Positions 1 to 34,921 of a DNA stretch of 34,921 bases are shown piece after piece. The notes below the pieces were generated by a model. It was not told the origin of the DNA and did no database searches. It saw only the letters and a list, made by a program, of their open reading frames with translations. A program made the translations under genes and the position numbers. How positions within the stretch are numbered: the first letter of the stretch is position 1; each line of letters begins with the position of its first letter. Source of the DNA: a virus. The stretch covers positions 1 through 34,921 of IMG/VR virus record IMGVR_UViG_3300037882_000756; one strand, 5' to 3'.

Positions 1-2094
1 CGATCTGACGCCCGTATTTTTCATCTTGCGCCACTCGGGGGCAGGGATGACGTACAGGCCGTGACCGGTATCGAATATGCCCTCTTCGCCCTGCTCACCG
101 ACGCTTGACAGATCGCCCGGACGCATCATTGAAAGGCCGAAACCGCCCTCCGCGTACCCGCCCGATAGCGGACCTTGTGGGGCGGCGCTCTGGTCGTGCA
201 GTCCGGTGCTGACAGGCAGGTTGCCGCCGTGGGTCTTGATCCAGATGTCGATATACATATTGGCGCGCCTGCCGTCCATGCCCGCCACTTTATTGACCAG
301 TTCATTCACGCCGGCCGCGTATGCGTCCACATTCAGCGACCCGGACATGAACGCATCCGCCAGCCTGCTCATTGCAACCTGCTGGTTGGCCGCGCCCTGT
401 GAAATCTGCCCGGAGGCAACAGCATATTTCAGTTGCATTTCATCGGTGGCTTCCTTGCTTGCCAGCGTTGAAAGAGCGAAGGATTCCATCGCGTTTTCCT
501 GCGCAAGCGCCGCCTCCGCCGAAGCGCTCTTGAGTTCGTTGACCTTCTCAATCTGTTCCTGTATCTTGCTCGATGTAGCCGAATATCCCGCCGTCTGTAA
601 TTGCTGTAATATGGCGGTTTCCTGCTGCAGGGCGGCGTTGATCTCGGCTATCGATCCGCCGTATTTCTTGTTCATGTCCGTCAATGCCAGACCGCCCTTG
701 AGCATCATTTCATAATCAATGGGTGCGGCTTCCTCCTCCGGTTGCTGCTGCGGACCGCCGCCAACTCCCTGATAGGCAAAGGCCATCGCGGTATAGGATT
801 GCAAAGCGGAAAGCCCTGTAATGGCGCGGTCGCCTAAGCCGCCCGGTCCTTTTCCGCCCGGTCCCTTTCCGCGGTTTGCCCATAAACTGGACATATCCTG
901 TACGCCTGACTGCCGTATCCAGTCGCCATCATCGCCAAAAAGGTCTAACTGCGTGCGTCCCTGCAACAGGTTATTCACCCCGCCCAGGAACATGGATACC
1001 TTTTCGGCTGTCTCAGCGACGGTATCACCGCCGAATAAAAAGCCGAGCGATTGATTCGGGGCCTGCTGTTTGATCGTGTTCAACAGGTCGGAACCGCTCG
1101 CCCCTACCCTCAGGAACGAGCCGAAGCCTGAATCAGCGCGGTTGCCCGTGATCGCAACGGTCTCCTCGGCTGTTTGCAGGAAGGCTTGCTTAAAAGCCTC
1201 CTCTTTGCTCAGTCCCTTATCCTTCAGTTTCGCCTCGATCTGGTTGAATCGCGTAAGTGACAATCCCAACTGGTCAAGCCTGCGTTTCGACTGGTTCGCC
1301 AATGCCAGCGTCATTTCCCCCGTATCCATGCCCAGCGCGGTCATCACATTGGACAGCCTTACGGCCTCCTCGGTGTCTTTCGCCAGCCCCAATTGCAGCA
1401 GGTCGGAACCCTGCCGCATGAGGTCAAACTCACTCACAGTTCCCTTTGTGGCAGTCTTGAGTTGATTTAGGAATACGTCGCTGGTACTGCCTGCCGCTTT
1501 GGTCAGACGCCCGAAACGCGATTCCATGTACTCGATCTCCGCCCCCGATTTGGCAAAGTCAAATATTTCCTTTGTAGCAAGTCCAACCGCCAGGCCCGCG
1601 CCCGCGAATTTGGCGATCCCCATCGTGACGGCGTTGATCTTCGGGCGGATCATATCCATTTTTTCCCCGAAAGAGGACGCCTGCCACATGACTTTTTGTT
1701 GCTCGTCGTAATAATTACGCCATTGAGCGCCCGCCTGCGCCGAGGTTATGGTTCCTTTTTTAACGGCATCGGATAGCTGATAAGCCCGCTTTGTCAATAC
1801 CTCGGAGGCGGTTGCCGCCGCAAGCTGCCTGCTCGTCCATAGCCCGCTGGCCTGCGCCATGTTATACATGGCGCCGCTGTTCAACTTTGCCGCCTGCGCC
1901 CCCTGCATCAGCATCGCGTTATATTTACCGCCCGACGCAAGGGAGTTGCCGAAAGCAGTAACACCCGCCTGTCCGGCGGCTTTTGACGCCTTTGATATTT
2001 CAGTCAGGCCGCTCTTGACCTGAGCAACTCCCTGCTGGAATCCAGACGTATTGGCGGTAATCTCGGCTACTAGCGAAGCGACTTTAGTACTCAA
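1..2094 (-). CDS. Tape measure protein (C-terminus runs off the window)
   Basis: Reading the minus strand from a TTG at 2094 gives an open frame of 698 codons with no stop before base 1. The TTG overlaps the TGA of the upstream tail chaperone (TTGA). Tape measure proteins set tail length and are threaded through the tail tube. The N-terminus is alanine-rich and helical, followed by a hydrophobic Ala/Gly patch near residues 160-180 and a long Gln/Lys/Glu-rich coiled-coil-like stretch. Near the visible end a GGYAEGG segment and a VGEQGEEGIF segment match the 'GE.GPE' signature common in these proteins. Position directly after G/GT chaperone genes is diagnostic. The TTG start has no better alternative because the next ATG lies far inside conserved-looking sequence. 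Full length is unknown. Function is confident, exact start a little less so. Confidence 0.9.
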   Translation of the reverse strand, partial: MSTKVASLVAEITANTSGFQQGVAQVKSGLTEISKASKAAGQAGVTAFGNSLASGGKYNAMLMQGAQAAKLNSGAMYNMAQASGLWTSRQLAAATASEVLTKRAYQLSDAVKKGTITSAQAGAQWRNYYDEQQKVMWQASSFGEKMDMIRPKINAVTMGIAKFAGAGLAVGLATKEIFDFAKSGAEIEYMESRFGRLTKAAGSTSDVFLNQLKTATKGTVSEFDLMRQGSDLLQLGLAKDTEEAVRLSNVMTALGMDTGEMTLALANQSKRRLDQLGLSLTRFNQIEAKLKDKGLSKEEAFKQAFLQTAEETVAITGNRADSGFGSFLRVGASGSDLLNTIKQQAPNQSLGFLFGGDTVAETAEKVSMFLGGVNNLLQGRTQLDLFGDDGDWIRQSGVQDMSSLWANRGKGPGGKGPGGLGDRAITGLSALQSYTAMAFAYQGVGGGPQQQPEEEAAPIDYEMMLKGGLALTDMNKKYGGSIAEINAALQQETAILQQLQTAGYSATSSKIQEQIEKVNELKSASAEAALAQENAMESFALSTLASKEATDEMQLKYAVASGQISQGAANQQVAMSRLADAFMSGSLNVDAYAAGVNELVNKVAGMDGRRANMYIDIWIKTHGGNLPVSTGLHDQSAAPQGPLSGGYAEGGFGLSMMRPGDLSSVGEQGEEGIFDTGHGLYVIPAPEWRKMKNTGVRS

Positions 2095-2551
2095 AATTTC
2101 CTCTTTTTATTCAGCGAGCTTGCACCCGCTTTCGCCTTCCCATCATCCACCTGTAAAAGCTCGTGGAAGTCCTCTATTTTCAGCGCATCTATGTATTCCA
2201 ATGTCCAGCCAAAACGCTCGGCCAGTTCCCAACGGTAATACTCGAAGGGCATCCTGACATCGTTGTGGCTCAATAACCCTAGATAGACGCGCTTGGAGAG
2301 TTTGGGTCGTCTAGCGGCCTGTTGGATAGTTCGAAAATCTTGCTGATAATGCGCCTGTAATCGTCGCGCAGCATACCTTCGAGGTCCTTCGACTTCATAT
2401 TGGCGAGGCGGGCAACCACCTTGTCGCTCTCCTCGTCGGAAGTCGAAGGACTCCATATATTGCGCCACTCTTTCAGCGTCATGGTGGAAACGTCCACCTC
2501 GATCTCGCGTTTATCCGATAAAACGACGATCCCTTTTGCGCTTGCTCCCAT
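2091..2551 (-). CDS. Tail assembly chaperone GT (-1 frameshift fusion)
   Basis: Joining the first 84 codons of the G frame to the -1 frame at the CCCAAAC heptamer gives a 153-residue protein. Its last 69 residues begin LSKRVYLGLL and end KKRKF, with the TGA at 2091-2093 overlapping the tape measure start. The T part has no start codon or ribosome site of its own that would make a sensible protein. The ORF opening at 2468 in this frame is only a shadow of G until the heptamer. In lambda the T domain binds the tail tube protein while G binds the tape measure. I infer the same role here. The frame arithmetic fits exactly: codon 84 (AAC) is the last codon of the slippery site. Confidence 0.78.
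2279..2551 (-). CDS. Tail assembly chaperone G (unshifted product)
   Basis: This 90-residue acidic/basic helical protein starts at an ATG preceded by AAAGGATAATCAC. It lies directly after the tail tube gene and before the tape measure gene, the canonical place of the lambda gpG-type chaperone. Its frame ends at a TAG only 18 nt after a CCCAAAC heptamer, where the ribosome can slip to yield the longer GT form. G and GT bind the tape measure protein and recruit tail tube subunits in lambda-like assembly, and are not part of the mature virion. Identity rests on position and the frameshift arrangement, not on strong sequence similarity, which is normal for this fast-evolving family. Confidence 0.8.
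   Translation of the reverse strand: MGASAKGIVVLSDKREIEVDVSTMTLKEWRNIWSPSTSDEESDKVVARLANMKSKDLEGMLRDDYRRIISKIFELSNRPLDDPNSPSASI
2300..2306 (-). promoter_or_regulatory. Programmed -1 frameshift site CCCAAAC
   Basis: On the minus strand the zero frame reads GAC-CCA-AAC, so the heptamer C-CCA-AAC matches the X-XXY-YYZ slippery pattern. A one-base back-slip lets both tRNAs re-pair as CCC-AAA. It sits six codons before the G stop and opens into the 69-codon T frame. I could not identify a convincing downstream pseudoknot by eye. Confidence 0.8.
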
Positions 2552-2566
2552 GTGATTATCCTTTCA

Positions 2567-2971
2567 CTAGACGGTTGTGCGGCTGTAATTTCCGTTACCG
2601 AGGAAGTCACAGGTCAATTCGACCACATCCGCATACGGCAGGCTGATCTTCACGCCCTGCGAGAACGCCCCAACGACATACTGCCGCTTGGTGCTGGATG
2701 TACCCTCCGGGTAGACGTTCAACGTCCCTTCGGTGCCTTCCGCCAATGCGTCCTCAAGCGCGGTCCCGCCCGTCTGCGCCAGCAGGGAAATACTGGCATT
2801 GACATCCGCAATCGACTTGATGCGGGTCTTGCGCGGGTCGCTGCCTGCGGTCGTTTCGATGAAATCCATCGCGGGCGAAAGGGAGGCGGTGCGCTGGTTG
2901 CCGCTCAAGACAACCGTGCCGCCCGAATACACCCAATTCATGTATAGTGCGCTTCCTGAAAATTCTGGCAT
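2567..2971 (-). CDS. Major tail tube protein
   Basis: 134 residues, starting at an ATG preceded by AAGGAG. The pattern is that of a small single-domain tail tube protein. A hydrophobic N-terminal beta stretch (ALYMNWVYSGGTVVL) is followed by a helical segment with a conserved-looking aspartate (PAMDFIETTAGSD). A KTRIKSIADVNASI segment follows, then beta strands ending in a G-N-G turn. Tail tube subunits stack as hexamers to form the DNA conduit. The gene lies between the tail terminator and the G/GT chaperones, exactly the siphovirus order. The name rests mainly on this order plus size and beta-rich composition. Confidence 0.8.
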   Translation of the reverse strand: MPEFSGSALYMNWVYSGGTVVLSGNQRTASLSPAMDFIETTAGSDPRKTRIKSIADVNASISLLAQTGGTALEDALAEGTEGTLNVYPEGTSSTKRQYVVGAFSQGVKISLPYADVVELTCDFLGNGNYSRTTV

Positions 2972-2986
2972 TGTAGTACTCCTTTT

Positions 2987-3391
2987 TTATTGTCCTATGC
3001 GGATGCGATACAATCCGCCCGAGACATAAGTTTTTTCTCCGTTCGGCTCGGTGATCACGTCGGAAAAATCCAATTCCTTCGCCGTCCAGAAATTCGACCA
3101 ACCTGATACACTCAGGGTTTGTCCGTGTAAATAGCCGTCAATAATGGCTTCTATCGTCCCGCTCTGCGCGGGCCTGCTTGCGAAAGAACGCACGTTGACG
3201 ATGCTGTTCTTCATGCGGCTGGGGGTCATGTTATCGTCCACTGACGATTGCCAGTTCCAGACCACATAGGGCATGGCCGCGTCGTCGGGCGCTTGCAGGT
3301 AATAAATGGCCGTCCCGCCCAGCGCCGACGTCAGCGCCGTCCCCGACAGCGTGTTATAGATGGTGGTGTTCAATGTGCCGAAGAAGTTCAT
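2987..3391 (-). CDS. Tail terminator / tail completion protein (DUF3168-like)
   Basis: 134 residues. The sequence opens with NTTIYNTLSGTALTSALGGTAIYYLQAPDD, followed by a 'MPYVVWNW' strand and alternating strands ending in an IRIGQ tail. This strand and helix arrangement is typical of DUF3168/gp17-like tail completion proteins. These form a ring that caps the tail tube and joins it to the head. Its ATG overlaps the stop of the gp10-like gene (ATGA), and it precedes the tail tube gene. Family assignment is from pattern memory and gene order, and I regard it as good. Confidence 0.82.
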   Translation of the reverse strand: MNFFGTLNTTIYNTLSGTALTSALGGTAIYYLQAPDDAAMPYVVWNWQSSVDDNMTPSRMKNSIVNVRSFASRPAQSGTIEAIIDGYLHGQTLSVSGWSNFWTAKELDFSDVITEPNGEKTYVSGGLYRIRIGQ

Positions 3392-3729
3392 ATCAAGGCC
3401 GCCGCAAACATGCTTATAAGGTCATTCTCGGATAAGTTCTTTTCAACGGCGGGGATCATGAACGGCTGCGCCTTCATCTTGCGCGTGCCAAGTTCCTGGT
3501 AGATGCCGTATTCCACACCGTCCTGAATATGCACGGTCATGGCATTAACCTGCTCCGTGTTGATGCTGTTACGCAATGCGCCCGTATCGACCGGCGCGAA
3601 CTGCTTTGCGTCCCCTTCCACCCGATACCCTAAAGTCAATAATGCCTTTGAAACGGCGGCGGGAAGTTTGGCGGCGATGGCGTCCAGCCGCGAGGTGTCA
3701 ACGCTTACACTGATGACGATCTGACTCAT
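3388..3729 (-). CDS. HK97 gp10-like head-tail connector protein
   Basis: 113 residues from the ATG at 3729, which overlaps the TGA of the head closure gene. A longer reading from 3765 would overlap that gene needlessly. The characteristic signature is visible: a helical N-terminus, 'VEGDAKQFAPVDTGALRNSI', then 'YGIYQELGTRKMKAQPFMIPAVEKN'. The APVDTGALRNSI and YELGT..M..QPFM..A motifs are hallmarks of the HK97 gp10 family (putative tail-component/joining proteins). Its place between head closure and tail terminator genes agrees. Confidence 0.92.
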   Translation of the reverse strand: MSQIVISVSVDTSRLDAIAAKLPAAVSKALLTLGYRVEGDAKQFAPVDTGALRNSINTEQVNAMTVHIQDGVEYGIYQELGTRKMKAQPFMIPAVEKNLSENDLISMFAAALI

Positions 3730-4109
3730 ACCCGCTCCAATGTTGCCCGCACATTTGCGCCCCACGAACGGCCCGCGTCCACCTCGATCACGTTGAAGGT
3801 GTCCGAGCCGACTTCCACACGGTGCGCGGCTGTCAATGTCGTGCCGTTAGGCACGGATAATATCCAAGTAGAAAACGGCTTGAGCGAGGCGCTCTTGAGC
3901 ATCTCTATACCGACCAGTCCCACGCCGCGCGATGTGAACAGGTCCAGCCTGCATTTGACATTGGCGGTCGCCGTTCCCCAGGTGTCCGTAAATCCGCCCT
4001 GCCCGTCGCTGGTGCGCGTCACGGATAGGATATTGCATACATCCGGTAATGTAGCCGCCTCCATGTCGGAGCGTATCCGCCTCAGTTCGGTGGGGGAGGG
4101 CATTACCAT
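3726..4109 (-). CDS. Head closure / head-tail joining protein
   Basis: 127 residues. The segment 'CNILSVTRTSDGQGGFTDTWGTATANVKCRLDL' followed by a beta-rich half and 'GSDTFNVIEVDAGRSWGANVRATLERV' matches the phage head-tail joining (SPP1 gp16/HK97 gp9-like) fold. In that fold a GG.T.TW motif precedes a small barrel. These proteins close the portal after packaging and provide the tail docking surface. Two possible ATGs (4109 and 4103) lie around the stop of the upstream adaptor gene, and either gives a nearly identical product. Confidence 0.85.
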   Translation of the reverse strand: MVMPSPTELRRIRSDMEAATLPDVCNILSVTRTSDGQGGFTDTWGTATANVKCRLDLFTSRGVGLVGIEMLKSASLKPFSTWILSVPNGTTLTAAHRVEVGSDTFNVIEVDAGRSWGANVRATLERV

Positions 4110-4975
4110 GTATCACCCCTGTCCACAAGTACGGCATACGCGCCTGCGCGCGCTCGGTAATAGGCTTCCTGTTCCACTGCCTGCTTGTATAACTGGCTGC
4201 GGGTCAGATCATGGCCGTCCGTTTTCACGTCATAGGCGGTGGCGTAATAGCCCGCCTTCTGTCCCCACACGTCGGCGGCCGCGCGCTCAAGGTCATACGA
4301 ACGTCCGGACATGAACCAGGCGGTGCCGCCCTGATCCGCCGTAAATGTGACAATGCCTTTTGCGTAATCCACCGAGAAGCCCGCCGTCCCCTGCGTGCCG
4401 TCGCTCTTGGTGATGTTGAATATCGCCGTGCCGCTGTCTGATGTCTCAAGGTTGCCGTGCGGCGCGTCGTAACGCAGATACACCTGCGAACTGGCTACCG
4501 TCTTGGGAACTTTCCACAATTCCACCTCGTAGAAATCCACGCGGTTATCGTCGAGTATTTCCTGCAATTGCGCGTCCGACCAGAACGGCACGCCCGCCAT
4601 TTCATATTCCACAGCGCTGGCATTGGTCATGCCGCGCAGTTTGCGGATCAACGTCGCCATGCCCTGTCTTGCCTGTGTTGCCTCATAGCCGACGGGGAAG
4701 GCAATACGCACCTCGGAAACTTCGTTATTGTTGAACGTGCCGAGGATGGAAAGGTAATGGATGCCCGTGGTATCCGGCGTCGCCAGCGTCGCGGATACGA
4801 ACGGATTAGTGACGGCTATCGTCGGCGTGATCGTCCCGCCTCCCGCTGGGGGGTAATGGATGGCCGTGCCGCTCGTGACCGTCCCGCCGCTGGGCAGGTC
4901 GTCGGTGAAATCCGCCGTCCATGCGCGGGTTTCGTTCCCTGTCTGGTTGATCGTCGCTTCCTGAATGGTTGCCAT
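4103..4975 (-). CDS. Probable head-tail adaptor with N-terminal Ig-like domain
   Basis: 290 residues. Residues about 10-100 form alternating strands with TPTIAVTNPFVSATL and 'ISILGTFNNNEVSEVRIAFPV'-like pattern, resembling an Ig/BppU-type beta sandwich. From about residue 105 the style changes to a helical adaptor (KLRGMTNASA, WSDAQLQEILDDNRVDFYEVELWKVPK). The C-terminal helix contains QAVEQEAYYRARAGA. The ILDDNRVD segment resembles gp6/gp15-type connector proteins, which begin with a short helix bundle that docks on the portal. It lies immediately before the head closure gene, where an adaptor is expected. The fused beta domain is unusual and could face outward. The adaptor role is inferred from context. 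Confidence 0.6.
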   Translation of the reverse strand: MATIQEATINQTGNETRAWTADFTDDLPSGGTVTSGTAIHYPPAGGGTITPTIAVTNPFVSATLATPDTTGIHYLSILGTFNNNEVSEVRIAFPVGYEATQARQGMATLIRKLRGMTNASAVEYEMAGVPFWSDAQLQEILDDNRVDFYEVELWKVPKTVASSQVYLRYDAPHGNLETSDSGTAIFNITKSDGTQGTAGFSVDYAKGIVTFTADQGGTAWFMSGRSYDLERAAADVWGQKAGYYATAYDVKTDGHDLTRSQLYKQAVEQEAYYRARAGAYAVLVDRGDTW

Positions 4976-4977
4976 AG

Positions 4978-6810
4978 TTACGCCTTTACATTCCGCCTGA
5001 TCTCCGCAGTGTAGGTATCATCCTCTGCCGTGTAATTCCTGCGGATGCTTGCCGAAACAATGCCCTTCCTGCTGAATGAGGAAATGTCCGCGCCCGCTGC
5101 CACAAGCAGCAGCACGCCCAACACCTGATTCAGCGTCCCGGTAACGGAAATAGCGCCGCTACTGGTGACGGTCATTGCTCCCAATGTTTGTAATACTTCG
5201 GCGGATATGGTCACGGTTCCGCTCCCCAGACTCGTGACGCTTCCCAATGTTTTTGACACGCTCGAACCGACTGCGACGTTTGCGCTCCCTGTCATGGCCG
5301 CGTCGTCGAACGTGTTGCCCATTATACCACTTACCGCCACATCTCCCGCGCTGCTGCTGGTTAAGTTAGACAGCGTGGCCGCCAGTGTCGCAAGGATGAT
5401 CGTGCTGGTCGTGCCGCTGGCCGTCAAAAGCAGCGCGCCCAATGTCTGCATGAGCTCGGCGGAAATATTCACGTTCCCGCCCGCGCTCAAAACCAAGCTG
5501 CCGAGCGTCTTTGTCAGAGTCCCCGATACATCCACATTTCCGCTTGACGACTGTATCAAAATACCGAGCGTGCTTCCCAGTGTCGCGGATACGTCCACAT
5601 TGCCCGCGCCCGATAGCGCAAGATCGTCCAGCGTCCTTGCCAGTTCCGCCAGAACTTCCGTGCTGGTCGTTCCCGATGCCGCCAACACCAGCGCCGCAAG
5701 CGTCTGCGTCAGGGAGGCTGTCACGGTCACATCGCCCGCCGCGCTGGATGTCAATGCGGCCAGTGTTTTCGACAGTGACGAGGTTATATCCACATTGCCG
5801 GCCGAGGATACTATCAGCGCCCCGAGCGTTACACCCAACAAGCCGCTTATATCCACGTTCCCGCCCGAATCGGAGGTGACATCGCCCAAAGTCTTGCCGA
5901 GCGTTCCCGATACGGTTACATCGCCGCTGATAGTCCGCGCCAGTGTGTCCAGCGTTTTTGACAGCGTCCCCGATACCGTCACCATGCCCGCGCTGGATAG
6001 CGCCAGCGCCGCCAATGTTTCCGCCACCAATGCGGTCACTTCCACCTGTGCGGGCGCGCTGGTGCTGGCCGTGCCGAGCGTCTTGATCATCGAGCCGCTG
6101 ACAGTCACCGTTCCCGCAGTGGAAGCTGTCAGGCTGCCCAGCGTCTTGGATACCGTGCCATCGATGCCAGACGGATTGGGCGAGAAGGCAATGATGCCCA
6201 TGCTTGCGATCACGTTCCCGCTTGACGTGGCGGTCTTGGAAACAGAACCCGCCGTAGCCTGTACGGACGAGTATATTGCCATGCTCGTCCACGTCCCAGA
6301 CTCCTGGGCATCCGCTAATTCAGTATCGCCGCCGCCGCTCCATGTGCGCGAGCCGGTCGAGTCCGCGCCGAACAGCGTCAGCAACAGAGTATCATTGACC
6401 GTCGTTGTCAGGGACGGCGTGGTGTGGCTTGTGCCGTTGGTATCCTGTACACCTGCGGGTGTTCCATTGAGTTGATTGTCCGTCGTACTACCATCAATGA
6501 TTACAACTGTGGCAATTCCGTTTCGGGTGGAGGCGTCCAGCGTGAACGTCCATGTGGAACCTTCACTCGCGGCAACCAGTTTATACGCCATCGAGCAGGA
6601 CGCGCCATTACCCGATACGGGAAAACCAGACGGTTGCACCCACGAGCCATCAGGATAACCTGTAATAGTAGTCGCCGACTCCGCCGATTGCCACTTCAAT
6701 ACAAGGATGTCACCGTCAACCGCGCCAACCGTGTCAACGATGACAAGGCTGGAACTTACGCCAACAAAGACAACGGGCGTACACGTGCCGCGAACGGTTG
6801 GAGCTGCCAC
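4978..6810 (-). CDS. Large virion protein with 17 tandem 21-residue repeats
   Basis: 610 residues from a GTG at 6810, shortly after the stop of the preceding gene. No convincing AGGAG precedes it. Residues 1-210 form a beta-rich domain containing WTFTLDASTRNGIATVVII and LLLTLFGAD, of the type seen in phage fibre or tail-surface proteins. Residues 216-573 are 17 tandem units with a consensus close to NVDVSGTLSKTLGALTLSSAG. The last 37 residues are charged, with IRRN appearing twice (SIRRNYTAEDD...AEIRRN). The repeats are almost free of charged residues and rich in Ser, Thr, Ala and Gly, so a fibrous beta-solenoid or rod is likely. It sits between the glycan cassette and the connector genes. 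I infer a virion surface or receptor-binding protein and a possible glycosylation target. No enzymatic motif is visible. Confidence 0.6.
   Translation of the reverse strand: MAAPTVRGTCTPVVFVGVSSSLVIVDTVGAVDGDILVLKWQSAESATTITGYPDGSWVQPSGFPVSGNGASCSMAYKLVAASEGSTWTFTLDASTRNGIATVVIIDGSTTDNQLNGTPAGVQDTNGTSHTTPSLTTTVNDTLLLTLFGADSTGSRTWSGGGDTELADAQESGTWTSMAIYSSVQATAGSVSKTATSSGNVIASMGIIAFSPNPSGIDGTVSKTLGSLTASTAGTVTVSGSMIKTLGTASTSAPAQVEVTALVAETLAALALSSAGMVTVSGTLSKTLDTLARTISGDVTVSGTLGKTLGDVTSDSGGNVDISGLLGVTLGALIVSSAGNVDITSSLSKTLAALTSSAAGDVTVTASLTQTLAALVLAASGTTSTEVLAELARTLDDLALSGAGNVDVSATLGSTLGILIQSSSGNVDVSGTLTKTLGSLVLSAGGNVNISAELMQTLGALLLTASGTTSTIILATLAATLSNLTSSSAGDVAVSGIMGNTFDDAAMTGSANVAVGSSVSKTLGSVTSLGSGTVTISAEVLQTLGAMTVTSSGAISVTGTLNQVLGVLLLVAAGADISSFSRKGIVSASIRRNYTAEDDTYTAEIRRNVKA
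5092..6165 (-). repeat. Seventeen tandem 63-bp coding repeats
   Basis: Within the 610-residue protein, units of 21 codons recur 17 times, with the pattern [N/D/T]-V-x-[V/I]-[S/T]-x-x-[L/M]-x-x-T-L-[G/A/D]-x-[L/V]-...-S-[A/S]-G. Two units carry an extra TTS (ASGTTS) and the first is degenerate. Repeats differ in sequence, so they are old rather than a recent slippage product. They could still recombine and change fibre length between relatives. Confidence 0.85.
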
Positions 6811-6815
6811 TTATA

Positions 6816-7292
6816 TTATCTGACGCCCGTTCTTACAGGCGTCGGGATGGTGCTGAATGACCAGTTACCGGCGTTGCGCTCGATCAATGCCTTCCGTTCG
6901 GATTTTACGCCAGCCGAATCGGTGATGAGCCATACGACCGCCCTCTGGTTATCAGCATCGATGTACTCGAAGTCGAAACTATTCAGCGTCCCGCCGCCCA
7001 CCAGTGTGCCAATGCGGGAACTGGCAAGCGCGCGCACATCGTTCGCAAATGCGGACGGCAGCACGGTCGGATTCGGTTCGTCGGTCGCCCAAAAAGCGGA
7101 CTCCTGCGCAGTACCCTCATCCCTAACGAGGAAACCGACAAAACGGGAACGGATATTATTCGAGCCGCCGATGCCGGTCTCATACACCTGCACCTTGTAT
7201 TTGTTGATCGTCCCGTCAGTTCCCTCGGATGTGACCTGTCCCACAAGGCTGAATTTTGCCGCAAGCGCGGCAAGTAGCTCTGCTTTATTCAT
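6816..7292 (-). CDS. Hypothetical phage structural-region protein
   Basis: 158 residues with GAGGAG upstream. It begins with a helix (MNKAELLAALAAKFSLVG). Alternating strands follow, including 'NKYKVQVYETGIGGSNNIRSRFVGFLVRDEG', 'WATDEPNP', and a C-terminal 'NWSFSTIPTPV'. No motif identifies a reaction. The position between two virion protein genes and the mixed beta composition suggest a small virion or tail-fibre-associated protein. I do not recognise the family. Confidence 0.55.
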   Translation of the reverse strand: MNKAELLAALAAKFSLVGQVTSEGTDGTINKYKVQVYETGIGGSNNIRSRFVGFLVRDEGTAQESAFWATDEPNPTVLPSAFANDVRALASSRIGTLVGGGTLNSFDFEYIDADNQRAVVWLITDSAGVKSERKALIERNAGNWSFSTIPTPVRTGVR

Positions 7293-7315
7293 TGTTGCTC
7301 CTCTTTTTTGCGTTA

Positions 7316-7723
7316 CTAGGCATTTCCGTCGGTCAAAACGAATGAAGTAATGGTGATCTGCTGGCCCGCATTGATGATCACGTTTTGCAGTTCCAGATCG
7401 CCGCCGCCGCCTGTATTGGTGGCAGTTCCCTGCATGTGGCAGGTCGTGCCGGGCTGGTCATAGATGCGGAAATATCCGACCGTTCCCGATCCGTCGGCGG
7501 ATGCTTCCTGCCATGTGCCGTTCTTGCCGACCGTCCCGCCCGTGGCGGTGTCCAGATAGTCGGCGGGCAGCGCAAAGGACGCAACGGTCGAGCCGGTATC
7601 CGCCGCCGCGCAGTTTGCGGGCGCTGAACCGGTCAGCATCTTGAATAATGCCGTCCCGCCAATCACGCCTTCGATGGAACCGACGCGAGTGGTTCTTACT
7701 GAGGTTGAAAGTTGTAGTGCCAT
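7316..7723 (-). CDS. Small phage virion protein of the 'yfRiyD' beta type
   Basis: 135 residues, AAGGAG before the ATG. The layout matches a widespread family of small virion proteins often coded near capsid or tail-fibre genes. It has an N-terminal helix (STSVRTTRVGSIEGVIG), an 'ALFKMLTGSAPANCAAADTG' segment, a TW.EA..DGSGTVGYFRIYD strand pair, a QGTATNTGGGGDLELQN segment, and a final GQQITITSFVLTDGN. The family probably forms a beta sandwich. No catalytic residues are apparent. It immediately follows the glycan cassette and could be one of its substrates (inference). Confidence 0.65.
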   Translation of the reverse strand: MALQLSTSVRTTRVGSIEGVIGGTALFKMLTGSAPANCAAADTGSTVASFALPADYLDTATGGTVGKNGTWQEASADGSGTVGYFRIYDQPGTTCHMQGTATNTGGGGDLELQNVIINAGQQITITSFVLTDGNA

Positions 7724-7727
7724 TGTG

Positions 7728-8354
7728 TTACTCCTTGATTTTCAAGACCCCCCACCCGATCTGGGTATATGGGGCGTCGTGTATGATGGTCGAGCGCGGA
7801 TTGAATACGATACGGTATCCCGCCGCCTTTGCCCGACTGGTAAAATCGACATCCTCGGCCTGATTGAAGCCGAGTTCATCATCCCATTGCACGCGCTCCC
7901 AAACGTGTCGTTTCATGATCGTCAAACCCCCCGTCAATGACTGGTATTCATGCTCCTCACCGTATTCCAGCAGCCAGTTCTTGCCCGCGTAGTGCGCCTT
8001 CCAGTCCCAATAGCGCGTCCCGTCCGGGTTGAGTATTTTGCAGGACATCAGGTCCCAATCGCCGTCCATTCTTTCCAGCCCTTCGTGGAAATCTTTCTGG
8101 AAGATCATATCGTCGTCGGCAACAACAAGAATGTCCCCGCGGGCCGTGGCGACCGCCGCATTTCTCATCGCGCCCAAACGCCCCTGTCGCGCGGTGTGCG
8201 GCATCGGCGCGATCACATCCGCGCTTATACCCACCTGTGGATTACCAGCCACGACGATCTCATATTCAGGCATGTTCAAGGCATGGATGCTGTCCAGCTC
8301 CGCCTCTAACTTGTCAGGCTCTTTTCCGTCGGTGATGATGCAGAAGGAGATCAC
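7728..8354 (-). CDS. Glycosyltransferase, GT2-like (GT-A fold)
   Basis: 208 residues from a GTG at 8354 that overlaps the stop of the upstream glycosyltransferase (GTGA). The longer reading from 8375 would overlap further without a better ribosome site. The N-terminus ISFCIITDGKEPDKLEAELDSI is a GT-A Rossmann start. Residues 72-85 read GDILVVADDDMIF, with the DDD giving the metal and nucleotide-sugar site. Near residues 165-180 'ELGFNQAEDVDFTSRAKAAGY' matches the acceptor-side ED motif of GT2/GT27-like enzymes, and a trailing H..PY fits. It would transfer a sugar from a nucleotide-sugar donor in the cytoplasm. Donor and acceptor cannot be read from sequence. It is the last gene of the sugar cassette. 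Confidence 0.85.
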   Translation of the reverse strand: MISFCIITDGKEPDKLEAELDSIHALNMPEYEIVVAGNPQVGISADVIAPMPHTARQGRLGAMRNAAVATARGDILVVADDDMIFQKDFHEGLERMDGDWDLMSCKILNPDGTRYWDWKAHYAGKNWLLEYGEEHEYQSLTGGLTIMKRHVWERVQWDDELGFNQAEDVDFTSRAKAAGYRIVFNPRSTIIHDAPYTQIGWGVLKIKE

Positions 8355-9148
8355 TGTGCCCTCGCCTTGATCCATTCGATTGTCTCGCCGATCTCATCCC
8401 ATAGCTCGTCAATATCGCCGCGCCATTCGGGACGGATCATTTCCCTGACCTTATCCTTTTCCAGTGACGTATAATGTTCGCCATTCCATCCGTCCGCTTT
8501 ATCCGCCTTGCAGCGCTTCATGTGCAGCATGGAAATACCCATGCAGGTCGAAGGCGCATTGATCGGCACGACCTCCCATTTCTGGCTGCGGATGAACTTG
8601 AATATCGAAGGCTCGTTATTGAACACCGCCTCGTCCCAGCCGCCATTGGTCGGGTTCTCCATGCTTAACTGGTCGCAGTCGGGACCTGCCAGATTCAGGA
8701 TCGCCCGCCCGTAATAGTGCGGCACGTCCGGGCTGTCCTTTACGGCGTCCACAATGCGCTGGAACGACGAAAGGCAGATTACGTCGCCCTCGCTCTTTGA
8801 GATCCACGAATATTTGCACTTCGATAACGCCCAATTGCTCATATGTACCAAATGACCGGGCTGGTTCGGGTCTTTGTTGTAAAAGCCTTCCGTGTCGATC
8901 CAGTCCACGATCAAGGGGTAGTGATGGACGTTGATATTGCTGAAAGTTTCCGCAAGTTCATTGGCGATCTGCTCCGTATCGTCGTCGCTCGGCTGTGTGA
9001 CAATAACCACCTCATCCAGGTAGGGGAGGTGCGAAAGGACGGCGCCCTTCATGAACTGCGCCTCATTACGGACGCGGATGCAGCCGCTGATGCCGAACGG
9101 TTTATGCCGTTCCTGCCATTCCTTCCAATCGATCTCATAAGGTTCCAT
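8351..9148 (-). CDS. Glycosyltransferase-like protein, GT2 type
   Basis: 265 residues. 'FGISGCIRVRNEAQFMKGAVLSHLPYLDEVVIVTQPSDDDTEQIANEL' is the classic opening of GT2 enzymes (RNE...L..SL.p..DEivvv...S.D.T..i). The usual DxD is not present. The nearest counterpart is 'KYSWISKSEGDVICLSS', with EGD in its place. Enzymes of this type acting on cell-surface glycans often have a D.DE or D.D here, so activity is plausible but not certain. Its start overlaps the stop of the next cassette gene upstream (ATG at 9148). Sugar and acceptor are unknown. Confidence 0.78.
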   Translation of the reverse strand: MEPYEIDWKEWQERHKPFGISGCIRVRNEAQFMKGAVLSHLPYLDEVVIVTQPSDDDTEQIANELAETFSNINVHHYPLIVDWIDTEGFYNKDPNQPGHLVHMSNWALSKCKYSWISKSEGDVICLSSFQRIVDAVKDSPDVPHYYGRAILNLAGPDCDQLSMENPTNGGWDEAVFNNEPSIFKFIRSQKWEVVPINAPSTCMGISMLHMKRCKADKADGWNGEHYTSLEKDKVREMIRPEWRGDIDELWDEIGETIEWIKARAQ

Positions 9149-9948
9149 TAATCACTTATCACTGTTTTTCGGGATGTCCGTATGGCAGGCTTCTTTTCCT
9201 CCGCTGTCTCTTTTAATCCTTTCAGCAGCTTTTCCATATCGAGATAATATTTTGCCGTCCACGCGCATTTGCGATGGTCGCCCGAACCGTGCCATACCCC
9301 GCCATCATCATCCACCATGTCACGCACCGCCTCAACCAGACCGTAACAAGCGATATTATTTTTCAGGCACAATACGGCGATCTGCGCGGTCGCACAGGTA
9401 TCCGATCCCTGCGTGTCGAAAGGTAGCAGCGTCCTTCCCTGTGCAAACGGCAAAAGGTATCCGCTGATGTCCAGCCCCATGTTATGCAGCCCTTCCAGCG
9501 CGTATGCCATGTAATGAGTCCGCGTTGGCGTTAATTCATTTTCGGGTATGGAATCGAGTTTCAAGCCTGCCAGCGCCAGTGCGCGCAGATTGTATTGATG
9601 CGTTTCCTGTGTGTCCGCATGGATGCGCAAGCGCCCGAATAGAAGCATTTTATCCAGCCATTTTTGCGCCCTGTTCGCTGCCTGGTCACGACCCGCCGCG
9701 CGCAAACCCTCCATGCAGGCGGCGGTATCGAACGGGCGTTGGATACCATCCAGTCCGTTGAACGATCCGTTGCCGTTCTGTACCTTTTCAAGCCAGTCCG
9801 CGATCCTCTCGGCAAATTCCTTCTCGCCATAACTCAACAGGGTGGGGATGAGGTAGCCGCTGCATTCTGGATAAGCCTGCTGCCCCTCCCATGCCGCGAT
9901 GCCGCCCGTTTCCAATTCCTGAGATTTCAGCCAGTCGATGGTTTTCAT
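9148..9948 (-). CDS. Alpha/alpha-toroid protein (prenyltransferase/terpene cyclase-like fold)
   Basis: 266 residues. Helical hairpins repeat with short Gly-rich turns: 'LKSQELETGGIAAWEG', 'LEKVQNGNGSFNGLDGIQRPFDTAACMEGL', 'DTQGSDTCATAQIAVLCL', 'RDMVDDDGGVWHGSGDHRKCAWTAKYYLDM'. The QNGNGSF and DGGVW motifs resemble the QW-type turns of squalene-hopene cyclase and prenyltransferase beta-subunit toroids, also found in alpha-L-fucosidase/glycosidase-like six-hairpin proteins. The acidic DXDD cyclase motif is not seen (VDDDGG is a turn). It is embedded between glycosyltransferases, so a role in glycan handling is more likely than terpene chemistry. The fold call is from pattern, and the function is unknown. 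Confidence 0.6.
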   Translation of the reverse strand: MKTIDWLKSQELETGGIAAWEGQQAYPECSGYLIPTLLSYGEKEFAERIADWLEKVQNGNGSFNGLDGIQRPFDTAACMEGLRAAGRDQAANRAQKWLDKMLLFGRLRIHADTQETHQYNLRALALAGLKLDSIPENELTPTRTHYMAYALEGLHNMGLDISGYLLPFAQGRTLLPFDTQGSDTCATAQIAVLCLKNNIACYGLVEAVRDMVDDDGGVWHGSGDHRKCAWTAKYYLDMEKLLKGLKETAEEKKPAIRTSRKTVISD

Positions 9949-9974
9949 TGATCTACTCCGTAGGTGGGGGGATG

Positions 9975-10026
9975 GAGTAATTTATCATTCGATATAATAA
10001 ACATTATATGGAATGATAAATTACTC
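9975..10026. repeat. Near-perfect 52-bp palindrome (hairpin)
   Basis: Left arm GAGTAATTTATCATTC (9975-9990) and right arm GAATGATAAATTACTC (10011-10026) are perfect inverted repeats. Inside them ATATAAT (9992-9998) pairs with ATTATAT (10003-10009), leaving one G:G mismatch and a 4-nt AAAC loop. That gives 23 paired bases. It fills most of the 84-bp gap between the methyltransferase stop (10033) and the toroid-protein start (9948) and is far more AT-rich than its surroundings. There is no T-run on the minus-strand side, so it is not a textbook terminator. It could act as an RNA-processing or stabilising hairpin, an attenuator, a protein-binding dyad or a recombination site. Confidence 0.9.
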
Positions 10027-10032
10027 TTGTTT

Positions 10033-10653
10033 TCAGGCATTTTTCACCACTGTATGCAGACAGCACAAATTGAAGCCCTCATGGTAGACCGCGTTCTTTT
10101 TGTCCAATACCAATTCACCGTCGATTACCAGCCCGTTCTCATCCAGCGAATTGAGAAACTTTCCCAATGCCACGCCCGGATACTGCCCCAATGGTTTATC
10201 CATGTCGTACTGCACATCGAAGGTTAATATCATCCTGCCATCAGGCTTGAGCAGCCGCGCAAACTCCGCCACGGCATCGCCGATCATGTCGCCCATATCC
10301 TCAAGCACGGATATGCAGAAAATACGGTCAAGGCTGGCCGCCTCGATCTGCTTGATTGGCTGCGTAATGGACGCGATCACGAACTGCATGTTGTCGGCAG
10401 GCTGTTGCTGCATCAAGCGCACATCCAGATCAACGGCATAGACAAATCCGCATATCTCAGCCAGCGCATCCTTGAACGGGCGATACATCCAGCCTGTACC
10501 CATATCCGCCGCCACCTGCGACGCTTCGGCGTGCCCAAGCGCCCAGCCGTACTCATAAGGGCGGCTCCACCATTGCTCGGGCAGTTTCATTCCCGCCACG
10601 ATCTCAGAGCGCTTATCGCTGTACTTGAAGAATCCGTTAGTCTTTGAACTCAT
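10033..10653 (-). CDS. SAM-dependent class I methyltransferase
   Basis: 206 residues. 'VAADMGTGWMYRPFKDAL' is a motif I (G.G) loop, 'CGFVYAVDLDVRLM' gives the acidic residue that holds the adenosine ribose, and 'LDRIFCISVLEDMGDMIGDAVAEFARLLKPDGRMILTFDV' is the standard motif IV-VI strand (LE.....EF.R.LKPGG...). This is the small-molecule/sugar-methyltransferase type commonly found in polysaccharide clusters. The start overlaps the stop of the GT2-like gene by 17 nt. Substrate unknown; a methylated sugar or glycan terminus is the natural inference from its neighbours. Confidence 0.85.
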   Translation of the reverse strand: MSSKTNGFFKYSDKRSEIVAGMKLPEQWWSRPYEYGWALGHAEASQVAADMGTGWMYRPFKDALAEICGFVYAVDLDVRLMQQQPADNMQFVIASITQPIKQIEAASLDRIFCISVLEDMGDMIGDAVAEFARLLKPDGRMILTFDVQYDMDKPLGQYPGVALGKFLNSLDENGLVIDGELVLDKKNAVYHEGFNLCCLHTVVKNA

Positions 10654-11383
10654 TGTTCATCCTGTTCCACCATTGCGGACCGTACCGCGCGGATAATATC
10701 TCCCGCATCTGGTCGCCTGCCTTCGCCTGCCGTTCCTGCGCGGTCATGTTCATGCGCTTCATGCTGTATCCGATGTCCGTCACCTTCTTGACAGGCACGG
10801 ACTCGGAAAGCCATATGGTCTTTTTATCACGCCGCGCCTTCCAGCACGTTTCGAGATCGATACCCCAGGCGTATGTCAGCGCGGGGTCGAAACGACCAAC
10901 GCTGTCGAACCAGTCGGCACGGTACAAACTGGCGATGTTATCCACCATCCATGTCTTTGTCCAGCCCGCGCCCGTCACGCCTTTCATGTGTTCCCATGAG
11001 GTCGTGCTGTCCTTCGTCAAAACAGGATGGCAGGCAACCGCATGATCGTAACTTTCGAAACATTTGAGCATCGGCGTCAGCGGATCACCAGTACCAGGCA
11101 CGAACTCAGCCGATGTGATGATGAACCAATATGCAAAGTACGGCTTTCCATGCTTGCGCGCCAGCGCGTCGGCGTAATGCAGGCCCATCAGCCAGCCGTT
11201 CGTGGTCTGCACGTTCTCATCCAGTCTCAGGGCCGTGTACTTGCTAGGCTTTTTGAGTTCGGAGCCGTTATCGATCACGAACACGTCACACGGACTCTTG
11301 ACATTGGCGGCGATGTACTCCGCCAGCGCGTCAGCGCGTTCGGGCATATTAAAATTCACAATGAAAGCGGCGGTCTTATGCAT
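10637..11383 (-). CDS. Glycosyltransferase, GT2 type
   Basis: 248 residues. It begins 'KTAAFIVNFNMPERADALAEYI', a GT2 start with the 'VNFN' strand. 'DVFVIDNGSELKKPS' is the second strand with the usual D.GS. The expected D.D region is replaced by 'YFAYWFIITSAEFVPG', with no clear DxD. The C-terminal 'VDNIASLYRADWFDSVGRFDPALTYAWGIDLETCWKARRDKKTIWLSESVPV' has the GFD...E.DLC.RA-like acceptor motif of rhamnosyl/hexosyl transferases. So family membership is strong, while metal binding may differ. The next gene in the cassette is the methyltransferase. Confidence 0.83.
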   Translation of the reverse strand: MHKTAAFIVNFNMPERADALAEYIAANVKSPCDVFVIDNGSELKKPSKYTALRLDENVQTTNGWLMGLHYADALARKHGKPYFAYWFIITSAEFVPGTGDPLTPMLKCFESYDHAVACHPVLTKDSTTSWEHMKGVTGAGWTKTWMVDNIASLYRADWFDSVGRFDPALTYAWGIDLETCWKARRDKKTIWLSESVPVKKVTDIGYSMKRMNMTAQERQAKAGDQMREILSARYGPQWWNRMNNEFKD

Positions 11384-11639
11384 GCAAATCCAATTCTTTT
11401 AACTCTTTGCTAATTTCCATATTCTCAATATGGTGATGCGTTACTATAACTATCAACGAATTGCACGATTCGCATTTAAGATATATTGGTTGTATAGTCC
11501 TGAAAACATGAGTGCCATCTTCTTTATCGACAAGATACTGCCCGACAATTCTCTGTGAAACCTGCGAGGCGCAATTATCGCAAATACCCTCATGCTGGAA
11601 TTGATATAAGTTTCCTCTTATCAAATTACAATCACACAT
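11376..11639 (-). CDS. Small zinc-ribbon-like protein, AT-rich insert in glycan cassette
   Basis: 87 residues, overlapping both neighbours by 8 nt. Cys pairs CDC, CDNC and CESC are spaced like a zinc ribbon or rubredoxin knuckle (CDNCASQ... and LKCESCNSLIV). The rest is charged, with an HHH run. Its DNA is clearly AT-richer than the flanking glycosyltransferase genes, suggesting later acquisition. No function is evident. It may be a small regulator or a metal-binding accessory protein. Short CxxC proteins recur throughout this phage. Confidence 0.65.
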   Translation of the reverse strand: MCDCNLIRGNLYQFQHEGICDNCASQVSQRIVGQYLVDKEDGTHVFRTIQPIYLKCESCNSLIVIVTHHHIENMEISKELKELDLHA

Positions 11640-12873
11640 TTACACTCACCCGCTTTCCCGTCATATCACGCACGGCGGCCAGTTCCTTTTCGGCGGCTTC
11701 GTCATCTTCTTCCAGTTGCTTGAGGAACGGCAGCCAATAACGATTTACAACGGTATCCGCGTCATAGTCCAAAGCGCCCAGCCGCGCCTTCGTCCTGTAT
11801 TGCGGATTACCACGCTTGCTGTATGCCTGTTCCAGCGCGTCCACTATCGCCCCCACTCGCGGGGTGAATTGGAACGCAGCCAGCGGCGTCCAGACGGGTT
11901 CGCTTTCCTCTTTCGGTATCTTCCACCCGCTGAAACACAGTTCGCCCATGGCCGTCCAGTCCCCCACTATGACCGGAGCGCCGCATGCCTGCGCCTCCAC
12001 AATCGGGATGCCGAAGCCCTCGCCTGTCGAAGCCAATAGATGCACGTCCATCAATGAATACAGGTTGGCGAGATAGGATTTTGGATAACCGAGGTAGTAA
12101 CTGTATTGATCGGGGAAAAATACATCCCTGCCGACCTCCAGCCCCATCAGCGTACAGAACTCAGGCAGGTTGACGCCGTTGTATTCCCCGTTCTCGCTTC
12201 GGCTGGTATGCAGGTACAGCACCGCGTCGCGGTGCTTGCGTTTGAACTCGATGAAGGCCTGGATGTTCTGCGTAAACGCCTTGCGGCTTGGAGCGCCCTT
12301 GTTTGCGGCCACCATGCCGACGATAAAGGCATCCTCGGGCAATGGCGTACCCGCCCGTTTCAGCTTGTCGAAACTTTCAGCGCGGTCCTGCGGCTGTAAT
12401 ATCTTTGTATCCACCGCGTGCGGGATGTAGTGATAATCCAATCCCGCCTGCTCCATCATCTTCGCGCCATGTTTGGAGAATACAATGCGCCTGTATGCGC
12501 GTTCCACTGCCACTTTGACGAACTGCGGCAGCGGTTCCGAATCGACGGGGAAATAGGGTATCCAGCGGATCTTCAACTCCCGCACACTGTCAAAGAACGG
12601 ACTGTTGTTGAATACCCAGGCGTCCACCAAAGAAAACAGGTACTTTGCTCCATACTGTTTGGTATGCGCGGCGGCGATGTCCTGCCCGTAGTCCTGGTGT
12701 CCTTTCGGGAATACAGGCATGCCCTGCCATTGCAGGATGCCGCCATGCAGTCCGTAAAAAGCAATGATGGCGGGGTTATGTCCCGCCTCCCTGATGTGTT
12801 TCAGGAACAGGGCGGTTTGATCGCCATATCCCGTACTCGCCCAGGGCGCGTTGGAAAGCCATGTAAATTTCAA
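11632..12873 (-). CDS. Glycosyltransferase family 4-like (GT-B fold)
   Basis: 413 residues, the first gene of the sugar cassette. The N-terminal half opens 'KFTWLSNAPWASTGYGDQT', a GT4-type Gly-rich acceptor loop. 'YIPHAVDTK' (about 150-156) is the linker motif ('P.GVD'). Residues 181-200 start the C-terminal Rossmann domain (FIVGMVAANKGAPSRKAF). 'STGEGFGIPIVEAQACGAPVIVGD' (282-305) is the E-x7-E donor-binding motif (E285, E293). The enzyme should transfer a sugar from a nucleotide donor with retention. The acceptor is unknown. It lies downstream of the decoration protein, separated by about 100 bp containing an inverted repeat. Confidence 0.92.
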   Translation of the reverse strand: MKFTWLSNAPWASTGYGDQTALFLKHIREAGHNPAIIAFYGLHGGILQWQGMPVFPKGHQDYGQDIAAAHTKQYGAKYLFSLVDAWVFNNSPFFDSVRELKIRWIPYFPVDSEPLPQFVKVAVERAYRRIVFSKHGAKMMEQAGLDYHYIPHAVDTKILQPQDRAESFDKLKRAGTPLPEDAFIVGMVAANKGAPSRKAFTQNIQAFIEFKRKHRDAVLYLHTSRSENGEYNGVNLPEFCTLMGLEVGRDVFFPDQYSYYLGYPKSYLANLYSLMDVHLLASTGEGFGIPIVEAQACGAPVIVGDWTAMGELCFSGWKIPKEESEPVWTPLAAFQFTPRVGAIVDALEQAYSKRGNPQYRTKARLGALDYDADTVVNRYWLPFLKQLEEDDEAAEKELAAVRDMTGKRVSVNV

Positions 12874-12905
12874 AACGTACTCCCTTCGTTTCTATGCTCC
12901 CAAAA

Positions 12906-12970
12906 GGGACAGGCAGGGAGGGAGCGTCCTTTTCGGCATGTGTGCGTCCACCCGTTGCCTAGCCTGTCCC
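12906..12970 (-). terminator. Possible terminator or structured leader between decoration and sugar genes
   Basis: A 9-bp perfect inverted repeat, GGGACAGGC (12906-12914) and GCCTGTCCC (12962-12970), is followed on the minus strand by TTTT. The loop is long (47 nt) and contains little obvious structure. It sits in the ~100-bp gap after the decoration gene and could reduce read-through into the glycan cassette. The T-run is only four bases, so strength is doubtful. Confidence 0.45.
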
Positions 12971-12977
12971 ATATTTG

Positions 12978-13376
12978 TTATTTGCCGAATTGCAGGTGTA
13001 CGGTCACAACTGCGTTGGTCGGGTTGCCTGCGGTATCTTCCTGATAGTCCAGCACGAGCCATTCGCCCGCGTCCAGGAATGCCTGTGCGCTGTCCACGAC
13101 GAAAGCCTGCGGGACTGCATCCGCCCAAATGGTCGCAGCCGTCCCGCCGATGGCCGCCGTGATGGTGCCGTTGACAGCGGGGGTGCCTGCGTTGGAATAC
13201 TTGAGCAGTTGGAACGAGAAGGACGTGCCTGCATTGGTGGCCGCGCCGTTCACCGCCGAGGCGGAAAGAACGCGCACACCGCCGCCCAAACTATCGGACG
13301 GAGCCTTATACAGGAATAGCTTTTTGTTATCGCCGCCTGGATCAGGAATGACACTGGAAACTGTAAACTGGTTCAT
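12978..13376 (-). CDS. Probable capsid decoration or minor head protein
   Basis: 132 residues immediately after the major capsid gene. The sequence is beta-rich with turns of Gly/Asn: FTVSSVIPDPGGDNKKLFLYKAP, 'INGAATNAGTSFSFQLLKYSNAGTPAVNGTITAAIGG', and 'AFLDAGEWLVLDYQEDTAGNPTNAVVTVHLQFGK'. No enzymatic motif is seen. Small beta proteins at this position often trimerise on the capsid surface to stabilise expanded heads. A virion spike or tail protein is an alternative. The gap after it holds an inverted repeat, so it may end the head transcript. Confidence 0.6.
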   Translation of the reverse strand: MNQFTVSSVIPDPGGDNKKLFLYKAPSDSLGGGVRVLSASAVNGAATNAGTSFSFQLLKYSNAGTPAVNGTITAAIGGTAATIWADAVPQAFVVDSAQAFLDAGEWLVLDYQEDTAGNPTNAVVTVHLQFGK

Positions 13377-13387
13377 GTCATACCTCC

Positions 13388-14251
13388 TTATGAAGTGGGT
13401 GCGGTTGCGTCAAAGATCATCTGGACGCCGCGTGTGGGTCGCCATACGCCATGAGCGTACACCGCCGACATATTGAACTCGGCACCGCGCCGCGATTCGT
13501 CCCGTTCGGGGCGGATACGGATGGCGCGCCGCCAATCCACTGCCAGCGCCTCACGCGGGAATACCCCGCCTGTGAAGTCGTCACTGGCATCGGGCGCGGC
13601 AAATACCTGGTAAATGGGAACGCCCATGAAGTTGAACGCCTTGCGGATGCCCTGCCGTGTAACTTCCTCGGTCACGCCGGGAGCCTGCGCCAGGGTAGCG
13701 CCTGCAATCGAGGCGGTCTTGGCAAGCACAGCGGCCTGGTATCCGTGAATGACGGCGCTCAGGGGTTTGGTCGCTGTCTTGTTGGCGTTGCGGGCCTGTG
13801 CGATGGCAGCCGAGACATATCCCCATGTGATCACGGTGCCGGCTGCGCCGACGGTCCCGCCCGTCAATGAGGCGATATCGCCGACAAGATCGGTTTCGAC
13901 CTTATCCAAAGCGGCATAGCCCAACTCGAGCGAAGCGTCGCGGATGATGTTTTCGGGGGCGTCTGACTCTGCGCGCAGATCGGTGATGAAGAACTGCAGA
14001 CCGATCTCGGCAGGCGTCAGGGTTTGATCCGCGGAAGGCGTAAAGCTGTCCGAGGTCAGGTCGTCGGCCTCGCCAATGCTCTTGGCAACGCCTTGATTGT
14101 ATTTGTACCCGACACGAGGATTTCCACCGCTGGCGTCACGGAAGTTCTGGATCAGACCTTGCATCTGTCCCAGTTCGCGCACGACAAAGATGGCGTTATC
14201 CTGTATGTCTTGGGCGATCCCTGAAAGATCGCCGTAAAGGTTAAGTGCCAT
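13388..14251 (-). CDS. Major capsid protein
   Basis: 287 residues with a good AGGAG. The sequence runs from an N-terminal helix (GDLSGIAQDIQDNAIFVVRELGQMQGLIQNFRD) to 'SASLELGYAALDKVETDLVGDIASLTGGTVG', then the 'SAVIHGYQAAVLAKTASI' spine helix, and a C-terminal A-domain 'AAPDASDDFTGGVFPREALAVDWRRAIRIRPERDES' ending 'RPTRGVQMIF'. This is an HK97-fold coat protein of the short N-arm P22/N4-gp56-like type. In that type R..I..RPERD.SR...E and a final G....W are typical. The gene lies directly after the scaffold and before the decoration protein. The order and the length agree. Confidence 0.85.
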   Translation of the reverse strand: MALNLYGDLSGIAQDIQDNAIFVVRELGQMQGLIQNFRDASGGNPRVGYKYNQGVAKSIGEADDLTSDSFTPSADQTLTPAEIGLQFFITDLRAESDAPENIIRDASLELGYAALDKVETDLVGDIASLTGGTVGAAGTVITWGYVSAAIAQARNANKTATKPLSAVIHGYQAAVLAKTASIAGATLAQAPGVTEEVTRQGIRKAFNFMGVPIYQVFAAPDASDDFTGGVFPREALAVDWRRAIRIRPERDESRRGAEFNMSAVYAHGVWRPTRGVQMIFDATAPTS

Positions 14252-14264
14252 GGTTGTTTCTCCT

Positions 14265-14279
14265 ACCCTGTAACAGGGT
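14265..14279 (-). promoter_or_regulatory. Stem-loop next to capsid ribosome-binding site
   Basis: ACCCTG TAA CAGGGT forms a 6-bp perfect stem with a 3-base loop. On the minus strand it ends 1-2 bases before the AGGAG of the major capsid gene. A hairpin there could stabilise the mRNA 5' side or tune initiation for the most abundant protein. The stem is clear; the role is inferred. Confidence 0.5.
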
Positions 14280-14294
14280 TTCTAAACGTGTGGT

Positions 14295-14810
14295 TTATCC
14301 ACCAAAGAGAAACGTTCTCCGGTCCTCGTCTGTCACGCCTTTGGTCTGTGCCTCGGCGGGTGACGATGGCGGGGCGCTGGCGCGCTTTGCCTTCGGCAGG
14401 CTTTCCAGCAGCGCCTTTGCATCGCTTTCCAACTCCTCAGGCGTCGCGCCTTTCAGTCGATCAGCAAACGCAAGCGGCAGCCCCACTTTCTCGGCTGCGT
14501 CCCTCTGGTGTTGCTTTCTTTCGAACTCAGTGGCCTTCTGTAAGGCTTCGTCGCGCTCGGCTTGCAGGCGTTCCGTCTCGGTCATCTGCGCCTTCTTGCG
14601 CTCCTGTTCCTGCCTATCATAAGATTCCACTTTCTTGTGAAGCCTTGCGGCCTCGTCGCTTTTGTTGGCTAGTTTCTTTTCAGCCTCCGCCAGCCGTGCC
14701 TTGAGTTCCTCGGGCGTCTCGCCCTTGACTTCCTCATGCACCTGCTCGGCAGCCTTTTCGACCGCTTCGCCTTCGGGCGTCTCGCCCTCTTTCTTGGTTT
14801 CTTCTAGCAT
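14295..14810 (-). CDS. Capsid scaffolding protein
   Basis: 171 residues from the ATG at 14810 (MLEETKKEGETPEGEA). GGCGGCG lies just before the start, and the longer upstream reading lacks coding character. The body is almost entirely charged helix (EELKARLAEAEKKLANKSDEAARLHKKVESYDRQEQERKKAQMTETERLQAERDE). This is the pattern of phage scaffolds that template capsid assembly and exit before DNA packaging. The C-terminus carries a capsid-binding-like basic tail near 'LFGG'. It precedes the major capsid gene, with a promoter-like site and a structured leader upstream. Confidence 0.88.
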   Translation of the reverse strand: MLEETKKEGETPEGEAVEKAAEQVHEEVKGETPEELKARLAEAEKKLANKSDEAARLHKKVESYDRQEQERKKAQMTETERLQAERDEALQKATEFERKQHQRDAAEKVGLPLAFADRLKGATPEELESDAKALLESLPKAKRASAPPSSPAEAQTKGVTDEDRRTFLFGG

Positions 14811-14835
14811 CTCGCCGCCTTTCCTGGAAACGCAA

Positions 14836-14888
14836 AAAGCGGCCACTCGCAACAATCTCATTTTGAGACTGTCACAAGTGACCGCTTT
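14836..14888 (-). promoter_or_regulatory. Nested inverted repeat in scaffold 5' leader
   Basis: Arms AAAGCGGCCACT (14836-14847) and AGTGACCGCTTT (14877-14888) pair with one mismatch, and inside them TCTCA/TGAGA (14856-14860, 14864-14868) form a second hairpin. The region is downstream of the promoter-like TGATAAAAT and upstream of the scaffold start, so it would be transcribed as a structured leader. It could be an operator, an attenuator or an RNA structure. I do not recognise it as a known riboswitch. Confidence 0.6.
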
Positions 14889-14955
14889 CGCGCTTACCTG
14901 TTTATTGCCGCTGCCCTGCATCACGCGGGGCGGGCGGGTCTATTTAGTTTTGACT

Positions 14956-14964
14956 ATTTTATCA
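14956..14964 (-). promoter_or_regulatory. Putative extended -10 promoter for head genes
   Basis: On the minus strand TGATAAAAT fits the extended -10 form TG-N-TATAAT with one mismatch. A -35 is not obvious, which is usual for extended -10 promoters. Initiation about seven bases further down would produce a leader of roughly 140 nt before the scaffold ATG. The same core recurs upstream of the lysis genes as TGATATAAT. Confidence 0.45.
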
Positions 14965-15001
14965 CAGTTTTACCAGGGCAACGACAGCACCCCGATCCCA
15001 T

Positions 15002-15017
15002 GGGTCTCTCCAGACCC
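15002..15017. promoter_or_regulatory. Hairpin/operator-like dyad beside the cargo promoter
   Basis: GGGTCT (15002-15007) and AGACCC (15012-15017) are separated by CTCC and abut the TTGACA -35 box. A palindrome CCCATGGG (14997-15004) overlaps its left side. A repressor could bind here and control both divergent transcripts, or the hairpin could end head-gene leader transcripts. Structure seen, role inferred. Confidence 0.5.
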
Positions 15018-15046
15018 TTGACACGTTGTATAACTCGTAGTAAGAT
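15018..15046 (+). promoter_or_regulatory. Sigma70-type promoter for the IbrAB-like block
   Basis: TTGACA (perfect -35, 15018-15023), a 17-base spacer, then TAAGAT (-10, 15041-15046, four of six consensus matches). The first gene follows with an AAAAGGAG site and an ATG at 15095. A plus-strand promoter inside a minus-strand phage is strong evidence that the block is an independently expressed cargo. Confidence 0.75.
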
Positions 15047-15094
15047 AGGGGTGTAAGTTAATACGTGGTATCAACAAATCAAAAGGAGATTGCA

Positions 15095-15307
15095 ATGAAA
15101 GATATAGCCATTACCCAAAGATTTACAAACAGATCTAATTACTACCTATTGCTCGGCGATACGCAAACAATAATCCTCGCTGGCACAAAGGAAGAATGTG
15201 AAAAAGCATTCAACACAATCGAAATCGGATCGTCAAAATATGGCGGCGTGGAAGTAGTTGCTCCAGGTGAAAGCGTAGAGAGCGACATGCTTGTACCTGT
15301 GAAATGA
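15095..15307 (+). CDS. Hypothetical protein, first gene of cargo block
   Basis: 70 residues from an ATG with a good AAAAGGAG. A start at 15065 would precede the ribosome site. The sequence has alternating strand and helix segments (RSNYYLLLGDTQTIILAGTKEECEKAFNTIEIGSSKYGG) and an acidic C-terminus. No known family is recognised. Its stop overlaps the start of the next gene by four bases, so it is translationally coupled with it. Codon composition is AT-richer than the neighbouring phage genes. Confidence 0.7.
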   Translation: MKDIAITQRFTNRSNYYLLLGDTQTIILAGTKEECEKAFNTIEIGSSKYGGVEVVAPGESVESDMLVPVK

Positions 15308-15732
15308 AAGCAACTCTCAAAGTTGAAGCGATTGGAGATAATACCTTTCAATACATGCAACTTTGGACAGGCATTTTGAACGATGGTGCGACAGGTCTCG
15401 GAGACGCGATTGGCGCACCAAAGCCTGATTACTGGAGCGCAATGATTGTAGGTACTGATCCGAAATTCGGATATTCTCGCCAATTTCTAAAAGCAAAGAA
15501 AGATTATAAAAAAGCAAACAGCAAAGGCTCGCGCGGCGTTTTCCTTTGGTACATTCTTGAAAGCGGTTATGTTTATGAAGTAAGCGCGCCCAAGAACTGG
15601 AAGAAAACAGAGCGATATTTTTGCACAGTCACAGATGATGGAGAAATTCAGCGAGTTGATAAGGAATTTGTAAACCAATGGATAAAAGATCACTCGGTAT
15701 CACAACTTACGAAGCCGCAAAACAACGAATAG
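15304..15732 (+). CDS. Hypothetical protein of the IbrAB-like block
   Basis: 142 residues. The start overlaps the upstream stop (ATGA), and the 3' end overlaps the PAPS-reductase-like gene by 55 nt, so the three are probably co-translated. The sequence has an N-terminal beta-type part (KATLKVEAIGDNTFQYMQLWTG) and a basic middle (KAKKDYKKANSKGSRGVFLWYILESGYVYEVSAPKNWKKTERYF). A DDGE..RV..EF turn precedes the C-terminus. No catalytic motif can be named. The overlap and order suggest it works with the IbrA/B-like pair, but this is an inference. Confidence 0.6.
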   Translation: MKATLKVEAIGDNTFQYMQLWTGILNDGATGLGDAIGAPKPDYWSAMIVGTDPKFGYSRQFLKAKKDYKKANSKGSRGVFLWYILESGYVYEVSAPKNWKKTERYFCTVTDDGEIQRVDKEFVNQWIKDHSVSQLTKPQNNE

Positions 15733-16880
15733 AATATGTTTTCGACACGTTCCCGAAAATTTACCTTTCTTTTTCTGGCGGGAAAGATTCAACCGTCATG
15801 TTGCATTTAGTAATGGCGGAAGCAATCAAACGCGGTAAGAAAATAGGTGTGCTGTTTGTGGATTTGGAAGGGCAATATAAACTCACGATTGACCACATCC
15901 AAACTTGCTACGATATGTACGCCGAACACATCGAGCCTTATTGGGTCGCTTTGCCTATCCATCTGAGAAACGCCGTCAGCCAGTATCAGCCGCAATGGGT
16001 TTGCTGGGAACGCGGGAAAGAAGAAGCGTGGATTAGAAATCCGCCAGAGATGGCAATTAATGACGATAATTATTTCCCGTTTTTCAGAAACGCAATGGAG
16101 TTTGAAGAATTTGTCCCTGCGTTCGGTCATTGGTACGGACAAGGAAAATTGACGGCTTGTTTTGTTGGCATCCGCACAGATGAAAGCCTAAATAGATGGC
16201 GTACCATTGCCAGCGGAAAGAAGCAAACGATTGACGGCCATATGTGGACAACGTGGTGCGGCGAAAGTCTCTATAACGCTTATCCGATTTATGATTGGAA
16301 AGCAAAAGATATTTGGATTTGGCAAGGACGCAATCCAGACAAGCCATATAACAAACTCTATGATCGCATGCATCAAGCAGGGTTGACGCTCCACCAAATG
16401 AGAATATGCCAACCATACGGCGACGATCAGCGCAAAGGTTTATGGCTGTTTCACATCATCGAACCTGAAACATGGGGCAAGATTGTAGCCCGTGTGAATG
16501 GTGCAAATCAAGGAGCTTTGTATGCTCAGGAAATTGGAAATATTCTTGGAGTGAATAAAGTGTCTCTTCCGCCTGGACACACGTGGGAGAGTTTCGCAAT
16601 AATGTTGCTTGATACACTTCCCCCGAAACACGCAGAACACTATAAAGATAAAATCGCCGTTTTTTTGAAATGGTATCAAGACAGAGGTTATCCAAATGGC
16701 ATCCCCGATGATGGCCCGCTGGACAAATCTGCTCCAAGTTGGAAACGAATTTGCAAGGCGCTTTTGCGGAATGATTACTGGTGCAAGGGATTATCTTTCA
16801 GCCAACACAAATCCGAAGCATACGAGAAATATACAAAATTGATGAAGCGAAGGAGACAGGAATGGAAACTCATGATTTAG
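15678..16880 (+). CDS. ibrA: PAPS-reductase-like protein (IbrA/YbdN family)
   Basis: 400 residues. SGGKDST at 33-39 is the PP-loop that binds ATP or PAPS in the phosphoadenosine-phosphosulfate reductase superfamily. It is followed by FVDLEGQYKLTIDH. The C-terminal half (about 220-400) is the long DUF3440-type extension of YbdN/IbrA, with 'ICQPYGDDQRKGLWLFHIIEPETWGKIVARVNGANQGALY'. The enzyme is unlikely to do assimilatory sulfate reduction, since the catalytic ECG..H C-terminus is absent. In E. coli this family is always paired with a ParB-like partner, as here. IbrA/B were found to activate prophage genes for immunoglobulin-binding proteins. The reaction is unknown. The gene symbol is by homology. 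Confidence 0.85.
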   Translation: MDKRSLGITTYEAAKQRIEYVFDTFPKIYLSFSGGKDSTVMLHLVMAEAIKRGKKIGVLFVDLEGQYKLTIDHIQTCYDMYAEHIEPYWVALPIHLRNAVSQYQPQWVCWERGKEEAWIRNPPEMAINDDNYFPFFRNAMEFEEFVPAFGHWYGQGKLTACFVGIRTDESLNRWRTIASGKKQTIDGHMWTTWCGESLYNAYPIYDWKAKDIWIWQGRNPDKPYNKLYDRMHQAGLTLHQMRICQPYGDDQRKGLWLFHIIEPETWGKIVARVNGANQGALYAQEIGNILGVNKVSLPPGHTWESFAIMLLDTLPPKHAEHYKDKIAVFLKWYQDRGYPNGIPDDGPLDKSAPSWKRICKALLRNDYWCKGLSFSQHKSEAYEKYTKLMKRRRQEWKLMI

Positions 16881-17380
16881 ATTGGACGAAACAGCACCCA
16901 GTTTCTTTTGTGGAATGGGTTCCATCCGACAGAATTCATGCCAATGACTATAATCCGAACTCGGTCGCAAAGCCTGAAATGGAACTGCTTAAACTGTCCA
17001 TCCTTGAAGACGGATTTACTCAGCCGGTTGTTGTTTGGCAGAATGGTGACGAATATGAAGTAGTTGATGGTTTCCATCGTCATTTGGTTGGAAAGGAAAT
17101 TGGACTTACTCATTTGCCCGTTGTTGTTGTTAACGCCGGACGTACTGACCGATCAGATCGCATTGCATCCACCATCCGCCATAATCGGGCGCGTGGTAAG
17201 CATCAGGTAGGGCAGATGTCTGAGATCGTGCAAGAGCTATCCCGTCGCAATTGGAGCGACCAGAAGATAGCCAAAGAGCTAGGCATGGAGCCCGATGAGG
17301 TTTTGCGCTTGAAACAAATCTCTGGTCTTGCTGATTTATTTGGAGATGATGATTTCTCCGAAGCATGGGAGATTGTATGA
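16862..17380 (+). CDS. ibrB: ParB/Spo0J-like protein (IbrB/YbdM family)
   Basis: 172 residues from an ATG at 16862 with GGAGACAGG before it. The start at 16781 would run through the partner gene. The N-terminus has the ParB nuclease-like fold: 'VEWVPSDRIHANDYNPNSVAKPEMELLKLSILEDGFTQPVVVW' and 'YEVVDGFHRHLVGKEIG', then 'IRHNRARGKHQVGQMSEIVQELSRRNWSDQKIAKELGM', whose last part is a helix-turn-helix. ParB-type proteins bind DNA and often CTP. It overlaps the PAPS-reductase-like gene by 19 nt. The ibrA-ibrB order and composition match the E. coli ybdN-ybdM pair. Function is gene regulation or DNA modification, still unproven. Confidence 0.85.
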   Translation: METHDLDWTKQHPVSFVEWVPSDRIHANDYNPNSVAKPEMELLKLSILEDGFTQPVVVWQNGDEYEVVDGFHRHLVGKEIGLTHLPVVVVNAGRTDRSDRIASTIRHNRARGKHQVGQMSEIVQELSRRNWSDQKIAKELGMEPDEVLRLKQISGLADLFGDDDFSEAWEIV

Positions 17381-17550
17381 CGCAAAAGAAACGTAAGCAT
17401 AACCCGAAGTGGAAAGACAGTACACGCACAAAAAGGAGTGACAAGCGCAAAGAGGAAATGCAAGCCGCCGCCGAACGTGACGGTTTTGCAACTTGGAGCG
17501 GAGCGATTACAGCGTGGAAAAATGGCGAAGCCGTATTAGTTAGGAAGTGA
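17377..17550 (+). CDS. Small basic protein, last gene of the block
   Basis: 57 residues starting with an ATGA overlap on the IbrB-like stop. The N-terminus is very basic (QKKRKHNPKWKDSTRTKRSDKRKEE), then a helix and 'FATWSGAITAWKNGEAVLVRK'. It could be a nucleic-acid-binding accessory. No family is recognised. Its 3' end meets the minus-strand tail-to-tail with no obvious terminator between them. Confidence 0.6.
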   Translation: MTQKKRKHNPKWKDSTRTKRSDKRKEEMQAAAERDGFATWSGAITAWKNGEAVLVRK

Positions 17551-17595
17551 ACCAATGACCAGCAGCAGGGATATGAATATGATGATAGCGAGCAT
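17536..17595 (-). CDS. Possible 19-residue membrane peptide
   Basis: On the minus strand an ATG at 17595 opens MLAIIIFISLLLVIGSLPN and then stops. It lies immediately downstream of the 69-residue coiled-coil gene, with AGGAGAAAGGCG as a ribosome site ten or so bases before. The peptide is one hydrophobic helix. It overlaps the end of the plus-strand 57-residue gene, and could be a remnant of a longer phage gene cut by insertion of the cargo block. Low confidence because of its length. Confidence 0.3.
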   Translation of the reverse strand: MLAIIIFISLLLVIGSLPN

Positions 17596-17596
17596 T

Positions 17597-17806
17597 TCAT
17601 ACGCCTTTCTCCTGTGTTTTGGATAGTATACCCGCGATGGTATCAGACGGCAATATATTCACGGCCTCCATCCTGCTCCCGATGTCGAACTGCCGTTCTA
17701 TCACCGCCACCTGCTGCAATAGCCCGTCCCGCTGCAATTCCAGCGCCCGCACCTGCTTCAATAACGCCGCCCGTAGTTGTATCCAGTATTCTCTCTCTGT
17801 CATCAA
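17597..17806 (-). CDS. Small coiled-coil protein downstream of MuF
   Basis: 69 residues beginning with an ATGA overlap onto the head morphogenesis gene. It is a helical protein with heptad-like hydrophobics (YWIQLRAALLKQVRALELQRDGLLQQVAVIERQFDIG). It does not match a family I know. Its place in the head operon suggests a minor structural or assembly factor. Confidence 0.65.
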   Translation of the reverse strand: MMTEREYWIQLRAALLKQVRALELQRDGLLQQVAVIERQFDIGSRMEAVNILPSDTIAGILSKTQEKGV

Positions 17807-18792
17807 TTCTCCAGCAAGTCTTTGAGACTGCGCTCGAAGCGCATCTCACCGTAGACGGGATCAACGTGCGTCCCCGTCATGTCGCTAATGCGAACCTTGC
17901 CCGCCTGCCATGCGTCCCATTTTGTTTTGCCCATCATCTGTATCTGCACCGCCTTCGACTGCTTCTCGAACCACGCCTCACCCGCCTGCGCTATCGGGTT
18001 ATCGTCGCCCAGGTACGGCAGCATGGTACACAGCCCGTTATGATGGTCGTTGAGTATCTCATCCAGTCCGTGTATCGTGCCGTGCATATTGACGCACGAC
18101 ATACAGGTGCGGCCTGGTATCAATGCGCTGGACCAGACCCAGCCTTTCACGATGTCGCTGTTCTCCTGATAGTTCGCCAGCGTCGCCTCACGGTAGGCAT
18201 ACAGTTGCAATGTGCGTGCCATCCGCAGCGCGTCCGTCAGGCCGAAGCCGAAGCCGAGATCCACGATGCGCCGCGCCAGTTCGCGCGGGTTCAGCCCCAG
18301 CGCCACGCTCTCCAATACCACCTGCTTGATACGGTCGGCGTTGGTCTTGCCGTATTGCAGCAGCCGCGCATACAGCGGCGATCCCTCGTCAAGATAGCGG
18401 TTCAACGCGGCTATCACCTCGTCATCGATACTGGTAATATCGCCCGCCTCCACGCCTGCATCCGCCGCCGCCTGCTGTAAAAGGATGTTGGAATTGGTCA
18501 CGCCCAGCGTCACGAACAGGCCCGCCGTCAATGCCAGTTCTTCCAGCAGGTACTCGGAATACTCCTGCAAGGCTTCATCGGCGCGGCGGATCAGCCGTTT
18601 GTAACTGTCCAACTCCGCCAATGTTTTGGCAGTGAATTCGCCGCCCGCCATCTCAAGGCTCAAGGCGTCTATGTCGCCCTCAAGATCGTCCACCATTGCC
18701 TGGTACGCATTTGTCAGGCGTTCCAGTTCGGCGGCGTCCTGTCTTTCAACGGCGTCACGCAGTTGGCGGGATAGGGTGTATATATCTGGCAT
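17803..18792 (-). CDS. Head morphogenesis protein, Mu gpF/SPP1 gp7-like
   Basis: 329 residues. The first 200 are helical. Residues 226-260 read 'PGRTCMSCVNMHGTIHGLDEILNDHHNGLCTMLPY', with C230, C233, H237, H250/251 and C255. This is the Cys/His cluster and the final 'H..C.c...P' that define the Mu gpF minor head domain. Such proteins join the capsid interior near the portal, and some carry toxin fusions. Here the C-terminus after the domain is short and shows no toxin. It overlaps the portal stop by one base and the next gene by four. Confidence 0.92.
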   Translation of the reverse strand: MPDIYTLSRQLRDAVERQDAAELERLTNAYQAMVDDLEGDIDALSLEMAGGEFTAKTLAELDSYKRLIRRADEALQEYSEYLLEELALTAGLFVTLGVTNSNILLQQAAADAGVEAGDITSIDDEVIAALNRYLDEGSPLYARLLQYGKTNADRIKQVVLESVALGLNPRELARRIVDLGFGFGLTDALRMARTLQLYAYREATLANYQENSDIVKGWVWSSALIPGRTCMSCVNMHGTIHGLDEILNDHHNGLCTMLPYLGDDNPIAQAGEAWFEKQSKAVQIQMMGKTKWDAWQAGKVRISDMTGTHVDPVYGEMRFERSLKDLLEN

Positions 18793-20213
18793 TAGCGCCT
18801 ATTCTGTCCAGGCGGCAATCCGCGATTGAAGTTTTGCAGCACAAAGCCGCCGACGTTCTCGTTGTTGGCGTTGGCTTCCTCGCGTTCCGCCGCTATGCGT
18901 TCCTCTTCGTTCTCGTTGTCATAACCGCGCTTGTCGCGTATGGTCTGCTTGCTGACAATACCCTGCTCAAGGTCGAACTTGTACGCCTGTACCAGTTCGT
19001 TCTCATCCTGCGGCAGCGGGTCATGCCATACGATCTCGCCCGCGTCAGGCTCCATGTCATTCAGCACCAGCAGGCGCCTGTTCAACTCCTGCAATGCCTC
19101 GCCGTACAACCGTCGCTTGGTTTCCAGCTTGTCTATGCTGTCCTTGTAAAGCACCCGCAAGCCGAAGTTCGTGATCTGCCCGACCTTATCCTTGATGCTG
19201 CGGGGGTCGGTGCTGCGCGATATGGTGAACATGGCATCGCGTAGTTCGTTCTGGAAGGCGATCATGCCCTCGAAGTTACTGCCGGCGTCTATGGCGTTCA
19301 GTTCCGCCTTCTCGTTATCCACCGACAATATCCGATCCATACCCAGCATGATCGGCTTGCCCTGCCCGAGGAACTTACCCCAAAGCCGCTGGAAGGCGGT
19401 CAGGCGGATGGCCTTGTTCGTGCTGGACACCACGCGGTTGATCGCGTCCTGTAACTGCAACACGTCGGGCGTCAGGTCGGGGCGTCCGTACTGGCTGCCC
19501 GCCTCAGGCATGTTCTTTAAATGCAGGATCGGCGGGAATGGATACTCCCATGCGTCCGTGCCTTCAAGCACCATCATGCCGTTCTCGTCCTGTAACCAGT
19601 TCACGATCTGCCAGGCAGTGATCATTTCCACGCCGTCCGTCTCATCCGCCTGCTTGACGGGGATGATCTCGCGGCGGCGGGTGCGGCTGATGTTGTCTAT
19701 CACAATGCGGTATTCGATGACATACTTCGCCACGCGGCGGTAGTTCTCAGGCTCGGTCACGATCTTGACAAAGCGCGGGTCGAGCGTGTTGATCTCAGGG
19801 TATACCTCGCCCTGTTCCACCACGCCGTCAGGGTTGATGTAGAAGTATGCCGTGCCGTAGGTTGCCCCGTAGTCGGCAATGTCTATCAATAGTTCGTGTT
19901 TCTTGTTGGCCTTCCAGACCGCATCGACGTAGACCTGTTCGGGCGGTTCGCCGTCGCCGGGCAGGTCGAACTCGACACCTGCGCCGAACAATAGCGCGGC
20001 GGCGCGGTCCACCAGCAGGCCAGTGAAGTTGACCACCACATTATCGTCCGTGTTGCCGGCCAGCGTCTTGATCGTCCTGGGTTGCTCGCCCTGCCTGTAT
20101 TCGTGCGCCTTGTTCATATCCACGCGGCGGGTATCGTTCTCCCAATCCAGCCCGAATATCGCTCCCTGTATGCGCTCCTCGATCCAGTGGTTTATATTGT
20201 CAAATATTCCCAT
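18792..20213 (-). CDS. Portal protein, SPP1 gp6-like
   Basis: 473 residues. Portal features include 'LVDRAAALLFGAGVEFDLPGD' (wing), 'DYGATYGTAYFYINPDG', 'ILHLKNMPEAGSQYGRPDLTPDVLQLQDAINRVVSSTNKAI' (the LQD.iN...S stem), a ring helix 'FEGMIAFQNELRDAMFTISRSTDPR', and a highly acidic clip near the C-terminus (NENEEERIAAEREEANANNEN). Twelve copies form the DNA entry channel at one capsid vertex and the docking platform for terminase and connector proteins. It sits just downstream of the large terminase, before MuF. Confidence 0.94.
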   Translation of the reverse strand: MGIFDNINHWIEERIQGAIFGLDWENDTRRVDMNKAHEYRQGEQPRTIKTLAGNTDDNVVVNFTGLLVDRAAALLFGAGVEFDLPGDGEPPEQVYVDAVWKANKKHELLIDIADYGATYGTAYFYINPDGVVEQGEVYPEINTLDPRFVKIVTEPENYRRVAKYVIEYRIVIDNISRTRRREIIPVKQADETDGVEMITAWQIVNWLQDENGMMVLEGTDAWEYPFPPILHLKNMPEAGSQYGRPDLTPDVLQLQDAINRVVSSTNKAIRLTAFQRLWGKFLGQGKPIMLGMDRILSVDNEKAELNAIDAGSNFEGMIAFQNELRDAMFTISRSTDPRSIKDKVGQITNFGLRVLYKDSIDKLETKRRLYGEALQELNRRLLVLNDMEPDAGEIVWHDPLPQDENELVQAYKFDLEQGIVSKQTIRDKRGYDNENEEERIAAEREEANANNENVGGFVLQNFNRGLPPGQNRR

Positions 20214-20221
20214 GCCTCACC

Positions 20222-21574
20222 TCACCAATCCATTGCGGATATGTCAACCATTTCGGTCTTGGTTGTGCCGATTAGTTCCTCAAGATACCTGCGCGCGTCC
20301 ATCGCGTGATCGTTTTCCTTCTGCGGCTCGTCCTTGACGATGCCTGTGGATGTCACCTTTTTCCAGACGTATGACTCGTATTCGTTGATCGTGTTGATAC
20401 AGGACGGGTCAACTGATTCCCTCGGCAGTCCATCACCCTGCACCTTGAGCCTGTCCTGCATCCGCTGGATGCCGTCCAGTACACGTCCCTTTGCGCCGAT
20501 GGCTGGCAGCCCCGCATCCAGTAATTCAGCGACCAACCCCGCTGCCGCCGCGTCAACAGAAACAAGGCTGACTTTGAGCGCCTTGTTCTTGGCCTCGATT
20601 TCCGTATCGCCCAGCGACAGATAATAAGCGACGCTTTGCTCATACACCCAATCACAAAACTCTTTGGCCTTCTCGACCACCGTGCTTTGCAGTTTGCCGC
20701 GCTCGTACCATTCTTTGAAGGTGTGGGTGCGTCCGTCGCTGTCCTCGCCGACCAGCAGGATCACGGCGGGGTTGGTGTACCCTTCGTCCATCGCCAGATA
20801 CCATGCTTTCATCTCTGAAAAACTGCGTACCTTGACATGCACAGACGGGTCGAATTGGTCATATACCGCGCCTTCCGCCGTTGCCCATATACCCTCGAAT
20901 AACCTCTTGCGCCTCACGCCCGTCAACGCTGCCAGTTGTGCCATTGTCCGCTCCCCCTGCCTTGTCAGTTCCCCTGTGGACGGATCGTAAAGCGTCGGGT
21001 TATCCCTGTGTGTCGTGTGTATCAATGTCAGGTGGCCGACTTTTGACCGCTGTCGTATCCAATGAAGCGATCCAGCAGGATTGCAGTCACCGTATAACTG
21101 CGGATGCGGAATAACAGAACCGCGTCCAGTAGTACGGGTGGTCAGGTATTCCCAATCGTCAACGCTGAACTCCTCAGTCTGACATGCTTGAATAAAATCA
21201 CGCTCCGAAGATAAGACGCGATCCCTGTTATCCATGCCGCCGACCCATATCACCGAGCCGTTCGGGTAAACGTACTTCTCAGGCTTTTCACCGCCGTATT
21301 TTCGCACAGGCGAGTCGGCTATCACCCTCTCGAATGTCTGCAACACAGACCCGTAAATGCTGGTCTGTGTCTTACGCACTATCGCTCCTTGTGTGCCTGA
21401 ATACTTGGTACATAGCAGGTGAGATTTCCAGCAGGCAGCCAGCGTCTTGCCTGTTTCCGCAGCGCCTTCCAGTATCACCTCGGGGTCATGGCAATACATA
21501 AATTCATAATTGCCGCCGTAGGGGATGAAGTCGGCTACCTCAAGGTCAGGCGAGTATTCGATTGTATACGTCAC
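20222..21574 (-). CDS. terL: Large terminase subunit (ATPase-nuclease)
   Basis: 450 residues, the motor that packages DNA and cuts concatemers. Walker A GAAETGKT at 37-44, an acidic Walker-B-type CQTEEF near 131-136, and coupling region 'LYGDCNPAGSLHW' (160-172). The nuclease domain has MDEGYTNP (D263), SVDAAAAG (D341) and NDHAMDARRY (D422, D426) as the metal-binding carboxylates of the RNase H-like fold. Its ATG overlaps the small subunit stop. All catalytic motifs are intact, so it should be active. The packaging mechanism (pac or cos) cannot be told from this alone. Confidence 0.96.
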   Translation of the reverse strand: MTYTIEYSPDLEVADFIPYGGNYEFMYCHDPEVILEGAAETGKTLAACWKSHLLCTKYSGTQGAIVRKTQTSIYGSVLQTFERVIADSPVRKYGGEKPEKYVYPNGSVIWVGGMDNRDRVLSSERDFIQACQTEEFSVDDWEYLTTRTTGRGSVIPHPQLYGDCNPAGSLHWIRQRSKVGHLTLIHTTHRDNPTLYDPSTGELTRQGERTMAQLAALTGVRRKRLFEGIWATAEGAVYDQFDPSVHVKVRSFSEMKAWYLAMDEGYTNPAVILLVGEDSDGRTHTFKEWYERGKLQSTVVEKAKEFCDWVYEQSVAYYLSLGDTEIEAKNKALKVSLVSVDAAAAGLVAELLDAGLPAIGAKGRVLDGIQRMQDRLKVQGDGLPRESVDPSCINTINEYESYVWKKVTSTGIVKDEPQKENDHAMDARRYLEELIGTTKTEMVDISAMDW

Positions 21575-22107
21575 AGTTTTTCCACATCCACACCGACGCG
21601 TTTGACGACAACACTCAAAGGATTCTCCTCGCTCCCCAAGTCCTTGTATTTGCCAGCCACGCGCAGTATCTTGTCGAGCGCCGCCTGTGCGTCGTATAGT
21701 TCTACTTCCAAATCAACGACCTCGCGATCTTCGTCACTCTCGGACTTGGCAATGTGTGTCACTGTCTTTTGCTTGACCTTCTTGATCAGCCGCGTCAATC
21801 CTTTTTCCTGTGCTTTGCTCATGTTCAGATTGAAGCCGACGCTGGATATTTCCATGATCTGCGCCACGTCACCGCGCGCCATGTCAGCCAGCAGTTTCAG
21901 CGCTTCGTCGGCGCTCATGTGGACTTCCTTGAGCCGTTCCTGTATTTCAGCCTGAATGTCAGGTTTTGTAAGGTTTTCCTGTCCTATTTGCCTGGCTGTC
22001 TTTGGGGAGTATCCAGCACGGCGTGCGGCTTCTGACGCGTTGAAACACTGCAAGTAGTAGTCTACAAACAGTCGTTGTTTCGGCGTCAGTTTCTTGCCTT
22101 CGCTCAT
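21571..22107 (-). CDS. terS: Small terminase subunit
   Basis: 178 residues. 'KLTPKQRLFVDYYLQCFNASEAARRAGYSPKTARQIGQENLTKPDIQAEIQERL' is the classic Terminase_2 DNA-binding helix-turn-helix opening. A charged helical body and C-terminal oligomerisation part follow. TerS recognises the phage packaging site and hands DNA to TerL. The gene overlaps TerL by four bases. Confidence 0.95.
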   Translation of the reverse strand: MSEGKKLTPKQRLFVDYYLQCFNASEAARRAGYSPKTARQIGQENLTKPDIQAEIQERLKEVHMSADEALKLLADMARGDVAQIMEISSVGFNLNMSKAQEKGLTRLIKKVKQKTVTHIAKSESDEDREVVDLEVELYDAQAALDKILRVAGKYKDLGSEENPLSVVVKRVGVDVEKL

Positions 22108-22253
22108 CGCTTCACATCCTGCACCATATCATTCGTTTCCATCACCACGCAGCCGCCACAACAGCTGCATTCGAAATCCAGCCAGTCCGCGCCGTGCAGC
22201 CTCTCGTACTCGCCGCACAAGCAGGTGACATCAGCATGAATCCTGTTACTCAT
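22104..22253 (-). CDS. Zinc-ribbon mini-protein
   Basis: 49 residues between the phosphoesterase and TerS genes, coupled to both by short overlaps. Cys spacing CLCG...CSCCGGC is a zinc-ribbon. No other function can be seen. Confidence 0.7.
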   Translation of the reverse strand: MSNRIHADVTCLCGEYERLHGADWLDFECSCCGGCVVMETNDMVQDVKR

Positions 22254-23082
22254 ATATCTCCGTTTCGAAATGCGGCGGCGTTCTTATGTCGCCCGCCGCA
22301 CTGATATACAAAACCGTCGCGCCTATCTCGTTCGGGTCTGCCGCCGCCACTTTGTGACCAAATCTCGTCTTGCGCTGCCATGACGGGGTGACTATCGCGT
22401 GCATGACATGGAACTTCCTGCCGTCCCGAACCGCAAAAGGCACATAGGTATGCCCGTGCGTGTGACTGGTAATCAACACATCAGGGACACACAACCCTCG
22501 ATTCTTTTGGTTGTAATAGGTGTCCCGCAGATAGTTACGGATAGCGTTGCCCTCGTTCGGGCCGCGTCCGCGCGTCTTGCCGTGATGGTAAAACCAGATG
22601 CTTTTTCCGTTCACGTTCAAGTCGAGAAAATCCCATACCTCCCTGTCCTCACCCATGGGCACCGCGCCCATGTTGCGGGCAATCTCGCGCTCAAAATTGC
22701 CCGTGTGCGTCTCGGTCCCGTTGACGTAGTACAGCGCGTCACCCTTACGGCGGTCGAAGCCCGCGCCTTTCAGGAAGGTATCCATCAAATCCTCGTGTAT
22801 CCTGCATTGCTCAAGAAAGTTCACCGTCAATACCTGGGTGGTGTTGTGGTGGTACCCCTCGATGGCATCGCCGTTATGCACCACGATCACACGCTTATCC
22901 TTGCGCTGCTTCTTGACATATGCCGCGCACCTCTTGAACAACTCGAACATCTCCAGTTCAACCTTGCCGGGCGTATGGTTGCGCTCCGTGTCGAACCGCC
23001 AGAACTTGCCCGGCGTCAGCGCCGTGCTGCCCCCGCTGTGCAGGTCGCTCAATACAACCAGCAGCGTGTCTTTAATTATCAA
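22246..23082 (-). CDS. Calcineurin-like metallophosphoesterase
   Basis: 278 residues with all metal motifs of the family in order: D-x-H (LSDLHSGG, D13/H15), 'VIVVHNGDAIEG', 'YVNGTETHTG' (NxTETH), 'IWFYHHGKTRG' and 'LITSHTHGHTY'. The two-metal site should be complete, so it is probably an active phosphoesterase or nuclease. It lies in the packaging operon before TerS. Phages sometimes carry such enzymes for DNA-end or nucleotide processing, which is the inference here. Its substrate is unknown. Confidence 0.9.
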   Translation of the reverse strand: MIIKDTLLVVLSDLHSGGSTALTPGKFWRFDTERNHTPGKVELEMFELFKRCAAYVKKQRKDKRVIVVHNGDAIEGYHHNTTQVLTVNFLEQCRIHEDLMDTFLKGAGFDRRKGDALYYVNGTETHTGNFEREIARNMGAVPMGEDREVWDFLDLNVNGKSIWFYHHGKTRGRGPNEGNAIRNYLRDTYYNQKNRGLCVPDVLITSHTHGHTYVPFAVRDGRKFHVMHAIVTPSWQRKTRFGHKVAAADPNEIGATVLYISAAGDIRTPPHFETEIYE

Positions 23083-23115
23083 AGTTCACCTTTCTGCGCT
23101 GCCCCGCGCTTGAGG

Positions 23116-23304
23116 TTACAAACAATCAAGACAATATCTTTGTTCATCACGCGGAATGTTGAGGTCGATCACAAAAACATCCTCGCAATCCTCGCAACTT
23201 TTCAAACAATCAGGACAATACAGGTCACCCATGAAATCAAAAGCTCCAGTTTTGCCGCAGTTGTCACATTTTTCCGTTATTTCAAAAGGCACAAGTTTTG
23301 ACAT
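23116..23304 (-). CDS. Zinc-finger mini-protein
   Basis: 62 residues with CDNCGKTGAF, YCPDCLKSCEDC and YCLDCL: six or more cysteines in CxxC pairs. It may bind two zinc ions. No family is recognised. Confidence 0.7.
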   Translation of the reverse strand: MSKLVPFEITEKCDNCGKTGAFDFMGDLYCPDCLKSCEDCEDVFVIDLNIPRDEQRYCLDCL

Positions 23305-23320
23305 TTATTCTCCAGTTTCG

Positions 23321-24061
23321 TTAAAAATCTGGTTGCGGCTTGCGTACCGTCGTACTCGTGCGGTATATCTTCAACGGGTCGGGCAGTGTATCACCCACCC
23401 ATCGCTCGGCCTCATCCTTGCGGAAGTAGATCGGACGGTCGAAGATGAACGGATAGACCAGCGGATACCCGATACCGTCGTAATACGCCTGGGGGAAGTG
23501 GCTTATCCGCGCCGGATCGTTGACGCCGATACTCACGCCGTACACGAACCAGTTATTTGCCACAATTGTTTCGATGGATGGTAATGCTCTTGTGGCGTCT
23601 ATGCCATGCACCCCTGGGTCGCAGCGCAGACGGTCGCCCTCATCCACCGCCCGAAAGAACGTGCCGCCGAACCCCCGCTGCATCTTGTCGTACCGCGGCA
23701 GGGTCGCTTTCAGGTCGAGATTATTTATCCAGTCCGCGTGTGCTATTCCCCCGTCGTAACCGTTCTGGTCGCCGTTGTTCATGGCACGGTCGTGCCTATG
23801 CGCCGCGCGCCACTTTTTAGGCTCCATCGGCGGACAGAAGTACCTCATCAGATCCCATGACATTAACTGGATCGCCTGCGTCATTTCCAGCGCCCGCGTC
23901 TCTATCGGCGGGACAACCTCAGGCATCCCCAACGGCGGCATACGCCCGCCCTCGGCGCCATGCAGCCACCTGTACCCGACATATCGCGTCGGCACTGGCG
24001 GAGGCTCGACCTCCACGCTCTGCACCGCCACCCGCGCAACAATGCTTACGTCAATCGTCAT
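23321..24061 (-). CDS. Hypothetical protein, 246 residues
   Basis: A full-length frame that is coupled to the upstream peptidase-like gene by a 4-nt overlap. The sequence is aromatic-rich: 'YRWLHGAEGG', 'MEPKKWRAAHRHDRAMNNGDQNGYDGGIAHADWINNLDLKATLPRYDKMQRGFGGTFFRA', 'FPQAYYDGIGYPLVYPFIFDRPIYF'. The spread of Trp, Tyr, His and Asp suggests a folded globular protein rather than a shadow. I do not recognise the family. Position between lysis and packaging genes leaves the role open. Confidence 0.6.
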   Translation of the reverse strand: MTIDVSIVARVAVQSVEVEPPPVPTRYVGYRWLHGAEGGRMPPLGMPEVVPPIETRALEMTQAIQLMSWDLMRYFCPPMEPKKWRAAHRHDRAMNNGDQNGYDGGIAHADWINNLDLKATLPRYDKMQRGFGGTFFRAVDEGDRLRCDPGVHGIDATRALPSIETIVANNWFVYGVSIGVNDPARISHFPQAYYDGIGYPLVYPFIFDRPIYFRKDEAERWVGDTLPDPLKIYRTSTTVRKPQPDF

Positions 24062-24348
24062 ATCTTTCCTTTGTTGCGTTCCAACACCTCTACAATGCCA
24101 TGTGCCAGCGCTTCAATATCCTGCTCTGACACACTGTCATTTTCACGCCCTGCCTGTGCAATGATGGCGTGTAGCAGTTCATGCCACAACGTAACCCGCC
24201 TGCCGTATTCGTCAAGCTCCCTCGAAATCCGTATGTTGGACTTATCATAGGATATATGCCCGACATGAGGATCACCATCGTGGATGAGTTCACGCTCATC
24301 CACGAACATCACATGAAATCTTTGCGCTCCAAGAAGTATTGTTGTCAC
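24058..24348 (-). CDS. HExxH metallopeptidase, ImmA/SprT-like
   Basis: 96 residues from a GTG at 24348 that overlaps the endolysin stop. AGGAG is about 11 bases before. H56-E57-L-L-H60 is the zinc-protease signature, with a third acidic residue E75 in 'SVSEQDIEALAHGI'. The overall arrangement (HELLHAI, then an Asp/Glu, then a C-terminal helix) resembles short phage ImmA/IrrE-like peptidases. The reading from 24606 is a shadow of the endolysin gene. ImmA enzymes cleave repressors. Whether that is the job here is not known. Confidence 0.7.
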   Translation of the reverse strand: MTTILLGAQRFHVMFVDERELIHDGDPHVGHISYDKSNIRISRELDEYGRRVTLWHELLHAIIAQAGRENDSVSEQDIEALAHGIVEVLERNKGKI

Positions 24349-25589
24349 AGCGGCGGCAACTCCTGATTCTCGTATGTTTTTCCATATTTCTTCCCGTTTA
24401 CATCCACAATGACGTCCAGTGTCATATGCACGCTGTCCTCCGTTGGCGGCGGGGGTTCGGTCGGCGGCGCGGCATGTCCCTGTATATAAATCGTTGTTCC
24501 CGTCCCCGATTGATACGCCGCCCATACGTCGCTGCGCTCGGCTACCGTCTGACCGTTGACGGTCTTGACGGCAACACCATTCCGTTTGGCGTCCGTCAAG
24601 TGCCACCAGTTCGCGGACTGCGAATCGGATATCACCTCGTCGCCCTGTAACAGGTCGCCGATGTCCGCATTGGTCGTGCCCGGTCCCGTGCGGATGTTCA
24701 ATCCGGGCGTTACCACAGTCCCGTATTTCATCGTGCCTCCAATCGGCGGCGGGGGTGGCGTCGTGCCGCCTGCTATTTGCTGTAATTCCTGCAATGTGCC
24801 ACTAAAATAATTCCCGTCCAGTTCCTTTTTCCCCACACTGGACGGCGCGTAATACGCCTGCTCCAATGTACTAGCCCATTGCCAGAAATCCCACGTCGTA
24901 AATCCAGTCGGTAATGTCGGTTTGGATGTGCCGTAATTTGCGAACCAGAAGAAGGAAAACTTCGCCTTCAATGCGGCGGGCATCGCTCCGAATTGATTCA
25001 TGTATCCCGCCGCCGTGTATAGCACCGGCTTGATACCGTTCAAGCGAGTGAACTCTGTCACCCACAGATCGAGATCGCTGTAATTCGGGAACGCAGGCGA
25101 CCCGCCCCAATATGTCCACTCGAAATCAATAACAGGCGGTAACTGTTTGGGTACATTCTTTATCCTGTCCCAATACGCCGCCGCCTGTAATTTGCAGGAA
25201 ACCTTATTGTTCGGGTAAAGCCACCCATAACTACCAGTGAGAAGCCCCGCCTTGATCGAAGCGGGATGGTTGACATCCCAATAGCGCGTCGGAACCGTAC
25301 CATCCACGCACTTGAACCACGCGAAGCGCATCCCGCGCGCGTAGGTATTGGTGAAATCCAATACGCCGCCCCAATGCGAATCGTCCATCCCCAGCACGTA
25401 GGCGGGGTTGGGGGTGACATAGGCTTGCAGGACATAGGCACGGTCGGCAATGTCCGCACCGTCGTATAACTGCCGGAAATGACGGCGGCGGTTCTGCTCG
25501 CGCCCGTTCTCGTTCTCGTCCAGCCCCAGGCGGAATTGGAAATCCTCGAACGTCTTTGCCTGCCATAATCGCGTGTCTGTTAGTTTCAT
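24345..25589 (-). CDS. Endolysin: GH25-like lysozyme with SH3-type domain
   Basis: 414 residues. The catalytic part has GMDDSHWGG (Asp69/70), 'DFTNTYARGMRFAWFKCVDG' and the glycosidase pair D155-F-E157 in PPVIDFEW, all hallmarks of GH25 muramidases. A Pro-rich linker (TTPPPPP) near residue 285 leads to an SH3-like cell-wall domain (PGLNIRTGPGTTNADIGDLLQGDEV). A second Pro-rich linker (PPTEPPPPTED) leads to a short C-terminal beta tail. It cleaves peptidoglycan from within at lysis. No signal peptide is seen, so it relies on the holin. It lies in the lysis cluster directly downstream of holin-like genes. Confidence 0.92.
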   Translation of the reverse strand: MKLTDTRLWQAKTFEDFQFRLGLDENENGREQNRRRHFRQLYDGADIADRAYVLQAYVTPNPAYVLGMDDSHWGGVLDFTNTYARGMRFAWFKCVDGTVPTRYWDVNHPASIKAGLLTGSYGWLYPNNKVSCKLQAAAYWDRIKNVPKQLPPVIDFEWTYWGGSPAFPNYSDLDLWVTEFTRLNGIKPVLYTAAGYMNQFGAMPAALKAKFSFFWFANYGTSKPTLPTGFTTWDFWQWASTLEQAYYAPSSVGKKELDGNYFSGTLQELQQIAGGTTPPPPPIGGTMKYGTVVTPGLNIRTGPGTTNADIGDLLQGDEVISDSQSANWWHLTDAKRNGVAVKTVNGQTVAERSDVWAAYQSGTGTTIYIQGHAAPPTEPPPPTEDSVHMTLDVIVDVNGKKYGKTYENQELPPL

Positions 25590-25951
25590 TTTCCCGCCCT
25601 GTTTATAAGTTCCTGCGTATCCATGAAATCAGGTATATCCTCACCCGGTAATTTCCGATTGATGTACTTGATTGCGCGTCCATAGGCGCGTTCAAAACGG
25701 CGCAGTTCACTCCTCAGGTTTTCGATCTCGATCTGTGATTCACGCTTCCACGTTTCCAGAATATCGATCCGTTTCCATGCCTCGGTCAACGTTTTACCCA
25801 CGCCCTCGACCGCATCCCCAAGACTGGACTGCGTTTCAGCATCCAGTTTCTTGACCTCGGGTTTGAGCCGCCGCAATCCCTGTACTATGGCTAATAGCGC
25901 CATAGGCACTTGGGATATGAGTACGATAACGATGGCCTCGGATAGATTCAT
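25586..25951 (-). CDS. Membrane-anchored coiled-coil protein of the lysis cluster
   Basis: 121 residues from the ATG at 25951, which overlaps the upstream stop. It has one N-terminal transmembrane helix (residues 3-25, AIVIVLISQVPMALLAIVQGL). A long charged helix follows ('VEGVGKTLTEAWKRIDILETWKRESQIEIENLRSELRRFERAYGRA'). This layout resembles haemolysin XhlA or a holin accessory. Position just before the endolysin supports a role in lysis. It might equally be a spanin-like component. Confidence 0.65.
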   Translation of the reverse strand: MNLSEAIVIVLISQVPMALLAIVQGLRRLKPEVKKLDAETQSSLGDAVEGVGKTLTEAWKRIDILETWKRESQIEIENLRSELRRFERAYGRAIKYINRKLPGEDIPDFMDTQELINRAGK

Positions 25952-26211
25952 CGACGTTTGCTCCGATTGTAGGAGATGTGCAGGGGGATCGCCTGGGACA
26001 GCGCGATCATTATCAGCGAGACGCGGACGAACACCGCCCGCGCTTCGATGGGTATCTCGACCGCCCAAAACACCAGGTAGAGTATCCCCTCGCCCGCGAA
26101 CACCGCCGCAAAGATGCGCGTGTCCATGCGTATCTCAGCGCCGCGCGTCACCCACCAGACATACGCGGAATAGAACAACGCCGCCGCTACAAAGAATGGG
26201 TGAATGATCAT
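25948..26211 (-). CDS. Small membrane protein of lysis cluster
   Basis: 87 residues with about three hydrophobic helices (FFVAAALFYSAYVWWV, FAAVFAGEGILYLVFWAVE, VRVSLIMIALSQAIPL) and a basic C-terminus (SYNRSKRR). No clear Shine-Dalgarno precedes its ATG. The long inverted repeat just upstream may control it. It could be a second holin or an antiholin. Confidence 0.6.
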   Translation of the reverse strand: MIIHPFFVAAALFYSAYVWWVTRGAEIRMDTRIFAAVFAGEGILYLVFWAVEIPIEARAVFVRVSLIMIALSQAIPLHISYNRSKRR

Positions 26212-26224
26212 TTTGAATTATGGG

Positions 26225-26300
26225 AACAACCGCCCGCCGCAACTCGCGCCCGGCTGTAACCGCCTTTGGACTCGGTCTGTTAGGCGGCGGACGGTGGTTC
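26225..26300 (-). repeat. Imperfect 16-bp inverted repeat upstream of lysis membrane gene
   Basis: Arms at 26225-26240 and 26285-26300 match as inverted repeats at 14 of 16 positions, with an inner CCGCCT/AGGCGG stem (26260-26265, 26282-26287). It occupies the 94-bp gap after the holin gene. It may be a terminator, attenuator or ribosome-site blocker. It is GC-rich with no U-run. Confidence 0.65.
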
Positions 26301-26305
26301 GTGAG

Positions 26306-26647
26306 TTATTTGTTGAACTTGGCCCGCAACGGCTCGAACACTTTGGTATATAAAATGTTATAGATGAGCGTTGCCATACCAACAACGGGGGTAGCCATTG
26401 CCAGTAATTCCGCCACCCATTGTAATACCGCATTTGCAAACGAGAGCGGATCGGCGTAGGGCGGGAACGGCGGAAGGAACACGCCTGACCAGATTCCCGC
26501 CAGCACAACAGATACAGCGAATAAGGCGACGGTCAAAGGACCGCGCCCAGGCTGGTATCCGAACCAATCAGCCAGTAACTTCAACACGAATACGGCTGCC
26601 GAAGCCAGCAGACCTACAAACATGATTTGTTCAGGGTCTAATTGCAT
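26306..26647 (-). CDS. Holin-like three-helix membrane protein
   Basis: 113 residues with AAGGAG and an extended -10 promoter just upstream. Three hydrophobic stretches (about 7-27, 38-60 and 80-102) with a short basic tail (AKFNK) suit a class I holin. Holins form lethal membrane lesions that let endolysin out. It is the first gene of the lysis cluster and probably sets lysis time. Confidence 0.75.
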   Translation of the reverse strand: MQLDPEQIMFVGLLASAAVFVLKLLADWFGYQPGRGPLTVALFAVSVVLAGIWSGVFLPPFPPYADPLSFANAVLQWVAELLAMATPVVGMATLIYNILYTKVFEPLRAKFNK

Positions 26648-26675
26648 GATTTTTTACTCCTTGTGTATGTCCTTA

Positions 26676-26684
26676 ATTATATCA
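26676..26684 (-). promoter_or_regulatory. Extended -10 promoter for lysis genes
   Basis: TGATATAAT on the minus strand is a perfect TG-N-TATAAT extended -10. The holin ATG lies about 30 bases downstream with an AAGGAG. The AT-rich flank is a sharp change from the GC-rich surroundings. It probably starts the lysis-packaging transcript. Confidence 0.65.
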
Positions 26685-26696
26685 CTTTTTCCATAT

Positions 26697-26727
26697 CGGA
26701 TAATTCACACATTTTGTATATTATCCG
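26697..26727. promoter_or_regulatory. 8-bp operator-like dyad upstream of lysis promoter
   Basis: CGGATAAT (26697-26704) and ATTATCCG (26720-26727) are perfect inverted repeats with a 15-bp spacer. The right end includes the stop codon of the upstream gene, and the left arm falls where a -35 element would be. It could be a repressor or activator site for the lysis transcript. As a terminator it lacks a U-run. Confidence 0.55.
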
Positions 26728-26933
26728 TCACAATTACTGCAACGGAAATCACCAGGATGCGCTAGATACATCGTTGGCTCTCTGCAATCGGGACACACCA
26801 CACTCACAGACTGCCCGAAACCGTCGGAGATTTCGGCCTTGTGATTCTGCCTAAATATTTCATAGGCTCTGCCCTCATTGAAAACGAGAGCCAACAGGGT
26901 GATCATCAGAAGGATGAACAAACAAGTTTCCAT
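26721..26933 (-). CDS. Small membrane protein with C-terminal zinc-ribbon
   Basis: 70 residues: an N-terminal hydrophobic helix (LFILLMITLLALVF), then a charged linker and VVCPDCREP...FRCSNCDG with two CxxC pairs. It sits between the unknown 192-residue gene and the lysis promoter. Function unknown. Confidence 0.65.
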   Translation of the reverse strand: METCLFILLMITLLALVFNEGRAYEIFRQNHKAEISDGFGQSVSVVCPDCREPTMYLAHPGDFRCSNCDG

Positions 26934-26957
26934 GTCCGCTTAACCGTCGGAGATTTC
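26819..26957. repeat. 16-bp direct repeat (two copies)
   Basis: AACCGTCGGAGATTTC occurs at 26819-26834 and again at 26942-26957, 123 bp apart. Both copies encode 'EISDG' on the minus strand, once inside the membrane/zinc-ribbon gene and once at the C-terminus of the preceding gene. It marks a past duplication or insertion event at this junction. Confidence 0.8.
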
Positions 26958-27518
26958 CAGTTCGTTCAATAGTTTCCGCGCCAGTGACTGCAATTTCTGC
27001 GACGCCTCGTCCCTTACCAGCACCTCCTCGGCCAATACCCGCAAGGACCGCACCAGCGTCCCCCATTTGCGCGGCGACCTGTCCAGCCTCAGCGCCTTGC
27101 GCATCTCCTCCAGCATATGATTGACCGTCCAGTTATGCAAAGACGCCAGCGATAAATACACAAGGCATTTGTCAAGCGTCACTTTATAAGGGTGCGTGTT
27201 CCGCAGGCTCCACATCTGCCAGAAGTGTGAGGGCGTCAGGTTGCGGCGCAAGTGCCTGACGTCGGAAGCGATTCCGAATCGCGCCAGGTCCGCGAACAGG
27301 TCATACGCATGGCAGTAGTTCTCGATACTGGCAACGTCCTTTTTTGCGTCCTCGGCTATCGCCTTGAGCGCGTACCTCTCATACAAACCCCACATCCGCC
27401 ACGCATGGAAGCCCGCCCGCCACAGACTGGCTCCCGCCTGCTCGATGTTCACCACCGCCGCCCGCCTGTGATGATCTGCCCTGTCCTCTGTCAGGGACGG
27501 CGCCTGTGCCTCGCTCAT
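26940..27518 (-). CDS. Hypothetical helical protein, 192 residues
   Basis: A full-length, composition-normal frame rich in helix: 'QAGASLWRAGFHAWRMWGLYERYALKAIAEDAKKDVASIENYCHAYDLFADLARFG', 'VDKCLVYLSLASLHNWTVNHMLEEMRKALRL'. The many Trp, Arg and Glu residues and the absence of catalytic motifs suggest a nucleic-acid- or protein-binding factor. It is coupled by ATGA to the 61-residue gene. Family not recognised. Confidence 0.6.
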   Translation of the reverse strand: MSEAQAPSLTEDRADHHRRAAVVNIEQAGASLWRAGFHAWRMWGLYERYALKAIAEDAKKDVASIENYCHAYDLFADLARFGIASDVRHLRRNLTPSHFWQMWSLRNTHPYKVTLDKCLVYLSLASLHNWTVNHMLEEMRKALRLDRSPRKWGTLVRSLRVLAEEVLVRDEASQKLQSLARKLLNELEISDG

Positions 27519-27700
27519 CCTGCCTCCTCGCGCACCTGCCGCGCCTCTGTTTGTTCGGCAATGTAGTCGATCAACGCCTGCAAATCCTCCCTAAAGAACT
27601 CTTTATAACTTCCCTTTTCAGCGGGTTCCCAACGAGAAACAAAAACGTCAAGCGGATTTTCGTGCCTTTCAAGCGCCTCTTTGTAAGTAGGTATATTCAT
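27515..27700 (-). CDS. Small hypothetical protein
   Basis: 61 residues, coupled on both sides by 4-nt overlaps. The charged helical sequence 'KEALERHENPLDVFVSRWEPAEKGSYKEFFREDLQALIDYIAEQ' has no motif I can name. Confidence 0.6.
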   Translation of the reverse strand: MNIPTYKEALERHENPLDVFVSRWEPAEKGSYKEFFREDLQALIDYIAEQTEARQVREEAG

Positions 27701-28047
27701 GCCGTCACCTTTTTCAGTGCCTTCACCACCAGTTCAATACAAGAAACAGGATCGTTTTCAAGCATCTTCGGTGAAAAACGGAAAATCTTCCATCCGAGCG
27801 ACGCAGCAATGTTGTACTTTTCCAGATCGCTGTCCTGCATGTGCCTGCCGCCGCCCGGAACATTCCAGGCATTCCCTTCAACTTCGACCGCAATCTTGTG
27901 ATCTGGAAAGGCAAAGTCAAATCTGTGCTTGCGCCCGAGTTCCGCATCGAAGTTATATTCCTCCGCCGGTTCAGGCGCGCTCAGTCCAGCCTTCACCTGC
28001 CAGTAGAAACGGAATATCTGCGCCTTATCCGTGTGTCCCGGTCTCAT
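27697..28047 (-). CDS. PD-(D/E)XK-type nuclease, DUF559/Vsr-like
   Basis: 116 residues from the ATG at 28047, overlapping the preceding stop. 'YNFDAELGRKHRFDFAFPDHKIAVEVEGNAWN' holds the D...(D/E)-x-(K/E) core: RFDFAF and AVEVEG, the aspartate and glutamate of a restriction-like fold. 'LGWKIFRFSPKML' closes the domain. The family covers Vsr-type mismatch nucleases and DUF559 endonuclease-like proteins. It may act in DNA repair, recombination or restriction of competitors. Catalytic lysine is replaced by E/G in EVEG, as in related families. Confidence 0.7.
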   Translation of the reverse strand: MRPGHTDKAQIFRFYWQVKAGLSAPEPAEEYNFDAELGRKHRFDFAFPDHKIAVEVEGNAWNVPGGGRHMQDSDLEKYNIAASLGWKIFRFSPKMLENDPVSCIELVVKALKKVTA

Positions 28048-28226
28048 TCGATACCCACCATCCCCGCAAGACACAGCGGACAATCTATGTACCCCTGCTC
28101 GTCAAGCATTTCGACGATCTCACGATCCTCGTAATACGCCTGCCACTCATACCAGCCGTGATAATTGCAGTCCAGCCGTTCGGGAAGTTCGATGACACGA
28201 TCCGAAAAATCAAGTTGTTCCATCAT
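28044..28226 (-). CDS. Small hypothetical protein
   Basis: 60 residues from the ATG overlapping the upstream TGA (28226). A single DCPLC near the end gives two cysteines. The body is acidic and aromatic (YHGWYEWQAYYEDREIVEMLDEQGYI). The start is preceded by the GGAGAGGAGTGCGA ribosome module. Function unknown. Confidence 0.6.
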   Translation of the reverse strand: MMEQLDFSDRVIELPERLDCNYHGWYEWQAYYEDREIVEMLDEQGYIDCPLCLAGMVGIE

Positions 28227-28393
28227 TCGCACTCCTCTCCAGTATCCTTTTTTACTTCACTTGTCCAATCGTGTTCGCCGTCATCGGTGCATACGTTGGG
28301 GTCTCTTGTACTTGCCCCGAACGCAATGGCAAGTGATAGAACCAACACCCTATCAAAATCAACGCCACATTTTTCACAATGCATGTTTGGCAT
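28223..28393 (-). CDS. Small CxxC protein
   Basis: 56 residues from the ATG at 28393, chosen because GAGAGGAG lies eight bases before it. Sequence 'MHCEKCGVDF' opens with a CxxC, a hydrophobic strand 'VLVLSLAIAFG' follows, and the C-terminus is acidic (EECE). Probably a metal-binding mini-protein. Confidence 0.6.
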   Translation of the reverse strand: MPNMHCEKCGVDFDRVLVLSLAIAFGASTRDPNVCTDDGEHDWTSEVKKDTGEECE

Positions 28394-28407
28394 CACTCGC
28401 ACTCCTC

Positions 28408-28650
28408 TCAATATTCAAAAATATCTTTGTTCACCAACAATCCCACAGGAGGTTGAGTCTGACCGCTAATCACAAACAACCAGACTTTGCCGAACAATAA
28501 GGCTGACAATCGTTCTCTCCACGTCATTTTCCACAATGAAATACATTGTTTACCATCTGTGAACACGGGAAGTGTTGCACACTCCTCATCCGTCCATCCC
28601 TCAGGTTTTAATAAATCTTTATTCGATTGTTTGAAATTCATCGGTTCCAT
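28408..28650 (-). CDS. Small phage protein, 'W..RL..LL.G.VWL' family
   Basis: 80 residues from the ATG at 28650, with GGAAGGA before it. The pattern 'DEECATLPVFTDGKQCISLWKMTWRERLSALLFGKVWLFVISGQTQPPVGL' is one I know as a widespread small protein in phage and plasmid genomes, with a conserved LP.f.DG..C.S.W....ERL and 'G.TQPPV' tail. Its function is unknown. It overlaps the preceding gene. Confidence 0.75.
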   Translation of the reverse strand: MEPMNFKQSNKDLLKPEGWTDEECATLPVFTDGKQCISLWKMTWRERLSALLFGKVWLFVISGQTQPPVGLLVNKDIFEY

Positions 28651-28879
28651 GATTTTTCCTTCCATAATCATAAGCATTGATACTATTGACCAACTTCTCT
28701 GCTTCCATAACAGCGTCTTCAAGAGTTGCCGCTTCAACACATTTTCGCCATCCTGTTTCCTCTTCTCCATCATCTGCCATTTGAATCCGAATAACTCCGG
28801 GCGTAATATTAGAGACTAGATGCCACGCCCATCCGTTTTTATTCAACCTGCTAGACAATTCTTCTTGTGTAATGTTCAT
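28619..28879 (-). CDS. Small hypothetical protein
   Basis: 86 residues from the ATG that overlaps the lipoprotein stop (TAATG). Alternating helix and strand (ITQEELSSRLNKNGWAWHLVSNITPGVIRIQM), then an acidic stretch. No family is recognised. Confidence 0.6.
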   Translation of the reverse strand: MNITQEELSSRLNKNGWAWHLVSNITPGVIRIQMADDGEEETGWRKCVEAATLEDAVMEAEKLVNSINAYDYGRKNHGTDEFQTIE

Positions 28880-29253
28880 TACTCGCACTCCTCTCCACCG
28901 TCAACGGCGCGGTTGCAGATGTAGCCGCCAGCGATGCGTATAAATCCGTTATCCGCCCAGTGGACGAACTCCACCGTTCCGCCGCATTGCACATACAGCG
29001 ACGGGTACGCCACCCCCGCGCCCTCACGGATGTTCCAGCATCCCGTTATCGCCAGGACAGCCGTTCGGGTTGGCGGCGAGGTATTTTCCCATTCCGTGCC
29101 TGAAAATGGCGTGGAAGCGTCCTGTGTGGCGGGAACAGGCGAAGAATCGACTGTCGGCAGGGTTGTCGCCGTTCCGCAGGCGAGGGCGGATAGTGTAAAT
29201 AAGGCGAACAGTAAATACACTTTTGACCATAAGCGTAAATATGTATTATTCAT
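28879..29253 (-). CDS. Lipoprotein with SH3-like C-terminus
   Basis: 124 residues. A basic N-terminus and hydrophobic core (VYLLFALFTLSALAC) end at Cys26 (SALAC), a plausible if imperfect lipobox. A Thr/Pro-rich stretch then leads to 'CWNIREGAGVAYPSLYVQCGGTVEFVHWADNGFIRIAGGYICN', which resembles an SH3-type wall-binding domain. A lipoprotein made by a phage is often involved in superinfection exclusion or spanin function. The exact role is inferred only. Confidence 0.7.
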   Translation of the reverse strand: MNNTYLRLWSKVYLLFALFTLSALACGTATTLPTVDSSPVPATQDASTPFSGTEWENTSPPTRTAVLAITGCWNIREGAGVAYPSLYVQCGGTVEFVHWADNGFIRIAGGYICNRAVDGGEECE

Positions 29254-29462
29254 TTCGCCTCGTCTTTCTTGTCTAGTTCGTCGAGGGCGTCAGCGAGTTT
29301 GCGACGAGAACCGTTTTGCATGTGATAAATATATTCCCGCGCCGCTTCTTCCAACGCCCGAAGCCGTGCCAACTCTTGAGTGGCATTTATGACAATGGGG
29401 TTTCCGCCGTTGGTTTCGCTCAACCATGCGAAAAGTTGATCTAATGCGCTTTTGTATTTCAT
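29250..29462 (-). CDS. Small hypothetical protein
   Basis: 70 residues, ATGA-coupled to both neighbours. The sequence is one charged helix pair ('TQELARLRALEEAAREYIYHMQNGSRRKLADALDELDKKDEAK'). Possibly a coiled coil; no family. Confidence 0.6.
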   Translation of the reverse strand: MKYKSALDQLFAWLSETNGGNPIVINATQELARLRALEEAAREYIYHMQNGSRRKLADALDELDKKDEAK

Positions 29463-29875
29463 TTCTCACTCTCGCTTTCTGCTATTTCAGCCACTAGGTC
29501 AAAGTCAATGCCGTCTGGCGTTCTTTCAGCCACTATGTCAGCATCACGAATAAACAAAAGCAACTTTATAGCCTTATTTTCACTGCCACTAGCCTTCTTG
29601 TAGGCCACTTCGTCCATTACGATCATCCCGCCCGCGCTCTGAAAGTCCGCTAATGCGCCTGCCACTAGGCCAATCTTCAACCGCAATGCTTGTAATTCCG
29701 CATTCTTGTAAGTCTTTGGCGAAGCGGTCAGCATAGTGGCAGTTGTGCGTGAAGGGGAACTCGGTGACACGCCTAGTGGCATAGGCTCCGAGTTTGACAA
29801 CTTCGGAGAATCGCCCGATATATCCACCTTTAACTCTTGTTCGCTTTTTGTTTTCGTAGGTTGACCATTTTCCAT
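29459..29875 (-). CDS. Hypothetical protein in a region of GCCACTA repeats
   Basis: 138 residues from an ATG at 29875. The N-terminal 55 residues are Ser/Pro-rich, and the rest is globular: 'KNAELQALRLKIGLVAGALADFQSAGGMIVMDEVAYKKASGSENKAIKLLLFIRDADIV'. It overlaps a second open frame for 287 bases, so one of the two may be partly spurious. The C-terminal half reads like a real protein and is coupled by ATGA to the next gene. Function unknown. Confidence 0.6.
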   Translation of the reverse strand: MENGQPTKTKSEQELKVDISGDSPKLSNSEPMPLGVSPSSPSRTTATMLTASPKTYKNAELQALRLKIGLVAGALADFQSAGGMIVMDEVAYKKASGSENKAIKLLLFIRDADIVAERTPDGIDFDLVAEIAESESEK

Positions 29876-29990
29876 GATGTACGCCTTTCTGGCAATCGAA
29901 TTCTATCCATCGCTTTTTGAAACGTTCCTGACTGCCACTAGGATTGGTGAGGGCAGCCGCTATAGCGTCTTGGTCACTCTCAGCCACTAG
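29490..29990. repeat. Cluster of eight GCCACTA motifs
   Basis: GCCACTA or its complement occurs at 29490, 29529, 29585, 29661, 29934 and 29983 in the plus orientation, and at 29734-29740 and 29773-29780 as TAGTGGC. Flanks favour C[A/T]GCCACTAG. Two pairs are exactly 39 bp apart (29490/29529 and 29734/29773). The motif encodes LVAE, IVAE, ASGS, LVAG, PLGV and PSGS in different frames, so the conservation is at the DNA level. It suggests binding sites such as iterons, operators or a packaging/partition signal. Confidence 0.75.
29589..29987 (-). CDS. Overlapping hypothetical protein (uncertain)
   Basis: 132 residues from a GTG at 29987. The first half (ALTNPSGSQERFKKRWIEFDCQKGVHHGKWSTYENKKRTRVKGGYIGRFSEVVKLGAYATRRVTEF) is rich in charged and aromatic residues and reads like protein. 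The last 45 residues (PSGRRISGLSERGRDDRNGRSG) look like a shadow of the other frame. It may be a real gene with a different end, or joined to the other frame by frameshift. Confidence 0.4.
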   Translation of the reverse strand: MAESDQDAIAAALTNPSGSQERFKKRWIEFDCQKGVHHGKWSTYENKKRTRVKGGYIGRFSEVVKLGAYATRRVTEFPFTHNCHYADRFAKDLQECGITSIAVEDWPSGRRISGLSERGRDDRNGRSGLQEG

Positions 29991-30019
29991 CCTGGTGGTA
30001 GTTTCACCCGCCGCCGCCG

Positions 30020-30802
30020 CTACTTCTGGCTTTGGCGGTTCGTAAAATCCTTCGGCGCGTCCGTCTCTGCCGCGTTCTGGTTGATAGGGCGTAACGGCGG
30101 TACCTGCTGTTGTTTCTTGGCTTTACCATCGTCGGCAGCCTGCTCCTGTTGAAATTCCTTCAACGCATTGCGGCGCATTTCAGCGATCATGGAATCGACA
30201 TTCACCCCAGGTACATTCGCATATTCCTTGCGAAGTTCGGTCGCCCGATCTTCGATCCATTTTCGCTTCTTGAGTTCGAGCGATGTTTTCTCGATGGCGA
30301 TATTGGCACGATCAGAGCGATGTGTTATATCGCTCAATCCGCGCTCCAGTTCCTTGCGGGTGATACGTTTAGGGTCGTTCTGTGTCCACAACAGGAACCC
30401 GATCACATGGGATGCGGCTGAAACGCCGACGATCAGATAGGCGGATGTATCCCATTGGGTCAAGCCGTCGAAAACAACCTGGTGTAACTGCGCCCTGAAC
30501 AGATTTATAACCAACAACAGACCGTCGAGGATTACATTAATCCATTTGACGGACTGCGCTACATCCTCCTGGAATTTGCTGTCATCGGTGCGGCTCTCGA
30601 CAATATGCCATGACAGCACGCCGAAACCGAAAAACATCGAAACAGCGACGGCTATAAAACTTCCGTTAACGGGTTCCATTCCGTGATAGTTCAACGCACC
30701 TGCCGCGATCAATACAACCGCGAACATGATAAAAGCGGGCCAGCTTGAAGGGTCGATCTTCTTGATAAATAACTTTACTTGGTCGAACAATCCTGTATTC
30801 AT
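30020..30802 (-). CDS. Four-helix membrane protein with long charged tail
   Basis: 260 residues. Four hydrophobic stretches: FIMFAVVLIAAGALNY, FIAVAVSMFFGFGVLSW, INVILDGLLLVINLF and AYLIVGVSAASHVIGFLLW. The C-terminal 110 residues are charged and helical ('SDITHRSDRANIAIEKTSLELKKRKWIEDRATELRKEYANV', ending with Gln/Lys-rich sequence). The layout could be an ion- or signal-related membrane factor or a superinfection-exclusion protein. No known family recognised. Confidence 0.65.
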   Translation of the reverse strand: MNTGLFDQVKLFIKKIDPSSWPAFIMFAVVLIAAGALNYHGMEPVNGSFIAVAVSMFFGFGVLSWHIVESRTDDSKFQEDVAQSVKWINVILDGLLLVINLFRAQLHQVVFDGLTQWDTSAYLIVGVSAASHVIGFLLWTQNDPKRITRKELERGLSDITHRSDRANIAIEKTSLELKKRKWIEDRATELRKEYANVPGVNVDSMIAEMRRNALKEFQQEQAADDGKAKKQQQVPPLRPINQNAAETDAPKDFTNRQSQK

Positions 30803-30806
30803 TTCG

Positions 30807-30902
30807 TTATTGTCCTTTCAGATATTCCTTGACGTATCCCGCGATGAGATACGCCAGTAACGCGCACGTCAGCCCCATGACGAACATCAGCAGGCGCTTC
30901 AT
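30807..30902 (-). CDS. 31-residue one-helix membrane peptide
   Basis: The peptide starts MKRLLMFVMGLTCALLAYL and ends KEYLKGQ. GAGGGACAA precedes the ATG, which overlaps the stop of the next peptide upstream by four bases (ATGA). One transmembrane helix with basic ends. Too short for family assignment, but the overlapped arrangement argues it is translated. Confidence 0.6.
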   Translation of the reverse strand: MKRLLMFVMGLTCALLAYLIAGYVKEYLKGQ

Positions 30903-30994
30903 TTGTCCCTCATCGCCACGCCTAAAACGTAGAACGCGGCGAAAAGGAAAACCAACGTCAACAATATCGCCATGCAGTTATAAATTATTCCCAT
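30899..30994 (-). CDS. 31-residue one-helix membrane peptide
   Basis: MGIIYNCMAILLTLVFLFAA begins this peptide, which has one hydrophobic helix and ends AMRDK. The start overlaps the upstream zinc-ribbon gene by 17 bases; AAAGGCAAAAGACA is its probable ribosome site. Paired with the next membrane peptide, reminiscent of small phage membrane effectors. Confidence 0.58.
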   Translation of the reverse strand: MGIIYNCMAILLTLVFLFAAFYVLGVAMRDK

Positions 30995-31172
30995 TGTCTT
31001 TTGCCTTTCTTTTCTGTTCCAGTCTTTCCATATTGAATAAATACGAGTTACTAACCCTTATCTTACACCGAAGGCAGTATGACCTGGATATATCTTGCGG
31101 CTTGCCTGTGGTGCGATAGATATTGACGAGTCTCTCACCACATTGCGGGCAGTGAAATCTAGTGTCTCTCAT
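30978..31172 (-). CDS. Zinc-ribbon mini-protein
   Basis: 64 residues overlapping the methyltransferase stop. FHCPQCGERL and YCLRCKIRV give two CxxC pairs about 20 residues apart, a classical zinc ribbon, followed by a basic helix (MERLEQKRKAKDNGN). It may bind DNA. Confidence 0.72.
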   Translation of the reverse strand: MRDTRFHCPQCGERLVNIYRTTGKPQDISRSYCLRCKIRVSNSYLFNMERLEQKRKAKDNGNNL

Positions 31173-31941
31173 CGTTCCCTGCCTTCGCCTGCATGATGCA
31201 ATTACCGATAAACTCCGCCACTTGGGGAACTACGGCGATTCCGAGGCTTCTAAGTCTGTCCACCCTTGCGGAAACCCCATGATCCACTCCGCAAACTCTG
31301 GCGGCATTTTCCCAACTGTATCCAGTGGCTTGAACCCATGCGCCCACATTCGGGCGTCCCTGAATTGCTGGGTGATATGTGTTTGCCTGCGCTCCAGATA
31401 ATGCTTGTAAGAAGTCTTTAGTGAATATCTCTCCGCAATTATCATACCGACTAGCGGGGTAGCCCACAATGAAAACTCTCTCTCGTGTGTGAGATGCACC
31501 AAAGAGTAGCGCTGAAACACTCTGCCATTCTGCATGATACCCGCTTTCGCCCAAGTCCCTGAGAACCTTTCCGAAGAATTGCCCATTGTCGCTTGATAAA
31601 AGTCCTGGTACGTTTTCAGCCAGTATCCATTTTGGTCTAATCTCGCAAATGATTCTGTGGTATTCAGTCCAGAGAGTTGTTCTTTTGCCTTCAAGCCCCG
31701 CCCTGTTTCCTGCGAGACTGACATCCTGGCAAGGGAATCCTCCACAAACAAGGTCTGCTGTTGGTAGATTGTGTTTTCCGACATCACGCACATCCTTATA
31801 TTTTGGGACATTCGCCCAATGTTTTTTAAGTACCTTTTGGCAGAAGTCATCAATCTCGACTTGGGCGACACACTCCATTCCCGCACGTTCCAAGCCCAAA
31901 TCAAGACCTCCAATTCCCGCAAACAATGATATAAACTTCAT
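31159..31941 (-). CDS. Cytosine-C5 DNA methyltransferase (orphan)
   Basis: 260 residues with all core motifs: I 'FISLFAGIGGLDLGLE' (residues 4-18), IV 'CGGFPCQDVSLAG' with the catalytic Cys71, VI 'ILAENVPG' (109-111), VIII 'SHTRERVFIVGY' (150-160), and X 'LGIAVVPQVAEFIG' near the end. It is short for this family, so the target-recognition region is small. No restriction nuclease lies next to it, so it is an orphan, probably protecting phage DNA from host restriction or regulating transcription. Target sequence cannot be read out. Confidence 0.95.
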   Translation of the reverse strand: MKFISLFAGIGGLDLGLERAGMECVAQVEIDDFCQKVLKKHWANVPKYKDVRDVGKHNLPTADLVCGGFPCQDVSLAGNRAGLEGKRTTLWTEYHRIICEIRPKWILAENVPGLLSSDNGQFFGKVLRDLGESGYHAEWQSVSALLFGASHTRERVFIVGYPASRYDNCGEIFTKDFLQALSGAQANTYHPAIQGRPNVGAWVQATGYSWENAARVCGVDHGVSARVDRLRSLGIAVVPQVAEFIGNCIMQAKAGNDERH

Positions 31942-32042
31942 CGCCCGTTCCTCAGCGTCACCCAGGCCACAACGACCACGAACAACACGGCCACGGCCTG
32001 GATGATGAACTTGGCGGTATCCTGCAATTCAGCGAAGTTCAT
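31938..32042 (-). CDS. 34-residue membrane peptide
   Basis: It begins MNFAELQDTAKFIIQAVAVL and continues hydrophobic to a basic end (LRNGR). One membrane helix. The stop overlaps the methyltransferase start by four bases (ATGA), and the start overlaps the preceding zinc-ribbon gene. Function unknown; it is one of several tiny membrane peptides here. Confidence 0.6.
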   Translation of the reverse strand: MNFAELQDTAKFIIQAVAVLFVVVVAWVTLRNGR

Positions 32043-32289
32043 CGCCGCCTCTAAGCCATTCAATGTCGCGCTCGATCTCGCCCTCGTCGATGTGGACGTT
32101 GCCACAGCAGCAGATCCATTCGCCGCTTGCGTTCTGGTCGTGTCGGGTGGGGAAGCCGCACGAGGTACAGTGCTTGATCTCCGTCCCGAACACGGCGGTC
32201 ACGTCCACATAGGGGACGCCGAGTTTATACCCGCCCCCGAGATATGTGACCTTGTTTATGCGTTGTCGAATTCCACCAATGGTTATCAT
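32029..32289 (-). CDS. Zinc-ribbon protein
   Basis: 86 residues with AGGACAG before the ATG. HCTSCGFPT and WICCCGNVHI supply two Cys pairs. The rest is beta-rich N-terminally and helical at the end. Probably metal-binding; family unknown. Confidence 0.7.
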   Translation of the reverse strand: MITIGGIRQRINKVTYLGGGYKLGVPYVDVTAVFGTEIKHCTSCGFPTRHDQNASGEWICCCGNVHIDEGEIERDIEWLRGGDELR

Positions 32290-32296
32290 AACTGTC

Positions 32297-32440
32297 CTAT
32301 CCTTTCACTTCCTGCCACTGTGACAACTCATCATCATGCTCGGCAAATATTCCCGCCAACTCCCAAGCCAGTGACGCATCTATTCGGTGTTCATAATGAT
32401 ATTTTCCCCATAAACAAAAGAAAATCCAAATCCTCAGCAT
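32297..32440 (-). CDS. Small 47-residue hypothetical protein
   Basis: Starts at ATG 32440 with AAAGGA upstream. The segment 'HRIDASLAWELAGIFAEHDDEL' resembles very small proteins that I have seen in other phage genomes, with a short N-terminal aromatic stretch. No function known. Confidence 0.6.
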   Translation of the reverse strand: MLRIWIFFCLWGKYHYEHRIDASLAWELAGIFAEHDDELSQWQEVKG

Positions 32441-32445
32441 CGTTA

Positions 32446-32535
32446 CTATCCTTTCTGATTCGCAAGTTTAAGTAGTACGTCCGCATGGCATGGCTGGGAA
32501 AGCGGACACCAGTCGGCAAGAACTTTTCCTTTCAA
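32446..32535 (-). CDS. 29-residue Cys protein, TTG start
   Basis: A TTG at 32535 overlaps the upstream stop (TTGA), as at the tape measure gene. The peptide contains 'DWCPLSQPCHADVLLKLAN', the sort of Cys-Pro-Leu..C-His pattern I associate with small phage proteins. It is too short to assign. The longer reading to 32721 is a shadow. Confidence 0.5.
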   Translation of the reverse strand: MKGKVLADWCPLSQPCHADVLLKLANQKG

Positions 32536-32741
32536 CGACTCAATATATTTCCTTTCTTTTTCCTGTTCCTGTCGCCCTTGTGGGGCATTGGGTCGCGTTC
32601 CAGTTTGTCCAATATGCGGCGGTATTTTCGATCTTCCGCATCCTGCCGCGCCTGTTCCGCGTGTTCCGGGCACAGGCTGTTCAGGTTCGGCGCGGGGTTG
32701 TCGCACTTCGGCAACGAACATTTGAAATACATCGGGGACAT
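32532..32741 (-). CDS. Zinc-finger protein
   Basis: 69 residues from an ATG at 32741 preceded by GGAGGATGAA; a start at 32753 is also possible. 'FKCSLPKCDNPAPNLNSLCPEHAEQARQDAEDRKYRRIL' has a C-x4-C...C-x2-H cluster followed by a basic helix. It overlaps the next gene by four bases. Probably binds nucleic acid. Confidence 0.7.
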   Translation of the reverse strand: MSPMYFKCSLPKCDNPAPNLNSLCPEHAEQARQDAEDRKYRRILDKLERDPMPHKGDRNRKKKGNILSR

Positions 32742-32753
32742 TTCATCCTCCAT

Positions 32754-32963
32754 TCATTCTGCGCGCGGCGCGTTTTCGCCGCTTGTTTTCATGCCGCTCC
32801 ACGCGTAGAGCATATCGCGGGCCAGCGTTAGTTTCTGGTTGACATCCTGATAGACCAGTTCCATCAGTTCATTCCGTTGCTGATAGGTCAGTTCCGGACA
32901 ATCACGGATATTCTGGAGTATCTCGTGCGCTTCGTCGGTCAGTTCGCGGATGGTGGTATTCAT
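32754..32963 (-). CDS. Small helical protein
   Basis: 69 residues, coupled by ATGA to the primase-helicase. The sequence is helical and acidic ('RELTDEAHEILQNIRDCPELTYQQRNELMELVYQDVNQKL'), of no recognised family. Probably an accessory of replication by position. Confidence 0.6.
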   Translation of the reverse strand: MNTTIRELTDEAHEILQNIRDCPELTYQQRNELMELVYQDVNQKLTLARDMLYAWSGMKTSGENAPRAE

Positions 32964-34660
32964 GCTAAATCCTTTCGTTTGAGCCAGTCAGGGATATTCC
33001 TATCATCTGTCTTTTTCAGTTCCCTGAATTTAGGGTTGGGTGTTTCGCGCATGTAATTGATCGCGCCGTTCGGGACGTGGTAATCCAGTTCGCGTCCCTT
33101 TTTAATATGCAGGGTGGCGATCTTGTCATATTCAGACGGCATAATGGAGGTGTCTCCATTCCTCTTCTCGTTGAACTTGGTTAGGATATAGATCACATCC
33201 GCGTCATGAAGCTTCTTTGAACTCCCACTGACATTAGATTTTGTAACATGTTCGCTGACCGAATCCATGCCCATTTTGTTGACCGAGGATACCAGCAGGA
33301 TGGATACATTAAGTTCGCGCGCCAACTGTTTCAGGCCGCGGCTGATGTTCTGTGACTGCTCGATCTCGCTTTGTCCGGGCGCATTGATGAGCCAGTCGTA
33401 GTCAAAAACGACCTGCTCGACCCCATGTTCTCCGATCTCGCGTTCCAGCATCGGGCGAACGGATTTCAGATCCAGCGGCGCATCCGAAACATAAATCGGG
33501 GAATTGACGATAAGCGCCTTTGCCTCGGTGAAAAATTGCCAGTCGGTATCACTCATTTGGCCTGTGAGCATGTGACGTTTGGGAACTCCGAGCATCTCGA
33601 AAAAGCGGCGGAATACCTGTTTGCGCGGCATCTCCCCGGACCAGACCAGGACGGGGGTTGATGGGATTTTCTTTTTCGGCGACCCAAGCGCCGTAAATAA
33701 AGCATCCTGATGCGCCCACCATGATTTTCCCACGCCCGGCTCGCCCGCAAGGATGATCAATTCCCCCGCCTGTTTCCCGCCCGTTATCAGGGAGAGAAAA
33801 TCCCATGCGTAATGAATGCCCCATACATCGACCGGGTTCCTTTGCCGTTCTATGATCTCCGCTTCCAATTTTTCGATCACGTCCCAGGCATCGGGTATCA
33901 CGGCCGTTACGACCGGCTCATCCTGAGGCTGATAACGCGCTACCGAACGGGCGATCTGCAATACCTCGCCGTCGTGCAGCGGAGGGGAACACCGTTTCTG
34001 GTTGTGTATCAATAATGCCTGATAAATCGCATCCTCGTCAAATCCCTTGCGGCGCATCGCGCCGGCCATTTTCGTGAGCGCGTTATTACGCTCGCCACTG
34101 ACAAAATTGCCCGTCCCCGGCTGAGGCTCTGAGATAACATTTTTCTCGCGCAACAATTCGATCATCCATTCGGGCATGGGAGCAAACGATGATGTTGACG
34201 GGGGTTTCACCCATTCGTATTTTTTCCCGTTAGGGTGGATGGATGGAGGGGCGACCACATAACCGCCATCGCCGCGGATGTCCAGTCCACGTCCCAATTT
34301 ACCGGCACTGTTTCGTATTTCAAAACCCGGATGCTGAAAATAAATATGTTCACCGCCGCTCCCTGTCAATACAACAGGCGTTTCAGGCAGACGCCCATAA
34401 ACATCCTGTAATGTTTGCAAACTCTCATAGCCGTCGTGGTCGAGATCGACATCCAATACCACGATCCCCGAGCGCTTGCCGGTTGCTATGGCAATATTGG
34501 CGGTCGGGTTGGTATCCCACCATCCCAAGAGCATGTTATCCTCGGTGGTGGCAACGTCCGCCCATCGGACAAGCGGGGTCTTGTCATGCGGTTTGCAGGG
34601 GAAGGACTGCATACCACCAACGGCATAGGAACGGGCAAAATCGATCGTGTCTGTGATCAT
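32960..34660 (-). CDS. Primase-polymerase/DnaB-like helicase fusion
   Basis: 566 residues. The N-terminal prim-pol domain has the D70-V-D72 metal site (VVLDVDLDHDG), SGGEHIYF (H105) and GRGLDIRGDGGYVVAPPSIHPNGK (124-146). A middle PriCT-like region follows ('ERNNALTKMAGAMRRKGFDEDAIYQALLIHN'). The C-terminal half is a RecA/DnaB-type helicase core with Walker A GEPGVGKS (306-313), 'LVWSGEMPRKQVFRRFF' and a Walker-B-like 'VVFDYDWLI' (D419, D421), plus 'VSILLVSSVNK'. The enzyme should prime and unwind DNA at the phage origin. It is the main replication gene of this window. Confidence 0.93.
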   Translation of the reverse strand: MITDTIDFARSYAVGGMQSFPCKPHDKTPLVRWADVATTEDNMLLGWWDTNPTANIAIATGKRSGIVVLDVDLDHDGYESLQTLQDVYGRLPETPVVLTGSGGEHIYFQHPGFEIRNSAGKLGRGLDIRGDGGYVVAPPSIHPNGKKYEWVKPPSTSSFAPMPEWMIELLREKNVISEPQPGTGNFVSGERNNALTKMAGAMRRKGFDEDAIYQALLIHNQKRCSPPLHDGEVLQIARSVARYQPQDEPVVTAVIPDAWDVIEKLEAEIIERQRNPVDVWGIHYAWDFLSLITGGKQAGELIILAGEPGVGKSWWAHQDALFTALGSPKKKIPSTPVLVWSGEMPRKQVFRRFFEMLGVPKRHMLTGQMSDTDWQFFTEAKALIVNSPIYVSDAPLDLKSVRPMLEREIGEHGVEQVVFDYDWLINAPGQSEIEQSQNISRGLKQLARELNVSILLVSSVNKMGMDSVSEHVTKSNVSGSSKKLHDADVIYILTKFNEKRNGDTSIMPSEYDKIATLHIKKGRELDYHVPNGAINYMRETPNPKFRELKKTDDRNIPDWLKRKDLA

Positions 34661-34921
34661 AATAACCTCGTCATTTCTACGTTTGGCTCATTGGCAAGCG
34701 CCTGCGCGGTTTTCGACACACTGAACAGGTCCGCAATCGTCATACCATCCTCGATAAGTTTCCGTGTCGCCTCAGCCACGTGTTGCGCCGTTACCCCCAT
34801 TTCCAGCATTTCCATGATCGCTTTCCGCTGTCCCTTGACCTTGCTTTCTGGAAGGACGATCCCGCGTTCACGTTGGAAGGCCAGGGCGATAGCCGCGGCC
34901 TGTGGGGGGTTGGGCGTGAAC
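34657..34921 (-). CDS. Partial protein upstream of the primase-helicase (C-terminal 87 residues)
   Basis: The minus frame entering at base 34921 ends with TGA overlapping the primase-helicase ATG. Visible sequence is helical with Gln/Lys/Arg content: 'AAAIALAFQRERGIVLPESKVKGQRKAIMEMLEMGVTAQHVAEATRKLIEDGMTIADLFSVSKTAQAL'. The helices and position suggest a replication initiation or DNA-binding protein, but the N-terminus is not here. Confidence 0.55.
   Translation of the reverse strand, partial: FTPNPPQAAAIALAFQRERGIVLPESKVKGQRKAIMEMLEMGVTAQHVAEATRKLIEDGMTIADLFSVSKTAQALANEPNVEMTRLL

Follow-up and report, generated by a model that had tools for sequence, protein, structure and literature searches.

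An island of five plus-strand genes in this virus encodes homologues of IbrA and IbrB together with a protein of a third family, X, and our analysis suggested that X, ibrA, and ibrB act as one unit. The window, meaning the whole stretch of DNA that was analyzed, is a 34,921-base IMG/VR virus record. By its gene layout, the island is almost certainly a phage cargo operon, in which a carrier holds X-ibrA-ibrB. For the function, we propose by analogy with known systems that X-ibrA-ibrB is a mobile three-part nucleic-acid modification cassette, a reading to which we give a probability of about 0.4. The features of the island and its surroundings are as follows.

13388-14251, minus strand: major head protein
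14295-14924, minus strand: head scaffolding protein (phrog_233, E=2.5e-10)
15018-15046, plus strand: putative promoter, TTGACA (6/6), 17 bp, TAAGAT (4/6)
15021-15038: operator-like near-palindrome ACACGTTGTATAACTCGT with two mismatches to ACACGTTRTAYAACGTGT, which overlaps the -35 box and spacer
15095-15307, plus strand: first carrier gene, 70 residues, no family, varying between phages
15304-15732, plus strand: family X, 142 residues, partner of this IbrAB clade, overlapping ibrA by 55 nt
15678-16880, plus strand: IbrA/YbdN homologue, 400 residues, PP-loop (SGGKDS) PAPS-reductase-like domain and DUF3440
16862-17380, plus strand: IbrB/YbdM homologue, 172 residues, ParB/Srx-like domain with a DGFHR motif
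17377-17550, plus strand: last carrier gene, 57 residues, basic
17597-17806, minus strand: 69-residue ORF between the MuF gene and the island
17803-18792, minus strand: MuF-like head morphogenesis protein (PF04233, E=1.5e-7)
18792-20213, minus strand: portal
20222-21574, minus strand: terminase

The ORF listing placed the five island ORFs (70, 142, 400, 172, and 57 residues), with successive overlaps of 4, 55, 19, and 4 nt, between the MuF-like and scaffold genes. All head and packaging genes of the window lie on the minus strand, opposite to the island, and the G+C content of the island was 0.42-0.48 vs about 0.55-0.60 in the flanks. The first-pass annotation had described five overlapping plus-strand genes, an opposite-strand cargo with an IbrA/IbrB homologue pair, and AT-richer DNA between MuF and scaffold, and all of this held up. 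Elsewhere in the window, a DNA methyltransferase gene was found at 31159-31941 on the minus strand (phrog_363, E=4e-79), so the phage has a second DNA-modification gene outside the island. A DnaB-like helicase/primase gene is located at 32960-34660 (minus strand), and two minus-strand ORFs adjoining the head genes (10637-11383 and 11632-12873) resemble glycosyltransferases by translation alone.

The promoter had been called perfect. Its location, -35 box, and 17-bp spacing were confirmed, but the -10 box TAAGAT matches at only four of six positions, and such sites alone were not above chance (7 found vs 4.5 expected in shuffles). The palindrome ACACGTTRTAYAACGTGT was perfect in L005/L007/L020, L008/L022, and L207, and nine viral contigs contained an exact copy of TTGACACGTTRTAYAACGTGT, in which a promoter box is joined to the palindromic putative operator. 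The putative promoter is thus conserved in other phages. Downstream of TTGACACGTTRTAYAACGTGT came a first gene that varied and, in every contig of sufficient extent, a 57-like gene; contig L219 stops just after the promoter. Two of the nine contigs carried X-ibrA-ibrB, L212 carried a methylase-like gene, and the rest were without ibrAB. A 57-like last gene without ibrAB was found in L207/L213, L211, L215, L214/L218, and L212.

The small genes had earlier been regarded as possible missing parts of the IbrAB system. This idea was borne out for the 142-residue gene, which belonged to an ibrA-ibrB locus in 20 of 20 cases, but not for the two outer genes. The 57-residue gene has relatives without ibrAB, placed last in the same carrier, and the first carrier gene differs from phage to phage; for the 70-residue gene, the loci yielded a single weak relative, in L036, and the viral-contig scan yielded none. 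Because the carrier occurs without ibrAB and its first gene varies, neither outer gene is specific to ibrAB. Judged from these arrangements, both belong to the carrier, in which an operator-promoter precedes a first gene that varies, cargo may follow, and a 57-like gene comes last; some phages have the carrier without any cargo. The cargo of L212 resembled a C5 DNA methylase (PF00145, E=6e-4, 19.7 bits vs a Pfam cut-off of 22) and is a single case. With either X-ibrA-ibrB or a DNA-methylase-like gene as its cargo, the carrier makes modified DNA the thing to look for. In L207/L213, the carrier sits inside a transposon-like element with 29-nt terminal inverted repeats, which we take to be IS1595-like from its transposase. 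At L207:3645-5590, this transposase, apparently interrupted, lies within the 29-nt repeats alongside the carrier promoter and 57-like gene. The window island was rejected as an IS1595-type transposon, as neither terminal inverted repeats nor a transposase was found in the window.

Profile searches matched IbrA to DUF3440 (E=7e-36), PAPS_reduct (E=4.5e-14), and phrog_2302 (E=7e-83), and IbrB to ParB_N (E=3e-9) and phrog_2159 (E=3e-67). The identity was 46.5% over 402 residues between IbrA and E. coli YbdN and 51.7% over 178 residues between IbrB and YbdM. By domains and full-length similarity, island genes 3 and 4 are true homologues of IbrA/YbdN and IbrB/YbdM; the earlier assignment of the pair was therefore confirmed, and the gene order matches E. 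coli ybdN-ybdM, as had also been stated. A search of about 50,700 phage records found IbrA-like genes in at least 216, and ibrA/ybdN-type genes occur in nearly all E. coli genomes. The dN/dS values against relatives were 0.03-0.04 for IbrA, 0.065-0.07 for IbrB, and 0.19-0.22 for X, which indicated that all three are real coding genes and that X evolves faster than its neighbours. In the alignment of relatives, IbrA had more than 60 near-invariant columns, and IbrB was without the canonical ParB CTPase motif GERRxRA, the position reading DGFHR.

The PAPS_reduct match would fit auxiliary metabolic genes for sulfur assimilation with a true PAPS reductase, and phage IbrA homologues have been annotated as such (PMC10434257). 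This explanation is highly improbable. The catalytic cysteine motif ECGxH of CysH was present in none of the 99 IbrA relatives, and IbrA scored 25.8 bits, far below the NCBIfam CysH cut-offs of 154 and 254. Since IbrA keeps the ATP-binding PP-loop but is without the CysH motif, plain PAPS reduction is unlikely. As to the conserved Fe-S cysteines that characterise DndC, no cysteine of IbrA was invariant in 12 relatives, but in 100 relatives, C244 was conserved in 96% and C109, C161, C359, and C369 in 79-87%.

TilS-type PP-loop enzymes change tRNA by adenylation, and the features of IbrA, a PP-loop protein with no cysteine invariant in the 12 relatives, are compatible with TilS-like chemistry. 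The cassette could therefore modify tRNA and shield phage translation from host defences that target tRNA. We regard this as unlikely: the best family matches of IbrA were PAPS-reductase-like and that to TilS reached only E=0.005, no RNA-binding domain was recognised, and the tRNA scan found no tRNA genes in the window. PAPS-reductase-like proteins also occur in Dnd and in BREX type 4 (PADLOC match; PMC12839542), and an opposite-strand cargo with its own putative promoter and operator would suit a defence gene set, by which a putative prophage would keep other phages out of its host, for instance by acting on their DNA or nucleotides. However, the PADLOC matches to the cassette were partial and covered the PP-loop only, and no nuclease or toxin gene was recognised in the cassette, so that a defence role is improbable. 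A full-length match of IbrA to DndC was likewise absent (TIGR03183, 21.4 bits vs a cut-off of 290.4).

The association of X with the pair was strict. A search with X alone against viral contigs and bacterial genomes yielded 20 loci, all with ibrA directly downstream and then ibrB, and 31 of 32 X genes overlapped the start of the IbrA match. By this gene context, this IbrAB clade has X as its dedicated third component. DNA similarity to L007 (87.8%) spanned 15303-17424, from the start codon of X into the 57-residue gene, so X-ibrA-ibrB moves as a block. Against L020, the window gave a dS of 0.10 for X, 0.79 for ibrA, and 1.20 for ibrB. X of L020 is thus far closer to that of the window than are the adjoining ibrA and ibrB, so that X was apparently exchanged on its own by recombination. 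The structure of X was predicted to be mixed alpha/beta (AlphaFold2 pLDDT 88.8); all structures were template-free single-chain predictions. Among solved folds, there was no match to the predicted structures of X or of Y, the alternative family described below, which ruled out assigning a function to X from structure, and the matches of X in the viral structure library were uncharacterised proteins. In L026 (1787-2596), L028, and L030, X carries about 130 extra residues at its C-terminus, which belong to no clear family. No description of X or Y was found in the literature on ibrAB-type genes, subscription papers being outside the search.

Most close relatives lack X and carry Y beside ibrA, usually directly upstream. 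Y is one family, predicted with high confidence to be all-helical, and a search with Y alone returned 80 loci, all 80 with ibrA. In four loci, IbrB ends in a fused Y, whereas Mycobacterium phage Gaia and Pseudoalteromonas phage XCL1123 have Y downstream of ibrB. In these two phages, an ectoine-synthase-like cupin was fused to IbrB (Gaia, L121:4308-5207) or stood between ibrA and ibrB as a gene of its own (XCL1123, L122:4308-4700). Among 116 loci, X was found in 32, Y in 64, neither in 20, and both in none; the corresponding numbers for 105 IbrA clusters at 90% identity were 26, 59, 20, and 0. These loci were selected by IbrA, which favours close relatives, and come mostly from metagenomic contigs that offer flanks of 3-6 kb, so that the counts would miss a partner encoded farther away. 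X and Y were rejected as one diverged family, since hhalign found no similarity and the predicted folds are mixed alpha/beta vs all-helical. On a quick IbrA tree with moderate branch support, the distribution of X and Y required at least two changes; either X and Y would have replaced one another more than once, or the root of the tree would fall between them. The occurrence of a third gene from X or Y, never both, near nearly every close IbrA-IbrB pair suggests a three-part machine. The third gene is not universal: E. coli ibrAB and ybdNM had no X or Y nearby, and both families were also absent from the tested Streptococcus, Lactobacillus, Fusobacterium, and Flavobacterium phage loci. Five of these phage loci adjoin a helicase. 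Over all loci, a helicase was near five of the 20 without X or Y but only six of the 96 with either, and it was rejected as a general partner. In addition, 12 cassettes contained an acetyltransferase-like gene, some alongside X, others alongside Y, and that in L011 alongside neither; no match supported it as a relative of Mu Mom.

Activation of prophage eib genes in E. coli is the only reported function of IbrAB (Sandt 2002, cited in PMC7649339), and ybdNM adjoins the regulator gene citR. Both points would fit a gene regulator that switches on phage or host genes, with IbrB as the DNA-binding part, IbrA as the sensor or producer of a small molecule, and X tuning the response. Nevertheless, a conserved 400-residue PP-loop enzyme with that many near-invariant columns would be unusual for a regulator, and the recurrence of the acetyltransferase-like gene also argues against this role, which we hold to be rather unlikely.

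We therefore return to nucleic-acid modification. Known DNA-modification systems, Dnd and Dpd among them, use proteins of the ParB superfamily and PAPS-reductase-like proteins (PMC11662687, PMC12839542, PMC12707154), and our proposal follows the plan of phosphorothioation, namely a PP-loop protein, an NTPase, and a DNA-recognising part. The Dnd/Dpd-type parts, the recurring acetyltransferase, the methylase-like alternative cargo, and the missing CysH motif make modification the likeliest reading. In the proposed mechanism, the PP-loop of IbrA would activate a group on a nucleic acid (or nucleotide) by ATP-dependent adenylation, IbrB would contribute nucleotide binding of the ParB/Srx type, and substrate binding or the choice of target would fall to X or Y. 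The resulting nucleic-acid modification would either shield the phage genome or change the host; the role of the cassette is possibly anti-restriction. More tentatively, and with considerable doubt, a widespread phage system for nucleic-acid modification might have IbrA-IbrB as its common catalytic core, in which an exchangeable X or Y sets the target or product, with unrelated folds swapped in one slot. A required-looking third gene in two alternative forms could explain why IbrA-IbrB resisted study, and X-ibrA-ibrB offers a defined three-gene unit for expression, which makes the function testable.

Compared with known systems, the window resembles Dnd/Ssp phosphorothioation (DndC, DndB) in pairing a PP-loop PAPS-reductase-like protein with a ParB-superfamily partner. 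Unlike DndC, its IbrA lies below the DndC score level and has no cysteine invariant in 12 relatives, though several are well conserved in 100, and counterparts of DndD and DndE were not recognised among the cassette proteins. E. coli IbrA-IbrB and K-12 ybdN-ybdM share both proteins and their order with the window but are without X and Y and have other surroundings. Chlorobiaceae phage CV-1-33 (MT192033) shares the order X-ibrA-ibrB, with one small gene on each side, whereas tblastn matched neither of these outer genes (124 and 73 residues) to the 70- and 57-residue genes of the window. Pseudomonas phage Amjad_SA and Microcystis phage Mwe-JY13 (Y-ibrA-ibrB or ibrB-Y-ibrA) encode homologous IbrA and IbrB, but their third gene belongs to the unrelated family Y, where the window has X.
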